A stretch of DNA of 64,000 nucleotides from Gemmatimonadota bacterium (GTDB lineage Bacteria; Gemmatimonadota; Gemmatimonadetes; Longimicrobiales; Gaopeijiaceae), in NCBI GenBank assembly GCA_003562075.1, contig PWWP01000345.1, positions 1 through 64,000 of the forward strand, written 5' to 3'. Position numbers and translations under genes: made by a program. The notes beneath the pieces were generated by a model, which was not told the DNA's origin, made no database searches, and saw nothing but the letters and a program-made list of their open reading frames with translations. Shown in pieces: positions 1 to 64,000 of the stretch (position 1 is the stretch's first letter; every line of letters starts with the position of its first letter).

Positions 1-3
1 ACA

Positions 4-43
4 ACGCCCCCTCTCGAGCTCCTTCGCTCAGAGGGGGCGTTTT
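4..43 (+). terminator. Rho-independent terminator of an upstream gene
   Basis: An 11-bp perfect stem (ACGCCCCCTCT at 4-14 with AGAGGGGGCGT at 30-40) has an inner GAGC/GCTC extension and is followed by TTTT. It ends a transcript entering from the left, so era probably starts a new unit or depends on read-through. The upstream gene is outside the window. Confidence 0.85.
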
Positions 44-98
44 GCGTTCAGGCCATGCAGATCTGTTTCCCCACCGGTCCGGACTGTACCTTTCAGGT

Positions 99-1082
99 AT
101 GGATACTCAGGCCTCAAATCAGCCAACAGCCTCCGGTCTAGAGGGTGTACGCCGTCCAGAAAACGGAGTGCCGACCCGTGCCGGCTTCGTCACCCTCATC
201 GGTGCTCCGAACGCAGGGAAATCCACCCTTCTGAATGCGCTGGTGGGAGAGCGACTGAGCATCGTGAGCAAACGACCTCAGACTACTTGGCGGCGGATCA
301 CCGGGATCCGGAGCGACAGCGTACATCAAATGATCTTTCTCGATACTCCCGGCGTCCTGGAGCCTCGAGACCTGATCCATCAGGCGCTTATGCTGGAAGC
401 AGAAGGAGCGCTCCGGGACGCAGATATCCTCCTGCCGGTCCTGGACCCACTCCATCCACTGAACGAGCAGGGCCGGAGCCTGCTCTCGAGGATGATCCGG
501 CAATTCGGTGTTCCCGTAGTCGCTGCCGTTACCAAGGTAGACCTGGCACGGGACGATCAGATTGCCGAGCAGGTCTCCTGGGCCCGGACCCTGGGGGCTG
601 GAGAAGTCTGCCCCGTGTCCGGGACCACGGGCCAGGGCGTCAGTCAGCTCATCCAAGCCCTCCACGGACGACTTCCCGAAAGCCCGTTTTTCTACCCAGA
701 AGACGAGGTCGCCACGGCACCCGTTCGCTTCTTCGTAGGGGAGCTGGTCCGTGAAACGGTCTTCGAACGCTTTCACGAAGAGATACCCTACGCCACCTTC
801 TGTGAGGTAGAGGAGTTTCGGGAGGGCGGGGGCCGGACCTACATTCAGGTCAACATCTTCGTGGAACGGTCCTCCCAGAAAGGTATCCTGATCGGAGACA
901 AGGGTCAGGCCATCCGGGAGCTCGGCACAGAGAGCCGCCAGAAGATCGAGGCCTTCCTGGACACTCCGGTGTACCTGGACCTCTGGGTGAAAGTACTGCC
1001 TCGCTGGAGAAAGAAACGTGGAGAACTCCGCCGCCTCGGCCTCCCGGTACCGGAGGCAGGGAAATCCCGCCCCCATGGTTGA
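99..1082 (+). CDS. era: GTPase Era
   Basis: Era is a GTPase that binds the 3' end of 16S rRNA and assists 30S subunit maturation. The N-terminal G domain shows G1 GAPNAGKST (residues 35-43), G3 DTPG and a G4 motif reading TKVD. The C-terminal KH domain carries the GILIGDKGQAIRELG loop. From ATG 99 the product is 327 residues, normal for the family; the longer track ORF begins inside the upstream terminator, so its first 19 codons are rejected. The ribosome-binding site is weak. The stop overlaps the start of the next gene by 8 bases. The G4 Thr in place of the common NKxD Asn is unusual for Era, although TKxD occurs in other TRAFAC GTPases. Confidence 0.95.
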   Translation: MDTQASNQPTASGLEGVRRPENGVPTRAGFVTLIGAPNAGKSTLLNALVGERLSIVSKRPQTTWRRITGIRSDSVHQMIFLDTPGVLEPRDLIHQALMLEAEGALRDADILLPVLDPLHPLNEQGRSLLSRMIRQFGVPVVAAVTKVDLARDDQIAEQVSWARTLGAGEVCPVSGTTGQGVSQLIQALHGRLPESPFFYPEDEVATAPVRFFVGELVRETVFERFHEEIPYATFCEVEEFREGGGRTYIQVNIFVERSSQKGILIGDKGQAIRELGTESRQKIEAFLDTPVYLDLWVKVLPRWRKKRGELRRLGLPVPEAGKSRPHG

Positions 1083-2109
1083 TCCAAGGCGCCTCGCATG
1101 GCTGGTCCTCGGGTTCCTCGTTCCTGCAGGGACCCTCGCTCAGAGTGTGGATTCTGATCAACTGACTCCAGCCACGACGCAACAGGGCAGTAGCTCCGCC
1201 CAATCCAGGACGGAAGGGGCTCTCTTCCTTCTGCTTCCCAGTGGCGCCCAGGGAGTCGCTGTCGGCCGAGCGATGACGGCCCGCTCATCATCGGAATCGG
1301 CATTCTGGAATCCAGCCGGATTGGCAGGCCTGGAAAGCAGCCGCGTCCTTCTTTTCCGGGGTGACCATGTGGCCGGAGAGGCCACAGGGATTTCGGCCCT
1401 CCTGGCCGGTGCAGGGCGGGGGAGCCTGGCCCTTTCCTACCAGCTTCTGGACGTGGGCACGCAGGACCTCCGCGATCCGGACGGCCAGGTGGTGGGATCC
1501 ATCTCGGTTCGATCCCACCTGGGCTTGGTCTCTGGCGGCATCTCCATCGGCTCCCGTATCCGTACGGGCGTCAATCTCAAGTCCCTCCAGTATCGGGTGA
1601 CCTGCCGCGGCCAATGTCCTGACGGGAGCGTATCCGCAACGTCCTATGCCACGGATCTCGGGATCCAGGCTCGGCCCCTGCGCAATCAGCCACTTGAACT
1701 CGGGCTCATGGTGGCCCACCTGGGAAATGATTTCCAGGTCGAGGGCTCTCAGCAGGCCGATCCTCTCCCCACCCGCATCCGCCTCGGTGCGGCATATGAC
1801 ATCCTGGACGCCTTCGCGGAGGAGGACCTGGGGATGAGCATCATGTTCGAACTCGAAGATCGGCTTCGAGATCCCGGTCAGCTTTCCTACCTTGTCGGGG
1901 CGGAGTTCTTCGCCGAAGCCGGGGCCATCGACCAGGTTTCCATTCGGGGTGGGTACATCTTTGGAAAGAGGAACCAGACGGATGGGGCTGGGCTGGGCTT
2001 CGGCGTCCACTACGATAGGGTCGAATTCGGAATTGCCCGATCCCTTGCTCGCAGTAGCCTGAGTTCCGGAGACGAGCCGGTCCACGTGACCTTGGGATTC
2101 ACCTTCTGA
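1075..2109 (+). CDS. PorV/PorQ-type outer-membrane beta-barrel protein
   Basis: A secreted protein of about 344 residues. ATG 1075 gives a classic signal peptide (LAWLVLGFLVPAGTLAQ), whereas the track start at 1018 lies inside era and would bury it. After cleavage, the chain alternates short amphipathic strands and glycine-rich turns, with SAFWNPAGLAG near the N terminus, a PorV/UPF0164 family hallmark, and ends in aromatic LGFTF, a typical barrel C terminus. PorV acts in the type IX secretion system of Bacteroidota, but relatives occur widely without that system, and no other T9SS gene is seen here. Its function in this organism is unknown; the outer-membrane location is inferred. Confidence 0.8.
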   Translation: MVDPRRLAWLVLGFLVPAGTLAQSVDSDQLTPATTQQGSSSAQSRTEGALFLLLPSGAQGVAVGRAMTARSSSESAFWNPAGLAGLESSRVLLFRGDHVAGEATGISALLAGAGRGSLALSYQLLDVGTQDLRDPDGQVVGSISVRSHLGLVSGGISIGSRIRTGVNLKSLQYRVTCRGQCPDGSVSATSYATDLGIQARPLRNQPLELGLMVAHLGNDFQVEGSQQADPLPTRIRLGAAYDILDAFAEEDLGMSIMFELEDRLRDPGQLSYLVGAEFFAEAGAIDQVSIRGGYIFGKRNQTDGAGLGFGVHYDRVEFGIARSLARSSLSSGDEPVHVTLGFTF

Positions 2110-2273
2110 CACCACCCCGCCGACAGGGGGTGACCACTCCATACTCCCTGAAGGACCTTGGACCTGTCGCGCTCCCAGTACATCGAAGTCACTTGAGGCA
2201 GGGCGATGTACAACACTGTCAGGGTGTGCTTTACGCCGCACCACATCAGACGCCCACCAACACCCGGGACACA

Positions 2274-4388
2274 ATGAGCCGTACCGACCTTCCAGACACC
2301 AAAGCGATTCTCTCCACCTTGCGGGACTCGAATCGAGGTCCCCTCCGGCCCAAGGATCTGGCCAGAAAGCTGGAGGTCCCCAAGGCCCAGTACCGGGAGT
2401 TCCGGGACCAGTTGAAGGCGTTGGAGGGAAGCGGCCACCTCTCCCGGATCCGGGGAAACCGATACTCGGTTCCTGAGAAGATCAATCTGACGGTGGGTAA
2501 ACTCAGCGTGATCCGGTCAGGCGACGGCTTCGTCCGCCCTGAGACCAAAGGGGAGGACATCTTCGTCCCAGCCAGCCGCCAGGGCTCGGCCATGGATGGC
2601 GACAGAGTCGCCGTCCGAATCGAGGGGCACCCTCGAGGGAAAGGCCCCGTCGGCCGCATCCTCAAGATCCTGGAGCGTGCGCGACCCACAGTTGTGGGCA
2701 CCTACCGACAGAACCAGAATTTCGGCTTCATCTCGCCCCTGGATCGCCGGGTGGCTCGAGATATCCTGGTGCCTCGGGGACGGGAGGGAGACGCCAGTGA
2801 TGGAGATGTGGTGGTCGTGCGAATCACCCAGTTCGGGAGCGCCAAGCAGAATTCCTCCGGAGAGGTGGAGCGGGTTCTGGGCCCTATGGAGAAGCCGGGA
2901 GTGGATGTCCTGGCAATCCTACATGGGCACGGGCTTCCAGAGGAGTTCCCGGCCGAGGTGGAGGAGGCAGCAGCTGGCGCCGCCGAGCGGATGGACGTGC
3001 CCGGCGAACGGGTGGACCACCGAGACCTCCACGTGTTCACCATCGATCCGACTGAAGCTCGGGATCACGATGACGCCCTCTCCATTCGCCCTCTGGACCG
3101 GCCAGGCGTCTTCGAGGTTGGCATCCACATCGCCGATGTGGCCCACTTCGTCGAGGAAGGGTCCGTCCTCGACATGGAAGCCCTGAACCGGGGAACCTCG
3201 GTGTACCTGGTGGATCAGGTCATTCCCATGCTTCCCCATCTTCTCTCGTCGGACCTCTGTTCCCTTCGAGAAGGTGAATCTCGCATGGCCTTCAGCCTCT
3301 TCGTCACGCTGGACGAAGACGGCAGGGTAGGAAAGCATCGCTTCGAGAGAACCTGGATTCGATGCAAACAAAGCCTGGACTACGGCCAGGTCCAGGCCCT
3401 CCTGGAGGATCGCGAGTCCATCGACAAGGTCACGGACGAAGCGATCCTCCAGCTGAATGCCATCGCCCAGAAACTCCGGGAGAAACGGCGAGCACGGGGA
3501 TCACTGGATTTCGATCTCCCCGAAGCGCGGGTGGTCCTGAATGCAGAAGGGGTCCCCCAGGACATCCAGAAGGTCCAACAACTGGAGTCTCACCAACTCA
3601 TCGAAGATTTCATGCTCCTGGCCAATGAAGTGGTGGCTGGGGAAGCGACGAAGCGCCGACTCCCCATCCCCTTCCGCATCCACGAGTCACCAGCCAAGGA
3701 TCGAGGGGAGGACCTACGGTCGTTCCTGGCTTCGGTAGGTCACACCCTTCCCAAGGGTCCGCTTGAAGGGAAGGCGCTCCAGGCCGTACTCGACCGAGTT
3801 GAAGGTCGCCCGGAGCAGAGCCTCATCTCCACCGTGATCCTCCGCTCCATGCAGAAGGCCCGCTATGACCCCGAGAACCTGGGTCACTTTGGTCTGGCCT
3901 CACCTGCCTATGCCCACTTCACCTCTCCCATTCGTCGTTATCCGGACCTGGTCACCCACCGAGTCCTGGCTCGGGCCCTGGTCGATGAAAAAGAAGTTCC
4001 GGACCGCTGGGGAGGAGAGCACCTGGAGGAGGTGTGCGAGCGAAGCAGTGAGCAGGAAAGAAAGGCCCAGCGGGCCGAACGGGACTCGGTGGACATGAAG
4101 AAGATCGAGTTCATGAAGCGACACCTGGGAGACGATTTCCCCGGAACGATCGCAGGGGTGACATCGTTCGGGTTCTTCGTTCTCCTGGATGACTTCTTCG
4201 TCGAGGGATTGGTCCACGTGAGCACATTGAACGACGACTACTACGAATTTGTCGAAGAGGCATACGCCCTGGTCGGGGAGCGGAGCCGGAAGCGGTTCCA
4301 GATCGGTCAACGAGTTCAAGTCCAGGTGGCACGAGCCGACAAGGAGGAACGTCAGATCGACTTCAAACTTCTGGAGAAGCTCTCCTGA
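2274..4388 (+). CDS. rnr: Ribonuclease R (RNase II/R family 3'-5' exoribonuclease)
   Basis: A processive, structure-tolerant 3'-5' exoribonuclease for rRNA and mRNA turnover. From ATG 2274 (704 residues) the order is an N-terminal winged helix, two cold-shock domains, the catalytic RNB domain and a C-terminal S1 domain (GTIAGVTSFGFFVLL). The RNB metal-binding signature TIDPTEARDHDDALS near residue 257 keeps the four catalytic aspartates. The 48 extra codons of the track ORF (from 2130) have no family similarity and lie in the 164-base gap after the barrel gene, so the internal ATG is preferred. No convincing promoter was found in that gap. VacB/RNase R is the best name; RNase II is the alternative, but the N-terminal helix domain and length favour RNase R. 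Confidence 0.93.
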   Translation: MSRTDLPDTKAILSTLRDSNRGPLRPKDLARKLEVPKAQYREFRDQLKALEGSGHLSRIRGNRYSVPEKINLTVGKLSVIRSGDGFVRPETKGEDIFVPASRQGSAMDGDRVAVRIEGHPRGKGPVGRILKILERARPTVVGTYRQNQNFGFISPLDRRVARDILVPRGREGDASDGDVVVVRITQFGSAKQNSSGEVERVLGPMEKPGVDVLAILHGHGLPEEFPAEVEEAAAGAAERMDVPGERVDHRDLHVFTIDPTEARDHDDALSIRPLDRPGVFEVGIHIADVAHFVEEGSVLDMEALNRGTSVYLVDQVIPMLPHLLSSDLCSLREGESRMAFSLFVTLDEDGRVGKHRFERTWIRCKQSLDYGQVQALLEDRESIDKVTDEAILQLNAIAQKLREKRRARGSLDFDLPEARVVLNAEGVPQDIQKVQQLESHQLIEDFMLLANEVVAGEATKRRLPIPFRIHESPAKDRGEDLRSFLASVGHTLPKGPLEGKALQAVLDRVEGRPEQSLISTVILRSMQKARYDPENLGHFGLASPAYAHFTSPIRRYPDLVTHRVLARALVDEKEVPDRWGGEHLEEVCERSSEQERKAQRAERDSVDMKKIEFMKRHLGDDFPGTIAGVTSFGFFVLLDDFFVEGLVHVSTLNDDYYEFVEEAYALVGERSRKRFQIGQRVQVQVARADKEERQIDFKLLEKLS

Positions 4389-4515
4389 CGTACCGAGACG
4401 GCGTGCTTCGAACGGTTCACGGGGCCAAGTCATCTCCCCGGCCCGCATTGACCTGCCCCGGACCGGGGCTGTACCCTTCTCAGAACCCTTTTCGGCCCTC
4501 CTGAGAGTGACCGGC

Positions 4516-5523
4516 ATGCCGGCGGACCAGACACTCCTCTACTTTGACGGCGGTCAGAACGCCCCTGCACCCCTTCTTCTCGACTTCGCCGAGCGGAACG
4601 GGCTGGCAGTCGTTGCGTTGGACCGGCCCGACGAGGTGGTGGAGCGGACCAATCGTGCATTTCCGGCGTGCTTGGTGCTGGATGCGGCTTGGAACCCGGA
4701 CCAGGTCATGGCCCTCTGTAAACGCATCAAGGGAGACACCTTTTCCTCCATCGTTCCGGTGGCCGTCCTCGTTCCCACATCCCCATCGGGGCAAGCGGCC
4801 CGGGGGTTGGAGGCAGGAGCCGATGAGGTCCTCCGCGAAGGGATCCCGGACCGGGAGAAGCGCCTCCGGCTCGAACTGCTTCTTCGTCGAGCAGCCAGGG
4901 ATGTCTCTGTTCACCCGACGACACGGCTTCCTGGTACGGTTCAGATTGAACGAGAATTGGGACGACTTCTGGACGACGGGAGTCCGTTCGCAGTTTGCTA
5001 CGCCGATCTCGACCACTTCAAGGAATTCAACGACCGGTACAGCTACGCTCGAGGGGACCGGGTGATCCTCCTGACAGCCATGATCCTTCGGGACATGGTC
5101 CGGGCTCTCGCTCCCGGAGGGTTTGTGGGGCACATCGGCGGTGACGACTTCATCTTCACCCTGTCCCTGGACCGGCTCGAACCGGTGTGTGGAGAGATTC
5201 TCCCCCTCTTCGACGAGCTCATTCCCTTCCAGTACACCGAGACAGACCGCTCTGCGGGCTATTTTCTGGGGAAGGACCGCCGTGGCGCAGTCCACCGAAT
5301 CCCCCTCATGACTCTCAGCATCGGGGTCGTCACAAACCGACTTGGAAACTTCGCCCATCCCGCCCAGCTAGGAGAGCGTGCGGCCGAAATGAAGAGCTTC
5401 GCGAAGTCCATTCCGGGTTCCGTCTACGTGGTGGACCGACGGCATCCGGCCCCTGCAGTCCAGGAACCCGAGGACGCCGACAGCCCGGGAGGCCCTTCAA
5501 GTCCCGACTCGAGCCAGGAGTGA
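4516..5523 (+). CDS. Receiver-like / GGDEF domain protein (possible diguanylate cyclase)
   Basis: About 335 residues from ATG 4516 (GTG 4507 is an alternative); the long track N terminus overlaps rnr and has no recognisable fold. The first 120 residues resemble a response-regulator receiver: a strand ending in LVLDAAW supplies a possible phospho-acceptor Asp, and LEAGADEVL matches the later receiver helix, but the usual Lys-Pro is not evident. The second half is a GGDEF domain (YADLDHFKEFNDRY, then HIGGDDF). The signature is GGDDF, not GG[DE]EF, so cyclase activity may be altered and a c-di-GMP effector role is possible. The stop lies two bases before the GTG of the zinc-ribbon gene, implying co-expression. 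No paired kinase is present. Confidence 0.8.
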   Translation: MPADQTLLYFDGGQNAPAPLLLDFAERNGLAVVALDRPDEVVERTNRAFPACLVLDAAWNPDQVMALCKRIKGDTFSSIVPVAVLVPTSPSGQAARGLEAGADEVLREGIPDREKRLRLELLLRRAARDVSVHPTTRLPGTVQIERELGRLLDDGSPFAVCYADLDHFKEFNDRYSYARGDRVILLTAMILRDMVRALAPGGFVGHIGGDDFIFTLSLDRLEPVCGEILPLFDELIPFQYTETDRSAGYFLGKDRRGAVHRIPLMTLSIGVVTNRLGNFAHPAQLGERAAEMKSFAKSIPGSVYVVDRRHPAPAVQEPEDADSPGGPSSPDSSQE

Positions 5524-5525
5524 AC

Positions 5526-6290
5526 GTGTCATCAACGACTGCACCTTTCTCGGTTGAATGTCCGGCTTGCGACACGTCGTTTCCGGTAGACCCGGAACGG
5601 GTCCCCACTTCAGGCGTCCGTGCCATCTGTTCGACATGCATGCGGACGTTCCTCGTAATCCTCCCCGAATCGTTCCTCGATCATCGGGCCCCGGAGCCGC
5701 AAGAGGACGGAACCACCGGTATCCGGGAGGTTCCAGCACCTGCCCCCGCCACCGAGGACGCAGTTCACACTGAGGAGGACTCGGCAGAGGAACCGACACC
5801 AGACTCAGCCAGAGCTGACCTGTCCCAGGAAGGGTCCTCGAGTGCCCCGGCCCCTGAGACGGTCATTCCTCCACCACCGGAAGAGACTGGCGCTGAGAAG
5901 CCATCTCACGCTCCTGGAACGGACATCCGGGATGCAGGCTTCCACGACCTCACTTCGCTGACCTCGGAGGCACTGGAAGAAGCCCATGAGGAGGACGAGG
6001 AGACCGCGGCTGCGGCCCTCTCCAGTGGCATCAGTCGGTTCGGTCGCCGCGATCCACACGAACGGGCACGGCGCCTGGCTCGCGTCCTGGTCTCGGACAT
6101 CATCGCCTACTATCCGGAGAAACACGCCCGGGCGGTGGAGGAGGGAAGAGTGAAGGAGACCTTCGCTGAGGAGGTGGAGAAGTCAAGGCGGGAGTACACA
6201 GACCAGGTCGGGGAGGAGATGGCCGCATCCACGGACTACTTCCGGGATGCCCTCAATCAGGTCCTGGCAAGAGGCAGAATCGTATTCTGA
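5526..6290 (+). CDS. Zinc-ribbon protein with acidic linker and conserved-looking C-terminal domain
   Basis: An unrecognised protein of about 254 residues. GTG 5526 has a strong AGGAG five bases upstream and follows the previous stop directly; the longer track ORF runs antiframe through the GGDEF gene. The N terminus carries CPACDTSF and CSTCMRTF, an MJ0042-type zinc finger. Residues about 55-165 are low complexity, rich in Glu, Pro and Ala, probably disordered. The C-terminal 85 residues are charged and helical (ARRLARVLVSDIIAYYPEKH) and look like a folded domain. Related zinc-ribbon proteins often link a finger to a long disordered region and a binding domain. Coupling to the GGDEF gene suggests a shared regulatory role, but none can be assigned. 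Confidence 0.75.
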   Translation: MSSTTAPFSVECPACDTSFPVDPERVPTSGVRAICSTCMRTFLVILPESFLDHRAPEPQEDGTTGIREVPAPAPATEDAVHTEEDSAEEPTPDSARADLSQEGSSSAPAPETVIPPPPEETGAEKPSHAPGTDIRDAGFHDLTSLTSEALEEAHEEDEETAAAALSSGISRFGRRDPHERARRLARVLVSDIIAYYPEKHARAVEEGRVKETFAEEVEKSRREYTDQVGEEMAASTDYFRDALNQVLARGRIVF

Positions 6291-6317
6291 TCGAGGGGAC
6301 ATCCCAGGGGATATCGG

Positions 6318-6346
6318 TTGAATGGCTCCTGGGCCCAGGGTATATT
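6318..6346 (+). promoter_or_regulatory. Sigma-70-like promoter upstream of the prfB leader
   Basis: TTGAAT (6318-6323), exactly 17 bases, then TATATT (6341-6346, 5 of 6 to TATAAT). Expected transcript start is near 6353, 28 bases past the zinc-ribbon stop and about 180 bases before prfB. It is the best -35/-10 pair in the left half of the window. Confidence 0.65.
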
Positions 6347-6352
6347 TGAAAG

Positions 6353-6458
6353 TCTTGGGGTCGTGAAATACCCCAGGGTTCATCCGCCAGTCGACCCAGG
6401 GGGTCTCGTCGACAGTGTGGGAGGGGCCGTCCCCTGCTGGGCGGCCCCTTATTCTTTT
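6353..6458 (+). ncRNA. Candidate structured leader or small RNA ending in a terminator
   Basis: Between the predicted promoter and prfB lies a stretch of about 105 bases with three successive hairpins. The first pairs CTTGGGGT (6354-6361) with ACCCCAGG (6370-6377). The second can form GTCGAC/GTCGAC (6390-6395 with 6408-6413) or, exclusively, GACCC/GGGTC (6393-6397 with 6401-6405). The third is a GGGGCCG/CGGCCCC terminator followed by a U-rich run. It could be an independent small RNA or a conditional leader controlling prfB-lysS. It matches no RNA family that I recognise; the SRP RNA consensus is absent. No coding potential of note was seen. Confidence 0.4.
6423..6458 (+). terminator. Intrinsic terminator between the zinc-ribbon gene and prfB
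   Basis: The 7-bp perfect GC stem GGGGCCG (6423-6429) / CGGCCCC (6442-6448) encloses a 12-base loop and is followed by TTATTCTTTT. It would end read-through from upstream and any transcript starting near 6353. Confidence 0.75.
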
Positions 6459-6534
6459 CCCTGCACACGACGATCTACTCCGTGAGGCTGACGGAATCAC
6501 ATCGCATTTACATGAGATCAGGATTTCTCCATCC

Positions 6535-7645
6535 ATGAATCAAGACGATCGAAATCGCGTTCTGGAACTCCAGGAACGAATCGAGCAGCTCAGGGGGTTC
6601 CTTTGACATCCCTCACCGGGAGCGACGAATAGAGGAGCTGGAAGCCCGCATGACGGCCCCCACTTTCTGGGACCAGCCGGACCAGGCCCGAGAGGTCATG
6701 GAGGAATCCAATCGCCTGAAAGGCTGGGTGGAGCCCTGGAATTCCCTCGATACCAAAGCTGGAGAACTGGCCGAATTGGCCGAACTCCTCCTGGATGACC
6801 CTGATCCCGAACTGGAGAAGGAGTGGAAGCAGGAATCGTCCAAACTCAGGAAACGCTTGGAGGAGCTGGAGCTCAGGACCATGCTCCAGGGGGAAAACGA
6901 CCACCGAAACGCCCTGCTGACCATTCACGCAGGAGCTGGCGGCACCGAGTCCCAGGACTGGGCCGAAATGCTCATGCGTATGTACCGGAAATGGGCTGAT
7001 CGGCAGGGCTACTCGGTGGACCTTCTGGACATCCAGCACGGAGAGGAGGCGGGCATCAAGGGCGTGACGCTCCAGATCGAAGGCGATTCAGCCTACGGGT
7101 TCCTGAAGGCGGAGAAGGGGGTCCATCGCCTCGTCCGGATCTCCCCCTTCGATTCCCAGTCCAGACGCCACACCTCCTTCGCCTCCGTCTTCGTATATCC
7201 GGAGGTGGACGACGACATCGAGGTCGATATCGATGATGGCGACCTGAGAGTCGATACCTTCCGAGCATCAGGAGCCGGTGGCCAGCATGTGAACAAGACG
7301 GACTCGGCCATCCGGATCACCCACGAACCCACGGGGATCGTGGTTTCCTGCCAGAAGGAACGATCCCAGCACAAGAACAAGGCAACGGCCATGAAGATGC
7401 TTCGGGCCGCCCTCTACGACCGGGCCTTGGAGGAGCGAGAAAAGGAGCGAGAAGCCGTGGAGGCCACAAAGACGGAGATCGGGTGGGGGAACCAGATCCG
7501 CTCTTACGTTTTTCAGCCCTACACCATGGTGAATGATCACCGGACGGAGCTCAAACTCGGTGACGTCGATTCCGTCATGGAGGGTGAACTGGACCCCTTC
7601 ATCGAAGCCTACCTGAAGAAGTTCGGAGCCCAGAGCACAGTATGA
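6535..7645 (+). CDS. prfB: Peptide chain release factor 2, expressed by programmed +1 frameshift
   Basis: RF2 terminates translation at UGA and UAA. Two track ORFs join here: ATG 6535 opens 23 codons ending RGFL, then an in-frame TGA (6604-6606); a +1 shift at CTT resumes at GAC 6605 and runs to 7645, giving about 369 residues, the family length. Hallmarks are the SPF stop-codon recognition tripeptide (RISPFDSQ) and the catalytic GGQ (GAGGQHVNKTDS). The N-terminal helical domain continues smoothly across the shift (IPHRERRIEELEARM), which shows both parts are one protein. The stop overlaps lysS as ATGA. Synthesis should be autoregulated by RF2 level, and possibly also by the hairpin leader upstream. 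Confidence 0.96.
6592..6607 (+). other. prfB: prfB +1 frameshift signal
   Basis: AGGGGG (6592-6597), three bases, then CTT TGA C. This has the same composition and spacing as the known RF2 autoregulatory signal: an internal Shine-Dalgarno-like element positioned before a slippery CUU and a UGA followed by C. When RF2 is scarce the ribosome slips forward one base and makes full-length protein. Confidence 0.95.
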
Positions 7646-9255
7646 CCAAGAAGACCACCTCCGGGGCACCGTCCCCGTCCGCCTCCGGTACCGAGTCCTC
7701 AACTCATGAGGCCGGCACCGACGATGAGAGCCATCTCCTCCAGGTTCGGCGTCAGAAACTGGAAGCCCTGAAGGAGAAAGGGGTGACCCCTTTCGCGTAT
7801 CAATTTGATCGAAGTCACCCCTCCCATGAGGCGATCCGACTCTTTGAGGAGGCCGAGAGCGATGAGCGGCTCGATGATCGGGGGCAGGCCGGATCCGTCC
7901 GAGTAGCAGGCCGCATTCTCAGTTGGCGAAGCCATGGAAAGAGTGCCTTTGCCCACATCGAAGACGGCTATGGACGAATCCAGCTCTACTTCCGACTGAA
8001 CGTCCTGGGGGAGGAAAGCTTCTCTGATCTGGACCTTCTGGACCTGGGGGACTGGATCGGTGTGGAAGGCCCCCTCTTCCGAACCCGGACCGGGGAGGTG
8101 ACCGTGCAGGTCTCGGACTGGACCATCCTCTCCAAGTCACTCCGGCCCCTTCCCATCGGAAAAGAGGAGGTGGACCCGGAGACGGGGGAGCGAGTGGTCC
8201 ACTCCGGCTTCTCCGACACCCAGGGCCGCTACCGACAACGCTACGCGGACCTGGCCGTACATCCGGACGTCCGGGAGACCTTCCGACTCAGGGCCCTTCT
8301 GATCCGGTCGCTCCGCTCCTTCCTGGATGAACGAGACTACCTGGAGGTTGAGACCCCCATCCTCCAGCCCGTATACGGAGGGGCGGCAGCCCGGCCTTTC
8401 ACGACCCACCACAACGCCCTGGACACCCGCCTCTACTTGAGGATCGCCGACGAGCTCTACCTGAAGCGGCTCATCGTCGGTGGGATGGAACGGGTCTATG
8501 AGATCGGCAAGGACTTCCGGAACGAGGGCATCGACCGATCCCACAATCCGGAGTTCACCATGCTGGAGTTCTACCAGGCCTTCGCTGATTACAGCGACAT
8601 GATGGATCTCGTAGAGGAGATGCTGCACAGAGCATCAGTGGAGACCACCGGGGGAGCGCAGGTCACCAGCGGCGATCACGAGATCGACTTCTCACCCCCC
8701 TTCCGACGGGTACGCTTCGTGGAGACGCTGAGCAAGGCCCTGGATCACTCCATCCATGAGCTCAGCGATGAGGAACTTCGTGAGCGGGCCCGTGGGATCG
8801 TGGGCGATGAGGCGGATCAGATGGGGCGTGGACGCCTCCTGGACAAGCTCTTCGGAGCGCTGGTGGAACCCTCCCTTGTTCAACCCACCTACGTCATGGA
8901 CTATCCGGTGGAGCTATCGCCACTGGCCAAGCTGCACAGGGACGATCCACGCCTGACCGAGCGATTTGAGCTCTTCGTGGATGGCCGGGAACTGGCCAAC
9001 GCCTTCTCCGAACTCAACGACCCTCTGGACCAACGGGGACGGTTCGAAGCCCAGGCCCGCCTCCGAGCGGCCGGCGACGACGAGACCCACCCGGTGGATG
9101 AAGACTACATCCGCGCCATGGAGTACGGGATGCCCCCCACCGGCGGGGTTGGCATCGGCATTGACCGACTGGTCATGATCCTGGCCGACAAGCCCTCCAT
9201 CCGAGACGTCATTCTCTTTCCCACTCTCCGGCCGGAGGAGGGAGCAACGGGATGA
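7642..9255 (+). CDS. lysS: Lysyl-tRNA synthetase, class II
   Basis: Charges tRNA-Lys. The 537-residue product has a roughly 30-residue Ser/Thr-rich N-terminal extension, then an OB-fold anticodon-binding domain (about residues 85-175) and a class II catalytic core. Motif 2 appears as GKDFRNEGIDRSHNPEFTM and motif 3 as GVGIGIDRLVMIL near the C terminus. Length is slightly above the usual 490-510 because of the extension. ATG 7642 shares ATGA with the prfB stop, and its own stop shares ATGA with the Lol permease, so it sits inside a coupled operon. prfB-lysS adjacency is common across bacteria. Confidence 0.96.
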   Translation: MTKKTTSGAPSPSASGTESSTHEAGTDDESHLLQVRRQKLEALKEKGVTPFAYQFDRSHPSHEAIRLFEEAESDERLDDRGQAGSVRVAGRILSWRSHGKSAFAHIEDGYGRIQLYFRLNVLGEESFSDLDLLDLGDWIGVEGPLFRTRTGEVTVQVSDWTILSKSLRPLPIGKEEVDPETGERVVHSGFSDTQGRYRQRYADLAVHPDVRETFRLRALLIRSLRSFLDERDYLEVETPILQPVYGGAAARPFTTHHNALDTRLYLRIADELYLKRLIVGGMERVYEIGKDFRNEGIDRSHNPEFTMLEFYQAFADYSDMMDLVEEMLHRASVETTGGAQVTSGDHEIDFSPPFRRVRFVETLSKALDHSIHELSDEELRERARGIVGDEADQMGRGRLLDKLFGALVEPSLVQPTYVMDYPVELSPLAKLHRDDPRLTERFELFVDGRELANAFSELNDPLDQRGRFEAQARLRAAGDDETHPVDEDYIRAMEYGMPPTGGVGIGIDRLVMILADKPSIRDVILFPTLRPEEGATG

Positions 9256-10553
9256 GTTCCGGCCCCGGCGGCGTAGTGGGAAAGGGGAAGAAGTCCAACT
9301 CCAACCGCCTCTCCTGGTTTGTCGCTCGCCGATACCTGGCTTCCAGGAAGCGGGGCCGACTCCTGTCTTTCATCACCTGGATTTCACTGGCCGGGGTCAC
9401 GGTGGGGGTGACCGCCCTCATCGTCGTCCTGGGTGTGATGAACGGGATGCAGGAAGAGCTCCGGGACAAGATCCTGGGCTCCACCCCCCATGTGCTGGTC
9501 CTGGAACATGGTCCGTCCCTCCGGATGAGCGACTGGAGGCCGGTCATGGACTCGGTTCGGACCCTCCCCAGGGTGCGAGCGGCAGCCCCCTTCATCTTGA
9601 CCAAGGTGGCCGTTCTCCGATCTGAAGAGTATGCCCAGTCTGCAGATCTCTATGGCGTCTCCCTGGAGATGGATCCGGATGAAGCCGTCACCGAGATGGA
9701 GGCGGAGATCCTCCAGGGCGTCCACGATCTGGGGCCCACCGAATCAGGTTATCCGCCTGTGGTCCTGGGAAGCCGGCTAGCCGATCGGATCGGAGCTTTC
9801 CCGGGAGACACACTCCGGGTGATCTCTCTAGAGAACATCCGGCCCAGTCCATACGGCCACCTGATTCCCACCGTCAGGGCTTTCGAGGTCTCCGGCACCT
9901 TCACCACCGGGATGTACGAATACGACGTGGGGAACATCTATGCCCCCCTGGAGGTCGTTCAGGGCCTACTGGGCATCCTGGATTCAGATCAGGTCTCCGG
10001 TCTCAGCGTCCGGATCGACGATCCGTGGGAGGCGACCGCAGTAGGGCAGTCCATCCGGGATGAGCTGTGATTCCCCTACTGGGTCCAGACCTGGATCGAC
10101 ACCAATCAATCACTCTTCGCAGCGTTGCAACTCGAGAAGCTGGCACTGGGGGTCATCCTCTTCCTTATCGTCATCGTGGCCGCCTTCAATATCGTCAGCA
10201 CGCTGGTCATGGTGGTCGTCGATCGCACCTCCGAGATCGGAATCCTGAAGAGCATGGGAATGAACGATGGACAGGTTCTCAGGGTCTTCGTACTGCAGGG
10301 GATGGCCATTGGGGTGCTGGGAACGGTCCTGGGCACGTCCCTGGGCCTGTTTCTCTCCTGGATCCTCCACCGATTCCAGATCATTCAGATTCCCCCGGAC
10401 GTCTACTTCATCGAACGACTCCCGGTCTCAGTGAATCCCGGAGACGTTCTTCTCATCATCGGGGGCAGCCTCCTCATCTCGTTGCTGGCCACAATCTACC
10501 CGGCCCTCCAGGCCTCTCGACTCCAACCTGTGGAGGCCATCAAGCATGACTGA
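9252..10553 (+). pseudogene. LolC/LolE-type lipoprotein-releasing ABC permease, interrupted by one in-frame TGA
   Basis: The inner-membrane permease of the Lol system extracts lipoproteins for outer-membrane delivery. Two track ORFs (9252-10070 and 10125-10553) are in the SAME frame, split only by TGA at 10068-10070; reading through gives about 433 codons, close to family length. The first part has the N-terminal helix and MacB-like periplasmic domain (ISLAGVTVGVTALIVVLGVMNG). Past the stop, FPYWVQTWIDTNQSLFAAL and the FtsX-type membrane domain (VVVDRTSEIGILKSMGM) follow without disturbance. One base change (for example GGA to TGA) explains it. Possibilities are a sequencing error, a recent nonsense mutation or read-through. 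The start overlaps lysS, and the stop overlaps lolD by 8 bases. Confidence 0.85.
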
Positions 10554-11322
10554 TTCGGACCGGATGCAGCCACAGGACCCCGGCGGCACGGACACTCCGG
10601 GGATGAATGCTCCCGCCCCCACGCGCCAACCGTTGGAGGCCATCCAGCTACGGCGCTCCTACACGCTGGGAGACGGGAGTGAACTCGAGGTCCTCCGGGG
10701 TGTAGATCTCACCGTCGAAGGGGGAGAGGCGGTCTCCATCATCGGGGCCAGTGGGAGCGGCAAATCAACCCTCCTGCACCTCCTGGGAGCATTGGATCGG
10801 CCCACTTCTGGCGAGGTGCGGCTGGGTGGCGTCAGCCTGGTCGGACGGCCCGGTCCCGAGCTGGCCCGGATCCGCAACCGTTTCGTGGGATTCGTCTTCC
10901 AGTTTCACCACCTACTTCGGGAGTTCACCTCCCTGGAGAACGTCATGCTTCCAGCCCTCATCGATGGGCAGGAGCGGAAGACGGCCGAAGCCCGGGCAAT
11001 GGAGCTCCTGGACGCAGTGGGACTGAGCGAGCGACTGACCCACCGCCCTTGGCAGCTCTCGGGAGGTGAACAGCAGCGGGTGGCCGTGGCCCGAGCCCTG
11101 GCCAACCACCCTGTGGTCCTCCTGGCCGACGAACCGTCAGGAAACCTGGACGGGCGAACGAGTGAGGCCCTTCACGATCTCCTCTTCCGAATCCGAGAGC
11201 AGGAAGGACTGTCCCTCGTTCTGGTCACTCACAATCGAGAACTTGCAGCCCGCGCCGACCGGACCCTGCTACTTCGGGACGGCGAACTGGAGCCAACCGA
11301 GATCTCCCGGGAGGACCGATGA
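10546..11322 (+). CDS. lolD: Lipoprotein-releasing system ATP-binding protein LolD
   Basis: ATPase that powers LolC/E-type lipoprotein release. The 258-residue chain has Walker [10 protein letters not shown] (67-75), a Q-loop (FVFQFHHLL), signature LSGGEQQR, Walker [14 protein letters not shown] and a switch His (VLVTHN). These are hallmarks of the MacB/LolD/FtsE group. About 30 residues precede the ABC fold, longer than E. coli LolD, and the start is fixed by an 8-base overlap with the permease stop. Its position directly after a LolC/E permease supports the Lol assignment over FtsE or MacB. The partner permease reads as broken, so function depends on how that stop is resolved. Confidence 0.9.
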
Positions 11323-11825
11323 TCTGCGACAACTGTGGATCGGCCGAAGCCGTCATCAACCTCACGCAGATCGTGGACAACGAGATGAAGACACTCCACC
11401 TCTGCGAGAAGTGCGGTGCCGAAAAGGGAGTGGAGGGCGGCAGTTCCATGTCCGAATCCTTCCCCCTCACCGACTTCCTGGCTCAGATGGGGGAGGAAGG
11501 GCCCTCCACGTCCAGTCCCCCCCGCTCCGGCGTAACCTGTTCCTTCTGCGGGCTGGACTTCAAGACCTTCCGAGAGGTGGGACGGCTCGGGTGTCCCCAC
11601 TGCTGGACCACCTTTGAAGGACACCTTCGGGGACTCCTCCGACGGATCCATGGAAGTACCCAGCATGTGGGGAAGGTCTATCTGTCCCCTGATCCCTCCG
11701 TCTCGGAGCGGGAGAAGAAGCTGGAGGGACTGAGACGTAAACTGAAACGGGCCGTAGACCTGGAAGAATTCGAGCGGGCCGCCGAGATCCGCGATGAGAT
11801 CCGGGCTCTGGAGCCCTCGCAATGA
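11319..11825 (+). CDS. mcsA: McsA-like zinc-finger/UVR protein, activator of McsB
   Basis: In Bacillus, McsA activates the protein-arginine kinase McsB and helps target proteins to ClpCP. This 168-residue protein has CxxC pairs at the N terminus (CDNC, CEKC) and mid-protein (CSFC, CPHC), and a C-terminal UVR motif (LKRAVDLEEFERAAEIRDEI), the same architecture as McsA. It shares ATGA with both lolD upstream and mcsB downstream. The mcsA-mcsB-clpC order matches the Firmicutes ctsR operon, but no ctsR-like repressor gene is present here. Confidence 0.9.
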   Translation: MICDNCGSAEAVINLTQIVDNEMKTLHLCEKCGAEKGVEGGSSMSESFPLTDFLAQMGEEGPSTSSPPRSGVTCSFCGLDFKTFREVGRLGCPHCWTTFEGHLRGLLRRIHGSTQHVGKVYLSPDPSVSEREKKLEGLRRKLKRAVDLEEFERAAEIRDEIRALEPSQ

Positions 11826-12973
11826 GCACACAGGCCGGTGGGTCCTCAAAGCTCCCCGAACCCGGTAGCCCGGGAATGGGCTGGTTGGACGCCTCGGGGG
11901 AGTTCGCCGACATCGTGCTCTCCACCCGGGTGCGACTGGCCCGGAACGTCCAGGGCCACCCATTCGGGCCCCGAGCCATGGAGTCGGATCGGACCGCCGT
12001 CCTGAACCAGCTCCGGGGCGTACTTCCTCGAGTGCCCACCCTCTCCCACGCCGAAGTTTCGGAGTTGGGGCCCCTCCCACCCCGGGCTCGACGCCTTCTC
12101 CTGGAGCGACGTTTGGCTTCCCGGGAGCTGGTAGGTGAGAAGGGCCGAACACCCGACCGGGGTATGGCTCTCGTCCTTTCACCGGACCGGCCGGTGTCTG
12201 TGATGGTCAACGAGGAAGATCACCTGCGACTCCAGACCCTCTTCTCGGGCCTCCGAGTTCACGAGGCGTGGCAGATTCTGGACAGCCTGGATGAGGAATT
12301 GGGCCGAGAGCTCCCCTACGCCTTCCATCCTGAGTTCGGATTCCTGACGAGCTGTCCCACGAATGTGGGGACGGGGCTTCGGGCCTCGGTCCTCCTGCAC
12401 CTTCCGGCCCTGGTCCTCACGAAAGAGATCAACAAGGTCCTACAAGGGCTGACCCAGGTGGGGCTGACCTTCCGAGGCCTCTATGGGGAAGGATCGGAGG
12501 TCGTCGGAAACTTCTTCCAGCTCTCCAACCAGACCACGCTGGGCAAGAGCGAGGAAGACCTGGTGGACCACCTGGATCGGATCGTTCGACAGGTCATCGA
12601 GTACGAGACCCGGGCCCGTCAGGTCCTTCTCCGGGACGCCGCCGCAGTGACCGAAGACAAGATCTGGAGGGCCTACGGTTTACTTCGTTTCGCACGCTCC
12701 CTATCGTTCGAAGAGTTGATGAACCTGCTGAGTGGGGTTCGACTCGGAGCATCCCTGAAACTACTCCCGGGACTCCGTGTATATCCCCTGAACAAGATCA
12801 TGATATTCACCCAGCCCGCCCATCTGGAGGAAGCGGCTGGAAGGGAGCTCTCACCCAGTGAAGGCGACGCCCACCGGGCGGCCTATGTGAGGCGGATTCT
12901 CGCCTCCGAAGGAATCGTCGCTCCTGATGAGGATGGCCCCGATGACCTCTCCTCCCCCGAAGCGTCCGGGTGA
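11822..12973 (+). CDS. mcsB: Protein-arginine kinase McsB
   Basis: Phosphorylates arginines in proteins; phosphoarginine marks substrates for ClpC. The 383-residue sequence belongs to the guanido kinase fold: STRVRLARNVQGHPF near residue 38, the catalytic-Cys segment SCPTNVGTGLRAS (Cys about 178) and nucleotide-binding arginines in the following helices. It starts with an N-terminal extension of about 20 residues. ATGA coupling to mcsA and clpC placed 30 bases after its stop indicate one functional unit. Guanido kinases for free arginine or creatine also have the Cys motif, but the operon and lack of the small N-terminal substrate domain support McsB. Confidence 0.93.
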   Translation: MSTQAGGSSKLPEPGSPGMGWLDASGEFADIVLSTRVRLARNVQGHPFGPRAMESDRTAVLNQLRGVLPRVPTLSHAEVSELGPLPPRARRLLLERRLASRELVGEKGRTPDRGMALVLSPDRPVSVMVNEEDHLRLQTLFSGLRVHEAWQILDSLDEELGRELPYAFHPEFGFLTSCPTNVGTGLRASVLLHLPALVLTKEINKVLQGLTQVGLTFRGLYGEGSEVVGNFFQLSNQTTLGKSEEDLVDHLDRIVRQVIEYETRARQVLLRDAAAVTEDKIWRAYGLLRFARSLSFEELMNLLSGVRLGASLKLLPGLRVYPLNKIMIFTQPAHLEEAAGRELSPSEGDAHRAAYVRRILASEGIVAPDEDGPDDLSSPEASG

Positions 12974-13003
12974 ACCCCGGCTCAGTCCCGGTTGAGGGAT
13001 GCG

Positions 13004-15499
13004 ATGAACTACAACTTCACTGACCGAGTTCGAAAAGTCCTGGCCATGGCCCGCGACGAAGCCATCCGTCTCCAGCACGACTATGTGGGGACGGAGCACA
13101 TCCTTCTGGGGTTGATCCGGGAAGGAGAAGGCGTGGCCGCGGCGGTTCTGACCAATCTGAGCGCCGATCTGGACCAGATCCATGAGCGGATCGAAGAATC
13201 GGTCAAGCCAGGGAAGGCCACCATCGCCCTGGGAGAACTCCCGTATACATCCCGGGCGAAGAAGGTCCTGGAATTCGCCATGGCCGAGGCCCGGGAGCTG
13301 AACCACTCCTACGTAGGAACGGAACACCTTCTTCTGGGGCTCTTGCGGGAAGAAAAGGGGATTGCCGCCCAGGTCCTGAACTCGCTGGGAATCTCCCTGG
13401 AGGAGGCCCGAGCTGAGACGCTGAAGGTCCTGGGATCGGACATGGGTTCCTCCTCGGAGCCAGCAGGCATCGGGAGCGGATCCGGGTCCTCGTCCTCCAG
13501 TCCCCAGGGCGGGAAGGGAGACAAGAAATCCAAGACCCCGGCGCTGGACCATTTCTGCAGGGATCTCACCGAGCTGGCCAGCAAGGGAAAGCTGGATCCC
13601 ACCATTGGCCGTCAAGATGAGATCGACCGGGTCGTGGAGATCCTTTGCCGGCGGAAGAAGAACAACCCGGTCCTCATCGGTGAGCCCGGGGTGGGGAAGA
13701 CGGCCATCGTGGAGGGCCTGGCACAACTCATCTCCCGTGACGAGGTCACTGAGGCCCTGAAGGGCCACCGGGTCCTGGCCTTGGACATGGCGGCCGTCAT
13801 CGCCGGCACCAAGTACCGGGGACAGTTCGAGGAGCGGCTCAAGGCCGTCATGAACGAGATCTCCCAGAACAAGAATGTAGTGCTCTTCATCGACGAGCTT
13901 CACACCTTGGTAGGGGCCGGTGCGGCAGAGGGAGCCATCGATGCTTCCAACATGCTGAAACCCGCCCTGGCTCGAGGAGAACTCCAGTGCATCGGGGCAT
14001 CGACCCTGAACGAATATCGGAAGTACATCGAGAAGGACGGGGCCCTGGAGCGGCGCTTCCAGCCGGTGATCGTGGATCCCCCGGCAGTGGATGAGACAGT
14101 GGAGATCCTGAAGGGACTTCGGGGTCACTACGAAGACCACCACAAGGTGGTCATCCCCGATGACACCCTGGACGCGGCCTCCCGGCTGTCCGATCGCTAC
14201 ATCACCGATCGCTTCCTGCCGGACAAGGCCATCGACGTCATCGACGAAGCAGGGGCTCGAGCCCGCATCGCATCCCAGGTCCCACCGCCGGAGATGGATG
14301 AGCTCAAGACCGAGCAGGAAGCCATCGCCGAGCGAAAAGAGGATGCCATCCGGGATCAGGACTTCGAGAAGGCCGCAGAACTTCGGGATCAGGAGCGGGA
14401 GGTCCAGCAACGCATCCGAGACCGGAAGGCCGAGTGGGAGGAGGAGCGGAAGAAGAACCGTCCCCAGATCGAACCGGAGGACGTAGCCTTCATCGTGAGT
14501 CGCTGGACAGGCATCCCCGTCACGCGACTTCGCCAGGCTGAAACGGACCGCCTGGTGAACATGGAAGACGAGCTCCACAAACGGGTGGTGGGCCAGGATG
14601 ACGCCATTGGAGCCATCTCCCGGGCCATCCGCCGTAGTCGAGCCGGATTGAAGGACCCCCGCCGGCCCATCGGTTCGTTCATCTTCTCAGGTCCTACCGG
14701 GGTAGGGAAGACGGAGCTTGCCCGAGCCTTGGCCGAGTTCATCTTTGCCGATCGGGACGCCTTGGTCCGCGTCGACATGAGCGAATACATGGAGAAGTTC
14801 TCCGTGTCCCGCCTCATTGGAGCCCCTCCAGGCTACGTTGGATATGAAGACTCGGGAACCCTGACCAAGGCCGTTCGCCGCCGCCCGTATTCGGTGGTTC
14901 TCCTGGACGAGATCGAGAAGGCCCACCCTGACGTTTTCAACATCCTGCTTCAGGTCCTGGATGAAGGCCACCTGACGGACAACTACGGAAGGGTCATCGA
15001 CTTCAAGAACACCGTCTTGATCATGACGTCGAATCTGGGTGCACGAGACATCACCAAGGGAGGCGGTCTGGGTTTCCATACCTCCGACCCCCAGTCCAGC
15101 TACGAGGTCATGAAATCCAAGGTCCGGGAGGAGATCGAGCGTGCCTTCAACCCCGAGTTCCTGAACCGAGTGGACGACACGATTGTCTTCCACCCCTTGA
15201 GTCGAGAGCAGATCGGGGAGATTGTCCATATCCTTCTGGAGGATGTCCGGAAGCGCCTGGAAGATGAAGAACTCACGCTTCGCGTGACCGACGGGGCGGT
15301 GGACTTCCTGGTGGACCGGGGCTACGACCAGAAGTTCGGAGCCAGACCGCTCCGCCGGGCCATCCAGCGATACCTTGAAGACCCGCTCTCTGAAAAGATC
15401 CTGATCGCCGAGTTCGGCGCAGGTGCGGAAATCGAAGTGGATGTGGATCCCGACGGTGAACGTCTCACCCTGCGAGAGGCCTCTGCCACCAAGACCTGA
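13004..15499 (+). CDS. clpC: ATP-dependent Clp protease ATP-binding subunit ClpC
   Basis: A Hsp100 AAA+ unfoldase that feeds ClpP. The 831-residue chain has the double Clp N domain ([29 protein letters not shown] and its repeat), AAA-1 with GEPGVGKT near 226, a middle region with a UVR motif ([19 protein letters not shown]) that binds adaptors such as McsA/McsB, and AAA-2 with GPTGVGKT near 562. ATG 13004 has GAGGG five bases upstream; the track start is an upstream TTG that overlaps this site. The UVR-containing M domain distinguishes ClpC from ClpA and ClpB. ClpP is not in the window. Confidence 0.96.
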
Positions 15500-15502
15500 G
15501 GA

Positions 15503-17977
15503 ATGACGTTGACTTACCTTTTCCGGTCGCTCCGGTGGAGAGCCGCAACACCGGCTCTGGCCGGAGCGATCGCGCTTTTTCTGATCCTTCCCGCGGTAGT
15601 TCACGCCCAAGTCCCTGACGACCTCCCTGCTGAAGCACTCAGTGCAGGGGTCGTTGTGGACTCAATCCAGGTGGAGGGGAACCAATGGGTCGAGAGTAAT
15701 CTCATCATTGGTACAATCGGTCTATCCACCGGATCCACCATAACCTTCGTGGATATCCAGGATGCGGAGCGCCGGCTCTGGGCAACGGGTCGGTTCCGTG
15801 ACATCCAGGTCTTCGCACGAGGTGGAAGCACCGATGACGATCCGGTCATCCTGACCTTCCGAGTGGAGGAGAACCCCATCATTTCCAGCCTTCGATTCGA
15901 AGGTCTCCGGAATGTGAGTGAGCGGGACGTCCGGGATGAATCGGAACTCCGCACTGGAGAACCCTACTCTGCTCAGAAGGCGGTCCTCGCCAAGGCCATC
16001 ATTCGGGAGAAACTGGCCGATCGGGGCATTCCGTTCGCTCAGATCGAGGAACGGCAGGTTCCGCTGGAGGATACCGAGGGTGAGGTGGAGTTGGTCTTCC
16101 AGGTTACGGAGGGTACCCGGGTGGTGGTCTCCCAGGTGGCCTTCGACGGGAACGAGGTCTTCTCCGATTCGGAGCTGCGGAGCGTCCTCTCCACCCGCCA
16201 GGAAGGATTCTGGTGGTTCCGCTCGGGTGAGTTCCATGAGGAGACCCTGGACGACGATCTCCGGGATCGGCTCCCTGAGTTCTACGCAGCCAACGGATAC
16301 CTGGACTTCCAGGTCTTGGGAGACACCCTCATCATCGATCAGGATTCGGGGAAATCCCGTCTCGAGGTGATGGTGGATGAGGGGCCCCAATACCGAATCG
16401 CCGACTTCTCGGTGGCAGGCAATCGTCGGTTCCCGGCGCAGGAGCTCGAACGCTACTACTCCCAGGAGGAGGGCGGCCTTCTCCGTTCATTGGGCATCGG
16501 TCGGGACCGGACCGACGGAGCACCTGTCTTCGATCGGACCGCCTTCCGCGACGCTACTGAGCAGGTCGAACAGCTCTACCGGAACCAGGGCTACCTCTAC
16601 GTCCAGGTCCAACCACTCATCGACCGCCTTCCGCCGGAAGAAGAGGGAGGAAACCCCAGGGTCCAGCTCACCTGGAGGGTGGAGGAAGGCCAGCCGGCAT
16701 ACATCCGGCGCATCAATATCAAGGGAAACACCTTCACCCACGACCGGGTGATCCGGGAACAGATCGCTCTCCTTCCGGGAGACATATACTCTGAGGAACG
16801 CGTCCTGAGAAGCTACCAGTCCATCTCCGGACTGGGGTTCTTCGAGACCCCCCTTCCGTTCCCCGACATCCAGCCGGATCCCGAAACGGGAGACGTGGAC
16901 ATCACGTTCCAGGTGGAGGAACAACAGACCGGTTCGATCAACTTTGGTACCTCCATGGGTGGGGCTACCGGCGTGGCCGGATTCCTGGGATACGAGCAGC
17001 CGAACCTCTTCGGGCAGGCCAAGTCCGGCAGTCTCCGATGGGACTTCGGCCGGTACCAGAACAACTTCCAGCTGCAATACACCGACCCATCCCTCTGGCA
17101 GAGCCGCATCAGTGGGTCCGTGTCCCTCTTCCGAGCCCGAGATCGCTTCTTCAGCTTCGCTACAGGTGAACAGGTCCGAACCGGGGGATTGACCCGATTC
17201 GGCCTCCCCATTCCCGGATCCCTGTACTCCCGGGTCTTCCTGGGCTACAACCTCTCCCGGACCGATTATCGACTCCGGGAAGGTGCAGAGGACACGTCCC
17301 TCTTCGGACGGCCACCGGGAACCCAGAGCGCAGTGAGCCTGGGAGTCACACGCAGGACGCAGGATCACCCCATCTTTCCCACCGTGGGCTCGCATCTGTC
17401 CTTTGACAACACCTTCAGTGGTGGAGTCCTGGGAGGCGATGGAGATTTCACCAAGCACGAGCTCCGGGGAGAATGGTGGGTGCCGGTGGGGCGGATCGGC
17501 GGGGAGCAACCAGGATCGCGCCCCATCATCTTCGCCCTGGGCCTTCGGGCCGAAGGGGGCGCCATCTTCGGTGACGCAGGAAACTTCCCCTTCGATCGTT
17601 TCTGGCTGGGTGGTGTACAGTTTGGAGAGTCACTCCGGGGATATGAAGAGACCACCATCACGCCCCAGGGCTACTTCTCCAGAGGATCGGGCCAGATCAA
17701 TGACATCGATCGGCTGGGGGACACCTACATGACCATGGGAGCCGAGTACGCGGTCCGGCTCAACGACAATATCTCTGTTTCCGCCTTCTACGAGGCCGGG
17801 AACGTTTGGAGACATCCCCGGGAGGTAGACCCGTCACGGATGTTCAGGGGAGCAGGTCTGGGGGTCCAGCTCGTGACGCCCTTCGGCCCCATCGGGCTGG
17901 ACTATGCCTACGGGTTCGACAAGACGGTCCCGGGGTGGCAGCTCCACTTCCGGATGGGCGGCACCGGGGCATTCTGA
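15503..17977 (+). CDS. bamA: Outer-membrane protein assembly factor BamA
   Basis: The central pore of the BAM complex, which inserts beta-barrels into the outer membrane. The 824-residue precursor has a signal peptide (ALAGAIALFLILPAVVHAQ), about five POTRA repeats (roughly 45-435, each ending in segments such as VDSIQVEGNQWVESNLI and RINIKGNTFTHDRVI) and a 16-strand Omp85 barrel with a C-terminal HFRMGGTGAF. It lies three bases after clpC with GAGGA abutting ATG 15503; TTG 15509 would give better spacing. The ompH gene follows, the widely conserved bamA-ompH-lpxD arrangement. Confidence 0.95.
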   Translation: MTLTYLFRSLRWRAATPALAGAIALFLILPAVVHAQVPDDLPAEALSAGVVVDSIQVEGNQWVESNLIIGTIGLSTGSTITFVDIQDAERRLWATGRFRDIQVFARGGSTDDDPVILTFRVEENPIISSLRFEGLRNVSERDVRDESELRTGEPYSAQKAVLAKAIIREKLADRGIPFAQIEERQVPLEDTEGEVELVFQVTEGTRVVVSQVAFDGNEVFSDSELRSVLSTRQEGFWWFRSGEFHEETLDDDLRDRLPEFYAANGYLDFQVLGDTLIIDQDSGKSRLEVMVDEGPQYRIADFSVAGNRRFPAQELERYYSQEEGGLLRSLGIGRDRTDGAPVFDRTAFRDATEQVEQLYRNQGYLYVQVQPLIDRLPPEEEGGNPRVQLTWRVEEGQPAYIRRINIKGNTFTHDRVIREQIALLPGDIYSEERVLRSYQSISGLGFFETPLPFPDIQPDPETGDVDITFQVEEQQTGSINFGTSMGGATGVAGFLGYEQPNLFGQAKSGSLRWDFGRYQNNFQLQYTDPSLWQSRISGSVSLFRARDRFFSFATGEQVRTGGLTRFGLPIPGSLYSRVFLGYNLSRTDYRLREGAEDTSLFGRPPGTQSAVSLGVTRRTQDHPIFPTVGSHLSFDNTFSGGVLGGDGDFTKHELRGEWWVPVGRIGGEQPGSRPIIFALGLRAEGGAIFGDAGNFPFDRFWLGGVQFGESLRGYEETTITPQGYFSRGSGQINDIDRLGDTYMTMGAEYAVRLNDNISVSAFYEAGNVWRHPREVDPSRMFRGAGLGVQLVTPFGPIGLDYAYGFDKTVPGWQLHFRMGGTGAF

Positions 17978-18043
17978 TCTTCGACCGGCTCCGGGCAGGA
18001 CCGGGGAGCGGATCCAAATTCCAACCTTTTGGAGAGTTCATCA

Positions 18044-18577
18044 ATGCGCGCAAGTACGTTCGTTCTGGCTGGTATTCTGTTCCTGACAACGGCGCTGGCC
18101 GCCGAGGCGCAGAGCCCCCGGATCGGGTACATCGACTCCCAGGCCATTCTCCAGGAGGCCCCGGGCGCCCAGGAAGCCCAGCAAGAGTTTGAAAGGAACA
18201 TGCAGGGCTACCAGGAGCAGATCCAGCAGATGGGTCAGGAACTGGAACGCCTCATCGAACAGTATCAGCAGCAGGAGCGAACCCTCTCTCCCGAAGCCAG
18301 ACAGCGCCGGGAAGAAGAGATCCGCCAGCGGGAAATGGAGTACCAGCAGCGGGTGGAAGAGATGGAGATGGAGGCCGCCGAACGGCGGCAACAGTTGGTG
18401 GAACCGATTCTGGAGCGGATGTCCGGCGCCATCGAAGAGATCCGCACGGAAGGCCAGTACACCATGATCTTCGACGTGGCCTCCCGAGCCATCATCGCAG
18501 CCGATCCGGAGCTCGATCTGACGACCCAGGTCCTCCAGCGTCTCCGTGACACAGCTGGAAGCGACGAAGACCGCTGA
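18044..18577 (+). CDS. OmpH/Skp-family periplasmic chaperone
   Basis: Skp-type proteins hold unfolded outer-membrane proteins in the periplasm. From ATG 18044, with GGAGAG seven bases upstream, the 177-residue precursor begins with a signal peptide ending AAEAQ, then the family opening [16 protein letters not shown], and a long Gln/Glu/Arg-rich coiled coil forming the tentacle arms, closing with the conserved [22 protein letters not shown] segment. The placement directly after bamA and before lpxD is classic. A strong terminator follows, so bamA-ompH ends a transcription unit. Confidence 0.92.
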
Positions 18578-18604
18578 GTTCCTGCGACTGCCTTTCCACC
18601 TATC

Positions 18605-18648
18605 GGCCCCTGGCCCACTCCCACGTAAGGGATGGGCCAGGGGCCTTT
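18605..18648 (+). terminator. Strong intrinsic terminator between ompH and lpxD
   Basis: A perfect 13-bp stem, GGCCCCTGGCCCA (18605-18617) with TGGGCCAGGGGCC (18633-18645), 15-base loop, followed by TTTGCATT. It separates bamA-ompH from the lpx genes, although lpxD has no obvious promoter in the short space that follows. Confidence 0.8.
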
Positions 18649-18665
18649 GCATTCCGGACACCACC

Positions 18666-19763
18666 ATGGCCATGAGCTCCTTTCCCCGACGAGGCCGCCG
18701 CGCCGAAAGCATTCTCCTCTCTGATGCAGCTCAGCTCCTGGACGCCTCCCTCGCAGGCGACGGAAGCTTTTCATTCACGGGAATTGCCCCTGTGGATCAG
18801 GCATCCGAGTCGGAATTGGCCCCTGTAGCCAGTCGTCGTTACATCTCCAACCTTCCGAATAGTCAGGCCGGTGGGCTTCTCTTGAGTGATTCGGCTTCAA
18901 GGGAGCTCCCGGCTGAGGAAGTACGACCTCGGATCGTTGTGGCCGATGTGCATCAGGCCATGGCCACCCTCCTGGAATGGCTCTACCCACCTGAGAAGTC
19001 GGAACCAGCCATCCACCCCACCGCCATTCTGGGGCGGGGCGTCACCCTGGGCGAGAACCTTCGAATCGGACCCTATGCGGTAGTGGAGGGGGGGGCCACG
19101 ATCGGTGACGGGACGAGTCTGGGTGCCCACAGCGTAATCGGGAGCGGTGCTCAACTGGGACCGGGATGCATCATCCACCCCCACGTCGTCGTCTACCCAG
19201 GGACCACCCTGGGTGCAGGGGTGATCCTCCACTCCGGATCCTGCGTAGGTGTAGATGGATTCGGGTACGTATTCCGGGACGGGGAGCATCAAAAAGTCCC
19301 CCAGGTGGGGCCCTGCATCATCGAGGACGACGTGGAGATCGGTGCCAACACCGCCGTGGACCGCGGATCCATCGGAGACACCCGGGTGGGACGGGGAGCC
19401 AAGGTGGACAACCTGGTTCAGCTGGGCCACAACGTGAAAGTAGGTCCCCTGGCGGCGCTGGCGTCACAGGTCGGTGTGGCCGGGTCGTCCCGGATCGGCA
19501 CCGGAGCCGTCCTGGGCGGCCAAGCCGGAATCGCAGGGCACCTCACCATCGGGGACCAGGCTCAGATTGCAGCCCAGGCCGGGGTGATCGGCGACGTTCC
19601 CCAGGGTGAGACCTTCATGGGATTCCCGGCCCGATCCCGCCGGGAGTTTCTCCGATCGGTGGCAGCCCAGGGAAGGGTCCCCAAGCTGATCAAGCGAGTC
19701 CGAGCCCTTGAGGAGCGTCTGGCGAAGATGGAAGGGAAGAACCAGGAAGAAGAAACGGAGTAG
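18666..19763 (+). CDS. lpxD: UDP-3-O-acylglucosamine N-acyltransferase LpxD
   Basis: Adds the N-linked 3-hydroxyacyl chain in step three of lipid A synthesis. From ATG 18666 (18672 equally possible) the product is about 365 residues. An N-terminal uridine-binding domain is followed by hexapeptide repeats forming a left-handed beta-helix ([20 protein letters not shown] onward) and a C-terminal helix ([16 protein letters not shown]) for trimerisation. The [17 protein letters not shown] segment and [10 protein letters not shown] with its catalytic His are LpxD-specific. The 40 extra track residues cross the terminator hairpin and are rejected. A 150-base gap separates it from lpxC-fabZ. Confidence 0.94.
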
Positions 19764-19803
19764 CGTAAACCCGTTGCACCGGTGGGCTCGCCAGCCCGGT
19801 CCA

Positions 19804-19812
19804 TGTTAGATT
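19804..19812 (+). promoter_or_regulatory. Possible extended -10 element upstream of lpxC-fabZ
   Basis: TG, one base, then TAGATT (4 of 6 to TATAAT) in the gap between lpxD and lpxC-fabZ. No good -35 is found at the expected distance. A start near 19819 would place the short leader ORF within the first 30 bases of the message. Weak evidence. Confidence 0.25.
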
Positions 19813-19847
19813 AGCCAACTACAAACGGAATGATGGAGGGAAGGTGG

Positions 19848-19919
19848 ATGACCGTCCCATGGCCTGATCCTTGGCTGGGACACTGGCTTCCCCTCAACCC
19901 GAACATGGGGAGAGAATGA
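19848..19919 (+). CDS. Possible Trp-rich leader peptide overlapping the lpxC-fabZ start
   Basis: A 23-codon ORF, too short for the track, begins at ATG 19848 with GGAGGG seven bases upstream, a better ribosome-binding site than most genes here. An in-frame ATG at 19830 would give 29 codons. It holds three Trp in PWPDPWLGHW and ends in a TGA that overlaps the lpxC-fabZ ATG (ATGA), the same coupling used throughout the window. It could serve translational coupling or a leader-peptide control of lipid A commitment. It may equally be chance; no homology can be claimed. Confidence 0.35.
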   Translation: MTVPWPDPWLGHWLPLNPNMGRE

Positions 19920-21211
19920 TCGGTTCGCGGCATGGAACAGTTGCAGCATCCGTCACGGTGAAGGGAATCGGGGTCCATACGGGAGAGGAAACCACCGTGA
20001 AGGTCCAGCCAGCCCCGGAAGGAACGGGAATCCTCTTCAAGAGAACGGATCTACCGTCAGCGCCCGAGATCCCGGCTGACCTCGATCATGTGGTGGATAC
20101 CGACCTCGGAACCACCCTGGCAGCAGACGATCAATCCGCTCGTGTCATGACGGTGGAGCACCTCCTGGCTGCCCTGGCCGTGTCCGGGGTCACCAACGCC
20201 GTTGTCGAGATGGACGGCCCCGAACCACCGATCCTGGACGGAAGCTTTCAGCCCTACCTGGAGGCGCTTCGGGCCGTTGGCAGGGAAGAGCAGCAAGGGG
20301 AGATCCCGATCCTCCGGATCCGCCGGCCCCTGACCGTAGAAGCGAGCAACGGGGCCAGCTACGTAGCCACGCCATCGGAGGGGCTTCGCATCTCAGCCAC
20401 CATCGACTTCGATCACCCAGCCATTGGCCGGCAATACGGCAGTTTCGACATGGATGCCGACACCTTCGAAGCGGATCTGGCAACCGCCCGGACCTTCGGG
20501 TTCAAAGAACAGGCAGAGGAACTGAGAAGTCGCGGGCTGGCACGGGGAAGTGCCCTGGAGAACACCATCGTCCTGGACGACGACGGGATCATGAACGAGG
20601 ACCTCAGATTCCCGGACGAATTCCTCCGGCACAAAGTGGGTGACCTGGTGGGCGACCTGGCACTGCTGGGACTCCGGGTCCAGGGCCATGTGGTGGCGGA
20701 TCGACCCAGTCACGAAGGCAACGTCGCTTTGGCAAGAGCCCTCCTGGAGGCCGATCGCCGGTCGCCCGAAGGTGAGGCCATCGTGGATGCCCAGAAGATC
20801 CTCCAGTACCTCCCCCACCGGTATCCCATGCTTCTGGTGGATCGGGTCACCCACTTCGAGTCAGGGAAGCGGATCGTTGGTGTCAAGAATGTGACGGTGA
20901 ACGAGCCCTTCTTCCAGGGCCATTATCCAGGCCATCCCATCATGCCGGGTGTGCTCATCATCGAAGCCATGGCCCAGGTCGGTGGCCTGCTCCTGATGGA
21001 TACCATTGAAAACCCCGACGAGAAGGTGGTCTACTTCCTGTCACTGGATAAGGTGAAGTGGCGACGTCCGGTCACCCCGGGAGACCAGCTCGTCTTCCAG
21101 CTCGAACTCCTTCAGTTCCGCCGTAGTATATGCCGCATGAGAGGTGAGGGATTCGTCGATGGGAAGCTGGTGGCCGAAGCTGAACTCATGGCCAGGGTGA
21201 TGGACCGATGA
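19916..21211 (+). CDS. Bifunctional LpxC deacetylase / FabZ dehydratase fusion
   Basis: Residues 1 to about 290 are LpxC, the zinc deacetylase for the committed step of lipid A synthesis: TVEHLLAALAVSGVTNA carries one zinc His, HKVGDLVGDLALLG the other His and Asp, and PSHEGNVALAR the catalytic His. Residues about 300-431 are FabZ, the 3-hydroxyacyl-ACP dehydratase: LPHRYPMLLVDRV with its active-site His and HPIMPGVLIIEAMAQ with the Glu. ATG 19916 is preceded by GGGGAGAG; the track start at TTG 19871 is less likely. Such fusions are known in Bacteroidota. Both reactions draw on the same hydroxyacyl-ACP pool, so linkage fixes their ratio. Confidence 0.96.
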   Translation: MIGSRHGTVAASVTVKGIGVHTGEETTVKVQPAPEGTGILFKRTDLPSAPEIPADLDHVVDTDLGTTLAADDQSARVMTVEHLLAALAVSGVTNAVVEMDGPEPPILDGSFQPYLEALRAVGREEQQGEIPILRIRRPLTVEASNGASYVATPSEGLRISATIDFDHPAIGRQYGSFDMDADTFEADLATARTFGFKEQAEELRSRGLARGSALENTIVLDDDGIMNEDLRFPDEFLRHKVGDLVGDLALLGLRVQGHVVADRPSHEGNVALARALLEADRRSPEGEAIVDAQKILQYLPHRYPMLLVDRVTHFESGKRIVGVKNVTVNEPFFQGHYPGHPIMPGVLIIEAMAQVGGLLLMDTIENPDEKVVYFLSLDKVKWRRPVTPGDQLVFQLELLQFRRSICRMRGEGFVDGKLVAEAELMARVMDR

Positions 21212-22023
21212 GCGATCAGGTGGCGGATCGGGAGAAGACGACTGCAGAGGTGGAAATCCACCCCTCGGCCATCGTGGATCCCTCAGCTGAATTGGATCCA
21301 GGCGTGACGGTGGGCCCTTGGGCCCTTATCGGACCCAATGTCCGGATCGGGAAAGGGACCGTGATAGGACCAGGAGCATTGGTCGACCGGAATACGAAGT
21401 TGGGCCGAGAGTGTGAGATCCACAAAGGGGCAGTTCTCGGCACGGACCCACAGGACCTCAAATTCCAGGGTGAGGACACGGTCCTCCAGGTTGGCGACCG
21501 AACCATCATCCGGGAATATGCCACCCTGAACCGGGGCACCTCGGCGTCCGGAAAGACCACCGTAGGGGACGACTGCCTTCTCATGGCCTACACCCATGTG
21601 GCCCATGATTGCGTCCTCGGGAATCATGTCATCCTCTCGAACGCAGTGAACATGGCCGGACACGTGGAGTTGGAGGACTGGGTCATCGTGGGGGGCGTCA
21701 CCCCCATCCACCAGTTCGTCCGCGTGGGCGCCCATGCCTTCGTCGGAGGTGGATCCCGGATCTCCCAGGACGTGCCCCCCTTCTGCAGGGTAGCCGGAAG
21801 CCCACCCAAGCTCTATGGCCTCAACTCGGTAGGACTGGAACGGAGGGGCTTCACCTCCGAGACCCGCGCTCTCCTCAAGAAGACCTACCGGATCCTCTTC
21901 CAGTCAAACTTGAACGTGTCGCAGGGCATCGCCCGAGCCCGGGAAGAGATCGATCCTGTTGCCGAGGTCGATCACTTCCTGACCTTCATCGAGAACTCGG
22001 AACGAGGTATCACCATCGGATGA
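21208..22023 (+). CDS. lpxA: UDP-N-acetylglucosamine O-acyltransferase LpxA
   Basis: Catalyses the first lipid A step, moving a 3-hydroxyacyl group from ACP to the sugar 3-position. The 271-residue protein is a left-handed beta-helix of hexapeptide repeats (IHPSAIVDPSAELDPGVTVG...) with the catalytic His in YTHVAHDCVLGNHV, FVGGGSRISQDVPPF in the acyl-chain region and a C-terminal helical domain (LERRGFTSETRALLKKTYR). It shares ATGA with lpxC-fabZ and with the oxidoreductase after it. The following Gfo/Idh gene raises the question whether the acceptor sugar is UDP-GlcNAc or a 3-amino analogue. Confidence 0.95.
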   Translation: MSDQVADREKTTAEVEIHPSAIVDPSAELDPGVTVGPWALIGPNVRIGKGTVIGPGALVDRNTKLGRECEIHKGAVLGTDPQDLKFQGEDTVLQVGDRTIIREYATLNRGTSASGKTTVGDDCLLMAYTHVAHDCVLGNHVILSNAVNMAGHVELEDWVIVGGVTPIHQFVRVGAHAFVGGGSRISQDVPPFCRVAGSPPKLYGLNSVGLERRGFTSETRALLKKTYRILFQSNLNVSQGIARAREEIDPVAEVDHFLTFIENSERGITIG

Positions 22024-23069
22024 CGAACCAGAACGGTCTTCCCCGCTTGGGGGTGGCAGGAACGGGAAGCCTGGGCTTTCACCACGCCCGGATCGCCCGA
22101 GACCTTCCAGGGGCCCGCATGCAGGGGTTTTTCGAACCTCGACCTGAACGAGCCCAGGAAGTCAGTGATACGTTGGGGATCGTGGCCTTCGACACCCTGG
22201 AAGGGCTTCTGGACCAGGTCGACGCCCTCATCATCGCCACGCCCACAACCACCCACCTGGATGTGGCAGAAAAGGCGTTGGAACGGGGAATCCATGTCTT
22301 CATCGAAAAACCCATCGCCCCCTCCCTGGACGAGGCCGACCAGATCCTGGATGCAGCCGACCGGGGTGGGGCCATGGTTCAAGTGGGGCACGTGGAGCGA
22401 TTCAACACGGCGGTGGTGGCTGCCCGGCCTTACCTGGACCAACCGCTCTTCATCGAATCCCACCGCCTCGCCCCCTTCACAGAACGCGGGACGGACGTGG
22501 CTGTGGTTCTGGATCTCATGATCCACGATGTGGACCTGGTGGGAAGCCTGGTGGGATCCCGGATCCAGCAGATCGACGCTACCGGGGTCCCGGTCTTGAC
22601 GTCCTCCGTGGACATCGCCAATGCCCGGATCTCCTATGAGAACGGTGCAGTCGCCAATCTCACGGCGAGTCGGGTATCAGCCGAGAAGCTGCGGAAGATC
22701 CGGATCTTCCAACGCTCCGGATACCTGAGTCTGGATCTGGCTGCTGGAACTGGAGAATTCCTCCGTCTGCGGACTGAGCTCCCGGCTCTCCAGGCCATGC
22801 GGGAGAAAGGGGACGTGCCGGGCATGGACGGAGGCGGAGGACCAGCATCTCCCATTGCGCCTGACCTCTGGGCACTGGTGGAGAAGATCCCCCTCCATGC
22901 AGACGACGAAGAACCCCTTCGACGGGAACAGGAAAGCTTTGTAGAAGCCATCGTAGGAAAAGGGGAACCTGTGGTAACGGGTGCCGAGGGCCGCGAAGCC
23001 CTGGGAGTTGCACTGTCCATTGAATCTCGGATCATGAGCCATGTCGCTGATTCGCGTCCGACACCGTAG
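22020..23069 (+). CDS. Gfo/Idh/MocA-family NAD(P)-dependent oxidoreductase (GnnA-like by context)
   Basis: A 349-residue dehydrogenase with an N-terminal Rossmann fold (LGVAGTGSLGFHHARIARD), the family EKPIAPSLDEAD segment with the catalytic Lys, and a C-terminal alpha/beta domain. ATG 22020 shares ATGA with lpxA; the track start lies deep in lpxA. In Acidithiobacillus, gnnA of this family and the aminotransferase gnnB lie between lpxA and lpxB and make UDP-GlcNAc3N for N-linked lipid A. Here no aminotransferase is adjacent. Uncharacterised Gfo/Idh genes also occur at this position in other phyla. The sugar-nucleotide substrate is inferred from position only. Confidence 0.85.
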   Translation: MTNQNGLPRLGVAGTGSLGFHHARIARDLPGARMQGFFEPRPERAQEVSDTLGIVAFDTLEGLLDQVDALIIATPTTTHLDVAEKALERGIHVFIEKPIAPSLDEADQILDAADRGGAMVQVGHVERFNTAVVAARPYLDQPLFIESHRLAPFTERGTDVAVVLDLMIHDVDLVGSLVGSRIQQIDATGVPVLTSSVDIANARISYENGAVANLTASRVSAEKLRKIRIFQRSGYLSLDLAAGTGEFLRLRTELPALQAMREKGDVPGMDGGGGPASPIAPDLWALVEKIPLHADDEEPLRREQESFVEAIVGKGEPVVTGAEGREALGVALSIESRIMSHVADSRPTP

Positions 23070-23175
23070 ACGAAAGGAGGGGGTGGACATCCGGAGGGGG
23101 AGATCCCCGCGGATGCTCATCTTCCTCCTCCTTCTGGTGGCACTGGCCATCTGGTACCTGGGAACTCAGTTCTGA
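23041..23175 (+). CDS. Small basic single-span membrane protein, 44 residues (not in ORF track)
   Basis: The ORF begins at ATG 23041, inside the oxidoreductase 3' end in another frame, and stops at TGA 23173-23175, 14 bases before lpxB. It encodes a strongly basic N terminus (RVRHRRRKEG, RRGRSPR), then one hydrophobic helix (MLIFLLLLVALAIWYLG) and a two-residue tail: a positive-inside, single-span topology. GTG 23083, two bases after AAAGGAGG, or ATG 23113 with GGAGGGGGAG upstream are alternative starts that keep the helix. No family is recognised. Its slot between lpx genes suggests a link to lipid A enzymes at the inner membrane, which is inference. Confidence 0.6.
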   Translation: MSLIRVRHRRRKEGVDIRRGRSPRMLIFLLLLVALAIWYLGTQF

Positions 23176-23189
23176 CCTCCGGAGAATCT

Positions 23190-24380
23190 GTGCCCAAGCT
23201 GGACGAAGGGGTTGGACGACCGGCCCGAGCAGGATCCAGGGCCCCGGTGATCCTCCTCCTGGCCGGCGAAGCTTCCGGAGACCTGCATGGAGCGCACCTG
23301 GCCAGAGAGCTGAAGGTCCACTACCCAGAGGCTCGGCTGCTGGGACTGGGGGGTGAGCGAATGGCGGCCGAGGGTGTCGAACTCTTGGCCGGCCTGAAGG
23401 ACCTTGCGGTCATGGGCTTCGTGGAAGTCCTCTCCCGGCTCCCGTTCTTCTGGAGGCTGGAACGAAAGGTCCGGAGACTCCTCACTGAGGAGGGCGTGGA
23501 CCTGGTCATCCCCATCGACTATCCTGGCTTCAACCTGCGGATTACCCAGCGAGCTGACGAGCTCGGGATCCCAGTACTCTACTTCATCGCACCCCAGGTC
23601 TGGGCGTGGAAGGCGAGACGCACGGGGACACTGGCTCAGGCCGCATCCCGGATCGCCGTCATCCTTCCCTTCGAAGAGGAGATCTTCCGGGCAGAAGGTG
23701 GTGACGCCGAGTTCGTTGGCCATCCCCTCCTGGACAGGCCCCTGGACCTTCCCGACCGGAACAGCTTCTGCCGCCAGGCCGGCCTGGACGCAACTCGCCC
23801 CATCCTGGCCATATTTCCCGGCTCCCGGGCCCAGGAACTCCGACGGCACCTGAAACCATTCGTAGCTGCGGGGCGGCGCTTGGCTGCCCAGCGTCCCGGC
23901 CTCCAACTCGTTCTGGCCCGGGCCTCCGGTGTACAGGTGGATCTTCCGGCCGGAGACCCTCCGGTAACCCAGGTCACCGATGGTCAGGCCCTCCTCCGTC
24001 ACTCCCGAGCGGCCCTGGTGAAGTCTGGAACATCCACACTGGAGGCGGCCCTTGAAGGCACCCCGTTCATCGTGGCCTACCGGACCCATCCCCTCAGCTA
24101 TCGGATCGCCCAACGCCTGGTTCAGGTGGACTACGTGGCCCTGGCCAACCTGGTGGTGGGGGAAGGGGTAGTCCCCGAGTTTCTCCAGGACGAGGTGACC
24201 CCCTCGACGCTGGCAGATGCCCTGGCTCCCCTCCTGGACGAATCGGAGGAGCGATCCCACATGCTGGAGGATCTGGATCGGGTCCGCCACGCCCTGGGTG
24301 AGCCGGGAGCCATCGCCCGCGTCGCCGAAATTGCCCGGGAGATCCTGGATGGAGAAGGATTTTCCGGAGCCCATGCCTGA
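23190..24380 (+). CDS. lpxB: Lipid-A-disaccharide synthase LpxB
   Basis: A GT19 enzyme that joins UDP-2,3-diacylglucosamine and lipid X. The 396-residue protein opens with the family LLLAGEASGDLHGAHLA, followed by VIPIDYPGFNLRI, FIAPQVWAWKARR and, in the C-terminal lobe, FPGSRAQELRRHL and KSGTSTLEAAL. The start is GTG 23190 with GGAG five bases upstream. Its stop overlaps the DUF374 gene by 8 bases. The UDP-diacylglucosamine hydrolase that makes lipid X (LpxH, LpxI or LpxG) is not seen in this window. Confidence 0.95.
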   Translation: MPKLDEGVGRPARAGSRAPVILLLAGEASGDLHGAHLARELKVHYPEARLLGLGGERMAAEGVELLAGLKDLAVMGFVEVLSRLPFFWRLERKVRRLLTEEGVDLVIPIDYPGFNLRITQRADELGIPVLYFIAPQVWAWKARRTGTLAQAASRIAVILPFEEEIFRAEGGDAEFVGHPLLDRPLDLPDRNSFCRQAGLDATRPILAIFPGSRAQELRRHLKPFVAAGRRLAAQRPGLQLVLARASGVQVDLPAGDPPVTQVTDGQALLRHSRAALVKSGTSTLEAALEGTPFIVAYRTHPLSYRIAQRLVQVDYVALANLVVGEGVVPEFLQDEVTPSTLADALAPLLDESEERSHMLEDLDRVRHALGEPGAIARVAEIAREILDGEGFSGAHA

Positions 24381-25065
24381 AGGTCGGTCCATGGGTGAAG
24401 AGCTGAAGTTTCGGGCAGTGGGATTCCTGGGGACCGGCTTTCTACGCATCCTGGGTGCCACCATCCAATACGAATCTGAGGGTGAGGAAGCCTTCCAGGA
24501 CCTTCGTCAGGAAGGACAGCCGGTGATCTTCACCCTCTGGCACGCTCATCTTCTCCCCCTCATCTATCGCCATCGAGACCAGGGAGTGGTGGCGCTGGTC
24601 AGTCAGCACCGCGACGGAGAATACATCGCTCGAGTCATGCAACGCATGGGGTTTGAGGCAGCCCGCGGATCCTCCACCCGAGGGGGGACGAAGGGACTCA
24701 GGGAGCTCCTCCGATGGGCCCGGAAGGGCCGGGACCTGGCGGTGACGCCTGACGGGCCCCGAGGGCCTGCCCGAACCATGAAGATGGGTGCTCTGACGCT
24801 GGCTCGCCTCACCGGATTCCCCCTCATTCCCACCGTGGCAGGGAGTGACCGGGTCTGGCGATTTCAGTCCTGGGACGGTTTCATGGTGCCGAAGCCCTTC
24901 GCCACCTTCCGGATACGCTACGGGACGCCGATGCAGATTCCCCGATCTTCATCGGACGCTGAACTGGAGGACTACCGCCTTCGACTGGAGCGTGAGATGA
25001 ACCGACTCACCGACAGCGTAGAGGGCGTTCCTGCGCCTCCGTCCCACAGAGCCGGATCGTCATGA
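24373..25065 (+). CDS. DUF374 acyltransferase, candidate LpxJ-type lipid A secondary acyltransferase
   Basis: About 230 residues. DUF374 signatures are visible: FTLWHAHLLPLIYRHRDQG with a catalytic-type His, SQHRDGEYIARVMQRMGF, RGSSTRGGTKGLRELL and TPDGPRGPARTMKMG. ATG 24373 overlaps the lpxB stop as ATGCCTGA and has CCGGAG upstream; ATG 24349 and 24391 are alternatives, and the 40 earlier track residues are an lpxB shadow. Family members in Helicobacter and Campylobacter (LpxJ) add a secondary acyl chain to lipid A, and no LpxL/M homologue appears here, so an LpxJ role between lpxB and lpxK is a good inference. It shares ATGA with lpxK. Confidence 0.85.
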   Translation: MPEGRSMGEELKFRAVGFLGTGFLRILGATIQYESEGEEAFQDLRQEGQPVIFTLWHAHLLPLIYRHRDQGVVALVSQHRDGEYIARVMQRMGFEAARGSSTRGGTKGLRELLRWARKGRDLAVTPDGPRGPARTMKMGALTLARLTGFPLIPTVAGSDRVWRFQSWDGFMVPKPFATFRIRYGTPMQIPRSSSDAELEDYRLRLEREMNRLTDSVEGVPAPPSHRAGSS

Positions 25066-26129
25066 GGAGGCAGCTGGAGGAGCCCATCCGGAGACACTGG
25101 TATGGAAGCAATGGCCTGGGAAATCTCTTCCTGGGCGCGCTCACCGGCCCTGCCTCGGTCCTCTTCGGCCTCGGTGTCCGGACCCGGAATGTCCTCTACG
25201 ACCAGGGCCTCCTGCACTCAGCCGACCCTTCGCTCCCGGTCATCTCTGTAGGGAACCTTGCTGTGGGTGGAACGGGCAAGACACCGGTTGCCCGATGGCT
25301 TATGGACCGGCTCCTCCAGTTGGACCGAACGCCTGCGCTCGTGAGCCGAGGATACGGCCATGATGAGGTACTTCTCCACCGTCGCTGGCACCCTGGATGT
25401 CCAGTGATCGCCGACCCTGACCGCCTACGCGGCGTCGCGAAGGCAGCCCGAGAGGGAGCCGACACCTGCATCCTGGATGACGGCTTCCAGCATCGTCGGA
25501 TGGATCGGGACCTGGATATCCTCCTCTTTTCGCACCGGGACCCGCTCCCAGCCCGTCTCCTGCCCCGTGGACCCTATCGGGAGCCCCTGCGGAGCCTCCG
25601 CCGTTCCCAATTGGTCCTGGTCACATCCCATGGACAGACGGGCCGACGACACGTCCACCAGATGATTCGTCAACTGGGTGCCCTCCCGGGCAGCCCGGCG
25701 GTGGTGGCTTTCCCCTTCCGACCGGGCCCCTGGCAGGAGCTGGATGGGTCCATTGCCCGGAGGCCGGAGGCCGGAGCGGTCGTGGTCAGCTCCGTCGCCC
25801 GGCCGAAGAGCGTGGCAGCGCTGGCGGAGGAAGCAGGGGTTCAGGTGGCGGAGGTCATGGCCTATCCCGACCATCACAACTACTCCGAGGATGACGTGAC
25901 CCGAATCCGGAATCAGGCAGGGTCCCGGCCCATGGTGACCACCGAAAAGGATGCGGTGAAACTCGTGCACTTTCGCGACCATCTCCCGGACGTTCGAGTC
26001 CTCACCCTGGCGCCGGATCCGGATCCGGGGGTGGTGCGGATCATCGACAAGGCCCTGGAGACCGCCTTGGCCAAGGGAGACGCCCGGGTAGCCAACGAGC
26101 CTGCTCAGGGAAGGGAGGAATCCGCATGA
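25062..26129 (+). CDS. lpxK: Tetraacyldisaccharide 4'-kinase LpxK
   Basis: Phosphorylates the 4'-position of the lipid A disaccharide at the inner membrane. The 355-residue protein has an N-terminal hydrophobic segment (FLGALTGPASVLFGLGV), the P-loop VGNLAVGGTGKTPVA, the SRGYG and ILDDGFQHRRMDRDLDILL motifs, and near the C terminus VTTEKDAVKL. Length fits the family. The start overlaps the DUF374 gene and the stop overlaps rlmH (ATGA), closing the lipid A cluster. Confidence 0.95.
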   Translation: MRRQLEEPIRRHWYGSNGLGNLFLGALTGPASVLFGLGVRTRNVLYDQGLLHSADPSLPVISVGNLAVGGTGKTPVARWLMDRLLQLDRTPALVSRGYGHDEVLLHRRWHPGCPVIADPDRLRGVAKAAREGADTCILDDGFQHRRMDRDLDILLFSHRDPLPARLLPRGPYREPLRSLRRSQLVLVTSHGQTGRRHVHQMIRQLGALPGSPAVVAFPFRPGPWQELDGSIARRPEAGAVVVSSVARPKSVAALAEEAGVQVAEVMAYPDHHNYSEDDVTRIRNQAGSRPMVTTEKDAVKLVHFRDHLPDVRVLTLAPDPDPGVVRIIDKALETALAKGDARVANEPAQGREESA

Positions 26130-26602
26130 AGATCGTGGTGCTGGCAGTGGGAGGGATACGCGGCCCCCTGGCTCAGGTGGTGAGGGAATACCAAGTGCGG
26201 GCAGAACGATACTGGAAGGTGGAGGTAGAGGAGGTGGACGCCGGCGCACCAGGACGCAAATCGCCCCCGCGACGCATCCGGGAGGTGGAGGGGGAACGGC
26301 TCCGTTCCCGGATCGGGAAGGACGACGATGCCTGGATTATCACCCGGGAAGGGACATCCCTTGATTCCGTGGGATGGGCCCGGGCTCTGGGAGATCAGGC
26401 ACTCCATGGCGGCCGGGACCTCTACCTGGTGGTGGGGGGAGCCTTCGGCATCGCCTCGAGGCTCAAGCGGGAGGCCCGACGAAGGGTGTCCCTCGCTCCA
26501 GTCACCCTGCCCCATGAGATCGCCCGACTGGTCCTCATGGAACAGCTCTATCGGGCCGGGACTATCCTCCGAAACGAACCGTATCATAAGGGAGCGAGTT
26601 GA
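26126..26602 (+). CDS. rlmH: 23S rRNA pseudouridine(1915) N3-methyltransferase RlmH
   Basis: A SPOUT-class dimeric methyltransferase that modifies helix 69 of 23S rRNA in the assembled ribosome. The 158-residue protein shows the knotted SAM-binding site VVGGAFGIASRLKREA and the diagnostic C terminus VTLPHEIARLVLMEQLYRA followed by EPYHK. ATGA coupling to lpxK upstream and TGATG overlap with the methyltransferase downstream place it in the same operon, although its role is unrelated to lipid A. Confidence 0.94.
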   Translation: MKIVVLAVGGIRGPLAQVVREYQVRAERYWKVEVEEVDAGAPGRKSPPRRIREVEGERLRSRIGKDDDAWIITREGTSLDSVGWARALGDQALHGGRDLYLVVGGAFGIASRLKREARRRVSLAPVTLPHEIARLVLMEQLYRAGTILRNEPYHKGAS

Positions 26603-27369
26603 TGGACCGCATGGAGCCGGAAGGGAGCACTGACCCACCTTGGTATCGGAACTGGTTCGGTGAAGAGTATCTCCGCCTCTATCCCCATCGGGACAGGGAA
26701 GAAGCTCAAGAAGCGGTGGAACTCCTCCTGGAGTGGGCCGAAGGCGTTCTGGATGGACCGGTCCTGGACCTGGCCTGCGGAGCCGGGCGGCATCTGGATG
26801 CGCTGGCCCAGGCGGGCGTGAACTGTATTGGGCTTGACCTGTCCCTTCCTTTGCTGCAACGAGCCTGCAGGGCCGGCCCTGAGAAGCGGTTGGTCCGGGG
26901 GGACATGCGTCACCTCCCCTTCTCCGACTCCAGCTTCGCCGGCGTCACTTCCTTCTTCACCTCCTTTGGCTACTTCGAATCCGCAGCAGACGACGAGCAG
27001 GTCCTGACGGAGATCCGCAGGGTCCTCCGATCCGACGGAGTCTTTCTTCTGGATTTTCTGAACGCAGACGCGGTGATTCAGCACCTGACCCCTCGGGACG
27101 AAAGATGGGTCGGAACTGACCGTGTGATTCAGGAGCGCCGTCTTCTGCCAGGCAACGAGGTGGTTGAGAAGACGATCCGGATCGAGTCAGCCAAAGAAGG
27201 GAAGGTCGTCCGGGAATTCAAGGAGAGAGTCCGCCTATACCGACCCAGGGAACTGGAACGACTCCTGGGAGAATCGAGCCTCAACCCCGTGAGTCAGGCC
27301 GGCGACTACCAGGGAAACCCGTATTCCGCCGAGTCCCCTCGAGTCATCTTCCTGGCCACCGCATCCTGA
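26602..27369 (+). CDS. Class I SAM-dependent methyltransferase
   Basis: A 255-residue protein with a Rossmann-type methyltransferase core: motif I VLDLACGAGRHLDALA, motif II around CIGLDLSLPLLQRA, and VRGDMRHLPFSDSSFAGVTS ending in a family motif IV position, as in the methyltransferase-11/25 group. The C-terminal part (EKTIRIESAKEGKVVREFKE, then RLYRPRELERLL) resembles methyltransferases acting on small molecules or lipids. The start ATG 26602 overlaps the rlmH stop; the track start uses an adjacent TTG. The substrate is not identifiable. The gap of about 50 bases before bshC hints at co-transcription. Confidence 0.85.
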   Translation: MDRMEPEGSTDPPWYRNWFGEEYLRLYPHRDREEAQEAVELLLEWAEGVLDGPVLDLACGAGRHLDALAQAGVNCIGLDLSLPLLQRACRAGPEKRLVRGDMRHLPFSDSSFAGVTSFFTSFGYFESAADDEQVLTEIRRVLRSDGVFLLDFLNADAVIQHLTPRDERWVGTDRVIQERRLLPGNEVVEKTIRIESAKEGKVVREFKERVRLYRPRELERLLGESSLNPVSQAGDYQGNPYSAESPRVIFLATAS

Positions 27370-27420
27370 CCGGGTTCAGATCACCCTCTCCGTCCCTCAG
27401 TGGGAGTCCTCAAGGTCAAA

Positions 27421-29127
27421 ATGAATATCCGAACGCGCACGATGACGGAGCCCCCCCTGATCCAGGACTGGTTGGAACGCCAATCGGCCGCTGCCGGATT
27501 CTTTCCGGCCCATCCCCAAGACGGAGAGGCATATCGGGAGCTGTCCCGGGACGTGGACCGGCGCTTCACCCGTGAGCAGCGCGGAGAACTTGCGCAGCTC
27601 CTGGAAGGGGGCGGTCCGCACGCCCGGAGTCGCGTGGATCGCTTCATCCGAGAGGATGGCTTCGTCGTCACAACCGGACAACAGCCCGTCCTCTTCGGCG
27701 GGCCCCTCTTTGTCCTGTACAAGGCGCTCACCGCAGTGGCGCTGGCCCACCGGCTGGAGGCCCTCCTGGATCGTCCGGTCCTACCGGTGTTCTGGGTGGC
27801 CTCCGAGGACCACGACTGGGAGGAAGCTCGCCAGGTGAGCCTCCTGGACCAACAGAACCAGCTTCGCAGCCCGGCTCTGGAAGAGCGGGAGGGCCCGGCA
27901 GCGGCCCTCCACCGGATCGGCCTGGAAACCCCTCTGGCGGAAGGGGCTGAGGAGAATCGTGTTCCTCCAGGCAATGGACTCGAGAAAGCGTTGAAACTCC
28001 TTCTGGACTCCCTCCCTGACTCGGACTTCGCCGGGGAATGGACGGGGATGATCTCCGATGCATGGCAGCCCGGAACCACCCTTCCCGCCGCCTTCACCCA
28101 GGCGTTGGCTCGACTACTGGGTGATGATGGCCTCTTCTTCATCCAATCTCACGCCTCCCTCCTCCGAACCCTGAGTCGCCCCATTCTGGCCCGGGAGCTT
28201 CAGGACAGCCAGGAGCTCGGGGCTGCTCTGGTAGAACGGGCGCAAGCGCTGGAATCAGCCGGATTCACTCCTCAGGTCCCCATTCTGGAGGGTGCCACCA
28301 ATGTCTTCCTGGACGCTCCCGAGTCCCGGGAGCGGATCCTGGTCGATCCCGACGGCGGGTTCCGCCTCCGAAGCTCGAACCGGAATCTGTCAGCGTCAGA
28401 GATCAACGGGGCACTCCAGGGCGAAGATGGGAAATGGATATCGCCCAACGTCCTCCTCCGTCCCGTGGTGGAGGCCCACATTCTTCCCACGCTGGCCTAT
28501 GTGGCCGGCCCAGGCGAGGCCTCCTACCTGGCACAGACCGCGCCCCTGTTCGAGGCGCACGAAGTCCACCGCCCCCTGGTCTACCCTCGTTTTTCGGGGG
28601 ACGTGCTGGAGGGCAAGGTCCAGAAGGTCCTCGAGAAGTTCGATCTGGACCTTGAGGCTCTGGCCACGCCCCACCACGAGCTGGCGAGCCGGATCGCCCG
28701 GGATGAAGTGCCTCCGTCCATCCGAAAGGAAGTGGGGAGCTTCAGGGGAATGTTGGCTCGGCACACCGCCCAGCTCCAGGATGCGGTGAGTGACCTTGAT
28801 CCCACCCTGGGCCCTCCGGTCTTGCAGCTCAAGAGCCAGGGTTTCGCCCAGCTGGATGAAGTGGAGAAGAAGGTCACGCAGGCGCTGAAACGCGAAAATC
28901 AGATTGCCCTGGCCCAGCTCTCCAAGGCGCAGGATCATCTCTTTCCCGGGGGCCTCCCCCAGGAGCGGGGGATGAGCTTCTGGTACTATCTGTTCCGGTA
29001 CGGACCAACCTTCCTGGAAGAAATCCGAAGAGAGGTAGCGTCGAGGCCAAACCGGATCGGTGCGGCCGCCCGTGGGGCCATTACAGCCAAGTCGGATCCG
29101 GGACTCAGCCAGTCTCCCGGGAGGTGA
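27421..29127 (+). CDS. bshC: Bacillithiol biosynthesis cysteine-adding enzyme BshC
   Basis: BshC ligates cysteine to glucosaminyl-malate, the last step of bacillithiol synthesis. The 568-residue product contains the family's Rossmann-like core with VTTGQQPVLFGGPLFVLYKA, PVFWVASEDHDWEEARQV, the SPNVLLRPVVEAHILPTLAYVAGP segment and a C-terminal coiled-coil region (LDEVEKKVTQALKREN). ATG 27421 has AAGG five bases upstream; the track start is an upstream GTG. BshA and BshB genes are not in the window. Bacillithiol is established in Firmicutes, Deinococcus and Bacteroidota, so its presence in a Gemmatimonadota-like genome is consistent. Confidence 0.92.
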   Translation: MNIRTRTMTEPPLIQDWLERQSAAAGFFPAHPQDGEAYRELSRDVDRRFTREQRGELAQLLEGGGPHARSRVDRFIREDGFVVTTGQQPVLFGGPLFVLYKALTAVALAHRLEALLDRPVLPVFWVASEDHDWEEARQVSLLDQQNQLRSPALEEREGPAAALHRIGLETPLAEGAEENRVPPGNGLEKALKLLLDSLPDSDFAGEWTGMISDAWQPGTTLPAAFTQALARLLGDDGLFFIQSHASLLRTLSRPILARELQDSQELGAALVERAQALESAGFTPQVPILEGATNVFLDAPESRERILVDPDGGFRLRSSNRNLSASEINGALQGEDGKWISPNVLLRPVVEAHILPTLAYVAGPGEASYLAQTAPLFEAHEVHRPLVYPRFSGDVLEGKVQKVLEKFDLDLEALATPHHELASRIARDEVPPSIRKEVGSFRGMLARHTAQLQDAVSDLDPTLGPPVLQLKSQGFAQLDEVEKKVTQALKRENQIALAQLSKAQDHLFPGGLPQERGMSFWYYLFRYGPTFLEEIRREVASRPNRIGAAARGAITAKSDPGLSQSPGR

Positions 29128-29269
29128 TCCCGATCTAGAACGCCAGGAACGGCCGTGAAGGACGACAGTGCCTGAGCCGTAATCGTAGTGCAGGAGTGTC
29201 GCCTTAGCTCTCCCCTGGTTGTACTCCGTCCCATTGCTCCAGGATTCCCCCTCCGGATAGCTTCTCTGT

Positions 29270-29557
29270 ATGGTCTGGATCGTCATCATCATCGTCCTCG
29301 TCTTGATCCCCGAGATCCTCTCTACGGTCCTGGACTCGCGTCTAGGCCAAGCCCTGGCAGTTCGTTTGGAGTCGGGGGTGCCCCAGGGGATGGATGAGGC
29401 GACGGCCCAGCGGATTCAATATCTGGAAGGCGAGGTGGATCGTCTTTCGGAGGAGGTCCATCGGCTGAACGAGGAGAGCGAATTCATGCACGAACTCCTG
29501 GCCAACCGGAAACCCTCCCCCCCTCCCAGGATCCCACCTGGTGAATCCCAGTCCTGA
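29270..29557 (+). CDS. Small membrane-anchored coiled-coil protein (PspB-like topology)
   Basis: A 95-residue protein: an N-terminal membrane helix (MVWIVIIIVLVLIPEIL), then a heptad-rich coiled coil (YLEGEVDRLSEEVHRLNEESEF) and a Pro-rich tail. This resembles PspB-type and other small envelope proteins but is too general for an assignment. ATG 29270 has no strong ribosome-binding site. The 142 bases before it after bshC contain neither a gene nor a clear promoter. The murJ start region follows within 26 bases of its stop. Confidence 0.65.
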   Translation: MVWIVIIIVLVLIPEILSTVLDSRLGQALAVRLESGVPQGMDEATAQRIQYLEGEVDRLSEEVHRLNEESEFMHELLANRKPSPPPRIPPGESQS

Positions 29558-29582
29558 GCCGCCTCCACCGGGAGGTACCGAG

Positions 29583-31187
29583 GTGGACGACACGGGCCAG
29601 GTGGCAGCCACCCCCGTGACACCTCCACCCAGCCGCGCCCGAGCATCCGCTCTGGTGGCGGCAGGGATCCTGCTGAGTCGGATCAGCGGCCTGATCCGGG
29701 AGCGGGTCTTCGCCCACTTCTTCGGGGCTTCACCGGTGGCCGACGCATGGAAGGCGGCACTTCGTCTTCCCAATGTCTTGCAGAATCTCCTGGGGGAAGG
29801 AACCCTCTCGGCATCCTTCATCCCCATATACGCAGAACTCCTGGAGGAGGGCAGGGAACGGGATGCCGCTCGGTTTGCAGGAGCGGCTCTGGGCCTCCTC
29901 ACCGTGGCGGCTGGGATCATGGCGATCCTCGGGATCCTCCTGGCCCCCTGGCTCGTCGGCTTCTTCTTCTACGGATTCGACCCGGCTCGCCAGGCCCTGA
30001 CCGTGGACCTGGTCAGGATTCTCTTCCCCATGACCGCCCTCTTGGTGATCTCGGCATGGGCTCTTGGAATTCTGAACAGTCACCGCCGCTTCTTCCTTTC
30101 ATACGTGGCCCCTGTGGCCTGGAATGCGGCCATGATCCTTGCCATGGCCGTGGGGGGCCTGGTGTGGGAGCGCTCCCCTGAGGAGTTGGTTCGGATCCTG
30201 GCCTGGGGTGCCCTGGTAGGAGGAGGATTGCAGCTCCTGGTCCAGCTCCCCTTGACCCTCCGCCTCCTCTCCGAATTCAAACCCACCCTCTCCACCCGGA
30301 TCCACGGGGTCCGGGAGGCCATCCGCAACTTCCTCCCCGTCGTGGCCGCCCGGGGAGCGGTGAACCTGGGCGGTTGGTTGGACTATGCCCTGGCCGCGTT
30401 CCTCACGGCCGGAGCGGTGGCCACCCTCTCGTACGCCCAGATCCTCTTCATGCTACCCATCTCCCTCTTCGGGATGTCAGTGGCGGCTTCGGAGCTTCCG
30501 GAGATCTCCCGGGCCCGAAAACATCATCAGAATCGGCTGGCCACGGAGGTCACCCAGGCCGGCCGGCGGGTGGCGTACTTCCTGGTTCCTTCCACGCTGG
30601 GATACCTGCTCCTGGGCGACGTCATCGTCTCAGCTATCTTCGAGACAGGGGCGTTCGGGCGAGATGAGGTCCTGGTGACCTGGGTCATCCTGGCCGCCTA
30701 CGCCCTCGGAATGGGAGCCTCGGCAACCTCTCGACTTCTCTCCTCGGCCTTCTACGCCCTTCGGGACACGACAACCCCTGCCCGGATGGCATACATCAGG
30801 GTCTCCCTGGCGCTGGTCCTGGGAGCAATCCTCATGTTTCCCCTGGACCGGTTCCGGGTCGGCCCCCTGGGGCTCGGTGCAGCAGGGCTGGCTGCCGCCT
30901 CGGCTGTAGCCGCCTGGGTGGAACTCACCCTCCTTCGTCGCCGGCTTCGCCAACGAATCGGTGATGTCCTCTTTCTGGGGGAAGGGCACCTGTGGCGCCT
31001 ACTCCTGGCCGGATCCGTGGCAGGAGGAATCGGCCTGGGCATCCGGATCGCTCTTCCTCCCCTTCACCCCTGGCTCATGGCACTGGCTACGCTCCTTCCC
31101 TTTGGAGTGGTGTACCTTTTCATGACCCGAATGCTCGGTGTCTCCGGTCCACTGGAGCGGTTGTTGGCTCAGCGCTCCGAACGCTGA
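29583..31187 (+). CDS. murJ: Lipid II flippase MurJ
   Basis: Moves lipid II across the inner membrane for peptidoglycan synthesis. It is a 14-helix MOP-superfamily transporter; residues such as SRISGLIRERVFAHFFGAS and NLLGEGTLSASFIPIY are the MviN/MurJ signature, with RDTTTPARMAYIRV later. I prefer GTG 29583, which has GGGAGG seven bases upstream and does not overlap the preceding gene, giving 534 residues; the track start GTG 29541 adds 14 Pro-rich residues and overlaps the neighbour. The uvrC gene follows after about 70 bases. Confidence 0.93.
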   Translation: MDDTGQVAATPVTPPPSRARASALVAAGILLSRISGLIRERVFAHFFGASPVADAWKAALRLPNVLQNLLGEGTLSASFIPIYAELLEEGRERDAARFAGAALGLLTVAAGIMAILGILLAPWLVGFFFYGFDPARQALTVDLVRILFPMTALLVISAWALGILNSHRRFFLSYVAPVAWNAAMILAMAVGGLVWERSPEELVRILAWGALVGGGLQLLVQLPLTLRLLSEFKPTLSTRIHGVREAIRNFLPVVAARGAVNLGGWLDYALAAFLTAGAVATLSYAQILFMLPISLFGMSVAASELPEISRARKHHQNRLATEVTQAGRRVAYFLVPSTLGYLLLGDVIVSAIFETGAFGRDEVLVTWVILAAYALGMGASATSRLLSSAFYALRDTTTPARMAYIRVSLALVLGAILMFPLDRFRVGPLGLGAAGLAAASAVAAWVELTLLRRRLRQRIGDVLFLGEGHLWRLLLAGSVAGGIGLGIRIALPPLHPWLMALATLLPFGVVYLFMTRMLGVSGPLERLLAQRSER

Positions 31188-31256
31188 CTGGGAAACATCC
31201 CATGAATCGGTCCTCGGAATGAGGCCCCCTCCCGAACGGCCACCGTCACCTACGTC

Positions 31257-33122
31257 ATGCCCTCAGAGCTCAAGCTGGATCATCTCCCCACCTCCCCTGG
31301 CGTCTACATCTTCCGGGATGGTGAAGGAACGCCCCTCTACATCGGAAAGGCCAAGTCCCTCCGGTCCCGCGTGAGGAGTTACTTCCGGGAGTCGGGACAG
31401 CAGGGAATTCGGACCAGGGAGCTCGTCCGGAGAGCAGCGGACGTCGACACCATCGTGGTGGGCTCCGAGGCAGAAGCGCTTCTGCTGGAGTCGAACCTCA
31501 TCAAGGAGCACCAGCCCCGGTTCAACGTCCGCCTCCGGGACGACAAACGGTACCCATATATCAAGGTCACCGTCCAGGAACCCTTTCCCCGGGTGTTCGT
31601 CACCCGAAGCCCTCGGGATGACGGTGCCCGGTATTTCGGTCCCTTCACATCGGTAGGGCCCATGCGCCAGGCCCTGGAGGTGATCAAGAAGCTCTACACC
31701 GTGCGGTCATGCCGCTATGATCTGCCGGAGGAGTCCCCGTCCCGTCCCTGCCTGGACTACCACATCAAGCGCTGCAAGGCCCCCTGCGTTGGACTACAGA
31801 GCCAGGAGGACTATGGAGAGATGGTGGAGGAGATCCTCCGGATCCTCTCCGGTGAGACCCGGGAGCTGAAACGGGAAGTCCAGGAACTGATGGAGCGAGC
31901 GGCAACCGATCTGCGTTTCGAGGAGGCAGCCCGTCACCGAGACGTCCTTCAGGGGCTGGAGTCCCTGGAAAGAGACCAGCGTGTGGAGCGAACCACAGGA
32001 GAGAACCAGGATGTGCTGGGGATCGCCAGGGACGGGGAGCTGGGAGCTGCCGTGGTCCTTCGGATCCGAAGTGGAACGCTCCTTGGCCGTGAGAGTCGTC
32101 GGCTCTCAGGGCTGGGGGACGAGTCGGATGATGAGCTCCTGGGCGCCTTCGCGTCCCAGGTGTACCTGGCCGGGGGAGCCAATGCCATTCAGGACCTCCC
32201 CTCCGAGATCCTCCTCCCCTCCTCCTTCAGCGACCAGGGGACCCTGGCTACGATCCTGAGCGAAGAAGGAGGACGTAAGATCTACTTCCAGGTACCCCGC
32301 CGAGGTGAGAAGCGTCGCCTGGTGGAGCTGGCGTCGGCCAACGCCCGCCACCTTCTGGAGGAGCGAGTTACCGCCCTGGAAGTGGCCGCCGATCGAGCCG
32401 ACGCCGTTCTCTACGAACTCCAGGATCGGCTCCAGCTGAAGGTCGTTCCCCGCCTCATGGTCTGCTTCGATATCTCCCATACCCAGGGAACCGAAGTGGT
32501 GGCGTCGGCGGTGGTTTTCGAGAATGGCGAGCGGAAGCGCGGCCTCTATCGACGAATGAAGATCCGAGGGGACTGGGGCAACGATGACTATCGCTCCATG
32601 GCCGAAGCGGTGGAACGGTATCTCCGCCGGAGAATCGAGCAGGACGAACCCCTTCCCGAGTTGATTCTGGTGGACGGGGGCAAGGGACAGCTGTCCAGCG
32701 TCCTGCCAGTCCTGCAGCGACTGGACGCCGGCGATGTAGCAGTTGCAGCTCTGGCCAAGCGGGACGAGGAGGTCTTCATCCCGGGCGTAGCTGACCCTGT
32801 CCGGCTGGGCCGGCGGGATCCGGCCCTCAGGCTCCTTCAGCGTATCCGGAACGAAGCCCACCGCTTCGCCGTGGAGTACAACCGAAAGCTTCGCACCAGA
32901 AGGACCATCCGGAGCGCGCTGGGGGATATCCCCGGAATCGGTCCGGGTCGACAGCGGGCTCTCCTCACCCGATTCGGATCCGTCAGGGGAATCCAGGAAG
33001 CCGAAGTGGAGGACATCGTGGCGGTCCCCGGGTTCTCCAGGGTTCTGGCGGAACGGATCCTGTCCTACCTTGAAGCTGGGGGAGAGAAACCGGAGGACAA
33101 GCCGTCTCCCCGGCAGACATGA
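31257..33122 (+). CDS. uvrC: Excinuclease ABC subunit C
   Basis: Makes both incisions in nucleotide excision repair. The 621-residue protein has the GIY-YIG nuclease domain (PGVYIFRDGEGTPLYIGKAKSLR), a Cys-rich linker (RPCLDYHIKRCKAPCVG), a UVR motif (ERAATDLRFEEAARHRDVL), the RNase H-like endonuclease domain (CFDISHTQGTEVVAS; LILVDGGKGQLSSVL) and a C-terminal helix-hairpin-helix pair (LGDIPGIGPGRQRALLTRFG). Standard length. ATG 31257 is the first start without overlap. gltX begins 10 bases after the stop. Confidence 0.96.
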   Translation: MPSELKLDHLPTSPGVYIFRDGEGTPLYIGKAKSLRSRVRSYFRESGQQGIRTRELVRRAADVDTIVVGSEAEALLLESNLIKEHQPRFNVRLRDDKRYPYIKVTVQEPFPRVFVTRSPRDDGARYFGPFTSVGPMRQALEVIKKLYTVRSCRYDLPEESPSRPCLDYHIKRCKAPCVGLQSQEDYGEMVEEILRILSGETRELKREVQELMERAATDLRFEEAARHRDVLQGLESLERDQRVERTTGENQDVLGIARDGELGAAVVLRIRSGTLLGRESRRLSGLGDESDDELLGAFASQVYLAGGANAIQDLPSEILLPSSFSDQGTLATILSEEGGRKIYFQVPRRGEKRRLVELASANARHLLEERVTALEVAADRADAVLYELQDRLQLKVVPRLMVCFDISHTQGTEVVASAVVFENGERKRGLYRRMKIRGDWGNDDYRSMAEAVERYLRRRIEQDEPLPELILVDGGKGQLSSVLPVLQRLDAGDVAVAALAKRDEEVFIPGVADPVRLGRRDPALRLLQRIRNEAHRFAVEYNRKLRTRRTIRSALGDIPGIGPGRQRALLTRFGSVRGIQEAEVEDIVAVPGFSRVLAERILSYLEAGGEKPEDKPSPRQT

Positions 33123-33132
33123 GCCAGAAGTG

Positions 33133-34608
33133 ATGACAGATCAACAGGACGCCCAATCGATCATGGATCAGGTTCGCGTACGCTTCGCTCCCAGCCCCAC
33201 GGGCTCCCTCCACATCGGGAATCTGCGGGTAGCCATATTCAACTATCTTTTCGCTCGGCATCATGACGGGGCTTTCGTCGTCCGCATCGAGGACACGGAT
33301 CGGGAACGGAATGTAGAAGGGTCCCTGGAGGGGCTTCTGGATGATCTTCGCTGGGCCGGTCTCGACTGGGACGAAGGACCGGGTGTAGACGGGCCCTTCG
33401 GTCCATATCGGCAGTCGGAGCGAGGCGACAACCACAGGAAAGCCGCCCTTTCCCTGGAGGAACGTGGGCTGGCCTACCGCTGCTTCTGTTCCGATGAGGA
33501 GCTGGCCCAGGCCGCCCGGGACGACGCACCGGAACCGGGCTGTCCGGGAAACTGCCGAAGCCTGGAGGAGGGTGATATTCGTGCCCGGATGGAGAGGGAC
33601 GAACCATCCACTCTTCGGTTCACGGTCCACCCTGGCACCATCACCTTTCGGGATGCCGTCCGGGGAGACATCTCGCTGGAGGGGAGTGACCTGGGGGATT
33701 TCGTCATCCTCCGGGCCGACGGACGAGCCACCTACAACTTCGCGGTTGTTGTCGATGACCTGGAGATGAAGATCTCCCACGTGATCCGCGGTGCCGGCCA
33801 TCTCTCCAACACCCCGAAACAGGCCCTCCTCTTCGACGCCCTGGATGCGCCCCGACCCGTCTTCGCTCACCTCCCCATGGTTCTGGGGGCAGACAAACGA
33901 AAGCTCTCCAAGAGGGAAGGGGCCGAAGGAGTGGTCCAACTCCGCTCCCAGGGGTTCCACCCCGACGGTGTAGTGAACTACCTCTCCCTCCTGGGGTGGT
34001 CTCCGGGAGGAGACCGGGAGATTCTCAGCCGCCAGGAGCTCATCGCCGCCATGGACCTGGATCGGGTGGGGGCCACGGACACGGTCTTCGACCCAGAGAA
34101 GCTTCGCTGGGCTTCCGCTCAACATATCGCCGCCCTCTCTCTCCCGGAGTTGGTGGACGCCATCCGGCCCTGGGTCGACACCGAGCGCTTCGACCTGGAG
34201 GCCCGTGCCCTACCCGCCGCCGTGGATGCGATCCGTACCCGTCTCACCACCTTCGGAGAGGTGAACGAGCATCTGTCTCTGATTTTCCCGACGGAGGATG
34301 CCCTCCAGGCAGGTCTCCAGGAGCTGGAAAGAGAGGGAGACTCGACCCTGGACACCCTCAAGGCCATCCGAACCACCCTTTCCAGCATCGAGGGCTGGGA
34401 GGCCCCCGAGCTGGGCTCAGCAGTCCGATCTGTCGGGAAGGATATGGGCGTTCGGGGGAGGGCGCTCTTCCATCCGATTCGGTTGGCCCTGACCGGAAGC
34501 CGGCAGGGGCCGGATCTGGGAAAGGTTCTGGCCGCCCTGGGCCGGACTCGGTGTATCGAGCTTCTGGATGGGGCTATCCTTTGGCTGGAGAAGTCGGAGG
34601 CGGTTTGA
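33133..34608 (+). CDS. gltX: Glutamyl-tRNA synthetase
   Basis: Charges tRNA-Glu (and tRNA-Gln if the organism uses transamidation). The 491-residue class I enzyme has RFAPSPTGSLHIGN with the HIGH equivalent at 27-30, a Cys-containing insertion (YRCFCSDEE ... GCPGNC) typical of a zinc-binding site, and KRKLSKREGAEGV as the KMSKS equivalent near 256. The C-terminal helical anticodon-binding domain follows. ATG 33133 lies just after uvrC; the track start at 33070 lies inside uvrC. Whether it is discriminating cannot be told from sequence alone. Confidence 0.95.
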   Translation: MTDQQDAQSIMDQVRVRFAPSPTGSLHIGNLRVAIFNYLFARHHDGAFVVRIEDTDRERNVEGSLEGLLDDLRWAGLDWDEGPGVDGPFGPYRQSERGDNHRKAALSLEERGLAYRCFCSDEELAQAARDDAPEPGCPGNCRSLEEGDIRARMERDEPSTLRFTVHPGTITFRDAVRGDISLEGSDLGDFVILRADGRATYNFAVVVDDLEMKISHVIRGAGHLSNTPKQALLFDALDAPRPVFAHLPMVLGADKRKLSKREGAEGVVQLRSQGFHPDGVVNYLSLLGWSPGGDREILSRQELIAAMDLDRVGATDTVFDPEKLRWASAQHIAALSLPELVDAIRPWVDTERFDLEARALPAAVDAIRTRLTTFGEVNEHLSLIFPTEDALQAGLQELEREGDSTLDTLKAIRTTLSSIEGWEAPELGSAVRSVGKDMGVRGRALFHPIRLALTGSRQGPDLGKVLAALGRTRCIELLDGAILWLEKSEAV

Positions 34609-34625
34609 CCCGGCCAGAGGACCTT

Positions 34626-34650
34626 CCGTAAGATTACGGGTTACTTTTAT
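34626..34650 (+). terminator. Possible short terminator after gltX
   Basis: CCGTA-AGAT-TACGG (34626-34639) forms a 5-bp stem with a tetraloop and is followed by a T-rich stretch (GTTACTTTTAT). It is weaker than the other terminators here. It could instead be an operator palindrome upstream of the TPR lipoprotein gene. Confidence 0.35.
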
Positions 34651-34780
34651 CGAGGTTGCGGGCGTCTGCTGGCTCCCGAGGGTTCTCGTGTGTTCTTGGA
34701 AGCCCGGTGTGCCGCAGGTGGACACGGATCCGCAGAAACAATCTTCATCACATCAGATGACAACGACCAGGAGGAGCTGG

Positions 34781-36220
34781 ATGAGCTTCCGATTCGGAGC
34801 GGTCGGGGCGTTGATTTTCGCCCTGGCGCTCGGGGGATGCGCCTCAGCAGGGAATGGAGCCGGCGCCGAAGGCGCGATCACAGGCGATTTCTCCGAGGAC
34901 GATCTTCCGCAGTGGATGCAGGATCTTCCCGAAGGTGAACCCCCTGAAGACAACGAGTATACCGACGAAGCCACCCTCTTCCTCTTCCAGGCCATGTCGG
35001 CTGACGGCGAGGACGCTGTGGCCTTCTATGAAGAGGCACTGGAAGTCGCTCGGCAGGGGATCGAGCACGATCCGGAGAACGCCCAGTCCTACTTCCAGGC
35101 CGGCGAGGCCCTTTTGGGAATGGGTGACCTGCAGGGAGCAGGTGAGATGTTCGATCGGGCCGAGGAGCTCTACCCCCGGTACCAGATCGAGACGGAGTTC
35201 ATGAGGGAGGAGGCATGGCTGGAGGCCTTCAACCGAGGGGCCGAACTCTACCAGGAAGGTGACGTGCAGGCCGCTCTGCCTCACTTCGAGGACGCCCACG
35301 CCATCTATCAGGGGCGTCCTGAGGCAATGTTGAACCTGGCCGAGATCTACTCCAACGAGGGCCGGATGGAGGAATCGGCGGAGCTCTTCGGGCTCTCCGT
35401 GGAGGTTATGACCGGCCCCCGGGCCCAGGATATGGATCCGGAGCTCCTGGAGTCCTGGGATGACTTCAAGGAGGTTGCCCTCTTCAACCAGGCCCAGATC
35501 CTCTTTCAGCTCGAACGTTATGCAGATGCGGCCGAGGTCTACGAGGCCATCCTGGCGGAAGAACCCGACAACCTCATGGCCATCTCGAACCTGGCCGTGG
35601 CCTACGTGGCCAGTGGCCAGGCCGAACGGGCCAGAGAGATCTACGACGATCTCATGAACCGTCCGGGACTAAACGCCCGGGACTACTTCTCCATCGGGGT
35701 CGGGCTCTACCAGACGGAAGAGTTCGAGCAGGCGGCCAGAGCCTTCTCCGAAGCCAACGCTCTGGTTCCTGAGCACAGGGACGCCCTCTTCAACTACACT
35801 CAGGCCCTGTACCTCTCGGATCAGTTCGAGGAACTCCTGGGGGCGGCTGAGCAGCTCCTGGAGCTGGACCCTTATAATGAGACGGCCTATCGCTTCATGG
35901 CTCAGGGACTGGTACAGCAGGACCGGCAGGAGGAAGCCGTCGGGTACCTGGAGCAGATGGAGGCTCTGCCCTTCTTTGTGGACTATCTCGAGTTGGCACC
36001 CATGGATGGCGGTGTGGCTGTAGTGGGACAGGTCATCAACCAGAACGCTGATCCTGGAAGCTCCGCCGATCTGACCGTCTATTTCTACGATGTGGACGGC
36101 AATCAGCTGGGCTCTGCAGATACGTCGGTGACCCTGGGCAACGCCGAGGAGGCGGTCCAGTTCCAGGCCGACCTGGCCACGGACCAGGACGTCTTCGGGT
36201 TCCGCTACGAGGTTCGATGA
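34781..36220 (+). CDS. TPR-repeat lipoprotein
   Basis: ATG 34781 has AGGAGG six bases upstream and starts a lipoprotein signal (FGAVGALIFALALGGC, lipobox LGGC), so the longer track N terminus is rejected. The mature protein of about 455 residues has an acidic linker, then roughly eight TPR-type helical pairs (for example AQSYFQAGEALLGMGDLQGA, ALFNQAQILFQLERYADAAE), and ends in a beta-rich domain (VAVVGQVINQNADPGSSADL) resembling an FxLYD/DUF3426-like fold. It is probably an outer-membrane or periplasmic scaffold of unknown partner. The strong acidity is notable. It appears monocistronic, bounded by hairpins on both sides. Confidence 0.8.
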   Translation: MSFRFGAVGALIFALALGGCASAGNGAGAEGAITGDFSEDDLPQWMQDLPEGEPPEDNEYTDEATLFLFQAMSADGEDAVAFYEEALEVARQGIEHDPENAQSYFQAGEALLGMGDLQGAGEMFDRAEELYPRYQIETEFMREEAWLEAFNRGAELYQEGDVQAALPHFEDAHAIYQGRPEAMLNLAEIYSNEGRMEESAELFGLSVEVMTGPRAQDMDPELLESWDDFKEVALFNQAQILFQLERYADAAEVYEAILAEEPDNLMAISNLAVAYVASGQAERAREIYDDLMNRPGLNARDYFSIGVGLYQTEEFEQAARAFSEANALVPEHRDALFNYTQALYLSDQFEELLGAAEQLLELDPYNETAYRFMAQGLVQQDRQEEAVGYLEQMEALPFFVDYLELAPMDGGVAVVGQVINQNADPGSSADLTVYFYDVDGNQLGSADTSVTLGNAEEAVQFQADLATDQDVFGFRYEVR

Positions 36221-36277
36221 ACCGGTAGACCGGAGAGGTGGGGAGACCCTGGCATGGGTCAACCCGCAAATGGTGAG

Positions 36278-36318
36278 CCGGGCGGGAGTGGAGATCGCTT
36301 GATCTTTCTCCCGCCCGG
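36278..36318 (+). terminator. Hairpin after the TPR lipoprotein gene, probable terminator
   Basis: A perfect 11-bp inverted repeat, CCGGGCGGGAG (36278-36288) with CTCCCGCCCGG (36308-36318), encloses AGATC-GCTT-GATCT, which can pair further. Only a weak T tract follows (CCTACATTT). It overlaps the predicted tRNA-Gly promoter, so its formation would affect only upstream read-through. Confidence 0.5.
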
Positions 36319-36326
36319 CCTACATT
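36299..36326 (+). promoter_or_regulatory. Candidate promoter for tRNA-Gly
   Basis: TTGATC (36299-36304), 16 bases, TACATT (36321-36326). The predicted start is about nine bases before the tRNA. Each hexamer matches four of six consensus positions. Confidence 0.4.
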
Positions 36327-36341
36327 TGGAAGCAGTCCCAT

Positions 36342-36414
36342 GCGGGCGTAGCTCAGTTGGTAGAGCATCAGCTTCCCAAGCTGAGGGTCGCCGGTTCGAG
36401 TCCGGTCGCCCGCT
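36342..36414 (+). tRNA. tRNA-Gly (anticodon CCC)
   Basis: A complete cloverleaf is visible. The acceptor stem is GCGGGCG with CGCCCGC, the D arm GCTC/GAGC around AGTTGGTA, and the anticodon arm TCAGC-TTCCCAA-GCTGA, giving anticodon CCC, which reads GGG. The T arm is GCCGG-TTCGAGT-CCGGT with one G-U pair. The discriminator is T and CCA is not encoded, so a CCA-adding enzyme is needed. Confidence 0.96.
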
Positions 36415-36436
36415 TAGAAGGATGTATCTCGTTTCA

Positions 36437-36471
36437 GAAGCCCCGTCACCGACCCCTGGTGGCGGGGCTTC
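36437..36471 (+). terminator. Hairpin terminator downstream of tRNA-Gly
   Basis: GAAGCCCCG (36437-36445) pairs with CGGGGCTTC (36463-36471), and inner bases extend the stem to 14 bp including one G-U, with a 7-base loop. The downstream sequence is only weakly T-rich. Its position 22 bases after the tRNA supports a terminator role. Confidence 0.55.
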
Positions 36472-36558
36472 AGCCTTCATGGATTGAGCCTGCCTGGGGC
36501 CCCCTCACCGCTCCTCCGGGCTTGGTGGCCTGGAAGGGAAGGGGACCCCACCCCTCCG

Positions 36559-36587
36559 TTGAGGGGGAATCTCCATCTGGCTATCTT
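36559..36587 (+). promoter_or_regulatory. Candidate promoter for the DUF512-der-plsY-gpsA-merR operon
   Basis: TTGAGG (36559-36564), exactly 17 bases, TATCTT (36582-36587). A start near 36594 gives a leader of about 46 bases containing a hairpin. It is the only reasonable pair between the tRNA-Gly terminator and the operon. Confidence 0.45.
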
Positions 36588-36610
36588 TAAAGGCTTTCTA
36601 ACAATCAGGT

Positions 36611-36630
36611 CCGCCGACGTTCGGCGGAGG
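36611..36630 (+). promoter_or_regulatory. Hairpin abutting the ribosome-binding site of the DUF512 gene
   Basis: CCGCCGA-CGT-TCGGCGG (36611-36627) is a perfect 7-bp inverted repeat whose 3' arm covers the first bases of GGAGG (36626-36630), nine bases before ATG 36640. When folded it would partly hide the ribosome-binding site, so translation could respond to a protein, RNA or temperature. Confidence 0.45.
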
Positions 36631-36639
36631 AACGTCCCA

Positions 36640-37914
36640 ATGGTCCGCATCGCAGAGATTCAACAGGGCAGTGTCGCCGACGAACTGGAACTCCGCATTG
36701 GAACGCGGATCGTCCGGGTAAATGGTGAACGGGTCCGGGATGGAATAGACCTCACGTTCCTGCTGGCCGACCACACCCTGAACCTGGAAACGGTGGACCC
36801 GGACGGGTCCCAGACCATTTACGAGATCGAACGGGACCCGGGCGAGCCCCTGGGGATCGTCCCGGCCCCGGACACGGTGAGGGAATGCGCCAACGAGTGT
36901 GTCTTCTGCTTCATCGATGGAAATCCGAAGGGAGTCCGAGACACCCTCTGGATCAGGGATGACGACTTCCGACTGTCCTTCACCTATGGAAGCTACGTCA
37001 CCCTGACCAATCTGGGGCCCAGAGGGCTGGATCGCCTCGTCGAACAGCGGCTCTCTCCCCTCTACGTCAGCGTCCACGCCACGGATCCCGAGGTGAGGGT
37101 CCGACTCCTGAAGAACAAGCGGGCTGGACTGATCATGGAGCAGCTCCAGTACCTGTTGGACAACGACCTGGAGGTGCATACCCAGATCGTTCTCTGCCCG
37201 GACTGGAATGACGGCGAGCACCTGGACCGAACCATGGAGGACCTCTACAGTCTGGGCGAAGGAATCCGAACCCTCTCCGTCGTCCCCGTGGGCCTGACCC
37301 GGTACAATGTAAACCGCCCCGTTCGGCCGCTCCGTAAGGATGAGACCGCTCAAGCCGTGGATCAGGTGGACCGGTTCCGCCAGCGGGCGCTCGAGGAACG
37401 AGGATACGGTTGGTCCTACTCGGCCGACGAGCTCTTTCTCTTGGCAGGCCGGCAGCTACCCGGGCCCGACTATTACGACGATGCATCCCTCCTGGAGAAT
37501 GGAGTCGGCGCAGTACGCCATTTTCTGGATGAACTGGACCGGGAGACAGCGGAGGGACTTCCGGACCTCCAGGGCCATCGTATCCGTATCCTGACTGGAA
37601 GCTCCATGGCAGGGTTCCTGAAGGACCGGAGTCCCGCTCTGGCCCAGGCCACCGGAGCCAACGTCGTCGTCCACCAGGTCGAGAACCGCTTCTACGGCTC
37701 CACCGTCACGGTGGCAGGTCTCCTGGCTGGCGAAGATCTTCTACAGGCCGTGGACCAGCCCCGGAAAGGGGACATCATCCTCCTCCCGGCAGAGACCCTG
37801 AATCAGGATGACCTCTTCATCGACTCTCTTCCCCTCGCCCAGTTCGAGGCGGCGCTGGCCCCGGCTCGGGTGGTGCCTGCCTACGAGATCCCCCAAGCCT
37901 TGAGGTCGCTGTGA
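36640..37914 (+). CDS. DUF512-family protein (PDZ-like domain plus Fe-S/radical-SAM-like region)
   Basis: A 424-residue protein. The N terminus has a PDZ-like fold (IAEIQQGSVADELELRIGTRIVRVNG); next comes RECANECVFCFIDGNP with a CxxxCxxC cluster motif as in radical-SAM enzymes, then a barrel-like region (SFTYGSYVTLTNL, PLYVSVHATDPEVR) and the DUF512 domain (LTGSSMAGFLKDRSPALAQ). ATG 36640 has GGAGG upstream; 52 residues of the track ORF are rejected because they run through the promoter. A DUF512 gene directly before der is also common in Clostridia. Its function is unknown; a role in metalloenzyme assembly or a radical reaction is only suggested by the motif. It overlaps der as GTGA. Confidence 0.88.
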   Translation: MVRIAEIQQGSVADELELRIGTRIVRVNGERVRDGIDLTFLLADHTLNLETVDPDGSQTIYEIERDPGEPLGIVPAPDTVRECANECVFCFIDGNPKGVRDTLWIRDDDFRLSFTYGSYVTLTNLGPRGLDRLVEQRLSPLYVSVHATDPEVRVRLLKNKRAGLIMEQLQYLLDNDLEVHTQIVLCPDWNDGEHLDRTMEDLYSLGEGIRTLSVVPVGLTRYNVNRPVRPLRKDETAQAVDQVDRFRQRALEERGYGWSYSADELFLLAGRQLPGPDYYDDASLLENGVGAVRHFLDELDRETAEGLPDLQGHRIRILTGSSMAGFLKDRSPALAQATGANVVVHQVENRFYGSTVTVAGLLAGEDLLQAVDQPRKGDIILLPAETLNQDDLFIDSLPLAQFEAALAPARVVPAYEIPQALRSL

Positions 37915-39254
37915 GCAATCGTCGACTCCCAGTCGTGGCCGTGGTCGGACGCCCCAATGTAGGGAAGTCCACACTCTTCAATCGGGTCCTGGGAGAACGA
38001 GCGGCCATCGTCGACGATCAGCCCGGGGTGACCCGGGACCGAAACTTTGCCCGGGCAGATTGGGCAGGCCGGGAGTTCTTCGTCGTGGACACCGGCGGGG
38101 TCATCGAAGGAAGCGACCAACCGCTGGACCGGCAGGTGCGCCACCAGGCGCTGGCGGCCGTGGAGGAGGCGGATCTCATCCTCTTCGTGGTGGACGGGAA
38201 GGATGGCGTCCATCCATTGGATGAGCGGCTTCCCTCCGTCCTCCGGGATTCAGGCCGGCCCGTTCTGGTCGTGGCCAACAAGATGGACAATCTCCCCCGG
38301 GACCAGGCCCACCATGACTTCTGGCGGTTGGGTCTGGGAGAACCAGTCCCGGTGAGTGCAATCTCAGGGAAGGGCTCCGGAGACCTCCTGGACCGGGTCA
38401 TCGCCGCCCTCCCCGAGACCTCCGATGTCCCCGACCCGCCGGAAGCCCTTCGGGTTGCCGTCATCGGCAAGCCCAACGTGGGAAAGTCCTCTTTTGTGAA
38501 CCGCATGTTCGATGAGGACCGAATGGTGGTGAGTGACGTTCCGGGAACCACACGGGACCCAGTGGACTCCACCCTTCGATACCACGGCCGGGAACTCATC
38601 TTCGTGGACACGGCGGGCCTCCGTCGTCAATCCCGGATCTCGGAGGCCGTGGAATACTATTCTTCCCTTCGAACAGCCCGAGTGGTTCGAGATGCCCACG
38701 TCTGTCTGGTCCTGGTGGATGCAGGAGAAGGTCTCCACCAACAGGACCTGAAGATCCTGGAGAATGCCTGGGAAGCCGGGTGTGGGGTCATCCTGGCGGT
38801 GAACAAGTGGGACCTGGTGGACCACGCTGAGTTCCCCGTATCACAGATGGAGCAGGCCCTCCGGTCTCGATCTCCTCTGCTGGCTTGGGTGCCGATCATC
38901 TTCATCTCGGCCCAGACAGGGCTGAGGGTCCGGAAAACCCTGGATCTCGTGCTCCAGGTCGCTGAGGAGCGGAACCGGCGAATCCCCACCCACGAAGTCA
39001 ACGAGATCCTGACCAAGCTCTACCAAAGGCAGCCGCCCCCTCACTCCCGAGGTCGACAGATCCGGCTCCGCTACGGAACCCAGGCTGACACCGCGCCTCC
39101 TACCTTCGTCCTGTTCGCCAACCTGCACAGAGAAATCCCGGACCACTACATTCGGTATCTCTACAACGGCTTTCGGAAGGCCTGGGGGTTCAAGGGGGTC
39201 CCCATTCGGATCCGCCTTCGCTCCTCCGCGTCCCGGGACCGGTCTACTGCATGA
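37911..39254 (+). CDS. der: GTPase Der (EngA)
   Basis: A double-GTPase required for 50S subunit assembly. The 447-residue protein has two G domains: VVGRPNVGKST, DTGG and NKMD in the first, and VIGKPNVGKSS, DTAG and NKWD in the second, followed by a KH-like C-terminal domain (LRYGTQADTAPPTFVLFAN). The start is GTG 37911, overlapping the DUF512 stop. The stop shares ATGA with plsY. Length and motif order match the family exactly. Confidence 0.97.
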   Translation: MSNRRLPVVAVVGRPNVGKSTLFNRVLGERAAIVDDQPGVTRDRNFARADWAGREFFVVDTGGVIEGSDQPLDRQVRHQALAAVEEADLILFVVDGKDGVHPLDERLPSVLRDSGRPVLVVANKMDNLPRDQAHHDFWRLGLGEPVPVSAISGKGSGDLLDRVIAALPETSDVPDPPEALRVAVIGKPNVGKSSFVNRMFDEDRMVVSDVPGTTRDPVDSTLRYHGRELIFVDTAGLRRQSRISEAVEYYSSLRTARVVRDAHVCLVLVDAGEGLHQQDLKILENAWEAGCGVILAVNKWDLVDHAEFPVSQMEQALRSRSPLLAWVPIIFISAQTGLRVRKTLDLVLQVAEERNRRIPTHEVNEILTKLYQRQPPPHSRGRQIRLRYGTQADTAPPTFVLFANLHREIPDHYIRYLYNGFRKAWGFKGVPIRIRLRSSASRDRSTA

Positions 39255-39904
39255 TGGCCTATGGGCTTCTCCTCCTGGCCTATGTGGTAGGTGCCACGCC
39301 TTCCAGCCTCTGGATGGGAAGGGTAGTCTATGGAGTCGACCTTCGCCGGGAAGGGAGTGGGAACCTGGGCGCTACCAACACCTTCCGGGTCCTGGGATGG
39401 AAGGCAGCCCTCCCCGTGTTCCTGGCGGACATCCTGAAGGGATACCTTCCCGTGGCACTCTTCCCGGGAATCGCCGGTATCAACGGCGCCGGATGGGCTC
39501 TGGCCTTTGGTGCAGCTGCCATCCTGGGACACGTCTTCTCCTTCTGGGTGGGCTTCCGAGGAGGAAAGGGCGTAGCCACCAGCACGGGCGTCTTCCTGGC
39601 TCTCGCACCGTTGGCCCTCCTCGCCGTTCTGGTGGTGTGGAGCGCCCTTGTGGCGACGACGCGGATCGTGTCGCTGGGATCGATCGCCGCGGCTGCCACA
39701 CTGCCCGTTGCGATTCTTCTGGTCCCCAACGAAGGGGGAGCCTCGCTGGTACTCTTCGCCTCCGGACTCGCTCTTTTCGTCATCTGGGCCCATCGGGAGA
39801 ACCTGGCCCGCTTGGCCAGGGGCGAGGAGGCCAGATTCGGAAGTCGAGCCTCACAGGACTCATCACCTGCAGGAGACAAACGGGAGGCCGCACATGACGG
39901 GTGA
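39251..39904 (+). CDS. plsY: Acyl-phosphate:glycerol-3-phosphate acyltransferase PlsY
   Basis: The integral-membrane enzyme that transfers the first acyl chain, from acyl-phosphate made by PlsX, to glycerol-3-phosphate. The 217-residue protein has five or more membrane helices and the three motifs ATPSSLWMGR, GSGNLGATNTFRVLG and GHVFSFWVGFRGGKGVAT. A C-terminal tail of about 30 polar residues extends beyond the family core. It sits between der and gpsA; gpsA makes its acceptor substrate, so the two act in sequence. It ends inside the gpsA start region (overlap of 11 bases). Confidence 0.95.
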   Translation: MMAYGLLLLAYVVGATPSSLWMGRVVYGVDLRREGSGNLGATNTFRVLGWKAALPVFLADILKGYLPVALFPGIAGINGAGWALAFGAAAILGHVFSFWVGFRGGKGVATSTGVFLALAPLALLAVLVVWSALVATTRIVSLGSIAAAATLPVAILLVPNEGGASLVLFASGLALFVIWAHRENLARLARGEEARFGSRASQDSSPAGDKREAAHDG

Positions 39905-40970
39905 TCGGACCGCCGGTCCTTCCCCCGGGTCGAGGACGATTGAGAGCGCCGGGCCCGAATCCATTCGAGCCGCTGTCGTCGGCGCCGGAAGCTGGGGCAC
40001 CGCGTTGGCACTACTCCTGGACCGGAATGGCCATGAAGTGCGGCTTTGGAGTCACAATCCCCATGTCGTGGATGAGATTGACGAGCATGGCGAGAATCGG
40101 AGCTACCTGCCCGGTATCCAGGTCCCGTCCAGCGTGTCAGTTGTCACAGACATGGCATCCGCCCTGGAAGGCGCACAGGTCGTAGTTTCTGTGACACCTT
40201 CCCAGTACGTGGGTGAAGTCATGGCTCGTGCAGCTGCTCACCTGGAGCCGGACGCGCTGGTGGTGAGTGCGTCGAAGGGAATCGAGGTAAGCACGCTCCG
40301 ACGGATGGACCAGGTACTGGCAGACCTTCTCCCGACCTCCTGCCACGACCGGCTCTCGGTCCTCTCGGGCCCGTCCTTCGCAATTGAAGTTGCAGAGCAA
40401 CGCCCAACGGCAGTGGTGGCGGCCAGCCGATCTCGGGAAGCTCGGCTGCGAACCCAGGAAATCTTCTCATCCCGTAATTTTCGAGTCTACACGAACCCGG
40501 ACGTCATCGGCGTCGAGCTGGGCGGTGCGGTAAAGAACGTCATCGCCCTTGCAGCAGGTGTGGCCGCTGGCCTGGAGCTGGGAAGAAACACCCAAGCGGC
40601 CTTGATCACGCGCGGGTTGGCTGAGATGACTCGTCTCGGGATTGCGCTGGGAGCGAAGCCTTCCACCTTCTCCGGGCTCGCGGGCATGGGCGACCTGGTT
40701 CTGACTTGCACCGGTGAGATCTCCCGCAATCGAACGGTGGGCTCTCGGCTGGGCAGGGGAGAGGCGCTGGACGACATCCTGGCAGACATGCGAGCCGTAG
40801 CCGAAGGGGTGAGGACAGCCCCTGCTGTGCTGGCCCTGGCCCGGAAAGAGGGTGTGGAGATGCCTATCGCCAGCCAGGTCTGTCGAATGTTGGATGGAGA
40901 GGTGAAACCGCGTTCAGCAGTGGAGGAGCTCATGACTCGAGACCCGAAACCGGAGACGTGGAGTTCATGA
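39894..40970 (+). CDS. gpsA: Glycerol-3-phosphate dehydrogenase [NAD(P)+]
   Basis: Reduces dihydroxyacetone phosphate to sn-glycerol-3-phosphate, the backbone of phospholipids. The 358-residue protein has the Rossmann motif VVGAGSWGTALALLL, the NTP-like VVSASKGIE, SGPSFAIEVAEQRPTAVV, the catalytic Lys in GGAVKNVIALAAG and GLAGMGDLVLTCTG. ATG 39894 has GGGAGG six bases upstream, so the 82 earlier track residues (plsY shadow) are removed. The N-terminal extension of about 25 residues is poorly conserved. The stop shares ATGA with the MerR-type regulator. Confidence 0.96.
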   Translation: MTGDRTAGPSPGSRTIESAGPESIRAAVVGAGSWGTALALLLDRNGHEVRLWSHNPHVVDEIDEHGENRSYLPGIQVPSSVSVVTDMASALEGAQVVVSVTPSQYVGEVMARAAAHLEPDALVVSASKGIEVSTLRRMDQVLADLLPTSCHDRLSVLSGPSFAIEVAEQRPTAVVAASRSREARLRTQEIFSSRNFRVYTNPDVIGVELGGAVKNVIALAAGVAAGLELGRNTQAALITRGLAEMTRLGIALGAKPSTFSGLAGMGDLVLTCTGEISRNRTVGSRLGRGEALDDILADMRAVAEGVRTAPAVLALARKEGVEMPIASQVCRMLDGEVKPRSAVEELMTRDPKPETWSS

Positions 40971-41359
40971 CGGACCCGACACCAGGCGATCCGCCTCCGC
41001 GGCGACCAGTGGCTCGGAAGGAGTACTACTCAATCGGAGAGGTATGTGAGCTCACGGGCTTGAAAGCCCATGTTCTCCGCTACTGGGAAACCCAGTTCCG
41101 AATCCTACAACCGGGAAAGAACCAAGCTGGGAATCGGGTCTATCGTCCCAGGGAAATCAAGCTGATCCTCCTCCTGAAATATCTGCTTCACGATCAGAAA
41201 TACACCATCGAAGGTGCCCGCCAGCGACTGCATCAGATGCGACAGGAGGGAGACCCGGAAGACCACGCAGATGAGATCCTCTCATCGGATTTCTTGAGTG
41301 CCATGAAAGATGAGCTTCGGACGGTGCTGGACGTCCTGACCCTCCCTGAAAACACCTGA
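40967..41359 (+). CDS. MerR-family transcriptional regulator
   Basis: A 130-residue DNA-binding protein. The winged-helix domain is clear: YYSIGEVCELTGLKAHVLRYWETQF, then the wing (AGNRVYRPREIKLILLLKYLLHD) and a helix that normally starts the dimer coiled coil. The effector domain is minimal and has no Cys cluster, so metal sensing is unlikely; it resembles the short MerR-like regulators linked to plsY-gpsA or ftsY regions in Gram-positives and Gemmatimonadota. ATG 40967 overlaps gpsA. Coupling to phospholipid genes suggests a housekeeping or autoregulatory role. Confidence 0.88.
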   Translation: MTDPTPGDPPPRRPVARKEYYSIGEVCELTGLKAHVLRYWETQFRILQPGKNQAGNRVYRPREIKLILLLKYLLHDQKYTIEGARQRLHQMRQEGDPEDHADEILSSDFLSAMKDELRTVLDVLTLPENT

Positions 41360-41398
41360 TCCCGGCCTGCGTTCTCGGACCTTCGTGATCAAACCCAA

Positions 41399-42160
41399 AT
41401 GCCGTTCTATATGAATATCCTCTGCACCAATGATGACGGTTACCTGGCCACCGGACTCCGGGTTCTGGCCTCCGCAGCCCGGAATCTGGGGAACGTGACG
41501 ATCGTTGCTCCGGACCGGGAACAGAGCGCCACCAGCCACTCCCTGACACTCCACCACCCCCTCCGAAGTCGCCGTGCCGCTGACGGCGCCCTTGTGGTGG
41601 ACGGCACCCCGACGGACTGTGTGATCTTGGCTGTGAACGCCCTCATGGATCATCGCCCCGACATCTGCTTTTCCGGGGTGAACCACGGGGCCAACATGGG
41701 TGAGGATGTACTCTATTCGGGCACGGTGGCCGCGGCCATGGAGGCCACCGTCCTGGGAATCCCATCGGTAGCGGTATCCTATGCCGGACCCGAATTCGAA
41801 TCCATCGAAGCTTGGGAAGCCCCCCTGGCAGACCTCCTGGTGGGGGTCGTCGAGCGATCCGACTTCCCCACGTCCACTCTCCTGAATGTCAATCTCCCCC
41901 CCATCTCTCCAAGCGACATCAAGGGAGTAAGGGTAACCTCTTTAGGAGAAAGGAGATACTCGGAGTCACTCACCCGGTCTCGCGATCCCAGCGGGAAGGA
42001 GTACTACTGGATTGGAGGGGGAGCCCGGGAGTGGAAAGGTGACGGGGATTCGGACTTTCGGGCTATCCATGAGGGGTACATTTCGGTGACTCCCCTTCAC
42101 CTGGACCTGACCAACTACTCGCTTCTGGAGGAGATTCGAGGGTGGAACCTGGATCTGTAG
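41399..42160 (+). CDS. surE: 5'/3'-nucleotidase SurE
   Basis: A metal-dependent phosphatase acting on nucleoside monophosphates and some polyphosphates. The 253-residue protein has the metal site ILCTNDDGYLATG, VVAPDREQSATSHSLTL in its second motif (here TIVAPDREQS), GTPTDCVILAV and FSGVNHGANMGEDVLYSGTVAAAMEA. ATG 41411 would give the canonical short N terminus and is an alternative start; neither has a good ribosome-binding site. surE next to pcm is a widespread stationary-phase pair (in E. coli surE-pcm-nlpD-rpoS), retained here with a 19-base overlap. Confidence 0.94.
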   Translation: MPFYMNILCTNDDGYLATGLRVLASAARNLGNVTIVAPDREQSATSHSLTLHHPLRSRRAADGALVVDGTPTDCVILAVNALMDHRPDICFSGVNHGANMGEDVLYSGTVAAAMEATVLGIPSVAVSYAGPEFESIEAWEAPLADLLVGVVERSDFPTSTLLNVNLPPISPSDIKGVRVTSLGERRYSESLTRSRDPSGKEYYWIGGGAREWKGDGDSDFRAIHEGYISVTPLHLDLTNYSLLEEIRGWNLDL

Positions 42161-42816
42161 ACGACTTCCGATACGTGGGCGCCCGCCGGCGACTCATCGA
42201 GGCCATTCGGGCCTCAGGAATCGACGACCTGGAGATCCTTCGCCACTTCGATCAGGTTCCTCGACATCTCTTCATCCCGGAAGGGATGCTCCACCGCGCG
42301 TACGATGACGCTCCGGTCCCCATCGGATTCGGGCAGACTGCATCCCAGCCTTCCCTCCAGGCCTTCTACCTGCACCTCCTTCGCCCCAACCCCGAAGACA
42401 GGATCCTGGAAGTCGGAACCGGGAGCGGGTTCCTTACGGCCCTTCTGGCCCTCATGGGTGATCGAGTCTACTCGGTGGAACGCATCCGAGGTCTTTCGTC
42501 CCGGGCTCGAAAGGTCTTGGACGCCATGGGGTTCCAGAATGTGGCGCTCATGACGGGAGACGGGACCATCGGATGGAGAAAATTTGCCCCGTATCAGGTC
42601 ATCACCGTGGCCGCTGCGTCGCCTGAGGTCCCGCATGCCCTGGTGGATCAGTTGGCTGAAGGTGGCCGGCTCCTGATCCCGGTAGGAGAACGGGAGGTCC
42701 AGGACCTCCTCCTCATCCGAAGACGAGAAGGGGAGATACTCCAGGAGAGCGTCCGGGAGGGGTGCACTTTCGTGCCCCTCCTGGGCCGCTATGGATGGGA
42801 TGAGGACGGAGGGTGA
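42142..42816 (+). CDS. pcm: Protein-L-isoaspartate O-methyltransferase
   Basis: Repairs age-damaged isoaspartyl residues by methylation with SAM. The 224-residue protein has FIPEGMLHRAYDDAPVPIGFGQTASQP, SAM motif ILEVGTGSGFLTALLA, and ITVAAASPEVPHALVDQLAEGGRLLIPVG. GTG 42142 has GGAGGAG eight bases before it, and the overlap with surE supports coupling. The usual 'QTIS' substrate motif reads QTAS. Length is standard. Confidence 0.93.
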   Translation: MEPGSVDDFRYVGARRRLIEAIRASGIDDLEILRHFDQVPRHLFIPEGMLHRAYDDAPVPIGFGQTASQPSLQAFYLHLLRPNPEDRILEVGTGSGFLTALLALMGDRVYSVERIRGLSSRARKVLDAMGFQNVALMTGDGTIGWRKFAPYQVITVAAASPEVPHALVDQLAEGGRLLIPVGEREVQDLLLIRRREGEILQESVREGCTFVPLLGRYGWDEDGG

Positions 42817-42877
42817 CGTTCCGATCAGTTCGGTCCGGGATTCGGCAACTCCCGGTGCAACCATCGAGGAAGGCCCA

Positions 42878-42883
42878 TATATT
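42878..42883 (+). promoter_or_regulatory. Possible -10 element before the hypothetical gene
   Basis: TATATT (5 of 6 to TATAAT) in the gap after pcm, in otherwise GC-rich DNA. No good -35 is found 16-18 bases upstream (GTGCAA at best), so support is partial. A start near 42890 would precede ATG 42944. Confidence 0.25.
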
Positions 42884-42943
42884 CTGGTTCAGTGGAACCG
42901 ACGGAAGTTGAACCCCTTCCAAACCCGGGAGTACGGAACCTCC

Positions 42944-43417
42944 ATGTCTTTGAGATCGAATGACCGTGCAGGTGATCACGGCCGCCCCACTGGCCTCGGT
43001 GATGACGACGGGGATGAAGGAGAAGTCCAGCATCCACGATCCGATCGACTCCCACCGCCAGCCTTCCCACCCGGTCAACGGAGAGCCTGGGTACATAGGC
43101 CCAGGACCAGAGAGGGGGAACCGCAGGACCAGGGAGGGGCGATCCCCGACGATGCCTTCTTCTCTCCTCACGACCCTCTCCGCCGAATAGAGGACCTCCA
43201 CGCCCACGGCGGGCAGTCGGCGGAGGAAGAGGCTCCCGAGCGCCACCTGAGTGACGAGGAAGTGGCAACACTCCTGGAGCAGTTGGCCAGGGAGATCCGC
43301 AACTACGAGGGAGGGCGGTTCCTCTGGAAGGCCGGTGTGCCCCCCTTGGAAGGGGCCATCCGAGGCCTGATCTCCGGGTATCTTCGATTGGGGCGAAGGG
43401 AAGGGGAGCGAAACTGA
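42944..43417 (+). CDS. Hypothetical protein with disordered N terminus
   Basis: About 157 residues from ATG 42944. The first 85 residues are Gly, Asp, Arg and Pro rich, probably disordered; the last 55 residues (LSDEEVATLLEQLAREIRNYEGG ... PPLEGAIRGLISGYLRLG) look like a folded helical domain and give the best evidence that the frame is real. The 42791 track start overlaps pcm and is less likely because a TATATT element lies between. Another frame (42960-43190) is open through the N-terminal half, so the true start is uncertain. No family is recognised. tRNA-Arg follows 50 bases downstream. Confidence 0.55.
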   Translation: MSLRSNDRAGDHGRPTGLGDDDGDEGEVQHPRSDRLPPPAFPPGQRRAWVHRPRTREGEPQDQGGAIPDDAFFSPHDPLRRIEDLHAHGGQSAEEEAPERHLSDEEVATLLEQLAREIRNYEGGRFLWKAGVPPLEGAIRGLISGYLRLGRREGERN

Positions 43418-43467
43418 TTCCGGCCCTTCAACGGAAGGTCGCACCTGCGTACTTTACTTCTGCTTTC

Positions 43468-43541
43468 GTCCTCGTAGCTCAGGTGGATAGAGCGGCTGCC
43501 TCCTAAGCAGCAGGCCCCAGGTTCGAGTCCTGGCGAGGACG
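43468..43541 (+). tRNA. tRNA-Arg (anticodon CCT)
   Basis: A full cloverleaf: acceptor GTCCTCG with CGAGGAC, D arm GCTC/GAGC, anticodon arm GCTGC-CTCCTAA-GCAGC giving anticodon CCT (reads AGG), and T arm CCAGG-TTCGAGT-CCTGG. Discriminator G; CCA is not encoded. A weak TTCAAC - 17 - TACTTT pair at 43427-43455 may be its promoter. The leftward sirtuin gene ends two bases away. Confidence 0.96.
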
Positions 43542-43542
43542 C

Positions 43543-44358
43543 TCAACTATACTCGTCCACCCCCGACAAGATCCTGGGGAGGGCCACTCCCGCCCCTTCC
43601 CGAATCTGCCATTGAGCCAGCCGGCTCAGCGGCGTCTCTTCCGGATTCACCTCCACGATGGATCCTCCACCCTGGGCCGTTGCCTGAGGGATGGACGCTG
43701 CCGGGTGCACGACGGCACTCGTACCCGCGACCAGGCATACCTGGGCTCGGGCTGCTGCCTCGAAGGCGGCGTTCAAGACACCCTGATCCAACATTTCGCC
43801 GAACCAGACCACCGCAGGACGAAGGAGTGCCCCACAGGTGCGGCAGGAGGGAAGGGTGGCTTCCGAACTCGTATCCACCCGGTCCCTGTTTCGCTCCCGG
43901 TAGCTGCATCGACTGCACCGGAGGGTCAGGATATCTCCATGCAGATGGAGCATGCGATCTTGAGCCCCTGAGCTGCCCCGAGCCTTCTCTTGGGTACTCA
44001 CTTCCTCCAGGGCTCGGGCATGGAGCCCGTCCACATTCTGCGTCACCAGGACGGCATCGTTCCGGTGGAGAAGAAACCTGGCAATAGCGTAATGACCGGG
44101 ATTGGGGTGGCAGTCCAGGACAGCCTGACGCCGCATATCGTACCAGCTCCAGACAAGGCAGGGATCCCGCTGAAAGGCACCTGGGGTGGCAAGGTCTTCC
44201 GGACGATAGTGCTTCCAGAGGCCCTCCACCGGGTCCCGGAAGGTCGGCACCCCCGAGTCGGCACTCACGCCAGCCCCAGTCAGAATCACGACGCCTCGGG
44301 CACGGCGGATCGCCTGAGTCGCCTCAAGCCCCACATCGGACGGTCTGCCCTCAGCCAC
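43543..44358 (-). CDS. Sirtuin (NAD-dependent protein deacylase, CobB/SIRT5-like)
   Basis: Removes acyl groups from lysines using NAD. The 271-residue protein has the NAD motif VILTGAGVSADSGVPTFR, TQNVDGLH, the catalytic His in MLHLHGD, and four zinc cysteines (CSRC ... CRTC). WYDMRR contains the Tyr-x-x-Arg pair that in SIRT5 and CobB binds succinyl or malonyl groups, so desuccinylase activity is likely, though not proven. Its start overlaps the DUF423 stop by 8 bases, making a two-gene leftward operon. The stop is just past the tRNA-Arg 3' end. Confidence 0.93.
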   Translation of the reverse strand: MAEGRPSDVGLEATQAIRRARGVVILTGAGVSADSGVPTFRDPVEGLWKHYRPEDLATPGAFQRDPCLVWSWYDMRRQAVLDCHPNPGHYAIARFLLHRNDAVLVTQNVDGLHARALEEVSTQEKARGSSGAQDRMLHLHGDILTLRCSRCSYRERNRDRVDTSSEATLPSCRTCGALLRPAVVWFGEMLDQGVLNAAFEAAARAQVCLVAGTSAVVHPAASIPQATAQGGGSIVEVNPEETPLSRLAQWQIREGAGVALPRILSGVDEYS

Positions 44359-44731
44359 GGAGGAAGGCCCCAGCCAGGAGAGCCCAGCCTGCGAGGAATG
44401 CCAGCCCCCCTAGAGGGGTTATCATACCAAGACGGCCAACACCCGTAATGGCAAGTAGATACAAGGACCCGGAAAACACCAGGGTCCCCATGATGAACAG
44501 CCAACCCGAGGCCACAGCCAACCCGCCGTGTAGGTGACCCGCCAAGGCCACCACGAGGAGAAGAGCGAGGGCGTGCGTGGTCTGATACCGAATACCGATC
44601 TCGAACACCTCCAGCGCCCTGGGCTCCAGCCGTCCCTCCAACGCATGAGCCCCAAAGGCTCCCAGCGCTACCGCCAGGAGAGCCAGGACCGCACCCAGAA
44701 CCCCGAACAGTCGAACCATGCCGTCGTCCAT
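44351..44731 (-). CDS. DUF423 membrane protein
   Basis: A 126-residue protein with about four membrane helices (FGVLGAVLALLAVALGAFGAHAL, THALALLLVVALAGHL, GWLFIMGTLVFSGSLYLLAI, PLGGLAFLAGWALLAGAFL). The GAFGAHAL and RYQTTHALALL motifs define DUF423 (YgdD-like). The start is taken at the internal ATG 44731, preceded by GGAGGTAGG, instead of the longer track start. Function unknown. It is coupled to the sirtuin gene. Confidence 0.88.
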   Translation of the reverse strand: MDDGMVRLFGVLGAVLALLAVALGAFGAHALEGRLEPRALEVFEIGIRYQTTHALALLLVVALAGHLHGGLAVASGWLFIMGTLVFSGSLYLLAITGVGRLGMITPLGGLAFLAGWALLAGAFLRG

Positions 44732-44869
44732 GATCAACCTACCTCCCCCCCAGGGACTCCTGCGCTTCGGCCGGAATCGGCCGAGTAGCATCGCTTGAGG
44801 TCATTCTTCGCACCATAGCCCGGAAGGTTCCATGGCCCCCACAAGTCCGTTGCCTTACCTGAGAATCCG

Positions 44870-44898
44870 TTGACCAGGGTAGGCACATGGCATATGTT
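44870..44898 (+). promoter_or_regulatory. Strong candidate promoter for the TPR membrane protein gene
   Basis: TTGACC (44870-44875, 5 of 6 to consensus), exactly 17 bases, TATGTT (44893-44898, 4 of 6). The expected start is near 44905, giving an untranslated leader of about 86 bases that contains a long hairpin. It is the closest match to a -35 consensus found in the window. Confidence 0.6.
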
Positions 44899-44926
44899 TT
44901 CGGGTCTATACGCCCGTTGCATGCTC

Positions 44927-44966
44927 GCGAGGGGTCCGGACGAGAAAACGTCGCCGGACCCCTCGC
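44927..44966 (+). promoter_or_regulatory. Long 5' leader hairpin before the TPR membrane protein gene
   Basis: A perfect 13-bp stem, GCGAGGGGTCCGG (44927-44939) with CCGGACCCCTCGC (44954-44966), 14-base loop, between the predicted transcript start and ATG 44991. No U tract follows, so it is not a standard terminator. It could stabilise the message, bind a protein, or act with the start region as a translational switch. Confidence 0.5.
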
Positions 44967-44990
44967 TCCACTGAACCCCATGTCGTTCGA

Positions 44991-45686
44991 ATGGCCAAGC
45001 AACGCCCCTCGTCTCCCAAGTCCTCCCCAACCGGAAGTGCGGACGACGCATTCAGCGCCCGGGTCCTCCAGTTCGTGGCATGGGCCCGGAACCGCACCGA
45101 GGTACTCATCGCCGCCATAGTGGTGGCGGTCCTCCTGGTGGGTGGTACCGTCTATTATTTCCAGCAACGGTCCGCACAGCTGGACCGGGCGGCTGCTGAG
45201 ATTCAGGAAATCCAGCAGACCCTTGCTTTCACCGAAGCAGGCGAGGCCACAAACCGACTCCGGGAATTTCTGGCGCAGTTCGGGGGAACGCCATACGGGA
45301 TCGAGGCACGCTTGGCGCTGGCTGAGATCCTACTCGACGAAGGCGATTCAGAAGAGGCTGTCGCCGTCCTTTCGGAGGTGGCACCATCCTTCCGAAACCC
45401 ACTCAGAGTTCAGGCCACCGAACTCCTGGCAGTCGCTCACGAGGCAGCGGAGGACTGGGAGGCAGCCGCTGAGGTCCACTCCCAGATCCTGGAGCGAGCC
45501 GAGCTCCGGTTCCAGCGCCGTGACGCTGCCCAGGGACTGGCTCGGAGCTACCTGGCGCTGGGAGACACCTCCGCGGCTGTGGACGCCTATCGACGAACCA
45601 TCAGCGAGTTGGATGAGGACGATGACGAGAGCCGGAATTACTTCGAGATGCGTCTGGCCGAGCTGACTGGCGGCGCACCGGAGTAG
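44991..45686 (+). CDS. Membrane-anchored TPR protein (YfgM-like)
   Basis: A 231-residue protein: a basic, Ser/Pro-rich cytoplasmic N terminus, one membrane helix (VLIAAIVVAVLLVGGTVYYF, about 39-58), then a coiled coil and four to five TPR-type repeats (ARLALAEILLDEGDSEEAVA; ATELLAVAHEAAEDWEAAAE; GLARSYLALGDTSAAVDAY). The architecture is that of YfgM, a periplasmic TPR protein partnering the SecYEG-linked PpiD, though the family is broad. No clear Shine-Dalgarno is seen before ATG 44991. It is a single-gene unit with its own promoter, leader hairpin and terminator. Confidence 0.82.
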   Translation: MAKQRPSSPKSSPTGSADDAFSARVLQFVAWARNRTEVLIAAIVVAVLLVGGTVYYFQQRSAQLDRAAAEIQEIQQTLAFTEAGEATNRLREFLAQFGGTPYGIEARLALAEILLDEGDSEEAVAVLSEVAPSFRNPLRVQATELLAVAHEAAEDWEAAAEVHSQILERAELRFQRRDAAQGLARSYLALGDTSAAVDAYRRTISELDEDDDESRNYFEMRLAELTGGAPE

Positions 45687-45723
45687 GCACCGCACTTCGT
45701 CATCTCATCCCCACAGGGGATCG

Positions 45724-45759
45724 CGCCCCGGAGGAGAGCTTCTTCCTCCGGGGCGTTTT
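45724..45759 (+). terminator. Strong intrinsic terminator after the TPR membrane protein gene
   Basis: The 12-bp perfect stem CGCCCCGGAGGA (45724-45735) / TCCTCCGGGGCG (45744-45755), 8-base loop, then TTTTC. The hairpin ends the rightward transcript before the convergent intergenic region. Confidence 0.9.
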
Positions 45760-45783
45760 CTGTATGTGCCTGAGTGACGGACT

Positions 45784-45829
45784 TCACCTCGGTGCTTGGA
45801 CGACGACGTAATCACCTCGGGGCTTGAAC
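45784..45829. repeat. Imperfect 18-base direct repeat, 28-base period
   Basis: TCACCTCGGTGCTTGGAC (45784-45801) and TCACCTCGGGGCTTGAAC (45812-45829) match at 16 of 18 positions with start-to-start spacing of 28 bases. Confidence 0.6.
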
Positions 45830-45968
45830 AGAGACGGAAGCCGCGCTTCGGCTGGCGCGGTGTACGATGGAGGCCCACCAGCCTCCACGAGCGGGACAGA
45901 ATCACCAGGGCCAGTTCATTGCAGGAAGCTTCGACGGGACGGGACTGGGGGGGCTGGATCCAATACTC

Positions 45969-45996
45969 ATGTGGACCGGGCAGGGGTTTTCCACAT
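45969..45996. repeat. Inverted repeat containing DnaA-box-like sequence
   Basis: ATGTGGA (45969-45975) and TCCACAT (45990-45996), 14-base spacer. The right arm lies within TTTTCCACA, one mismatch from the DnaA-box consensus TTATCCACA. No cluster of boxes is present. Confidence 0.4.
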
Positions 45997-46012
45997 CCAA
46001 TCCCCAGGGTCT

Positions 46013-46028
46013 CATAATGTATATTATG
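46013..46028. repeat. AT-rich palindrome
   Basis: CATAAT-GTAT-ATTATG, perfect 6-bp arms. It is the most AT-rich point in the region and resembles an operator; no promoter with good spacing is formed on either strand. Confidence 0.5.
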
Positions 46029-46077
46029 TAAAGTACGAGAGGAGCGAACCAGAATCCTTCCCCCGAGAACCCATCCC

Positions 46078-46764
46078 CTACCGCCGGGTCGATGAGCCCG
46101 AGATCGTCGACGAAATCCGCTCCTGGAGCTGGACGGAAAGAGGCGAACCCGATAGATCCCTCAGTCGGGTTGCCAGGAGCCGTTCGAAGCCTGGCAATCG
46201 AGCCTCCCGTTCCTCCCGATCGGTGATGGCCTCAAACTGGAGCGGCCGACCAAATGCCAGCCGGATCCGGGCCCCAGGCTGAGGAAGGGCCAGCCATCGA
46301 GGCCAGTACTGGAAAGTCCCGCCAACGCCGACAGGCACGATCGGAACACCCGCTCGGAGGGCCAGGTGAAGGGTCCCTCGCCGAAATGGATAGATGGAAC
46401 CGTCCCAGCTCCGTTCTCCTTCCGGGTAGATGCACACCCCTTCCCCTCGATCCAGGAGGCGGAGGGCGACCCTGACGCATTGGGGATCTACCTGGTACCG
46501 TCGCACCGGAAAGGCGCCAATCCTCGGCAATAACCACCGGACACCAGGCACCCCGAACTGGGTGCTCTTGGTCATGGAGTGGACACTCCGGGGGCAGCAG
46601 GACTGGACCAGGAAGGGGTCCACGACACTCTGGTGATTCGGAAGGATGAGGAAGGGCCCCTTCATGGGGACATTGTCCAACCCCTCCACCTCGATCCGCG
46701 CCGTGGCTCGCAGAAACCAGCGAGTCGGGTGTGCCAGCGTCCAATAGAGAGGGTGCGTGGCCAT
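46078..46764 (-). CDS. 1-acyl-sn-glycerol-3-phosphate acyltransferase (PlsC family)
   Basis: Adds the second acyl chain to lysophosphatidate. The 228-residue protein has the HX4D motif NHQSVVD (about 43-49), the FPVRR block and the substrate-binding YPEGERS, followed by VPIVPVGVGGTFQYW, all PlsC hallmarks. It is the last gene of the long leftward run, six bases after the zinc-ribbon gene. plsY and gpsA elsewhere in the window supply its substrate. PlsC relatives can also acylate other lysolipids, so the exact acceptor is not certain. Confidence 0.92.
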   Translation of the reverse strand: MATHPLYWTLAHPTRWFLRATARIEVEGLDNVPMKGPFLILPNHQSVVDPFLVQSCCPRSVHSMTKSTQFGVPGVRWLLPRIGAFPVRRYQVDPQCVRVALRLLDRGEGVCIYPEGERSWDGSIYPFRRGTLHLALRAGVPIVPVGVGGTFQYWPRWLALPQPGARIRLAFGRPLQFEAITDREEREARLPGFERLLATRLRDLSGSPLSVQLQERISSTISGSSTRR

Positions 46765-46770
46765 GAACCG

Positions 46771-47382
46771 TCAGCCTACCTGTATCCGAGGTTGGAATTC
46801 GATGATCCTGCCCCAGCCCTGCTCGACCCAGTGGCGACGGAGCGCCTCGCAGAGCCCGAGCTCCCATCGCCGGGTCGAGTCCTTGGCAAGACGCAGGCTG
46901 ACGAGGCGACCTCGTCCAAGGGTGATCTGGATGCTGGACGAGGAGGCCTGAACCGCCCTCATCTGGCCCAACGGCCAGTTTCGTATCGTGCCCCTGCCCT
47001 TAGGACGAAAGCGCAAGGAATCCTCTGCCAGGGTCAGGACTCCAACCGAAGGAGGACCGAAACGCTCCACGAAGCCGAGCAGCTCTCCTCGGAATCGGAT
47101 CGGGTCCTGGTCGGTGGCCTCCCGCATGGAGGCCTCGGCCTCCCAGGGGAGTCCCCCCTGCCCTGCCGGACCGGTACTTCCGTCTGCTCCTATCACCCCC
47201 TGGACCAGCTCGGAAGCCGGCAGCAGACGTTCCACCCCCTGACTCCGATACAGAATCCCCTGGCGGCGACTGTCCACTTCAAATACGGCACCACAGCTTT
47301 GGCAAGAGGCTCGCGCTCCCTTCCCTTCCATGGAAGATGACCCGCAAGCGGCGCAGCGGAAGAGGAGATCCGAAAGTGACAT
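46771..47382 (-). CDS. Zinc-ribbon protein with PH/GRAM-like C-terminal domain
   Basis: An unrecognised protein of 203 residues. The N terminus has FRCAACGSS and ASCQSCGAVFEVD, a zinc ribbon with four Cys. Residues about 105-200 form a beta-rich region with a terminal helix (GVLTLAEDSLRFRPKGRGT; SSSSIQITLGRGRLVSLRLA; WELGLCEALRRHW), a pattern like PH or GRAM domains that bind lipid head groups. Its ATG follows the DPM-type glycosyltransferase stop directly, and plsC follows, so a membrane-lipid link is plausible but inferred. Confidence 0.75.
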   Translation of the reverse strand: MSLSDLLFRCAACGSSSMEGKGARASCQSCGAVFEVDSRRQGILYRSQGVERLLPASELVQGVIGADGSTGPAGQGGLPWEAEASMREATDQDPIRFRGELLGFVERFGPPSVGVLTLAEDSLRFRPKGRGTIRNWPLGQMRAVQASSSSIQITLGRGRLVSLRLAKDSTRRWELGLCEALRRHWVEQGWGRIIEFQPRIQVG

Positions 47383-48147
47383 CTACCCCTTCCCCCTCTG
47401 TAGGCGACCGGTGAGGTCCAGGGCCCGGAGTTTCCAGACCTTCCAGACCGCCTCCACGATGATCCGCTTGGACATCTTCGATTCACCCTGATCCCGCTCG
47501 GTGAAGATGATGGGAATCTCCAGGAAGCGAAAACCCGCACGCCAGGAGCGAAGCTTGAGTTCGATCTGGAAGGAATAGCCGTTGGACTGGATCCGATCCA
47601 GATCTACCGCCTCCAGGACCTCTCGTCGAAACATGTTGAAGCCTCCTGTCGCATCGGAGACCGGGAGACCAGTGATGAGGCGCGCATACCAGCTTCCAAA
47701 ATAGGACACCAGGAGGCGTGGCATAGGCCAGTTGACCACAGTCACCCGGCCGTTCACATACCGGCTACCGACGATGAAGTCATATTCTTCGGTGGCTTCG
47801 ATGAACCCGGGAAGGGCCGACGGGGGGTGGGAAAGATCAGCGTCCATCTCGCAGAGCCGGTCATAGCCCCTGGCCAACCCCCAGCGGAAGCCGGCGATGT
47901 ACGCCTTCCCCAGGCCCTGCTTCCCCTCCCGATGCAGGACGTGGACCCGGCCGGGCCACTCCCTCCCCAATTCCTCAGCCACCTCGCCCGTCCCGTCCGG
48001 AGACGCGTCATCCACCACGAGGACGTGGATCGAGGTATCCTGACCCAGCACGCTGGGCACGATCCGGGGAAGATTCTCCCGCTCGTTGTAGGTGGGGATG
48101 ATGACCAGGGTGTGTCCGTCCCCCTGGTCCGTACTCACTTCACTCAT
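47383..48147 (-). CDS. DPM1-type polyprenol-phosphate sugar synthase (GT2)
   Basis: A 254-residue glycosyltransferase without membrane helices, similar to dolichol-phosphate mannose synthase: VIIPTYNERENLPRIV, VVDDASPDGTGEVAEEL, EMDADLSHPPSALP with the metal-binding DAD, GSRYVNG and the NGYSFQIEL acceptor motif. It probably makes a polyprenyl-phosphate hexose (donor GDP-mannose or a related nucleotide sugar) as donor for periplasmic transferases. It lies 30 bases downstream of the flippase-like gene. The second GT2 in this run has C-terminal membrane helices and may use another sugar. Confidence 0.9.
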   Translation of the reverse strand: MSEVSTDQGDGHTLVIIPTYNERENLPRIVPSVLGQDTSIHVLVVDDASPDGTGEVAEELGREWPGRVHVLHREGKQGLGKAYIAGFRWGLARGYDRLCEMDADLSHPPSALPGFIEATEEYDFIVGSRYVNGRVTVVNWPMPRLLVSYFGSWYARLITGLPVSDATGGFNMFRREVLEAVDLDRIQSNGYSFQIELKLRSWRAGFRFLEIPIIFTERDQGESKMSKRIIVEAVWKVWKLRALDLTGRLQRGKG

Positions 48148-48176
48148 TCGTCATCTTCCCTGCGTCTTGACCCGGC

Positions 48177-49142
48177 CTATGCCTGTCCATGACGCCGTGA
48201 TCTGAAGATTTCCCAGAGAGCGAAGCCGCCGGCCGGCAGGAGCTCGACCACGGTCATCCAGACCCGGGCCAGGATCGCCACACCAACGGCTGCTCCGCCC
48301 AGGGCAGGCTGGAGGAGCGCGATGAGCACTCCCTCTCGAACCCCGATCCCTGCAGGAGCGAAGATTGCAAGATAGCCAATGAGGTACGCCGCACTGAAGG
48401 TCGCAATCAGAGAAGGTACGGCGCCCTCCAATCCCAGCCCCATGACCAGGAGAGAAAATGCCAGGCCGTACCCGATCCACACCAGGGTGTGGAGGAGGAC
48501 CCATCGGGGGCCGAACAGAACCCCGGGTCGGGGTGCGGAGGACGGATCCAGGCCAGCAAACCGGTACCCCAGAGCCAGAGCCTTCTGGAGAACGGGTGGG
48601 ATAGAGGCCAGAACCACAAAGAGAAGGAAGAGGACCAAGGCGACTCGTCCTCCCCAAACTCCTGGACCAGGTCCTGCCAGGACGGCCGTGCCCACCACCA
48701 TGGCGCCGGCCAGGTGGAAGAGCTGCCCCAGGAGGGCCGCCGCCGTTCCCACCGTGGCCGGGATCCCCTGCCGGCGCGACAGGAGGGCCAGCCCCGCCAC
48801 CTGCCAGACCTTCCCTGGAATATACCGACCCAGGTTGGCCGTCATGACGATCCGGATGGAGGACAGCCATCCCGGGTCCGGTTCTCCCAGCTCCGCCACC
48901 ATGAGACCCCAGAACCGGGCTGCCAATCCGAAGCAGAAGACCAGCAGGAGAACGGACAGGCCAAGAAGCAGGGGACGGGGCGCGGGGATGGCCACATCCA
49001 GGGACAGGGCGTCCTCCATGGTCACGCCCACCTGAGCCACGATGAGCCAGGTGACCAGGACGGTGAGCACCAGCTGGCCGGCCAGCCTGAGGCGCCGTCG
49101 CCACGGGCCCGGGGTCGTGGACTCGTCGTGTGTCGCGGCCAT
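48177..49142 (-). CDS. Flippase-like membrane protein (LPG synthase TM / UPF0104 family)
   Basis: A 321-residue protein with about eight membrane helices. NLGRYIPGKVWQVAGLALL and the FAPAGIGVREGVLIALL block are signatures of the lysylphosphatidylglycerol synthase transmembrane family, members of which are annotated as flippase-like and co-occur with polyprenyl-phosphate glycosyltransferases. Start ATG 49142 overlaps the YfhO stop (TGATG); the 40 extra track residues lie inside that gene. It likely moves a lipid-linked sugar or a lipid across the inner membrane, inferred from neighbours. Confidence 0.85.
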   Translation of the reverse strand: MAATHDESTTPGPWRRRLRLAGQLVLTVLVTWLIVAQVGVTMEDALSLDVAIPAPRPLLLGLSVLLLVFCFGLAARFWGLMVAELGEPDPGWLSSIRIVMTANLGRYIPGKVWQVAGLALLSRRQGIPATVGTAAALLGQLFHLAGAMVVGTAVLAGPGPGVWGGRVALVLFLLFVVLASIPPVLQKALALGYRFAGLDPSSAPRPGVLFGPRWVLLHTLVWIGYGLAFSLLVMGLGLEGAVPSLIATFSAAYLIGYLAIFAPAGIGVREGVLIALLQPALGGAAVGVAILARVWMTVVELLPAGGFALWEIFRSRRHGQA

Positions 49143-51658
49143 CAAGATCCAGGCCCACCTCGACGCCTCATGAGAGGGTCTGCGACCAGGGCGCCCAGAA
49201 GGACGAGGAGGGATCCGACTGAGATCGCCAGTCCTGCTCGGAGCAGGGGAGCGGCATACCACATCTCCACCTCATGGACCCCCTCCGTCACCGGAATGGC
49301 CCGGAGGGTATGATCCGCCCGTAGGACGGGGACCTCCTGGCCATCCACCGCGGCCCGCCAGGCCGGAAACCAATTGTCCGCAACCACGACCATTGCAGAC
49401 CCATCACTCTGCACCTGGAAACGCAGCCTGTCCGGCCCTCGCTCGATCCACTCCACTCCCCCCTGAACCTGAGGACCGCCCAACTCCATGGGGGGGGCTT
49501 CTTCCAACACCACCTGTACGGCTGGATCGTAGCTTTGCTCATCCAGGATGACTTCAAGCGTCCGGTCCGGCTCCACCACCAGGGCTTCCCCTACCACCCG
49601 AGCACGAGGGAGCGTCCCCACCTGGTGGACCGACGCGAAGGCCCTTCCATCGGCCATGGTCACCTGGCTCACGGGCTGGGTTCCCTCCAGGGACCCGTAC
49701 TGGGCATCAGGCCAGAGTATGTATCGGATGTTCAGAATCCCCATGACGTTGGGGTGAAAGCTGGCCAGGTGCTCTGGAAGTCCGCTTCCTTCCATCCCGA
49801 TGAGTTCCCGATACCGACCCAGATCATTCGGGTGATGTCCACCGGCCAGCTCCAAGCCATGCATCCCCGGTGAGACGTCCTGGGCACCCTGCCGGAAGGA
49901 GAGAACCCGGAAAGGATCCTCCTGGGCCTGTCGCTCCTGGAGAAACCGGATGTTCTCATCGGCAGCGGCAAAGGTCCGGTAATCCATGACCTCCAAGAAC
50001 GGCGAATTCACTCGCCACTGGTCCGCTGTCAGAAGCAGGGCTACGGCCGGGATGAGGAGAGCTGCCGGCCAATACCGACGGGCCACCGCCCACCACACCG
50101 CCGTCAGGAGCCCCGCCAGAAGGAAGGCAATGCCGAAGCCTCGGACAATGTGGGGCTCGGCGTTGGCCAGCGCCCCGACCTTTGCCTCCTCCAATCCGGG
50201 ATAGAAGATGGCGGTCCAGATCCCAAAGATGAGACCGGTAGCCGCCAGGATCCAGCCCAGAAGCAGGAGGACGGCCCCAGCCCCCAGGATCTTCACCACC
50301 CTCTCCCCTTCCCCGTCATCCACGAGGCGGGCTCCTCGGTCCACCCCCAGCCCCGCCAGGGTGGCCACGGCGAACCCTGTGAGGAAGATGGCCATGGAGG
50401 GAGCCCGAAAGAGGGAAATTCCCGGAACCACCTCGTAGAAGATTCGCCAGACAGGGGTGTTGGCACCCAACGAAAAGAGGAGGACGACACCTCCCATTCC
50501 GGCCATGAACCACCGCAGTCCCTTTTTCTTCCCGCCGGCAAACGCCAACGCCCCCAGCAAGATGAGGATCAGACCAATGTATTCGTGGTTTATCTTGAAG
50601 GTGTTCCGGCCCCAATAGGTGTCGGTGGTCCACTCCCGGGTGCCGGCGTTGTTCCCGATGAATTCAGGGACGGCCAGGCTGACCACCTCTTCGGGATGAA
50701 GAGACCAGGAGGAAGAGTAGGCCACGGCCTCCGGTCCCTCTGCATCCAGGGTGGTGGCGGCCCGACGGGAATGCTCGGTCACATAGTCCACGGCCGGGAT
50801 CAGCTGAACAGCCGTAACCCCCGCGCCCAGTACCGAGAAGAGTAGAAAAGCACCGAAAGCCGAGCCTGCCGGCCGCCATCCCTCCTCCCCTTCCCTGCCA
50901 ATCTGGACGCAGCGCAAGATCATGTACGCACCTGCCGCCCCGAAGAGGAAGTAGGCCATCTGGAAGTGGGTGGAGAGGATGACCAGCGCAATGACCCCGG
51001 CCATGGCGGCCAGGGGCAGGAGGCCTCGTCGGGCCAGGTACCACTCCATGGCCCAGAAGAGGAAGGGGGTCATGGCGGTAACGAAGATCTTCCCGTCATG
51101 ACCGGGGAAGGCCAGCGTCACCATGTAGGGAGCCAGGAGGAAGCCGAGGCCGGCCACGAAGGAGGCCCCCCGGGAGCACCCCACCACCCGGAGCCAACCG
51201 TACATCCCCACGCCCGCCAGAAAGACGTGCAAGACCAGCTTCCACCCTAGGGCCCGGTAGGTTTCCATGACCATGAGGAGACCGACCGAAAGGGGATGGA
51301 GGGAGTCCCCCCCGGCCAGCGACTCCAGGAAAGGGGTACCTCCCAGAATGATGGGATTCCAGAGAGGAAAACCGGTGGTCCGAAGGGCATCGGCAAAGAA
51401 GGCCCGGGCCATGTACCCCAGGGACAGGGTGTCCTGCCCCACCAGCATGAGGTCTGAGAAGATGAATTCTCGGAAGAGGAGGATGGTGACCAGTCCATAG
51501 GTGCCCAGCACCGCCCAGAGGGGAAAGCGAGCCAACCAGGACGTAAGGTCGACCGGTCCTTGTGGTGAGGCCCCTCGCTGATCCCTTCGCCTCCGGAGTC
51601 GGCCTCCCTGCGACCCTTTCCGGCGCCTCCCCTCCTTCTGCGAACGTTCTCCAGCCAT
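49142..51658 (-). CDS. YfhO-like polytopic membrane protein (GT-C-type transferase candidate)
   Basis: 838 residues. After a basic N terminus, about 13 membrane helices occupy residues 45-560, with the early periplasmic loop GQDTLSLGYMARAFF and PLWNPIILGGTPFLESLAGGDSLHPLS typical of YfhO and other GT-C proteins (acidic residues in the first loop). A large soluble domain (about 565-800) precedes two C-terminal elements (DNWFPAWRAAVDGQEVPVLRA, then a final helix). In Bacillus, YfhO transfers sugars from lipid carriers made by CsbB to lipoteichoic acid. Here an LPS or other surface target is more likely. Start ATG 51658, overlapping the GT4 gene. Confidence 0.85.
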   Translation of the reverse strand: MAGERSQKEGRRRKGSQGGRLRRRRDQRGASPQGPVDLTSWLARFPLWAVLGTYGLVTILLFREFIFSDLMLVGQDTLSLGYMARAFFADALRTTGFPLWNPIILGGTPFLESLAGGDSLHPLSVGLLMVMETYRALGWKLVLHVFLAGVGMYGWLRVVGCSRGASFVAGLGFLLAPYMVTLAFPGHDGKIFVTAMTPFLFWAMEWYLARRGLLPLAAMAGVIALVILSTHFQMAYFLFGAAGAYMILRCVQIGREGEEGWRPAGSAFGAFLLFSVLGAGVTAVQLIPAVDYVTEHSRRAATTLDAEGPEAVAYSSSWSLHPEEVVSLAVPEFIGNNAGTREWTTDTYWGRNTFKINHEYIGLILILLGALAFAGGKKKGLRWFMAGMGGVVLLFSLGANTPVWRIFYEVVPGISLFRAPSMAIFLTGFAVATLAGLGVDRGARLVDDGEGERVVKILGAGAVLLLLGWILAATGLIFGIWTAIFYPGLEEAKVGALANAEPHIVRGFGIAFLLAGLLTAVWWAVARRYWPAALLIPAVALLLTADQWRVNSPFLEVMDYRTFAAADENIRFLQERQAQEDPFRVLSFRQGAQDVSPGMHGLELAGGHHPNDLGRYRELIGMEGSGLPEHLASFHPNVMGILNIRYILWPDAQYGSLEGTQPVSQVTMADGRAFASVHQVGTLPRARVVGEALVVEPDRTLEVILDEQSYDPAVQVVLEEAPPMELGGPQVQGGVEWIERGPDRLRFQVQSDGSAMVVVADNWFPAWRAAVDGQEVPVLRADHTLRAIPVTEGVHEVEMWYAAPLLRAGLAISVGSLLVLLGALVADPLMRRRGGPGS

Positions 51659-52809
51659 CAACGGTGTCCCGTGATCAGGTTCGCGTTCCTCTCATCTCCG
51701 GTTTCGCCTCCCGCCAAGCTCCGGTAGATCTCCAGGTGTCGCAGCACCAGACGATCATTGCTCCACTCGGCCACCACCCGCTCCCGGGCTCGCCGGCCCA
51801 TCTCCTCCCGGGAAGGGCTCTCCAGAAGCGCTACGACGGCATCCGCCAACGCCGCTGGATCACCGGGGGGCACCAGAGCCCCCACCGAATCGTCGATGAT
51901 CTCCGGAAGACCGCCTACCCGGCTCGCCACCACAGGAAGCTGGCACGACATGCACTCCAGGGCGGCCACCGAGGTGGCCTCCATGAGCGATGGGAAGACG
52001 GCCAGTTCGCCAGAGGCAAGAAGCCCAGGCATCTCTTCATGAGCGCGTCCCCCCAGGAAGTGAACGACTTCCTCCACCCCCAGGTCCCGTGCCAGGCTCT
52101 CCAGCTTCTGCCGCTCCGGACCGTCCCCGATCAGGAGTGCTTCCGCGTTCGGGAGCCGCGCCACGATGGAAGGCATGGCGCGGACGAAGTACTCGACACC
52201 ATTCTTGTGAAAGAGCCGACGGGGAACGAGGATCCGTCGAGTCCCTCCGTCCGAACGCAGCGTCGGCTCCACGGGACAGAACCTCTCCGTGTCCACCCCG
52301 TTGGTCAGGGCTTCCACCTCCACGCCAGGGGCCAGGCCCATGGCAACCTGGGCGATTTCCTGACTGGCTGCCAACACGTGTCGCGGTCGACGGATCAGGC
52401 GAGCCAGGACCCGGCGCCAGCCTGGACGCTCTGCTCTCATGAGGAAATGCGACGTATGGAGAGTGGCCACCAGGGGCTTCCCTGCCAGCCGGGATGCCAG
52501 CCCACAGGGAACGATGGAGGCGAAGGCCTGAGCGTGAAGGACATCCGCCCAACGGGCCCAGCGCGCCGTCACCGGCAGGGAACCCAGGGAATGGAGGATC
52601 CACCCCCAGGGCGTGCGGGAGGGAAGCGGACTGCGGTGTACCCTCACCCCATTCCGCATCTCGGAGGTGGGTAATCCCTTCATGGACCGGGAGGTGACCA
52701 CCCGGACCTCGTGGCCCTTGGACGCCAGCCCACGGGCCAGCTCCCCCACATGGCTCTCCAGCCCGCCCACCTCAGGAGGGTAGTAGACGCAATGGAGCAG
52801 AATCCTCAC
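51658..52809 (-). CDS. GT4-family glycosyltransferase
   Basis: A 383-residue GT-B fold enzyme. The N-terminal lobe shows YYPPEVGGLESHVGELARGL, and the C-terminal lobe the donor-binding RRLFHKNGVEYFVRA, LIGDGPERQKLESLA and the E-x7-E motif in FPSLMEATSVAALECMSC, followed by VVASRVGGLPEII. Likely uses an NDP-sugar for a surface glycan or glycolipid. The start shares ATGA with wecB. The acceptor cannot be read from sequence. Confidence 0.92.
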   Translation of the reverse strand: MRILLHCVYYPPEVGGLESHVGELARGLASKGHEVRVVTSRSMKGLPTSEMRNGVRVHRSPLPSRTPWGWILHSLGSLPVTARWARWADVLHAQAFASIVPCGLASRLAGKPLVATLHTSHFLMRAERPGWRRVLARLIRRPRHVLAASQEIAQVAMGLAPGVEVEALTNGVDTERFCPVEPTLRSDGGTRRILVPRRLFHKNGVEYFVRAMPSIVARLPNAEALLIGDGPERQKLESLARDLGVEEVVHFLGGRAHEEMPGLLASGELAVFPSLMEATSVAALECMSCQLPVVASRVGGLPEIIDDSVGALVPPGDPAALADAVVALLESPSREEMGRRARERVVAEWSNDRLVLRHLEIYRSLAGGETGDERNANLITGHR

Positions 52810-54056
52810 GGGCTCGCCTCCTCCGGTTCCTTCCTCAAAAGGCGCTCCAGATCTGACGATGGAGACCCCAGAAGGAAGGCTTCCAGGGCGGCAGCGATCC
52901 GGAGGGCAGCCCTCCCGTCTCCGTAGGGATTGTTCAACTGTCGCTGCGTTCTACCCACTGAGGAGCCAGCGAAGGCCCGGCGAGCGCCCTGGACCAGGGC
53001 GTGAGGATCGGTGCCCACCAGCTCCGCCACTCCCGCTTCGATCCCCTCCGGACGCTCTGTCACATCCCGGAGAACGAGGAGGGGCGTTCCAAACGTGGGT
53101 GCCTCCTCCTGTATCCCGCCGGAATCGGTGAGAACGAGGCGGGCGGCTTGGAGGGCCAGGGCCAGGTCTTCATACCGCAATGGATCCACCAGGTGGATCC
53201 GAGGGTGTCCCCCGAGGTGTTCTTCTGCCGGACCCCTGATGCGGGGATTCGGGTGGACGGGGTAGAGGATGTGGAGATCCGGCTCCAGGTCCACCAGTTG
53301 CTTCACGCCCTGGAAGATCCGCTTCAGGGGCTCTCCCCACGCCTCCCTTCGATGTGCCGTGAGGAGTGCGAAGGGCACGGCGTCATTCAGAATCCGGGCC
53401 AGTCGAGGATCCTCTGCCATTCCGGTCTCCCGAGTGATCTGCAGGAGGGCATCCACCACCGTGTTTCCGGTGACATGGATCCGGTCTGGAGGGACCCCCT
53501 CAGCCAGGAGATTCTCTCGGGCACGGGGGGTGGGTGCGAAGTGCAGATCAGCCAGGACTCCGGTGAGGCGTCGGAATCCCTCCTCCGGGAAGGGGCTTCG
53601 CAGGTCCCCGCTCCTGAGCCCCGCTTCCACATGCGCCGTGGCCACCCCCTCGAAGTAGCCGGCCAGAGCAGAGAAGAAGACGGTGGCCGTATCACCCTGC
53701 ACCAGGACCATGGACGGGTCCCAACGGTCAACTGCGTCCCGAACCCCGGTCAGGCATCCAGAGGCAACATCATACAGGGTCTGGGCCTCCTGCATGATAG
53801 CCAGGTCCAGGTCAGGACTCAGTCGAAAGGTTCGGAGGGCGTCGGACACCAGGTCGGTGTGTTGACCGGTGAGGAGGAGGTGGACTCGGGTTCGGCCCCC
53901 CTTCCTCCGAAGCGCACGGACCACCGGCGCCATCTTGATGGCCTCTGGCCGTGTCCCTACCACAACCATCACGCCAGGAAGGCGCCCTCCAAGGGAAACG
54001 AAGGGAGCGCCTGTTTCCGCCCTGGAGGGGCTGGACGGCTCGGAAGCCTCCGTCAT
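52806..54056 (-). CDS. wecB: UDP-N-acetylglucosamine 2-epimerase (non-hydrolysing)
   Basis: Interconverts UDP-GlcNAc and UDP-ManNAc, providing ManNAc for surface polysaccharides. The 416-residue protein has VVVGTRPEAIKMAPVV, LLTGQHTDL, HVEAGLRSGDLRSPFPEE, the HRREAWGEPLKRI active-site region and LTDSGGIQEEAPTFGTPLLVLRD TERPEG signature. A 28-residue N-terminal extension precedes the fold. No UDP-ManNAc dehydrogenase (WecC) is adjacent, so ManNAc may be used directly. ATGA coupling on both sides places it inside the glycosylation block. Confidence 0.94.
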   Translation of the reverse strand: MTEASEPSSPSRAETGAPFVSLGGRLPGVMVVVGTRPEAIKMAPVVRALRRKGGRTRVHLLLTGQHTDLVSDALRTFRLSPDLDLAIMQEAQTLYDVASGCLTGVRDAVDRWDPSMVLVQGDTATVFFSALAGYFEGVATAHVEAGLRSGDLRSPFPEEGFRRLTGVLADLHFAPTPRARENLLAEGVPPDRIHVTGNTVVDALLQITRETGMAEDPRLARILNDAVPFALLTAHRREAWGEPLKRIFQGVKQLVDLEPDLHILYPVHPNPRIRGPAEEHLGGHPRIHLVDPLRYEDLALALQAARLVLTDSGGIQEEAPTFGTPLLVLRDVTERPEGIEAGVAELVGTDPHALVQGARRAFAGSSVGRTQRQLNNPYGDGRAALRIAAALEAFLLGSPSSDLERLLRKEPEEASP

Positions 54057-55027
54057 CCTTCCTCCTCCTCGCGTCGTCGCAGCGCCTCAACCTCCTGCCG
54101 GAGCTGAGCCACCATCTCGGCCAGGAGACCGAAGCCCACCAGCGTCACCCCGACGGTCACAAGGAGGAGGACCAGGGTCAGGAGGGGACGAAACCCCATG
54201 CCATGGACGAGCCGGAGGTAGAGTGCCACCAATCCGACGATCACCCCGGCTCCGGCCAGCCCCGACCCTGCAGTTCCGAAGAGGAGTAGGGGTTTCTTGG
54301 AGAAGACCAGGAGGAACCAGACCGAAATGAGATCCATGACCCCCACCACCACCCGCCAGAGACCCGAATACTTGGAGACCCCCGCCCTACGGGGGTGAAG
54401 GGCGATGTCCAGCTCCGTTGCCGAATACCCCCGGTCCATGGCCAGGACGACAAAGAACCGGTGCCAATCGTGGCGGAGGGGCGTCTCCCGAAGGATGGAG
54501 GCACGGAAAGCCTTCATGGAGTTCAGGTCCGACACGGGAACGTTGAAGAGTCGCCGAGAGAGTCGATTGTAGACGGAAGAAACCATCCGCTTGTCATAGG
54601 GCCCCACCTTCCGGCCGCAGACGATGTCCCACCCCTCCGCCATGAGGGCCAGGAAGCGGGGAATCTCATGGGGCGAGTGCTGCAGGTCCGCGTCGAAGAT
54701 GACCAGGATCTCTCGGTCCGTGGCACGAGCGGCCGTGACCATGGCCTCGGTCTTCCCCAGATTGGTCCGGTGGGTGAGAACACGAAGGGAATCCCAATCA
54801 GCTGCCAGCTGCCGGGCCAGTTCTCCGGTCCCATCCGTCGACCCGTCATCCACCAGAAGGATCTCTCCCTCGAGCTGGTGGTGCAGGAAGGCCTCCTTCA
54901 ACTCCCGGACCAGCTCCGGGATGACCGGGACCTCGTTGTAGGCGGGAATGACCAGCGCAAAATTCCGGCGAGCATCCGGTGGGAGATCCACTGGGGCCGG
55001 AGTCGAGGGGACAAGCTCTTCAGACAC
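54053..55027 (-). CDS. GT2 polyprenyl-phosphate glycosyltransferase with C-terminal membrane helices (GtrB/CsbB-like)
   Basis: 324 residues. The GT2 core reads VIPAYNEVPVIPELV, LLVDDGSTDGTGELA and IFDADLQHSPHEIPRF; SDLNSMKAFRASIL follows. After it come two to three hydrophobic segments (PLLLFGTAGSGLAGAGVIV and PLLTLVLLLVTVGVTLVGF) and a short coiled coil, the architecture of GtrB/CsbB/ArnC enzymes that charge undecaprenyl phosphate with a sugar. The start is GTG 55027, overlapping the rpoN stop by 8 bases. With YfhO and the flippase-like protein downstream it could form a three-part periplasmic glycosylation pathway. Confidence 0.9.
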   Translation of the reverse strand: MSEELVPSTPAPVDLPPDARRNFALVIPAYNEVPVIPELVRELKEAFLHHQLEGEILLVDDGSTDGTGELARQLAADWDSLRVLTHRTNLGKTEAMVTAARATDREILVIFDADLQHSPHEIPRFLALMAEGWDIVCGRKVGPYDKRMVSSVYNRLSRRLFNVPVSDLNSMKAFRASILRETPLRHDWHRFFVVLAMDRGYSATELDIALHPRRAGVSKYSGLWRVVVGVMDLISVWFLLVFSKKPLLLFGTAGSGLAGAGVIVGLVALYLRLVHGMGFRPLLTLVLLLVTVGVTLVGFGLLAEMVAQLRQEVEALRRREEEEG

Positions 55028-56522
55028 GCTTTCTCATGCGGGCCGGAAGAATCCCCAGCTGGTCCCGATACTTGGCGACCGTGCGCCGAGCGATCTTGAT
55101 CCCATCGGCCTCCAGGAGATTGACGACCTTCTGGTCCGTCAGAGGCTTCTTCTCGTCCTCCTGAGCCACCAGAGCCTCGATCTTCGCCTTCACTCCCCGG
55201 GCGGAGATGCTCTCTCCGGAGGTGGTGGAGAGTCCACTGGAAAAGAAGAACTTCAGGTGGTAGACCCCTCGAGGCGTCTGAACGTACTTCTCGTTGGTCA
55301 CCCGGGAGACCGTGGACTCGTGCATCTCGATATAGTCAGCCACCTCCCGGAGGGTCAGAGGCCGAAGAAACTGAACCCCCTTCTCGAAGAACTCCCGCTG
55401 CCGGTCCACGATGAAGTTCATCACCTTCAGCATAGTCTGCCGGCGCTGCTCAATGGCCTGGATCATCCAGTTTGCCGAGTTGAGCTTGGCAGCGATGAAC
55501 TCCTTGTTCTCACCCTTGTACTTGTTCCGATCTCGGGCGACCTCCCGGTAGGAGCGGGAGAGCCGCAGCCGGGGGAGGTTCGTATCGTTGAGGAAGACGT
55601 GATACTCCCCATCGATCTTCTCGACGATGAGATCGGGAATGATGTATGGATCCCGATCGGGTCCATACTGGATCCCGGGCTTTGGATCCAGCTTGGCCAC
55701 TTCGTCAGCCGCGTCCTGGACCTCCTTTGCGGAGACGCTGAGACCACGGGCGATCTCGGTCCAACGATGGTTCAGGAAGTCGTCGAAGTGGTCATGGACC
55801 AACGTGTGGCAGAGCTCACCCTCCAGCTCCTTTTCATCCAGCTGGATCAGGATCGACTCGCGGAGATTCCGAGCCCCCACCCCGGCCGGATCCATCCGTT
55901 GGACCACCACCAACATCCCCTCGGCCTCCTCCAGGGTGTAGGGGCGGAAGAGTTCCTCCACCTCCGCCAGCTCTGCGGCGCGCTCCTCCTCGTCCTCCAT
56001 GGCCTGGGCCCGCTCCGTGGCGACCTGCCGCACATCCTCCAACCACCCATTCACTCCCTCGACCACTTCCTCCAGATCGCACGCGAGAAAGCCGTCGTCA
56101 TCCACATTTCCGATGATCTCCTCACCCATGCGGATCTCTCGCTCGGAGATGGAAAGGTGATGGAGCTGCTCCAAGAGGTGATCCCTCAGGTCCGAGGTCT
56201 CCACCGGAGTGGGCTCATGACGTTCCTTCTCTTCGTACTGGGCCCTGGACCCTCCGGCGTCGAAACCGTCCAGTAGAATCTCTTCCCAGTCGATCTCGTC
56301 ATCCTTCTCCTCCTGCCCCTCCTCATCGATGCTCACCTCGTCGGTCACATCGGCTTCACTCATCTCCAGGAATGGATTCTCCGAGAGCTCCTGCTTCAGG
56401 TGTTGCTGAAGATCCAGGAGGGGCATGTAGAGCAACTCCATCGCCTGATAAAGGCGAGGGTTGATCTTCATCTCCTGTCGGAGTTCCGTGCTCTGATAGA
56501 GCTTGTTCCCGAAGTTGCTCAT
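55020..56522 (-). CDS. rpoN: RNA polymerase sigma-54 factor
   Basis: The alternative sigma factor that needs enhancer-binding activators. The 500-residue protein has region I with its Leu/Gln-rich start (INPRLYQAMELLYMPLLDLQ), an acidic region II, the core-binding domain (MDPAGVGARNLRESILIQL; ANWMIQAIEQRRQTML) and the C-terminal RpoN box ARRTVAKYR. It sits between lptB and a glycosyltransferase, with ATGA overlap to lptB. The kdsD-kdsC-lptC-lptA-lptB-rpoN order matches E. coli, a remarkably deep conservation. No sigma-54 activator gene is in the window. Confidence 0.97.
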   Translation of the reverse strand: MSNFGNKLYQSTELRQEMKINPRLYQAMELLYMPLLDLQQHLKQELSENPFLEMSEADVTDEVSIDEEGQEEKDDEIDWEEILLDGFDAGGSRAQYEEKERHEPTPVETSDLRDHLLEQLHHLSISEREIRMGEEIIGNVDDDGFLACDLEEVVEGVNGWLEDVRQVATERAQAMEDEEERAAELAEVEELFRPYTLEEAEGMLVVVQRMDPAGVGARNLRESILIQLDEKELEGELCHTLVHDHFDDFLNHRWTEIARGLSVSAKEVQDAADEVAKLDPKPGIQYGPDRDPYIIPDLIVEKIDGEYHVFLNDTNLPRLRLSRSYREVARDRNKYKGENKEFIAAKLNSANWMIQAIEQRRQTMLKVMNFIVDRQREFFEKGVQFLRPLTLREVADYIEMHESTVSRVTNEKYVQTPRGVYHLKFFFSSGLSTTSGESISARGVKAKIEALVAQEDEKKPLTDQKVVNLLEADGIKIARRTVAKYRDQLGILPARMRKRV

Positions 56523-57451
56523 GGCCCCTCGGCAGGTGGCTCGTAACGCTGACGCATCCGGTGCGTCAGGGTCGGTCCCAGATAGATCTCGGCGACCTCA
56601 TCGTTCCAGACAAGTTCGGAGACCGAGCCGCTGACCCGGATCCGTCCCTCGTACATGATGTAGGCCCGGTCCACGATGTCCAATGTCTGCTCCACATTGT
56701 GGTCGGAGATGATCACGCCGATGTTGCGATCCTTCAACCCAGCCACGATCTGCTGAATGTCGTTGACCGCAATGGGATCGATCCCTGCGAAGGGTTCGTC
56801 CAGGAGCATGAACTTGGGCTGCTGTACCAGGGCACGGGTGATCTCCAGCCGACGCCGCTCACCGCCGGAAAGAGCGTAAGCCTTGCTCTTCCTCAGGTGA
56901 GCTATAGACAGCTCCTCCAGGAGCTCATTCAGCCGCTGCTTCCGCTCCTTCTTCGGAATGTCGGTGGTCTGGAGGATGGCCATGACATTCTCTTCCACCG
57001 TCAGCTTTCGGAATACCGACGGCTCCTGAGCCAGATAGCCCACCCCCAGACGAGCTCGCCGATACATGGGTGTCCGGGTCAGGTTCTTCTGATCCAGGTA
57101 GACCTTTCCCTCGTTCGGGGGGATGAGGCCCACCATCATGTAGAAGGTAGTGGTCTTCCCTGCGCCGTTGGGTCCCAGGAGCCCCACGATCTCACCCTGC
57201 CGGACATGGATATCCACATCGTTCACCACCTTCCGGCCCTGGTAGATCTTGGTCAATCCCTCAGCTCGAAAGACGCTGCCCTCTTCCCGCTTGAGCGCCT
57301 TCTCCAGTCGATCTGCCTCTCGGGATTCGACCTGAAGCTCCGGAGCATCCTCCGGCCATTCCATGCCTACACCCACCGCCGGTTCCGGGGAGTCTCGGGG
57401 AGCGGTCTCCTGCCTCCCTTCCCCGCCTGGCCCGTCGCTAATTGCAGTCAT
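56519..57451 (-). CDS. lptB: LPS export ABC transporter ATP-binding protein LptB
   Basis: The ATPase that drives LPS extraction from the inner membrane with LptFG. The ABC core has Walker A GLLGPNGAGKTTTFYMMVG, signature LSGGERRRLEITRAL, Walker B FMLLDEPFAGIDPIAV and the switch His (ISDHNV), all LptB-typical. The 310 residues include an N-terminal extension of about 60 charged residues not found in E. coli LptB (241 residues); an internal ATG 29 residues in would shorten it. It shares ATGA with lptA and rpoN. LptF/LptG genes are not in the window. Confidence 0.95.
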   Translation of the reverse strand: MTAISDGPGGEGRQETAPRDSPEPAVGVGMEWPEDAPELQVESREADRLEKALKREEGSVFRAEGLTKIYQGRKVVNDVDIHVRQGEIVGLLGPNGAGKTTTFYMMVGLIPPNEGKVYLDQKNLTRTPMYRRARLGVGYLAQEPSVFRKLTVEENVMAILQTTDIPKKERKQRLNELLEELSIAHLRKSKAYALSGGERRRLEITRALVQQPKFMLLDEPFAGIDPIAVNDIQQIVAGLKDRNIGVIISDHNVEQTLDIVDRAYIMYEGRIRVSGSVSELVWNDEVAEIYLGPTLTHRMRQRYEPPAEGP

Positions 57452-59121
57452 AGCCAGCTCCCCCCGGTCGCATCCGATGACCCGTCCTCATCGGCTGGCT
57501 CCTCGGCATCCTCGTCATCGTCCTCCTCATCCATGAACTCCCCTCGGTCGGGTTCCAACTGGACCCCGGAGACCCGGTCCCGGGCCTCAACACGTTCCAC
57601 TTCACCCTCGGTGAGGAATATGGCGATCTCCTCGGCTATGATGTAGCTGATGGACCAGAGGGGCTCCCCATTTCGGGTCGGTGGGCCGTCTTCGGGCGGA
57701 GATCTATAGAGGGTCCGGGCATTCCCCTCCGACTCCAGGCGAGTGAGGCGATACCGGGCCCGATCCTCGCCTTCAGGATCGGAGACCACCATCTCCTCAG
57801 GGAGTTCGTCAGCGTCCGGGAGCGGGTCCTCAGCATCCGGATCCTGGTCCTCCCCAGCCACATCTGCCGGAGCCAGGGGCTCGGGCTCGAAGGTGGCCAG
57901 GATTCGATCACCCTCGATCCAGTCCCGATCCACCTGAACCGCCGGTTCGTCTGGAGTTTCCTGCGGATCCTGCGCCTCGGGGTCGTCCTCCACGACTGCT
58001 TCCGGGGCAACCGCCGGATCCAGGGGCAGGTCCTGTAGCTCCAAGGGAACGTCCGGATCGATCTCCATGGGCACCGGAGCCTGACCGCGGGCCAGCGTTT
58101 CCCCTCGGGCCCTGCCCACGGCGTGGACCGTCTCCAGCACCTCGTCCGGAGACTGGACATCCAGGGAGTCGGCCTCCAGTACGAAGTCCTCCGTTACGAC
58201 CCGGGGCCGAGGAGGAGGGTCGTCAGAATCCGATCCCTCCCGATGCACTGCCACCAGACGTTGAATCTTCTCGTCCTGGAAGGTGATTCGAATTTCTTCA
58301 CCCACCAGATCCAGGTCGGCGGTCCAGAGCCGACCCCGATTCCGGATGGTGATCTGCTCCACCACGTCCTCAGGGATGGTGAGGTTGATCTGCTGTCCCT
58401 CCATCTCGGCCTCACCAACCACCCGGGCATCCTTGGTCAAGAAGAGTTGGCCGGCGTTCTGATCGAAGGCAAGAGAGTCGGCATAGGCCTCCAAGTCGTC
58501 CCTTCGCACCTCTACATCCCCGTCAGCCCAGAAAAACTGGTCCCCCTCAAATCGGAGCCGGTTCCCAGTCACCCGATAGGGCGAGAGGGGCCGGTCCGGA
58601 TCGACCCGGTCGGTGGGGGGCTCCAGAGTCGCCTCCGGACGCCCTCCAGTAACCGTCACCTGTTCCTCAGACCGGAAGTCCGTGACGCCCAGGTACGTCA
58701 GCGTATCACCCCGGACCACACTCCCCCGCTCCAGGTCCGAGAAGGTGACTTCCCCTCGAGCAAAGAGACGTCCTTCCCGTTCATAGTAGTCAGCCAGTTG
58801 AGACTGGAGTCGGCGAATCTCCGTCTCGAAGTTCACATTCCCGATGAGCTCGGCACGCCGGGTCTGTTCATAGACGACGGCTGAGTCCGAGCGGATACGA
58901 GTCCCGTCGGGACAGACCAGGAAGGGATCCCCAAGCCAGGTGACCCGGGTACCGGGAGCGGCCTCCGTGCTTCGGATGGAACCGTATTCCCGAAGCTCGC
59001 AGTCCGTCCCCAGATCCTGGGCAGTCGCCCCCTGGGCGAGCATGAGAAACAGCACCAGAGAGCCAGCCCACGCAACCAGAGCCCGGGCGCTGCAAGGTCG
59101 GAAGGAAGGGACTGGGGCCAT
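57448..59121 (-). CDS. Large LptA/OstA-domain periplasmic protein
   Basis: LptA proteins form the periplasmic bridge for LPS. This 557-residue precursor has a signal peptide (VAWAGSLVLFLMLAQGATAQ) and repeated OstA-type segments (SDSAVVYEQTRRAELIGNVNF, GDTLTYLGVTDFRSEEQVTV, GNRLRFEGDQFFWADGDVEV). It is about three times the length of E. coli LptA, with an acidic insertion (about 345-455, rich in Asp, Glu and Pro) and a very acidic C terminus (DEEDDDEDAEEPADEDG). Position between lptC and lptB makes the LptA role likely. ATG 59121 overlaps lptC; GTG 59124 is the track start. Confidence 0.85.
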   Translation of the reverse strand: MAPVPSFRPCSARALVAWAGSLVLFLMLAQGATAQDLGTDCELREYGSIRSTEAAPGTRVTWLGDPFLVCPDGTRIRSDSAVVYEQTRRAELIGNVNFETEIRRLQSQLADYYEREGRLFARGEVTFSDLERGSVVRGDTLTYLGVTDFRSEEQVTVTGGRPEATLEPPTDRVDPDRPLSPYRVTGNRLRFEGDQFFWADGDVEVRRDDLEAYADSLAFDQNAGQLFLTKDARVVGEAEMEGQQINLTIPEDVVEQITIRNRGRLWTADLDLVGEEIRITFQDEKIQRLVAVHREGSDSDDPPPRPRVVTEDFVLEADSLDVQSPDEVLETVHAVGRARGETLARGQAPVPMEIDPDVPLELQDLPLDPAVAPEAVVEDDPEAQDPQETPDEPAVQVDRDWIEGDRILATFEPEPLAPADVAGEDQDPDAEDPLPDADELPEEMVVSDPEGEDRARYRLTRLESEGNARTLYRSPPEDGPPTRNGEPLWSISYIIAEEIAIFLTEGEVERVEARDRVSGVQLEPDRGEFMDEEDDDEDAEEPADEDGSSDATGGSWL

Positions 59122-59645
59122 CACGGTCGTCCCCGGGCCTCGAAGTTCCGGAACTCAATATCAGAGGTGAAGGACGCTCCCCGAAGAACCTGGTTCGGAA
59201 GCTCCATGACGAAAGCCGAGTCGCTCCAGATTCGGCCACCCTGAGGATCATAATGCAGCTCCTCGGTCCGGATGGTTCGCCCTTCGCCAGGGATCACCAC
59301 CACCACATTTCCCTGGGCAATCATTCGATCGGTAGACTGGTCCAGCCGCCCCCGGTCCGAGGTCACACGGGCCCTTTCGGTTCCGTCCTCATGGAACACC
59401 GTCAGCTCCAACCTGCGGAGGGCCGCCGACACCGAGTCGTTCCACTGAAAGGCCGTGTCGTAGACCAGATGGGCTTCGGTAGTCCCATCCTGGCTCACGT
59501 ACTGTTCGCCCCCAACCACGACGAAATCGGCATCCATGGCGGCCAATTCCGGCGAAACGGTTGCCACATCGGCCTCCTCTTCACAGGCCACGGCGACCAT
59601 CACCAACACCATCAACGCCCACAACACATTGACCCGCCATGTCAT
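59121..59645 (-). CDS. lptC: LPS export protein LptC
   Basis: A membrane-anchored component that receives LPS from LptFG and passes it to LptA. The 174-residue protein has an N-terminal helix (VLWALMVLVMVAVAC) that may be a lipoprotein signal ending at Cys, where E. coli LptC has a plain anchor, and then a beta-jellyroll of the LptC/OstA type (HLVYDTAFQWNDS, ARVTSDRGRLDQSTDRMIAQGNVVV, TEELHYDPQGGRIWSD). ATGA coupling to kdsD and TGATG overlap with lptA support it. The possible lipidation differs from the E. coli paradigm. Confidence 0.9.
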   Translation of the reverse strand: MTWRVNVLWALMVLVMVAVACEEEADVATVSPELAAMDADFVVVGGEQYVSQDGTTEAHLVYDTAFQWNDSVSAALRRLELTVFHEDGTERARVTSDRGRLDQSTDRMIAQGNVVVVIPGEGRTIRTEELHYDPQGGRIWSDSAFVMELPNQVLRGASFTSDIEFRNFEARGRP

Positions 59646-60667
59646 ACGACCCCCGACCTGAGAATATCATGGAGGTGTATGACCCCGCGGAGGCGGTGGG
59701 ATCCATCTACGACTGGGAGTGCCATGATCCCGTATTCTTCCATCTCGTGGACCACTGCGCCGGCCAGTTGGCCCAGTCGAGCTACACGTGGAGCCTCGGT
59801 CATGACCTGCGACACGGGCACGGAAAGGAAATCCGACTCCCGGTCCATAAGGCGGGTCAGGTCGCCTGCCGTCATTACGCCGACCACTCGGCGTTCCTCA
59901 TCCACAATGGGAACAGTTCCACGCATGTGAGCCAGGGGAACGATACAATCCCGGACGAGGGCGGTCCGGGGGATCTCCGGATAGTCCTCCCCTACCATGA
60001 GATCGTCCACCCGGAGGGTGAGTTTCCGACCCAGGGCTCCCCCGGGATGGACCCGGGCGAAGTCCTCGGCCCGGAACCCTTTACGCTGAAGGAGGACCAT
60101 GGCCAAAGCATCGCCCATGGCCAGGGCCGCCGTCGTGGAGGAGGTGGGCGCCAGGTCCAGTGGACAGGCCTCCTCAGGAACGAAGCAGTCCAGGGTGACC
60201 CGGGCGTTCCGGGCCAGAGGGGAATCCATGCCTCCGGTGAGTGCAATGACTGGGACCCCGAGCCGCGTAAGGTACTCCACGAGACCCGTGAGTTCGGAGG
60301 TCGCTCCACTCTTGGAGATGAAGATGCCCACATCCTCCCTGGAGATGATCCCAAGATCCCCGTGCAAACCATCGACAGGATGGAGAAAGCTGGCCGGCGT
60401 TCCGGTGGAAGTCAGCGTGGCCGCCAGCTTTCGGGCTACGATGCCGCTCTTCCCCACGCCGGTCACAATAACCCGCCCACTGGCCTGGAAGAGGATTTCC
60501 ACCGCCTCGATGAACGCCGTATCCAGACGCTCCGCCATCTCCAACACGGCCTCCGACTCCGAGACCAGGACGCGTTTCCCCTCGGCCAGGAGCCGGGAAG
60601 GCGAAGGCTCAGTCGGAGTCCCCTTCCCCTCCCTGGATTCCTCAGCAGCGGTCCGGAACTCAGTCAT
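59642..60667 (-). CDS. kdsD: D-arabinose 5-phosphate isomerase KdsD
   Basis: Converts ribulose 5-phosphate to arabinose 5-phosphate, the first step of Kdo synthesis. The 341-residue protein has an N-terminal SIS domain (VIVTGVGKSGIVARKLAATL; SKSGATSELTGLV; APTSSTTAALAMGDALA) followed by two CBS repeats (CIVPLAHMRGTVPIVDEERRVVGV and its partner). The start ATG 60667 overlaps the kdsC stop (ATGACTGA) and replaces the track start, whose first 49 residues lie in kdsC. GutQ is a paralogous alternative, but the Kds context favours KdsD. Confidence 0.94.
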   Translation of the reverse strand: MTEFRTAAEESREGKGTPTEPSPSRLLAEGKRVLVSESEAVLEMAERLDTAFIEAVEILFQASGRVIVTGVGKSGIVARKLAATLTSTGTPASFLHPVDGLHGDLGIISREDVGIFISKSGATSELTGLVEYLTRLGVPVIALTGGMDSPLARNARVTLDCFVPEEACPLDLAPTSSTTAALAMGDALAMVLLQRKGFRAEDFARVHPGGALGRKLTLRVDDLMVGEDYPEIPRTALVRDCIVPLAHMRGTVPIVDEERRVVGVMTAGDLTRLMDRESDFLSVPVSQVMTEAPRVARLGQLAGAVVHEMEEYGIMALPVVDGSHRLRGVIHLHDILRSGVV

Positions 60668-61286
60668 CGTCTCTGGCTGCACAGTAAGCCTCCACCAGCT
60701 GGTCCCACTCCCCCCTGGCCTCAAGGAGTCTCCGCGCGAACTCTCGGACAGCCCCCTTCCCTCCGTCCATCCGGGTAGTGAAAAGAGCTTCCCGTCGAAC
60801 TTCGGGAACCGCATTCGCCACAGCAGCAGGAAGTCCTACCCGGCGCATGACCGGGAGATCAGGGAGGTCGTCCCCGAGCATGGCCACCTGGCCCCAGTCC
60901 ACCCCGCTGCGCTTCAACAGGGCCTTCAGGGCCGGGATCTTCATCCCCCCACTCTTCTGAATACACTCGTCCAGCCCCAGTTCTTCGGCCCGGATCCGGG
61001 TAGCCGGCGAAGGGCGTCCGGAAAGAAGCGCCACCTTCAGCCCTGCGTCCCGCATGAGGTGGATCCCCAGACCGTCCTGGATGTGGAACCGCTTCATCTC
61101 CACGGCCTCTCCGCCGGCCGTTTCACCCAGGTATACGCCGGCATCGGTGAGCACCCCATCCACATCCAGAACCACGAGCCGGATGGTCCGAGCCAGTTCC
61201 TCGGGGATGCGGGCATCCTCGGCACTGGCCGTTCCCGGCCCCTCCACCGGCGTCCTACTCATTCTGCTCCGGGGAGGAGAAGTCAT
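60660..61286 (-). CDS. kdsC: 3-deoxy-D-manno-octulosonate 8-phosphate phosphatase KdsC
   Basis: Removes phosphate from Kdo-8-phosphate. A 208-residue HAD-superfamily protein: VVLDVDGVLTDAGVYLG with the nucleophile Asp, MKRFHIQDGLGIHLMRDAGLKVALLSGRPS with the KdsC-specific substrate loop, and MLGDDLPDLPVMRRVGLPAAVANA. An extension of about 30 residues precedes the core. ATGA overlaps kdsA and an 8-base overlap joins kdsD. All Kdo steps except final CMP activation are clustered here. Confidence 0.94.
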   Translation of the reverse strand: MTSPPRSRMSRTPVEGPGTASAEDARIPEELARTIRLVVLDVDGVLTDAGVYLGETAGGEAVEMKRFHIQDGLGIHLMRDAGLKVALLSGRPSPATRIRAEELGLDECIQKSGGMKIPALKALLKRSGVDWGQVAMLGDDLPDLPVMRRVGLPAAVANAVPEVRREALFTTRMDGGKGAVREFARRLLEARGEWDQLVEAYCAARDDD

Positions 61287-62074
61287 CTGGATACCACCTC
61301 CCGGAGAGCCAGGACCTCAGCCATCAGGGCCTGAAGTCGATCCAGGGGAAGCATGTTGGCACCATCCGATGGCGCCGTCTCGGGTCGCGGATGAGTCTCC
61401 AGAAAGAGGTGGTCACATCCAGCTGCTACTGCAGCTCTCACCAGCATTGGGATGAACTCCGGATCTCCTCCACTGGATCCATCCTTCCTTCCTGGACGCT
61501 GTACCGAATGGGTGCCATCGAAGATCACTGGGACGGAGCAGGATTGACGGACCCGGCGGAAGGACCGCATGTCCACCACCAGGTTTCCGTATCCGAAGAA
61601 GGTCCCTCGTTCCGTGACGGCGATGGTCCCAGCCCCACTGCGCCGTCCCTTCTCCACCACTGCCGCCATTTCCTCAGGCGCCATCCACTGTCCCTTCTTC
61701 ACATTCATGGGCAACCCGGTCCGGGCCGCCGCCACCATCAGGTCCGTCTGACGACAGAGGAAAGCAGGAATCTGGAGGACATCCACCACCTGTGAAACGG
61801 GTTCGGCCTGGCCCGGCTCGTGGATATCGGTCAGGACGGGAAGACCAGTTTCCTCTTTCACCCTCTCCAGGCGTCGCAAGCCCTCTTCCAGCCCCGGACC
61901 CCGGGGAGAATCCAGACGGGACCGGTTGGCCTTGTCGAAGGAGGCCTTGAAGATGACTGGGAGATCGAAGGCCCTCCCCAGCTGAGCCAGGGCCCCGGCA
62001 ATCTCCAGATTCAACGCATCGTCCTCCAAGGCACACGGACCGGCGATGAGGGTGAAGTCCTGGAAGAGGGTCAT
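61283..62074 (-). CDS. kdsA: 3-deoxy-8-phosphooctulonate synthase KdsA (Cys, metal-dependent class)
   Basis: Condenses arabinose 5-phosphate with PEP to Kdo-8-phosphate. The 263-residue TIM-barrel enzyme has LIAGPCALED, FKASFDKANRSR, VLTDIHE, IPAFLCRQTDL and FDGTHSVQRPG, all KdsA hallmarks. The Cys at residue 14 in AGPC is the metal ligand of class II (metal-dependent) enzymes; metal-independent ones have Asn there. pyrG lies six bases upstream. Confidence 0.95.
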   Translation of the reverse strand: MTLFQDFTLIAGPCALEDDALNLEIAGALAQLGRAFDLPVIFKASFDKANRSRLDSPRGPGLEEGLRRLERVKEETGLPVLTDIHEPGQAEPVSQVVDVLQIPAFLCRQTDLMVAAARTGLPMNVKKGQWMAPEEMAAVVEKGRRSGAGTIAVTERGTFFGYGNLVVDMRSFRRVRQSCSVPVIFDGTHSVQRPGRKDGSSGGDPEFIPMLVRAAVAAGCDHLFLETHPRPETAPSDGANMLPLDRLQALMAEVLALREVVSR

Positions 62075-62080
62075 GGCCGC

Positions 62081-64000
<1,920 letters not shown>

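Follow-up and report, generated by a model that had tools for sequence, protein, structure and literature searches.

A conserved terminator-like hairpin ahead of the release factor 2 gene prfB in Gemmatimonadota

Organization of the prfB locus

The window analyzed here is a stretch of 64,000 nucleotides from a Gemmatimonadota genome of 351 contigs. Genes around the element under study are ordered era, one further gene, an rnr-type RNase gene, a GGDEF gene, a zinc-ribbon gene, prfB and lysS. In agreement with the initial annotation, a promoter, three hairpins and a terminator were predicted between the zinc-ribbon gene and prfB, and promoter scanning and folding placed all of them where they had been described. 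The features are as follows.

5526 to 6290, + strand: zinc-ribbon protein gene (PF13717), upstream neighbour of prfB on the same strand
6318 to 6346, + strand: predicted promoter TTGAAT-17-TATATT (promoter scan), whose TANN(T/A)T box recurs in relatives
6353 to 6378, + strand: hairpin 1 (UCUUGGGG...CCCCAGGG; fold), located where the transcript is predicted to begin
about 6384 to 6420, + strand: hairpin 2 (GUCGAC/GUCGAC, with the local alternative GACCC/GGGUC; fold)
6421 to 6450, + strand: conserved terminator-like hairpin, in whose core GCCGUCC (6426-6432) pairs with GGGCGGC
6450 to 6459, + strand: U-rich tail of this hairpin, ATTCTTTTCC (sequence and U counts)
6535 to 7645, + strand: prfB, release factor 2 (PF03462 and PF00472), first frame from the ATG at 6535
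6601 to 6606, + strand: prfB +1 frameshift site AGGGGGUUCCUUUGAC, in-frame UGA at 6604-6606
7642 to 9255, + strand: lysS (PF00152 and PF01336), its start overlapping the end of prfB

The prfB gene, which encodes release factor 2 (RF2), is the textbook case of autoregulation by frameshifting. In the window, an SD-like AGGGGG precedes CUU UGA C (6592-6607) in frame with the start codon, with 69 nt from ATG to UGA, and the site was present in nearly all genomes read. A short ORF at 6512-6538 (ATG AGA TCA GGA TTT CTC CAT CCA TGA), whose UGA overlaps the prfB start as ATGA, lacks a clear ribosome-binding site and is absent from the genus relatives G001 and G002; it is probably due to chance.

Judged on the single sequence, both the promoter and the terminator matches are close to chance expectation here: a scan of 4 kb gave one promoter-like site for 0.7 expected and three terminator-like sites for 2.8 expected. 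The best terminator-like site between the end of the zinc-ribbon gene and prfB is 6421-6450. The 106-nt stretch 6353-6458 folds at -53.1 kcal/mol (z = -2.67), and 2 of 200 shuffled sequences were equally stable. The Rfam comparison suggested by the initial annotation gave no family: at the gathering threshold the window contained only two tRNAs and nothing matching the leader, and at a permissive threshold the best leader matches had E values above 1. Similarity searches at the DNA level with the whole leader recovered short pieces only, mostly from the terminator stem.

Conservation of the last hairpin

To follow the leader across the phylum, the prfB upstream regions of 57 relatives and 90 further genomes (about 145 regions) were compared, f1 to f9 being computed family labels and not taxonomic names. 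The initial annotation had treated the three hairpins as one structured RNA whose conservation and covariation could be examined in relatives. This held for the last hairpin, which displayed compensatory changes, and failed for hairpins 1 and 2, whose counterparts were confined to the genus and imperfect. Of the four other genus genomes, three have a predicted hairpin similar to hairpin 1, and most families had no counterpart; about 20 nt of hairpin 2 were missing from the other genus genomes in the alignment.

The stem at 6421-6450 is a stable GC-rich stem-loop of 12 pairs, 9 of them GC, and is recognized by covariance model R1 with 36.9 bits (E 2.2e-05), the window sequence being among those from which the model was built. 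Its core reads GCCGUCC...GGRCGGC, with an outer stem that is GGGG/CCCC in f1-f3 and mostly GA/UC in f4-f5. Of about 129 genomes in five families, 84 carry the hairpin (25 in f1, 12 in f2, 11 in f3, 19 in f4 and 17 in f5); in this set, G003, G009, G069, G094 and G126 are manual additions or re-anchorings. The automatic threshold alone gave 23/51, 12/12, 11/12, 18/28 and 18/26 for f1 to f5, respectively; among the 18 of f5, G079 and G080 were dropped, as the hairpin there precedes the promoter-like box. Dinucleotide-shuffled sequences passed the same criterion in 1-6% of cases, a control window further upstream contained the hairpin in 0/12 genomes of f2 and 0/12 of f3, and f6-f9 had it in 1/16 by the automatic threshold. 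Outside the phylum it was detected at 2 of 80 prfB loci, both in records titled Gemmatimonadetes. The prfB of one record titled Gammaproteobacteria (locus L093, JAPPHB010000115.1) shares 72% identity with the Gemmatimonadota query, and the record is probably mislabelled or mixed. In f7 (loci L198-L202), several genomes belonging to one genus lack the hairpin and have a different conserved stretch, GAAAGTTCGCCTTCCGCG...AAACGTGGTCTATTTACG, before prfB.

Among 81 distinct sequences, 97.4% of cells were paired compared with 86.0% in shuffles, and two-sided changes affected 89 cells compared with 26.6, counts that are inflated by the partial selection of hairpins for a G-Y-Y-G core and that should be read knowing that related sequences can exceed shuffles without any structure. 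Shifting the partner by one column reduced pairing to about 52%. The GC pairs of the core are nearly invariant and the loop is not conserved. By these comparisons, the predicted hairpin is conserved with compensatory base changes across much of the class.

These data bear on the proposal that 6353-6458 encodes a small RNA in its own right, about 100 nt long and acting in trans. Its predicted promoter, terminator and stable fold would suit such an RNA; however, no conserved RNA body precedes the last hairpin beyond the genus, the RNA released in relatives would be little more than the hairpin itself, and Rfam holds no match. We regard a small RNA as extremely improbable.

Placement relative to the promoter and the start codon

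A TANN(T/A)T box was located 2-32 nt ahead of the stem in 68 of the 84 genomes, whereas 7.8 were expected from shuffling, and a TTG about 17 nt above this -10 box was found in many genomes of f1-f3, where it is usual. The distance from the end of the stem to the prfB start codon is usually 17-36 nt in f2-f5, which appears to leave little room for a promoter in between. This short distance, together with the -10 box before the stem, indicates that the hairpin should lie within the prfB mRNA. The gap is 84 nt in the window and likewise longer in most members of its genus.

The window and its genus have a strong U-tract after the stem (7 U of 9 in the window). In f2-f5 the tract is weak (3.0-3.9 U of 9) and only partly resembles that of a terminator, so that termination may be slight or absent in those families. 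Over the whole set, U is enriched for about ten positions past the stem and then falls to a few percent. Gene-end hairpins retrieved with the same model have a similar U profile, with more U than the leader hairpins of f2-f5, although the model that selected them includes the tail and thereby favours this resemblance.

In most relatives, an estimated 5-15 nt separate the predicted transcript start from the stem, which is close for an intrinsic terminator. The element could be a stem that does not terminate transcription but, placed at the 5' end of the prfB mRNA or close to it, guards the message against 5' decay or tunes ribosome loading. The location of the stem, the weak U-tract of f2-f5, the strength of the stems (family medians of -20.6 to -28.6 kcal/mol) and the near invariance of the core GC pairs are all consistent with this role. 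Against it stand the sharp end of the U enrichment, as seen at gene-end terminators, the strong U-tracts of the window's genus and a sequence style shared with gene-end terminators, and on balance we consider it rather unlikely.

Comparison with other genes and with gene-end terminators

A control scan in f2 and f3 found a hairpin of this kind upstream of rpsB in 4/16, recA in 0/17 and rpsT in 2/18 genomes, compared with 23/24 for prfB. The four strong hairpins of this kind upstream of rpsB (among loci L308-L330) may represent upstream terminators or a second leader case.

The covariance model also matched other sites in each genome. Most of 20 that were inspected resembled gene-end hairpins with U-tracts, with examples identified by eye after a cold-shock-type gene (G046) and after a tRNA-like 3' end (G040); the idea of a hairpin type exclusive to prfB was therefore rejected. 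Tight pattern searches returned a few copies in each genome, close to what a reversed-pattern control gave, and the stem sequence alone is accordingly not diagnostic. The prfB hairpin shares with the intrinsic terminators of Gemmatimonadota the stem style GGGCCGYCC/GGRCGGCCC and a U-enriched tail. It differs from them in sitting between promoter and gene, in being conserved there across much of the class, and in its weaker U-tract in most families. Judged from sequence, the stem is the ordinary terminator type of this lineage, at an unusual conserved place, the predicted prfB leader.

Loss and relocation of the hairpin

The hairpin is absent from genomes in which prfB directly adjoins its upstream neighbour (G058, G075, G068, G065, G070 and G156). 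Four other genomes (G022, G066, G083 and G179) have a promoter-like box adjacent to the prfB start codon and no leader hairpin, indicating that the hairpin is not essential. Genomes with and without the hairpin alike retain the frameshift site. A strong hairpin lies ahead of the promoter-like box in G098, G130 and G080. In G016 (locus L046), a TATGTTT box just before prfB has a terminator-like hairpin on either side. The second carries a 7-U tract, and a transcript ending there would be a leader RNA just 35 nt or so in length.

This pattern of loss and relocation fits a terminator with an additional role in insulating prfB against the upstream operon. It also raises the reading of a plain terminator of that operon, which the prfB promoter happens to precede, prfB being expressed by read-through. 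The upstream gene is on the same strand and has no better terminator-like site before prfB, and both the losses at abutting genes and the three genomes with the hairpin ahead of the promoter agree with it. In most of the 84 genomes, however, the hairpin follows a promoter-like box and in few does it precede one, and G016 has one terminator before its -10-like box and another after. We judge an upstream-operon terminator to be quite unlikely, noting that this reading overlaps the one we prefer, a leaky terminator in the leader, and differs from it mainly in purpose.

Absence of a visible switch

The initial annotation had drawn attention to two mutually exclusive pairings in hairpin 2 and to a possible conditional leader. 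The two pairings do exist, involving GTCGAC copies at 6390-6395 and 6408-6413. The GUCGAC stem has an energy of -7.5 kcal/mol, or -8.6 with an inner CC/GG, and GACCC/GGGUC one of -7.2, so that they lie about 1 kcal/mol apart; both are local and neither touches the terminator stem. No competition with the terminator was seen, and a terminator/antiterminator switch built on the GTCGAC/GACCC pairing was rejected, as the alternative leaves that stem untouched. In the window leader the self-pairing probability of the terminator stem is 0.88-1.0, withholding its 3' arm leaves the upstream hairpins unchanged, and folding revealed no upstream segment competing with it. Sequence and folding comparisons found no sensor or switch in the prfB leader.

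A regulated leader, in which the choice between termination and read-through depends on RF2, a ribosomal protein, a Nus-type factor or a metabolite bound to the leader or to its hairpin, could account for the long conservation of the element at a gene already autoregulated by frameshifting, and the window's genus does have a longer structured leader. The self-pairing of the terminator stem without an upstream competitor, leaders too short for a switch in most relatives and the unconserved loop argue against it, and such regulation appears very improbable. As no segment competes with the stem and leaders are short in most relatives, a constant attenuator is preferred over a conditional one.

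Discussion

Comparison of the relatives establishes, for this predicted leader element, a position between promoter and gene, a conserved pairing, a U-enriched tail and specificity for prfB over three control genes. From these features we propose, at about even chances, that the hairpin is a constant, leaky element of the intrinsic-terminator type in the prfB leader, which reduces prfB transcription or insulates it. A polymerase that initiates near 6353 would have to transcribe 6421-6450 before reaching prfB. A fraction would stop at the hairpin, releasing a short leader RNA of about 100 nt here and about 40-60 nt in most relatives, and the remainder would read through into prfB-lysS. The hairpin would also halt transcripts arriving from the upstream operon, making prfB-lysS dependent on its own promoter. 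We infer termination, leakiness and purpose alike, the last being a low and insulated expression of RF2.

Leader attenuators of the trp/his or pyr type and riboswitch expression platforms likewise place a terminator-like hairpin in the 5' leader of the gene that is limited. The prfB leader differs from them in having no visible antiterminator, leader peptide or ligand domain, and in most relatives it is barely longer than the hairpin. The +1 frameshift of RF2 concerns the same gene, but acts in translation and inside the gene, whereas the hairpin precedes the start codon. The publications we found on prfB leaders, attenuation or premature termination deal only with the frameshift or with other genes, and none of PMC6212727, PMC6431027 and PMC10268239 describes a leader terminator for prfB; coverage of this literature was partial, and its silence is weak evidence of novelty. 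The same partial coverage yielded no work on the intrinsic terminators of Gemmatimonas-type bacteria. As far as could be seen, the conserved prfB leader hairpin is apparently unreported, while its kind, a terminator-like element in a leader, is known.

A second layer of control on top of the +1 frameshift, as the initial annotation suggested, is made plausible by a conserved element in the prfB leader; what is conserved is the terminator hairpin and not the three-hairpin RNA. A stronger version, which we think decidedly doubtful, combines frameshifting with a conserved conditional terminator answering the state of translation termination or a dedicated RNA-binding factor. If it were true, Gemmatimonadota would regulate RF2 in both translation and transcription. 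Returning to the constant, leaky terminator, if the hairpin limits transcription, prfB would be controlled beyond frameshifting, by a small and testable element in a poorly studied phylum.
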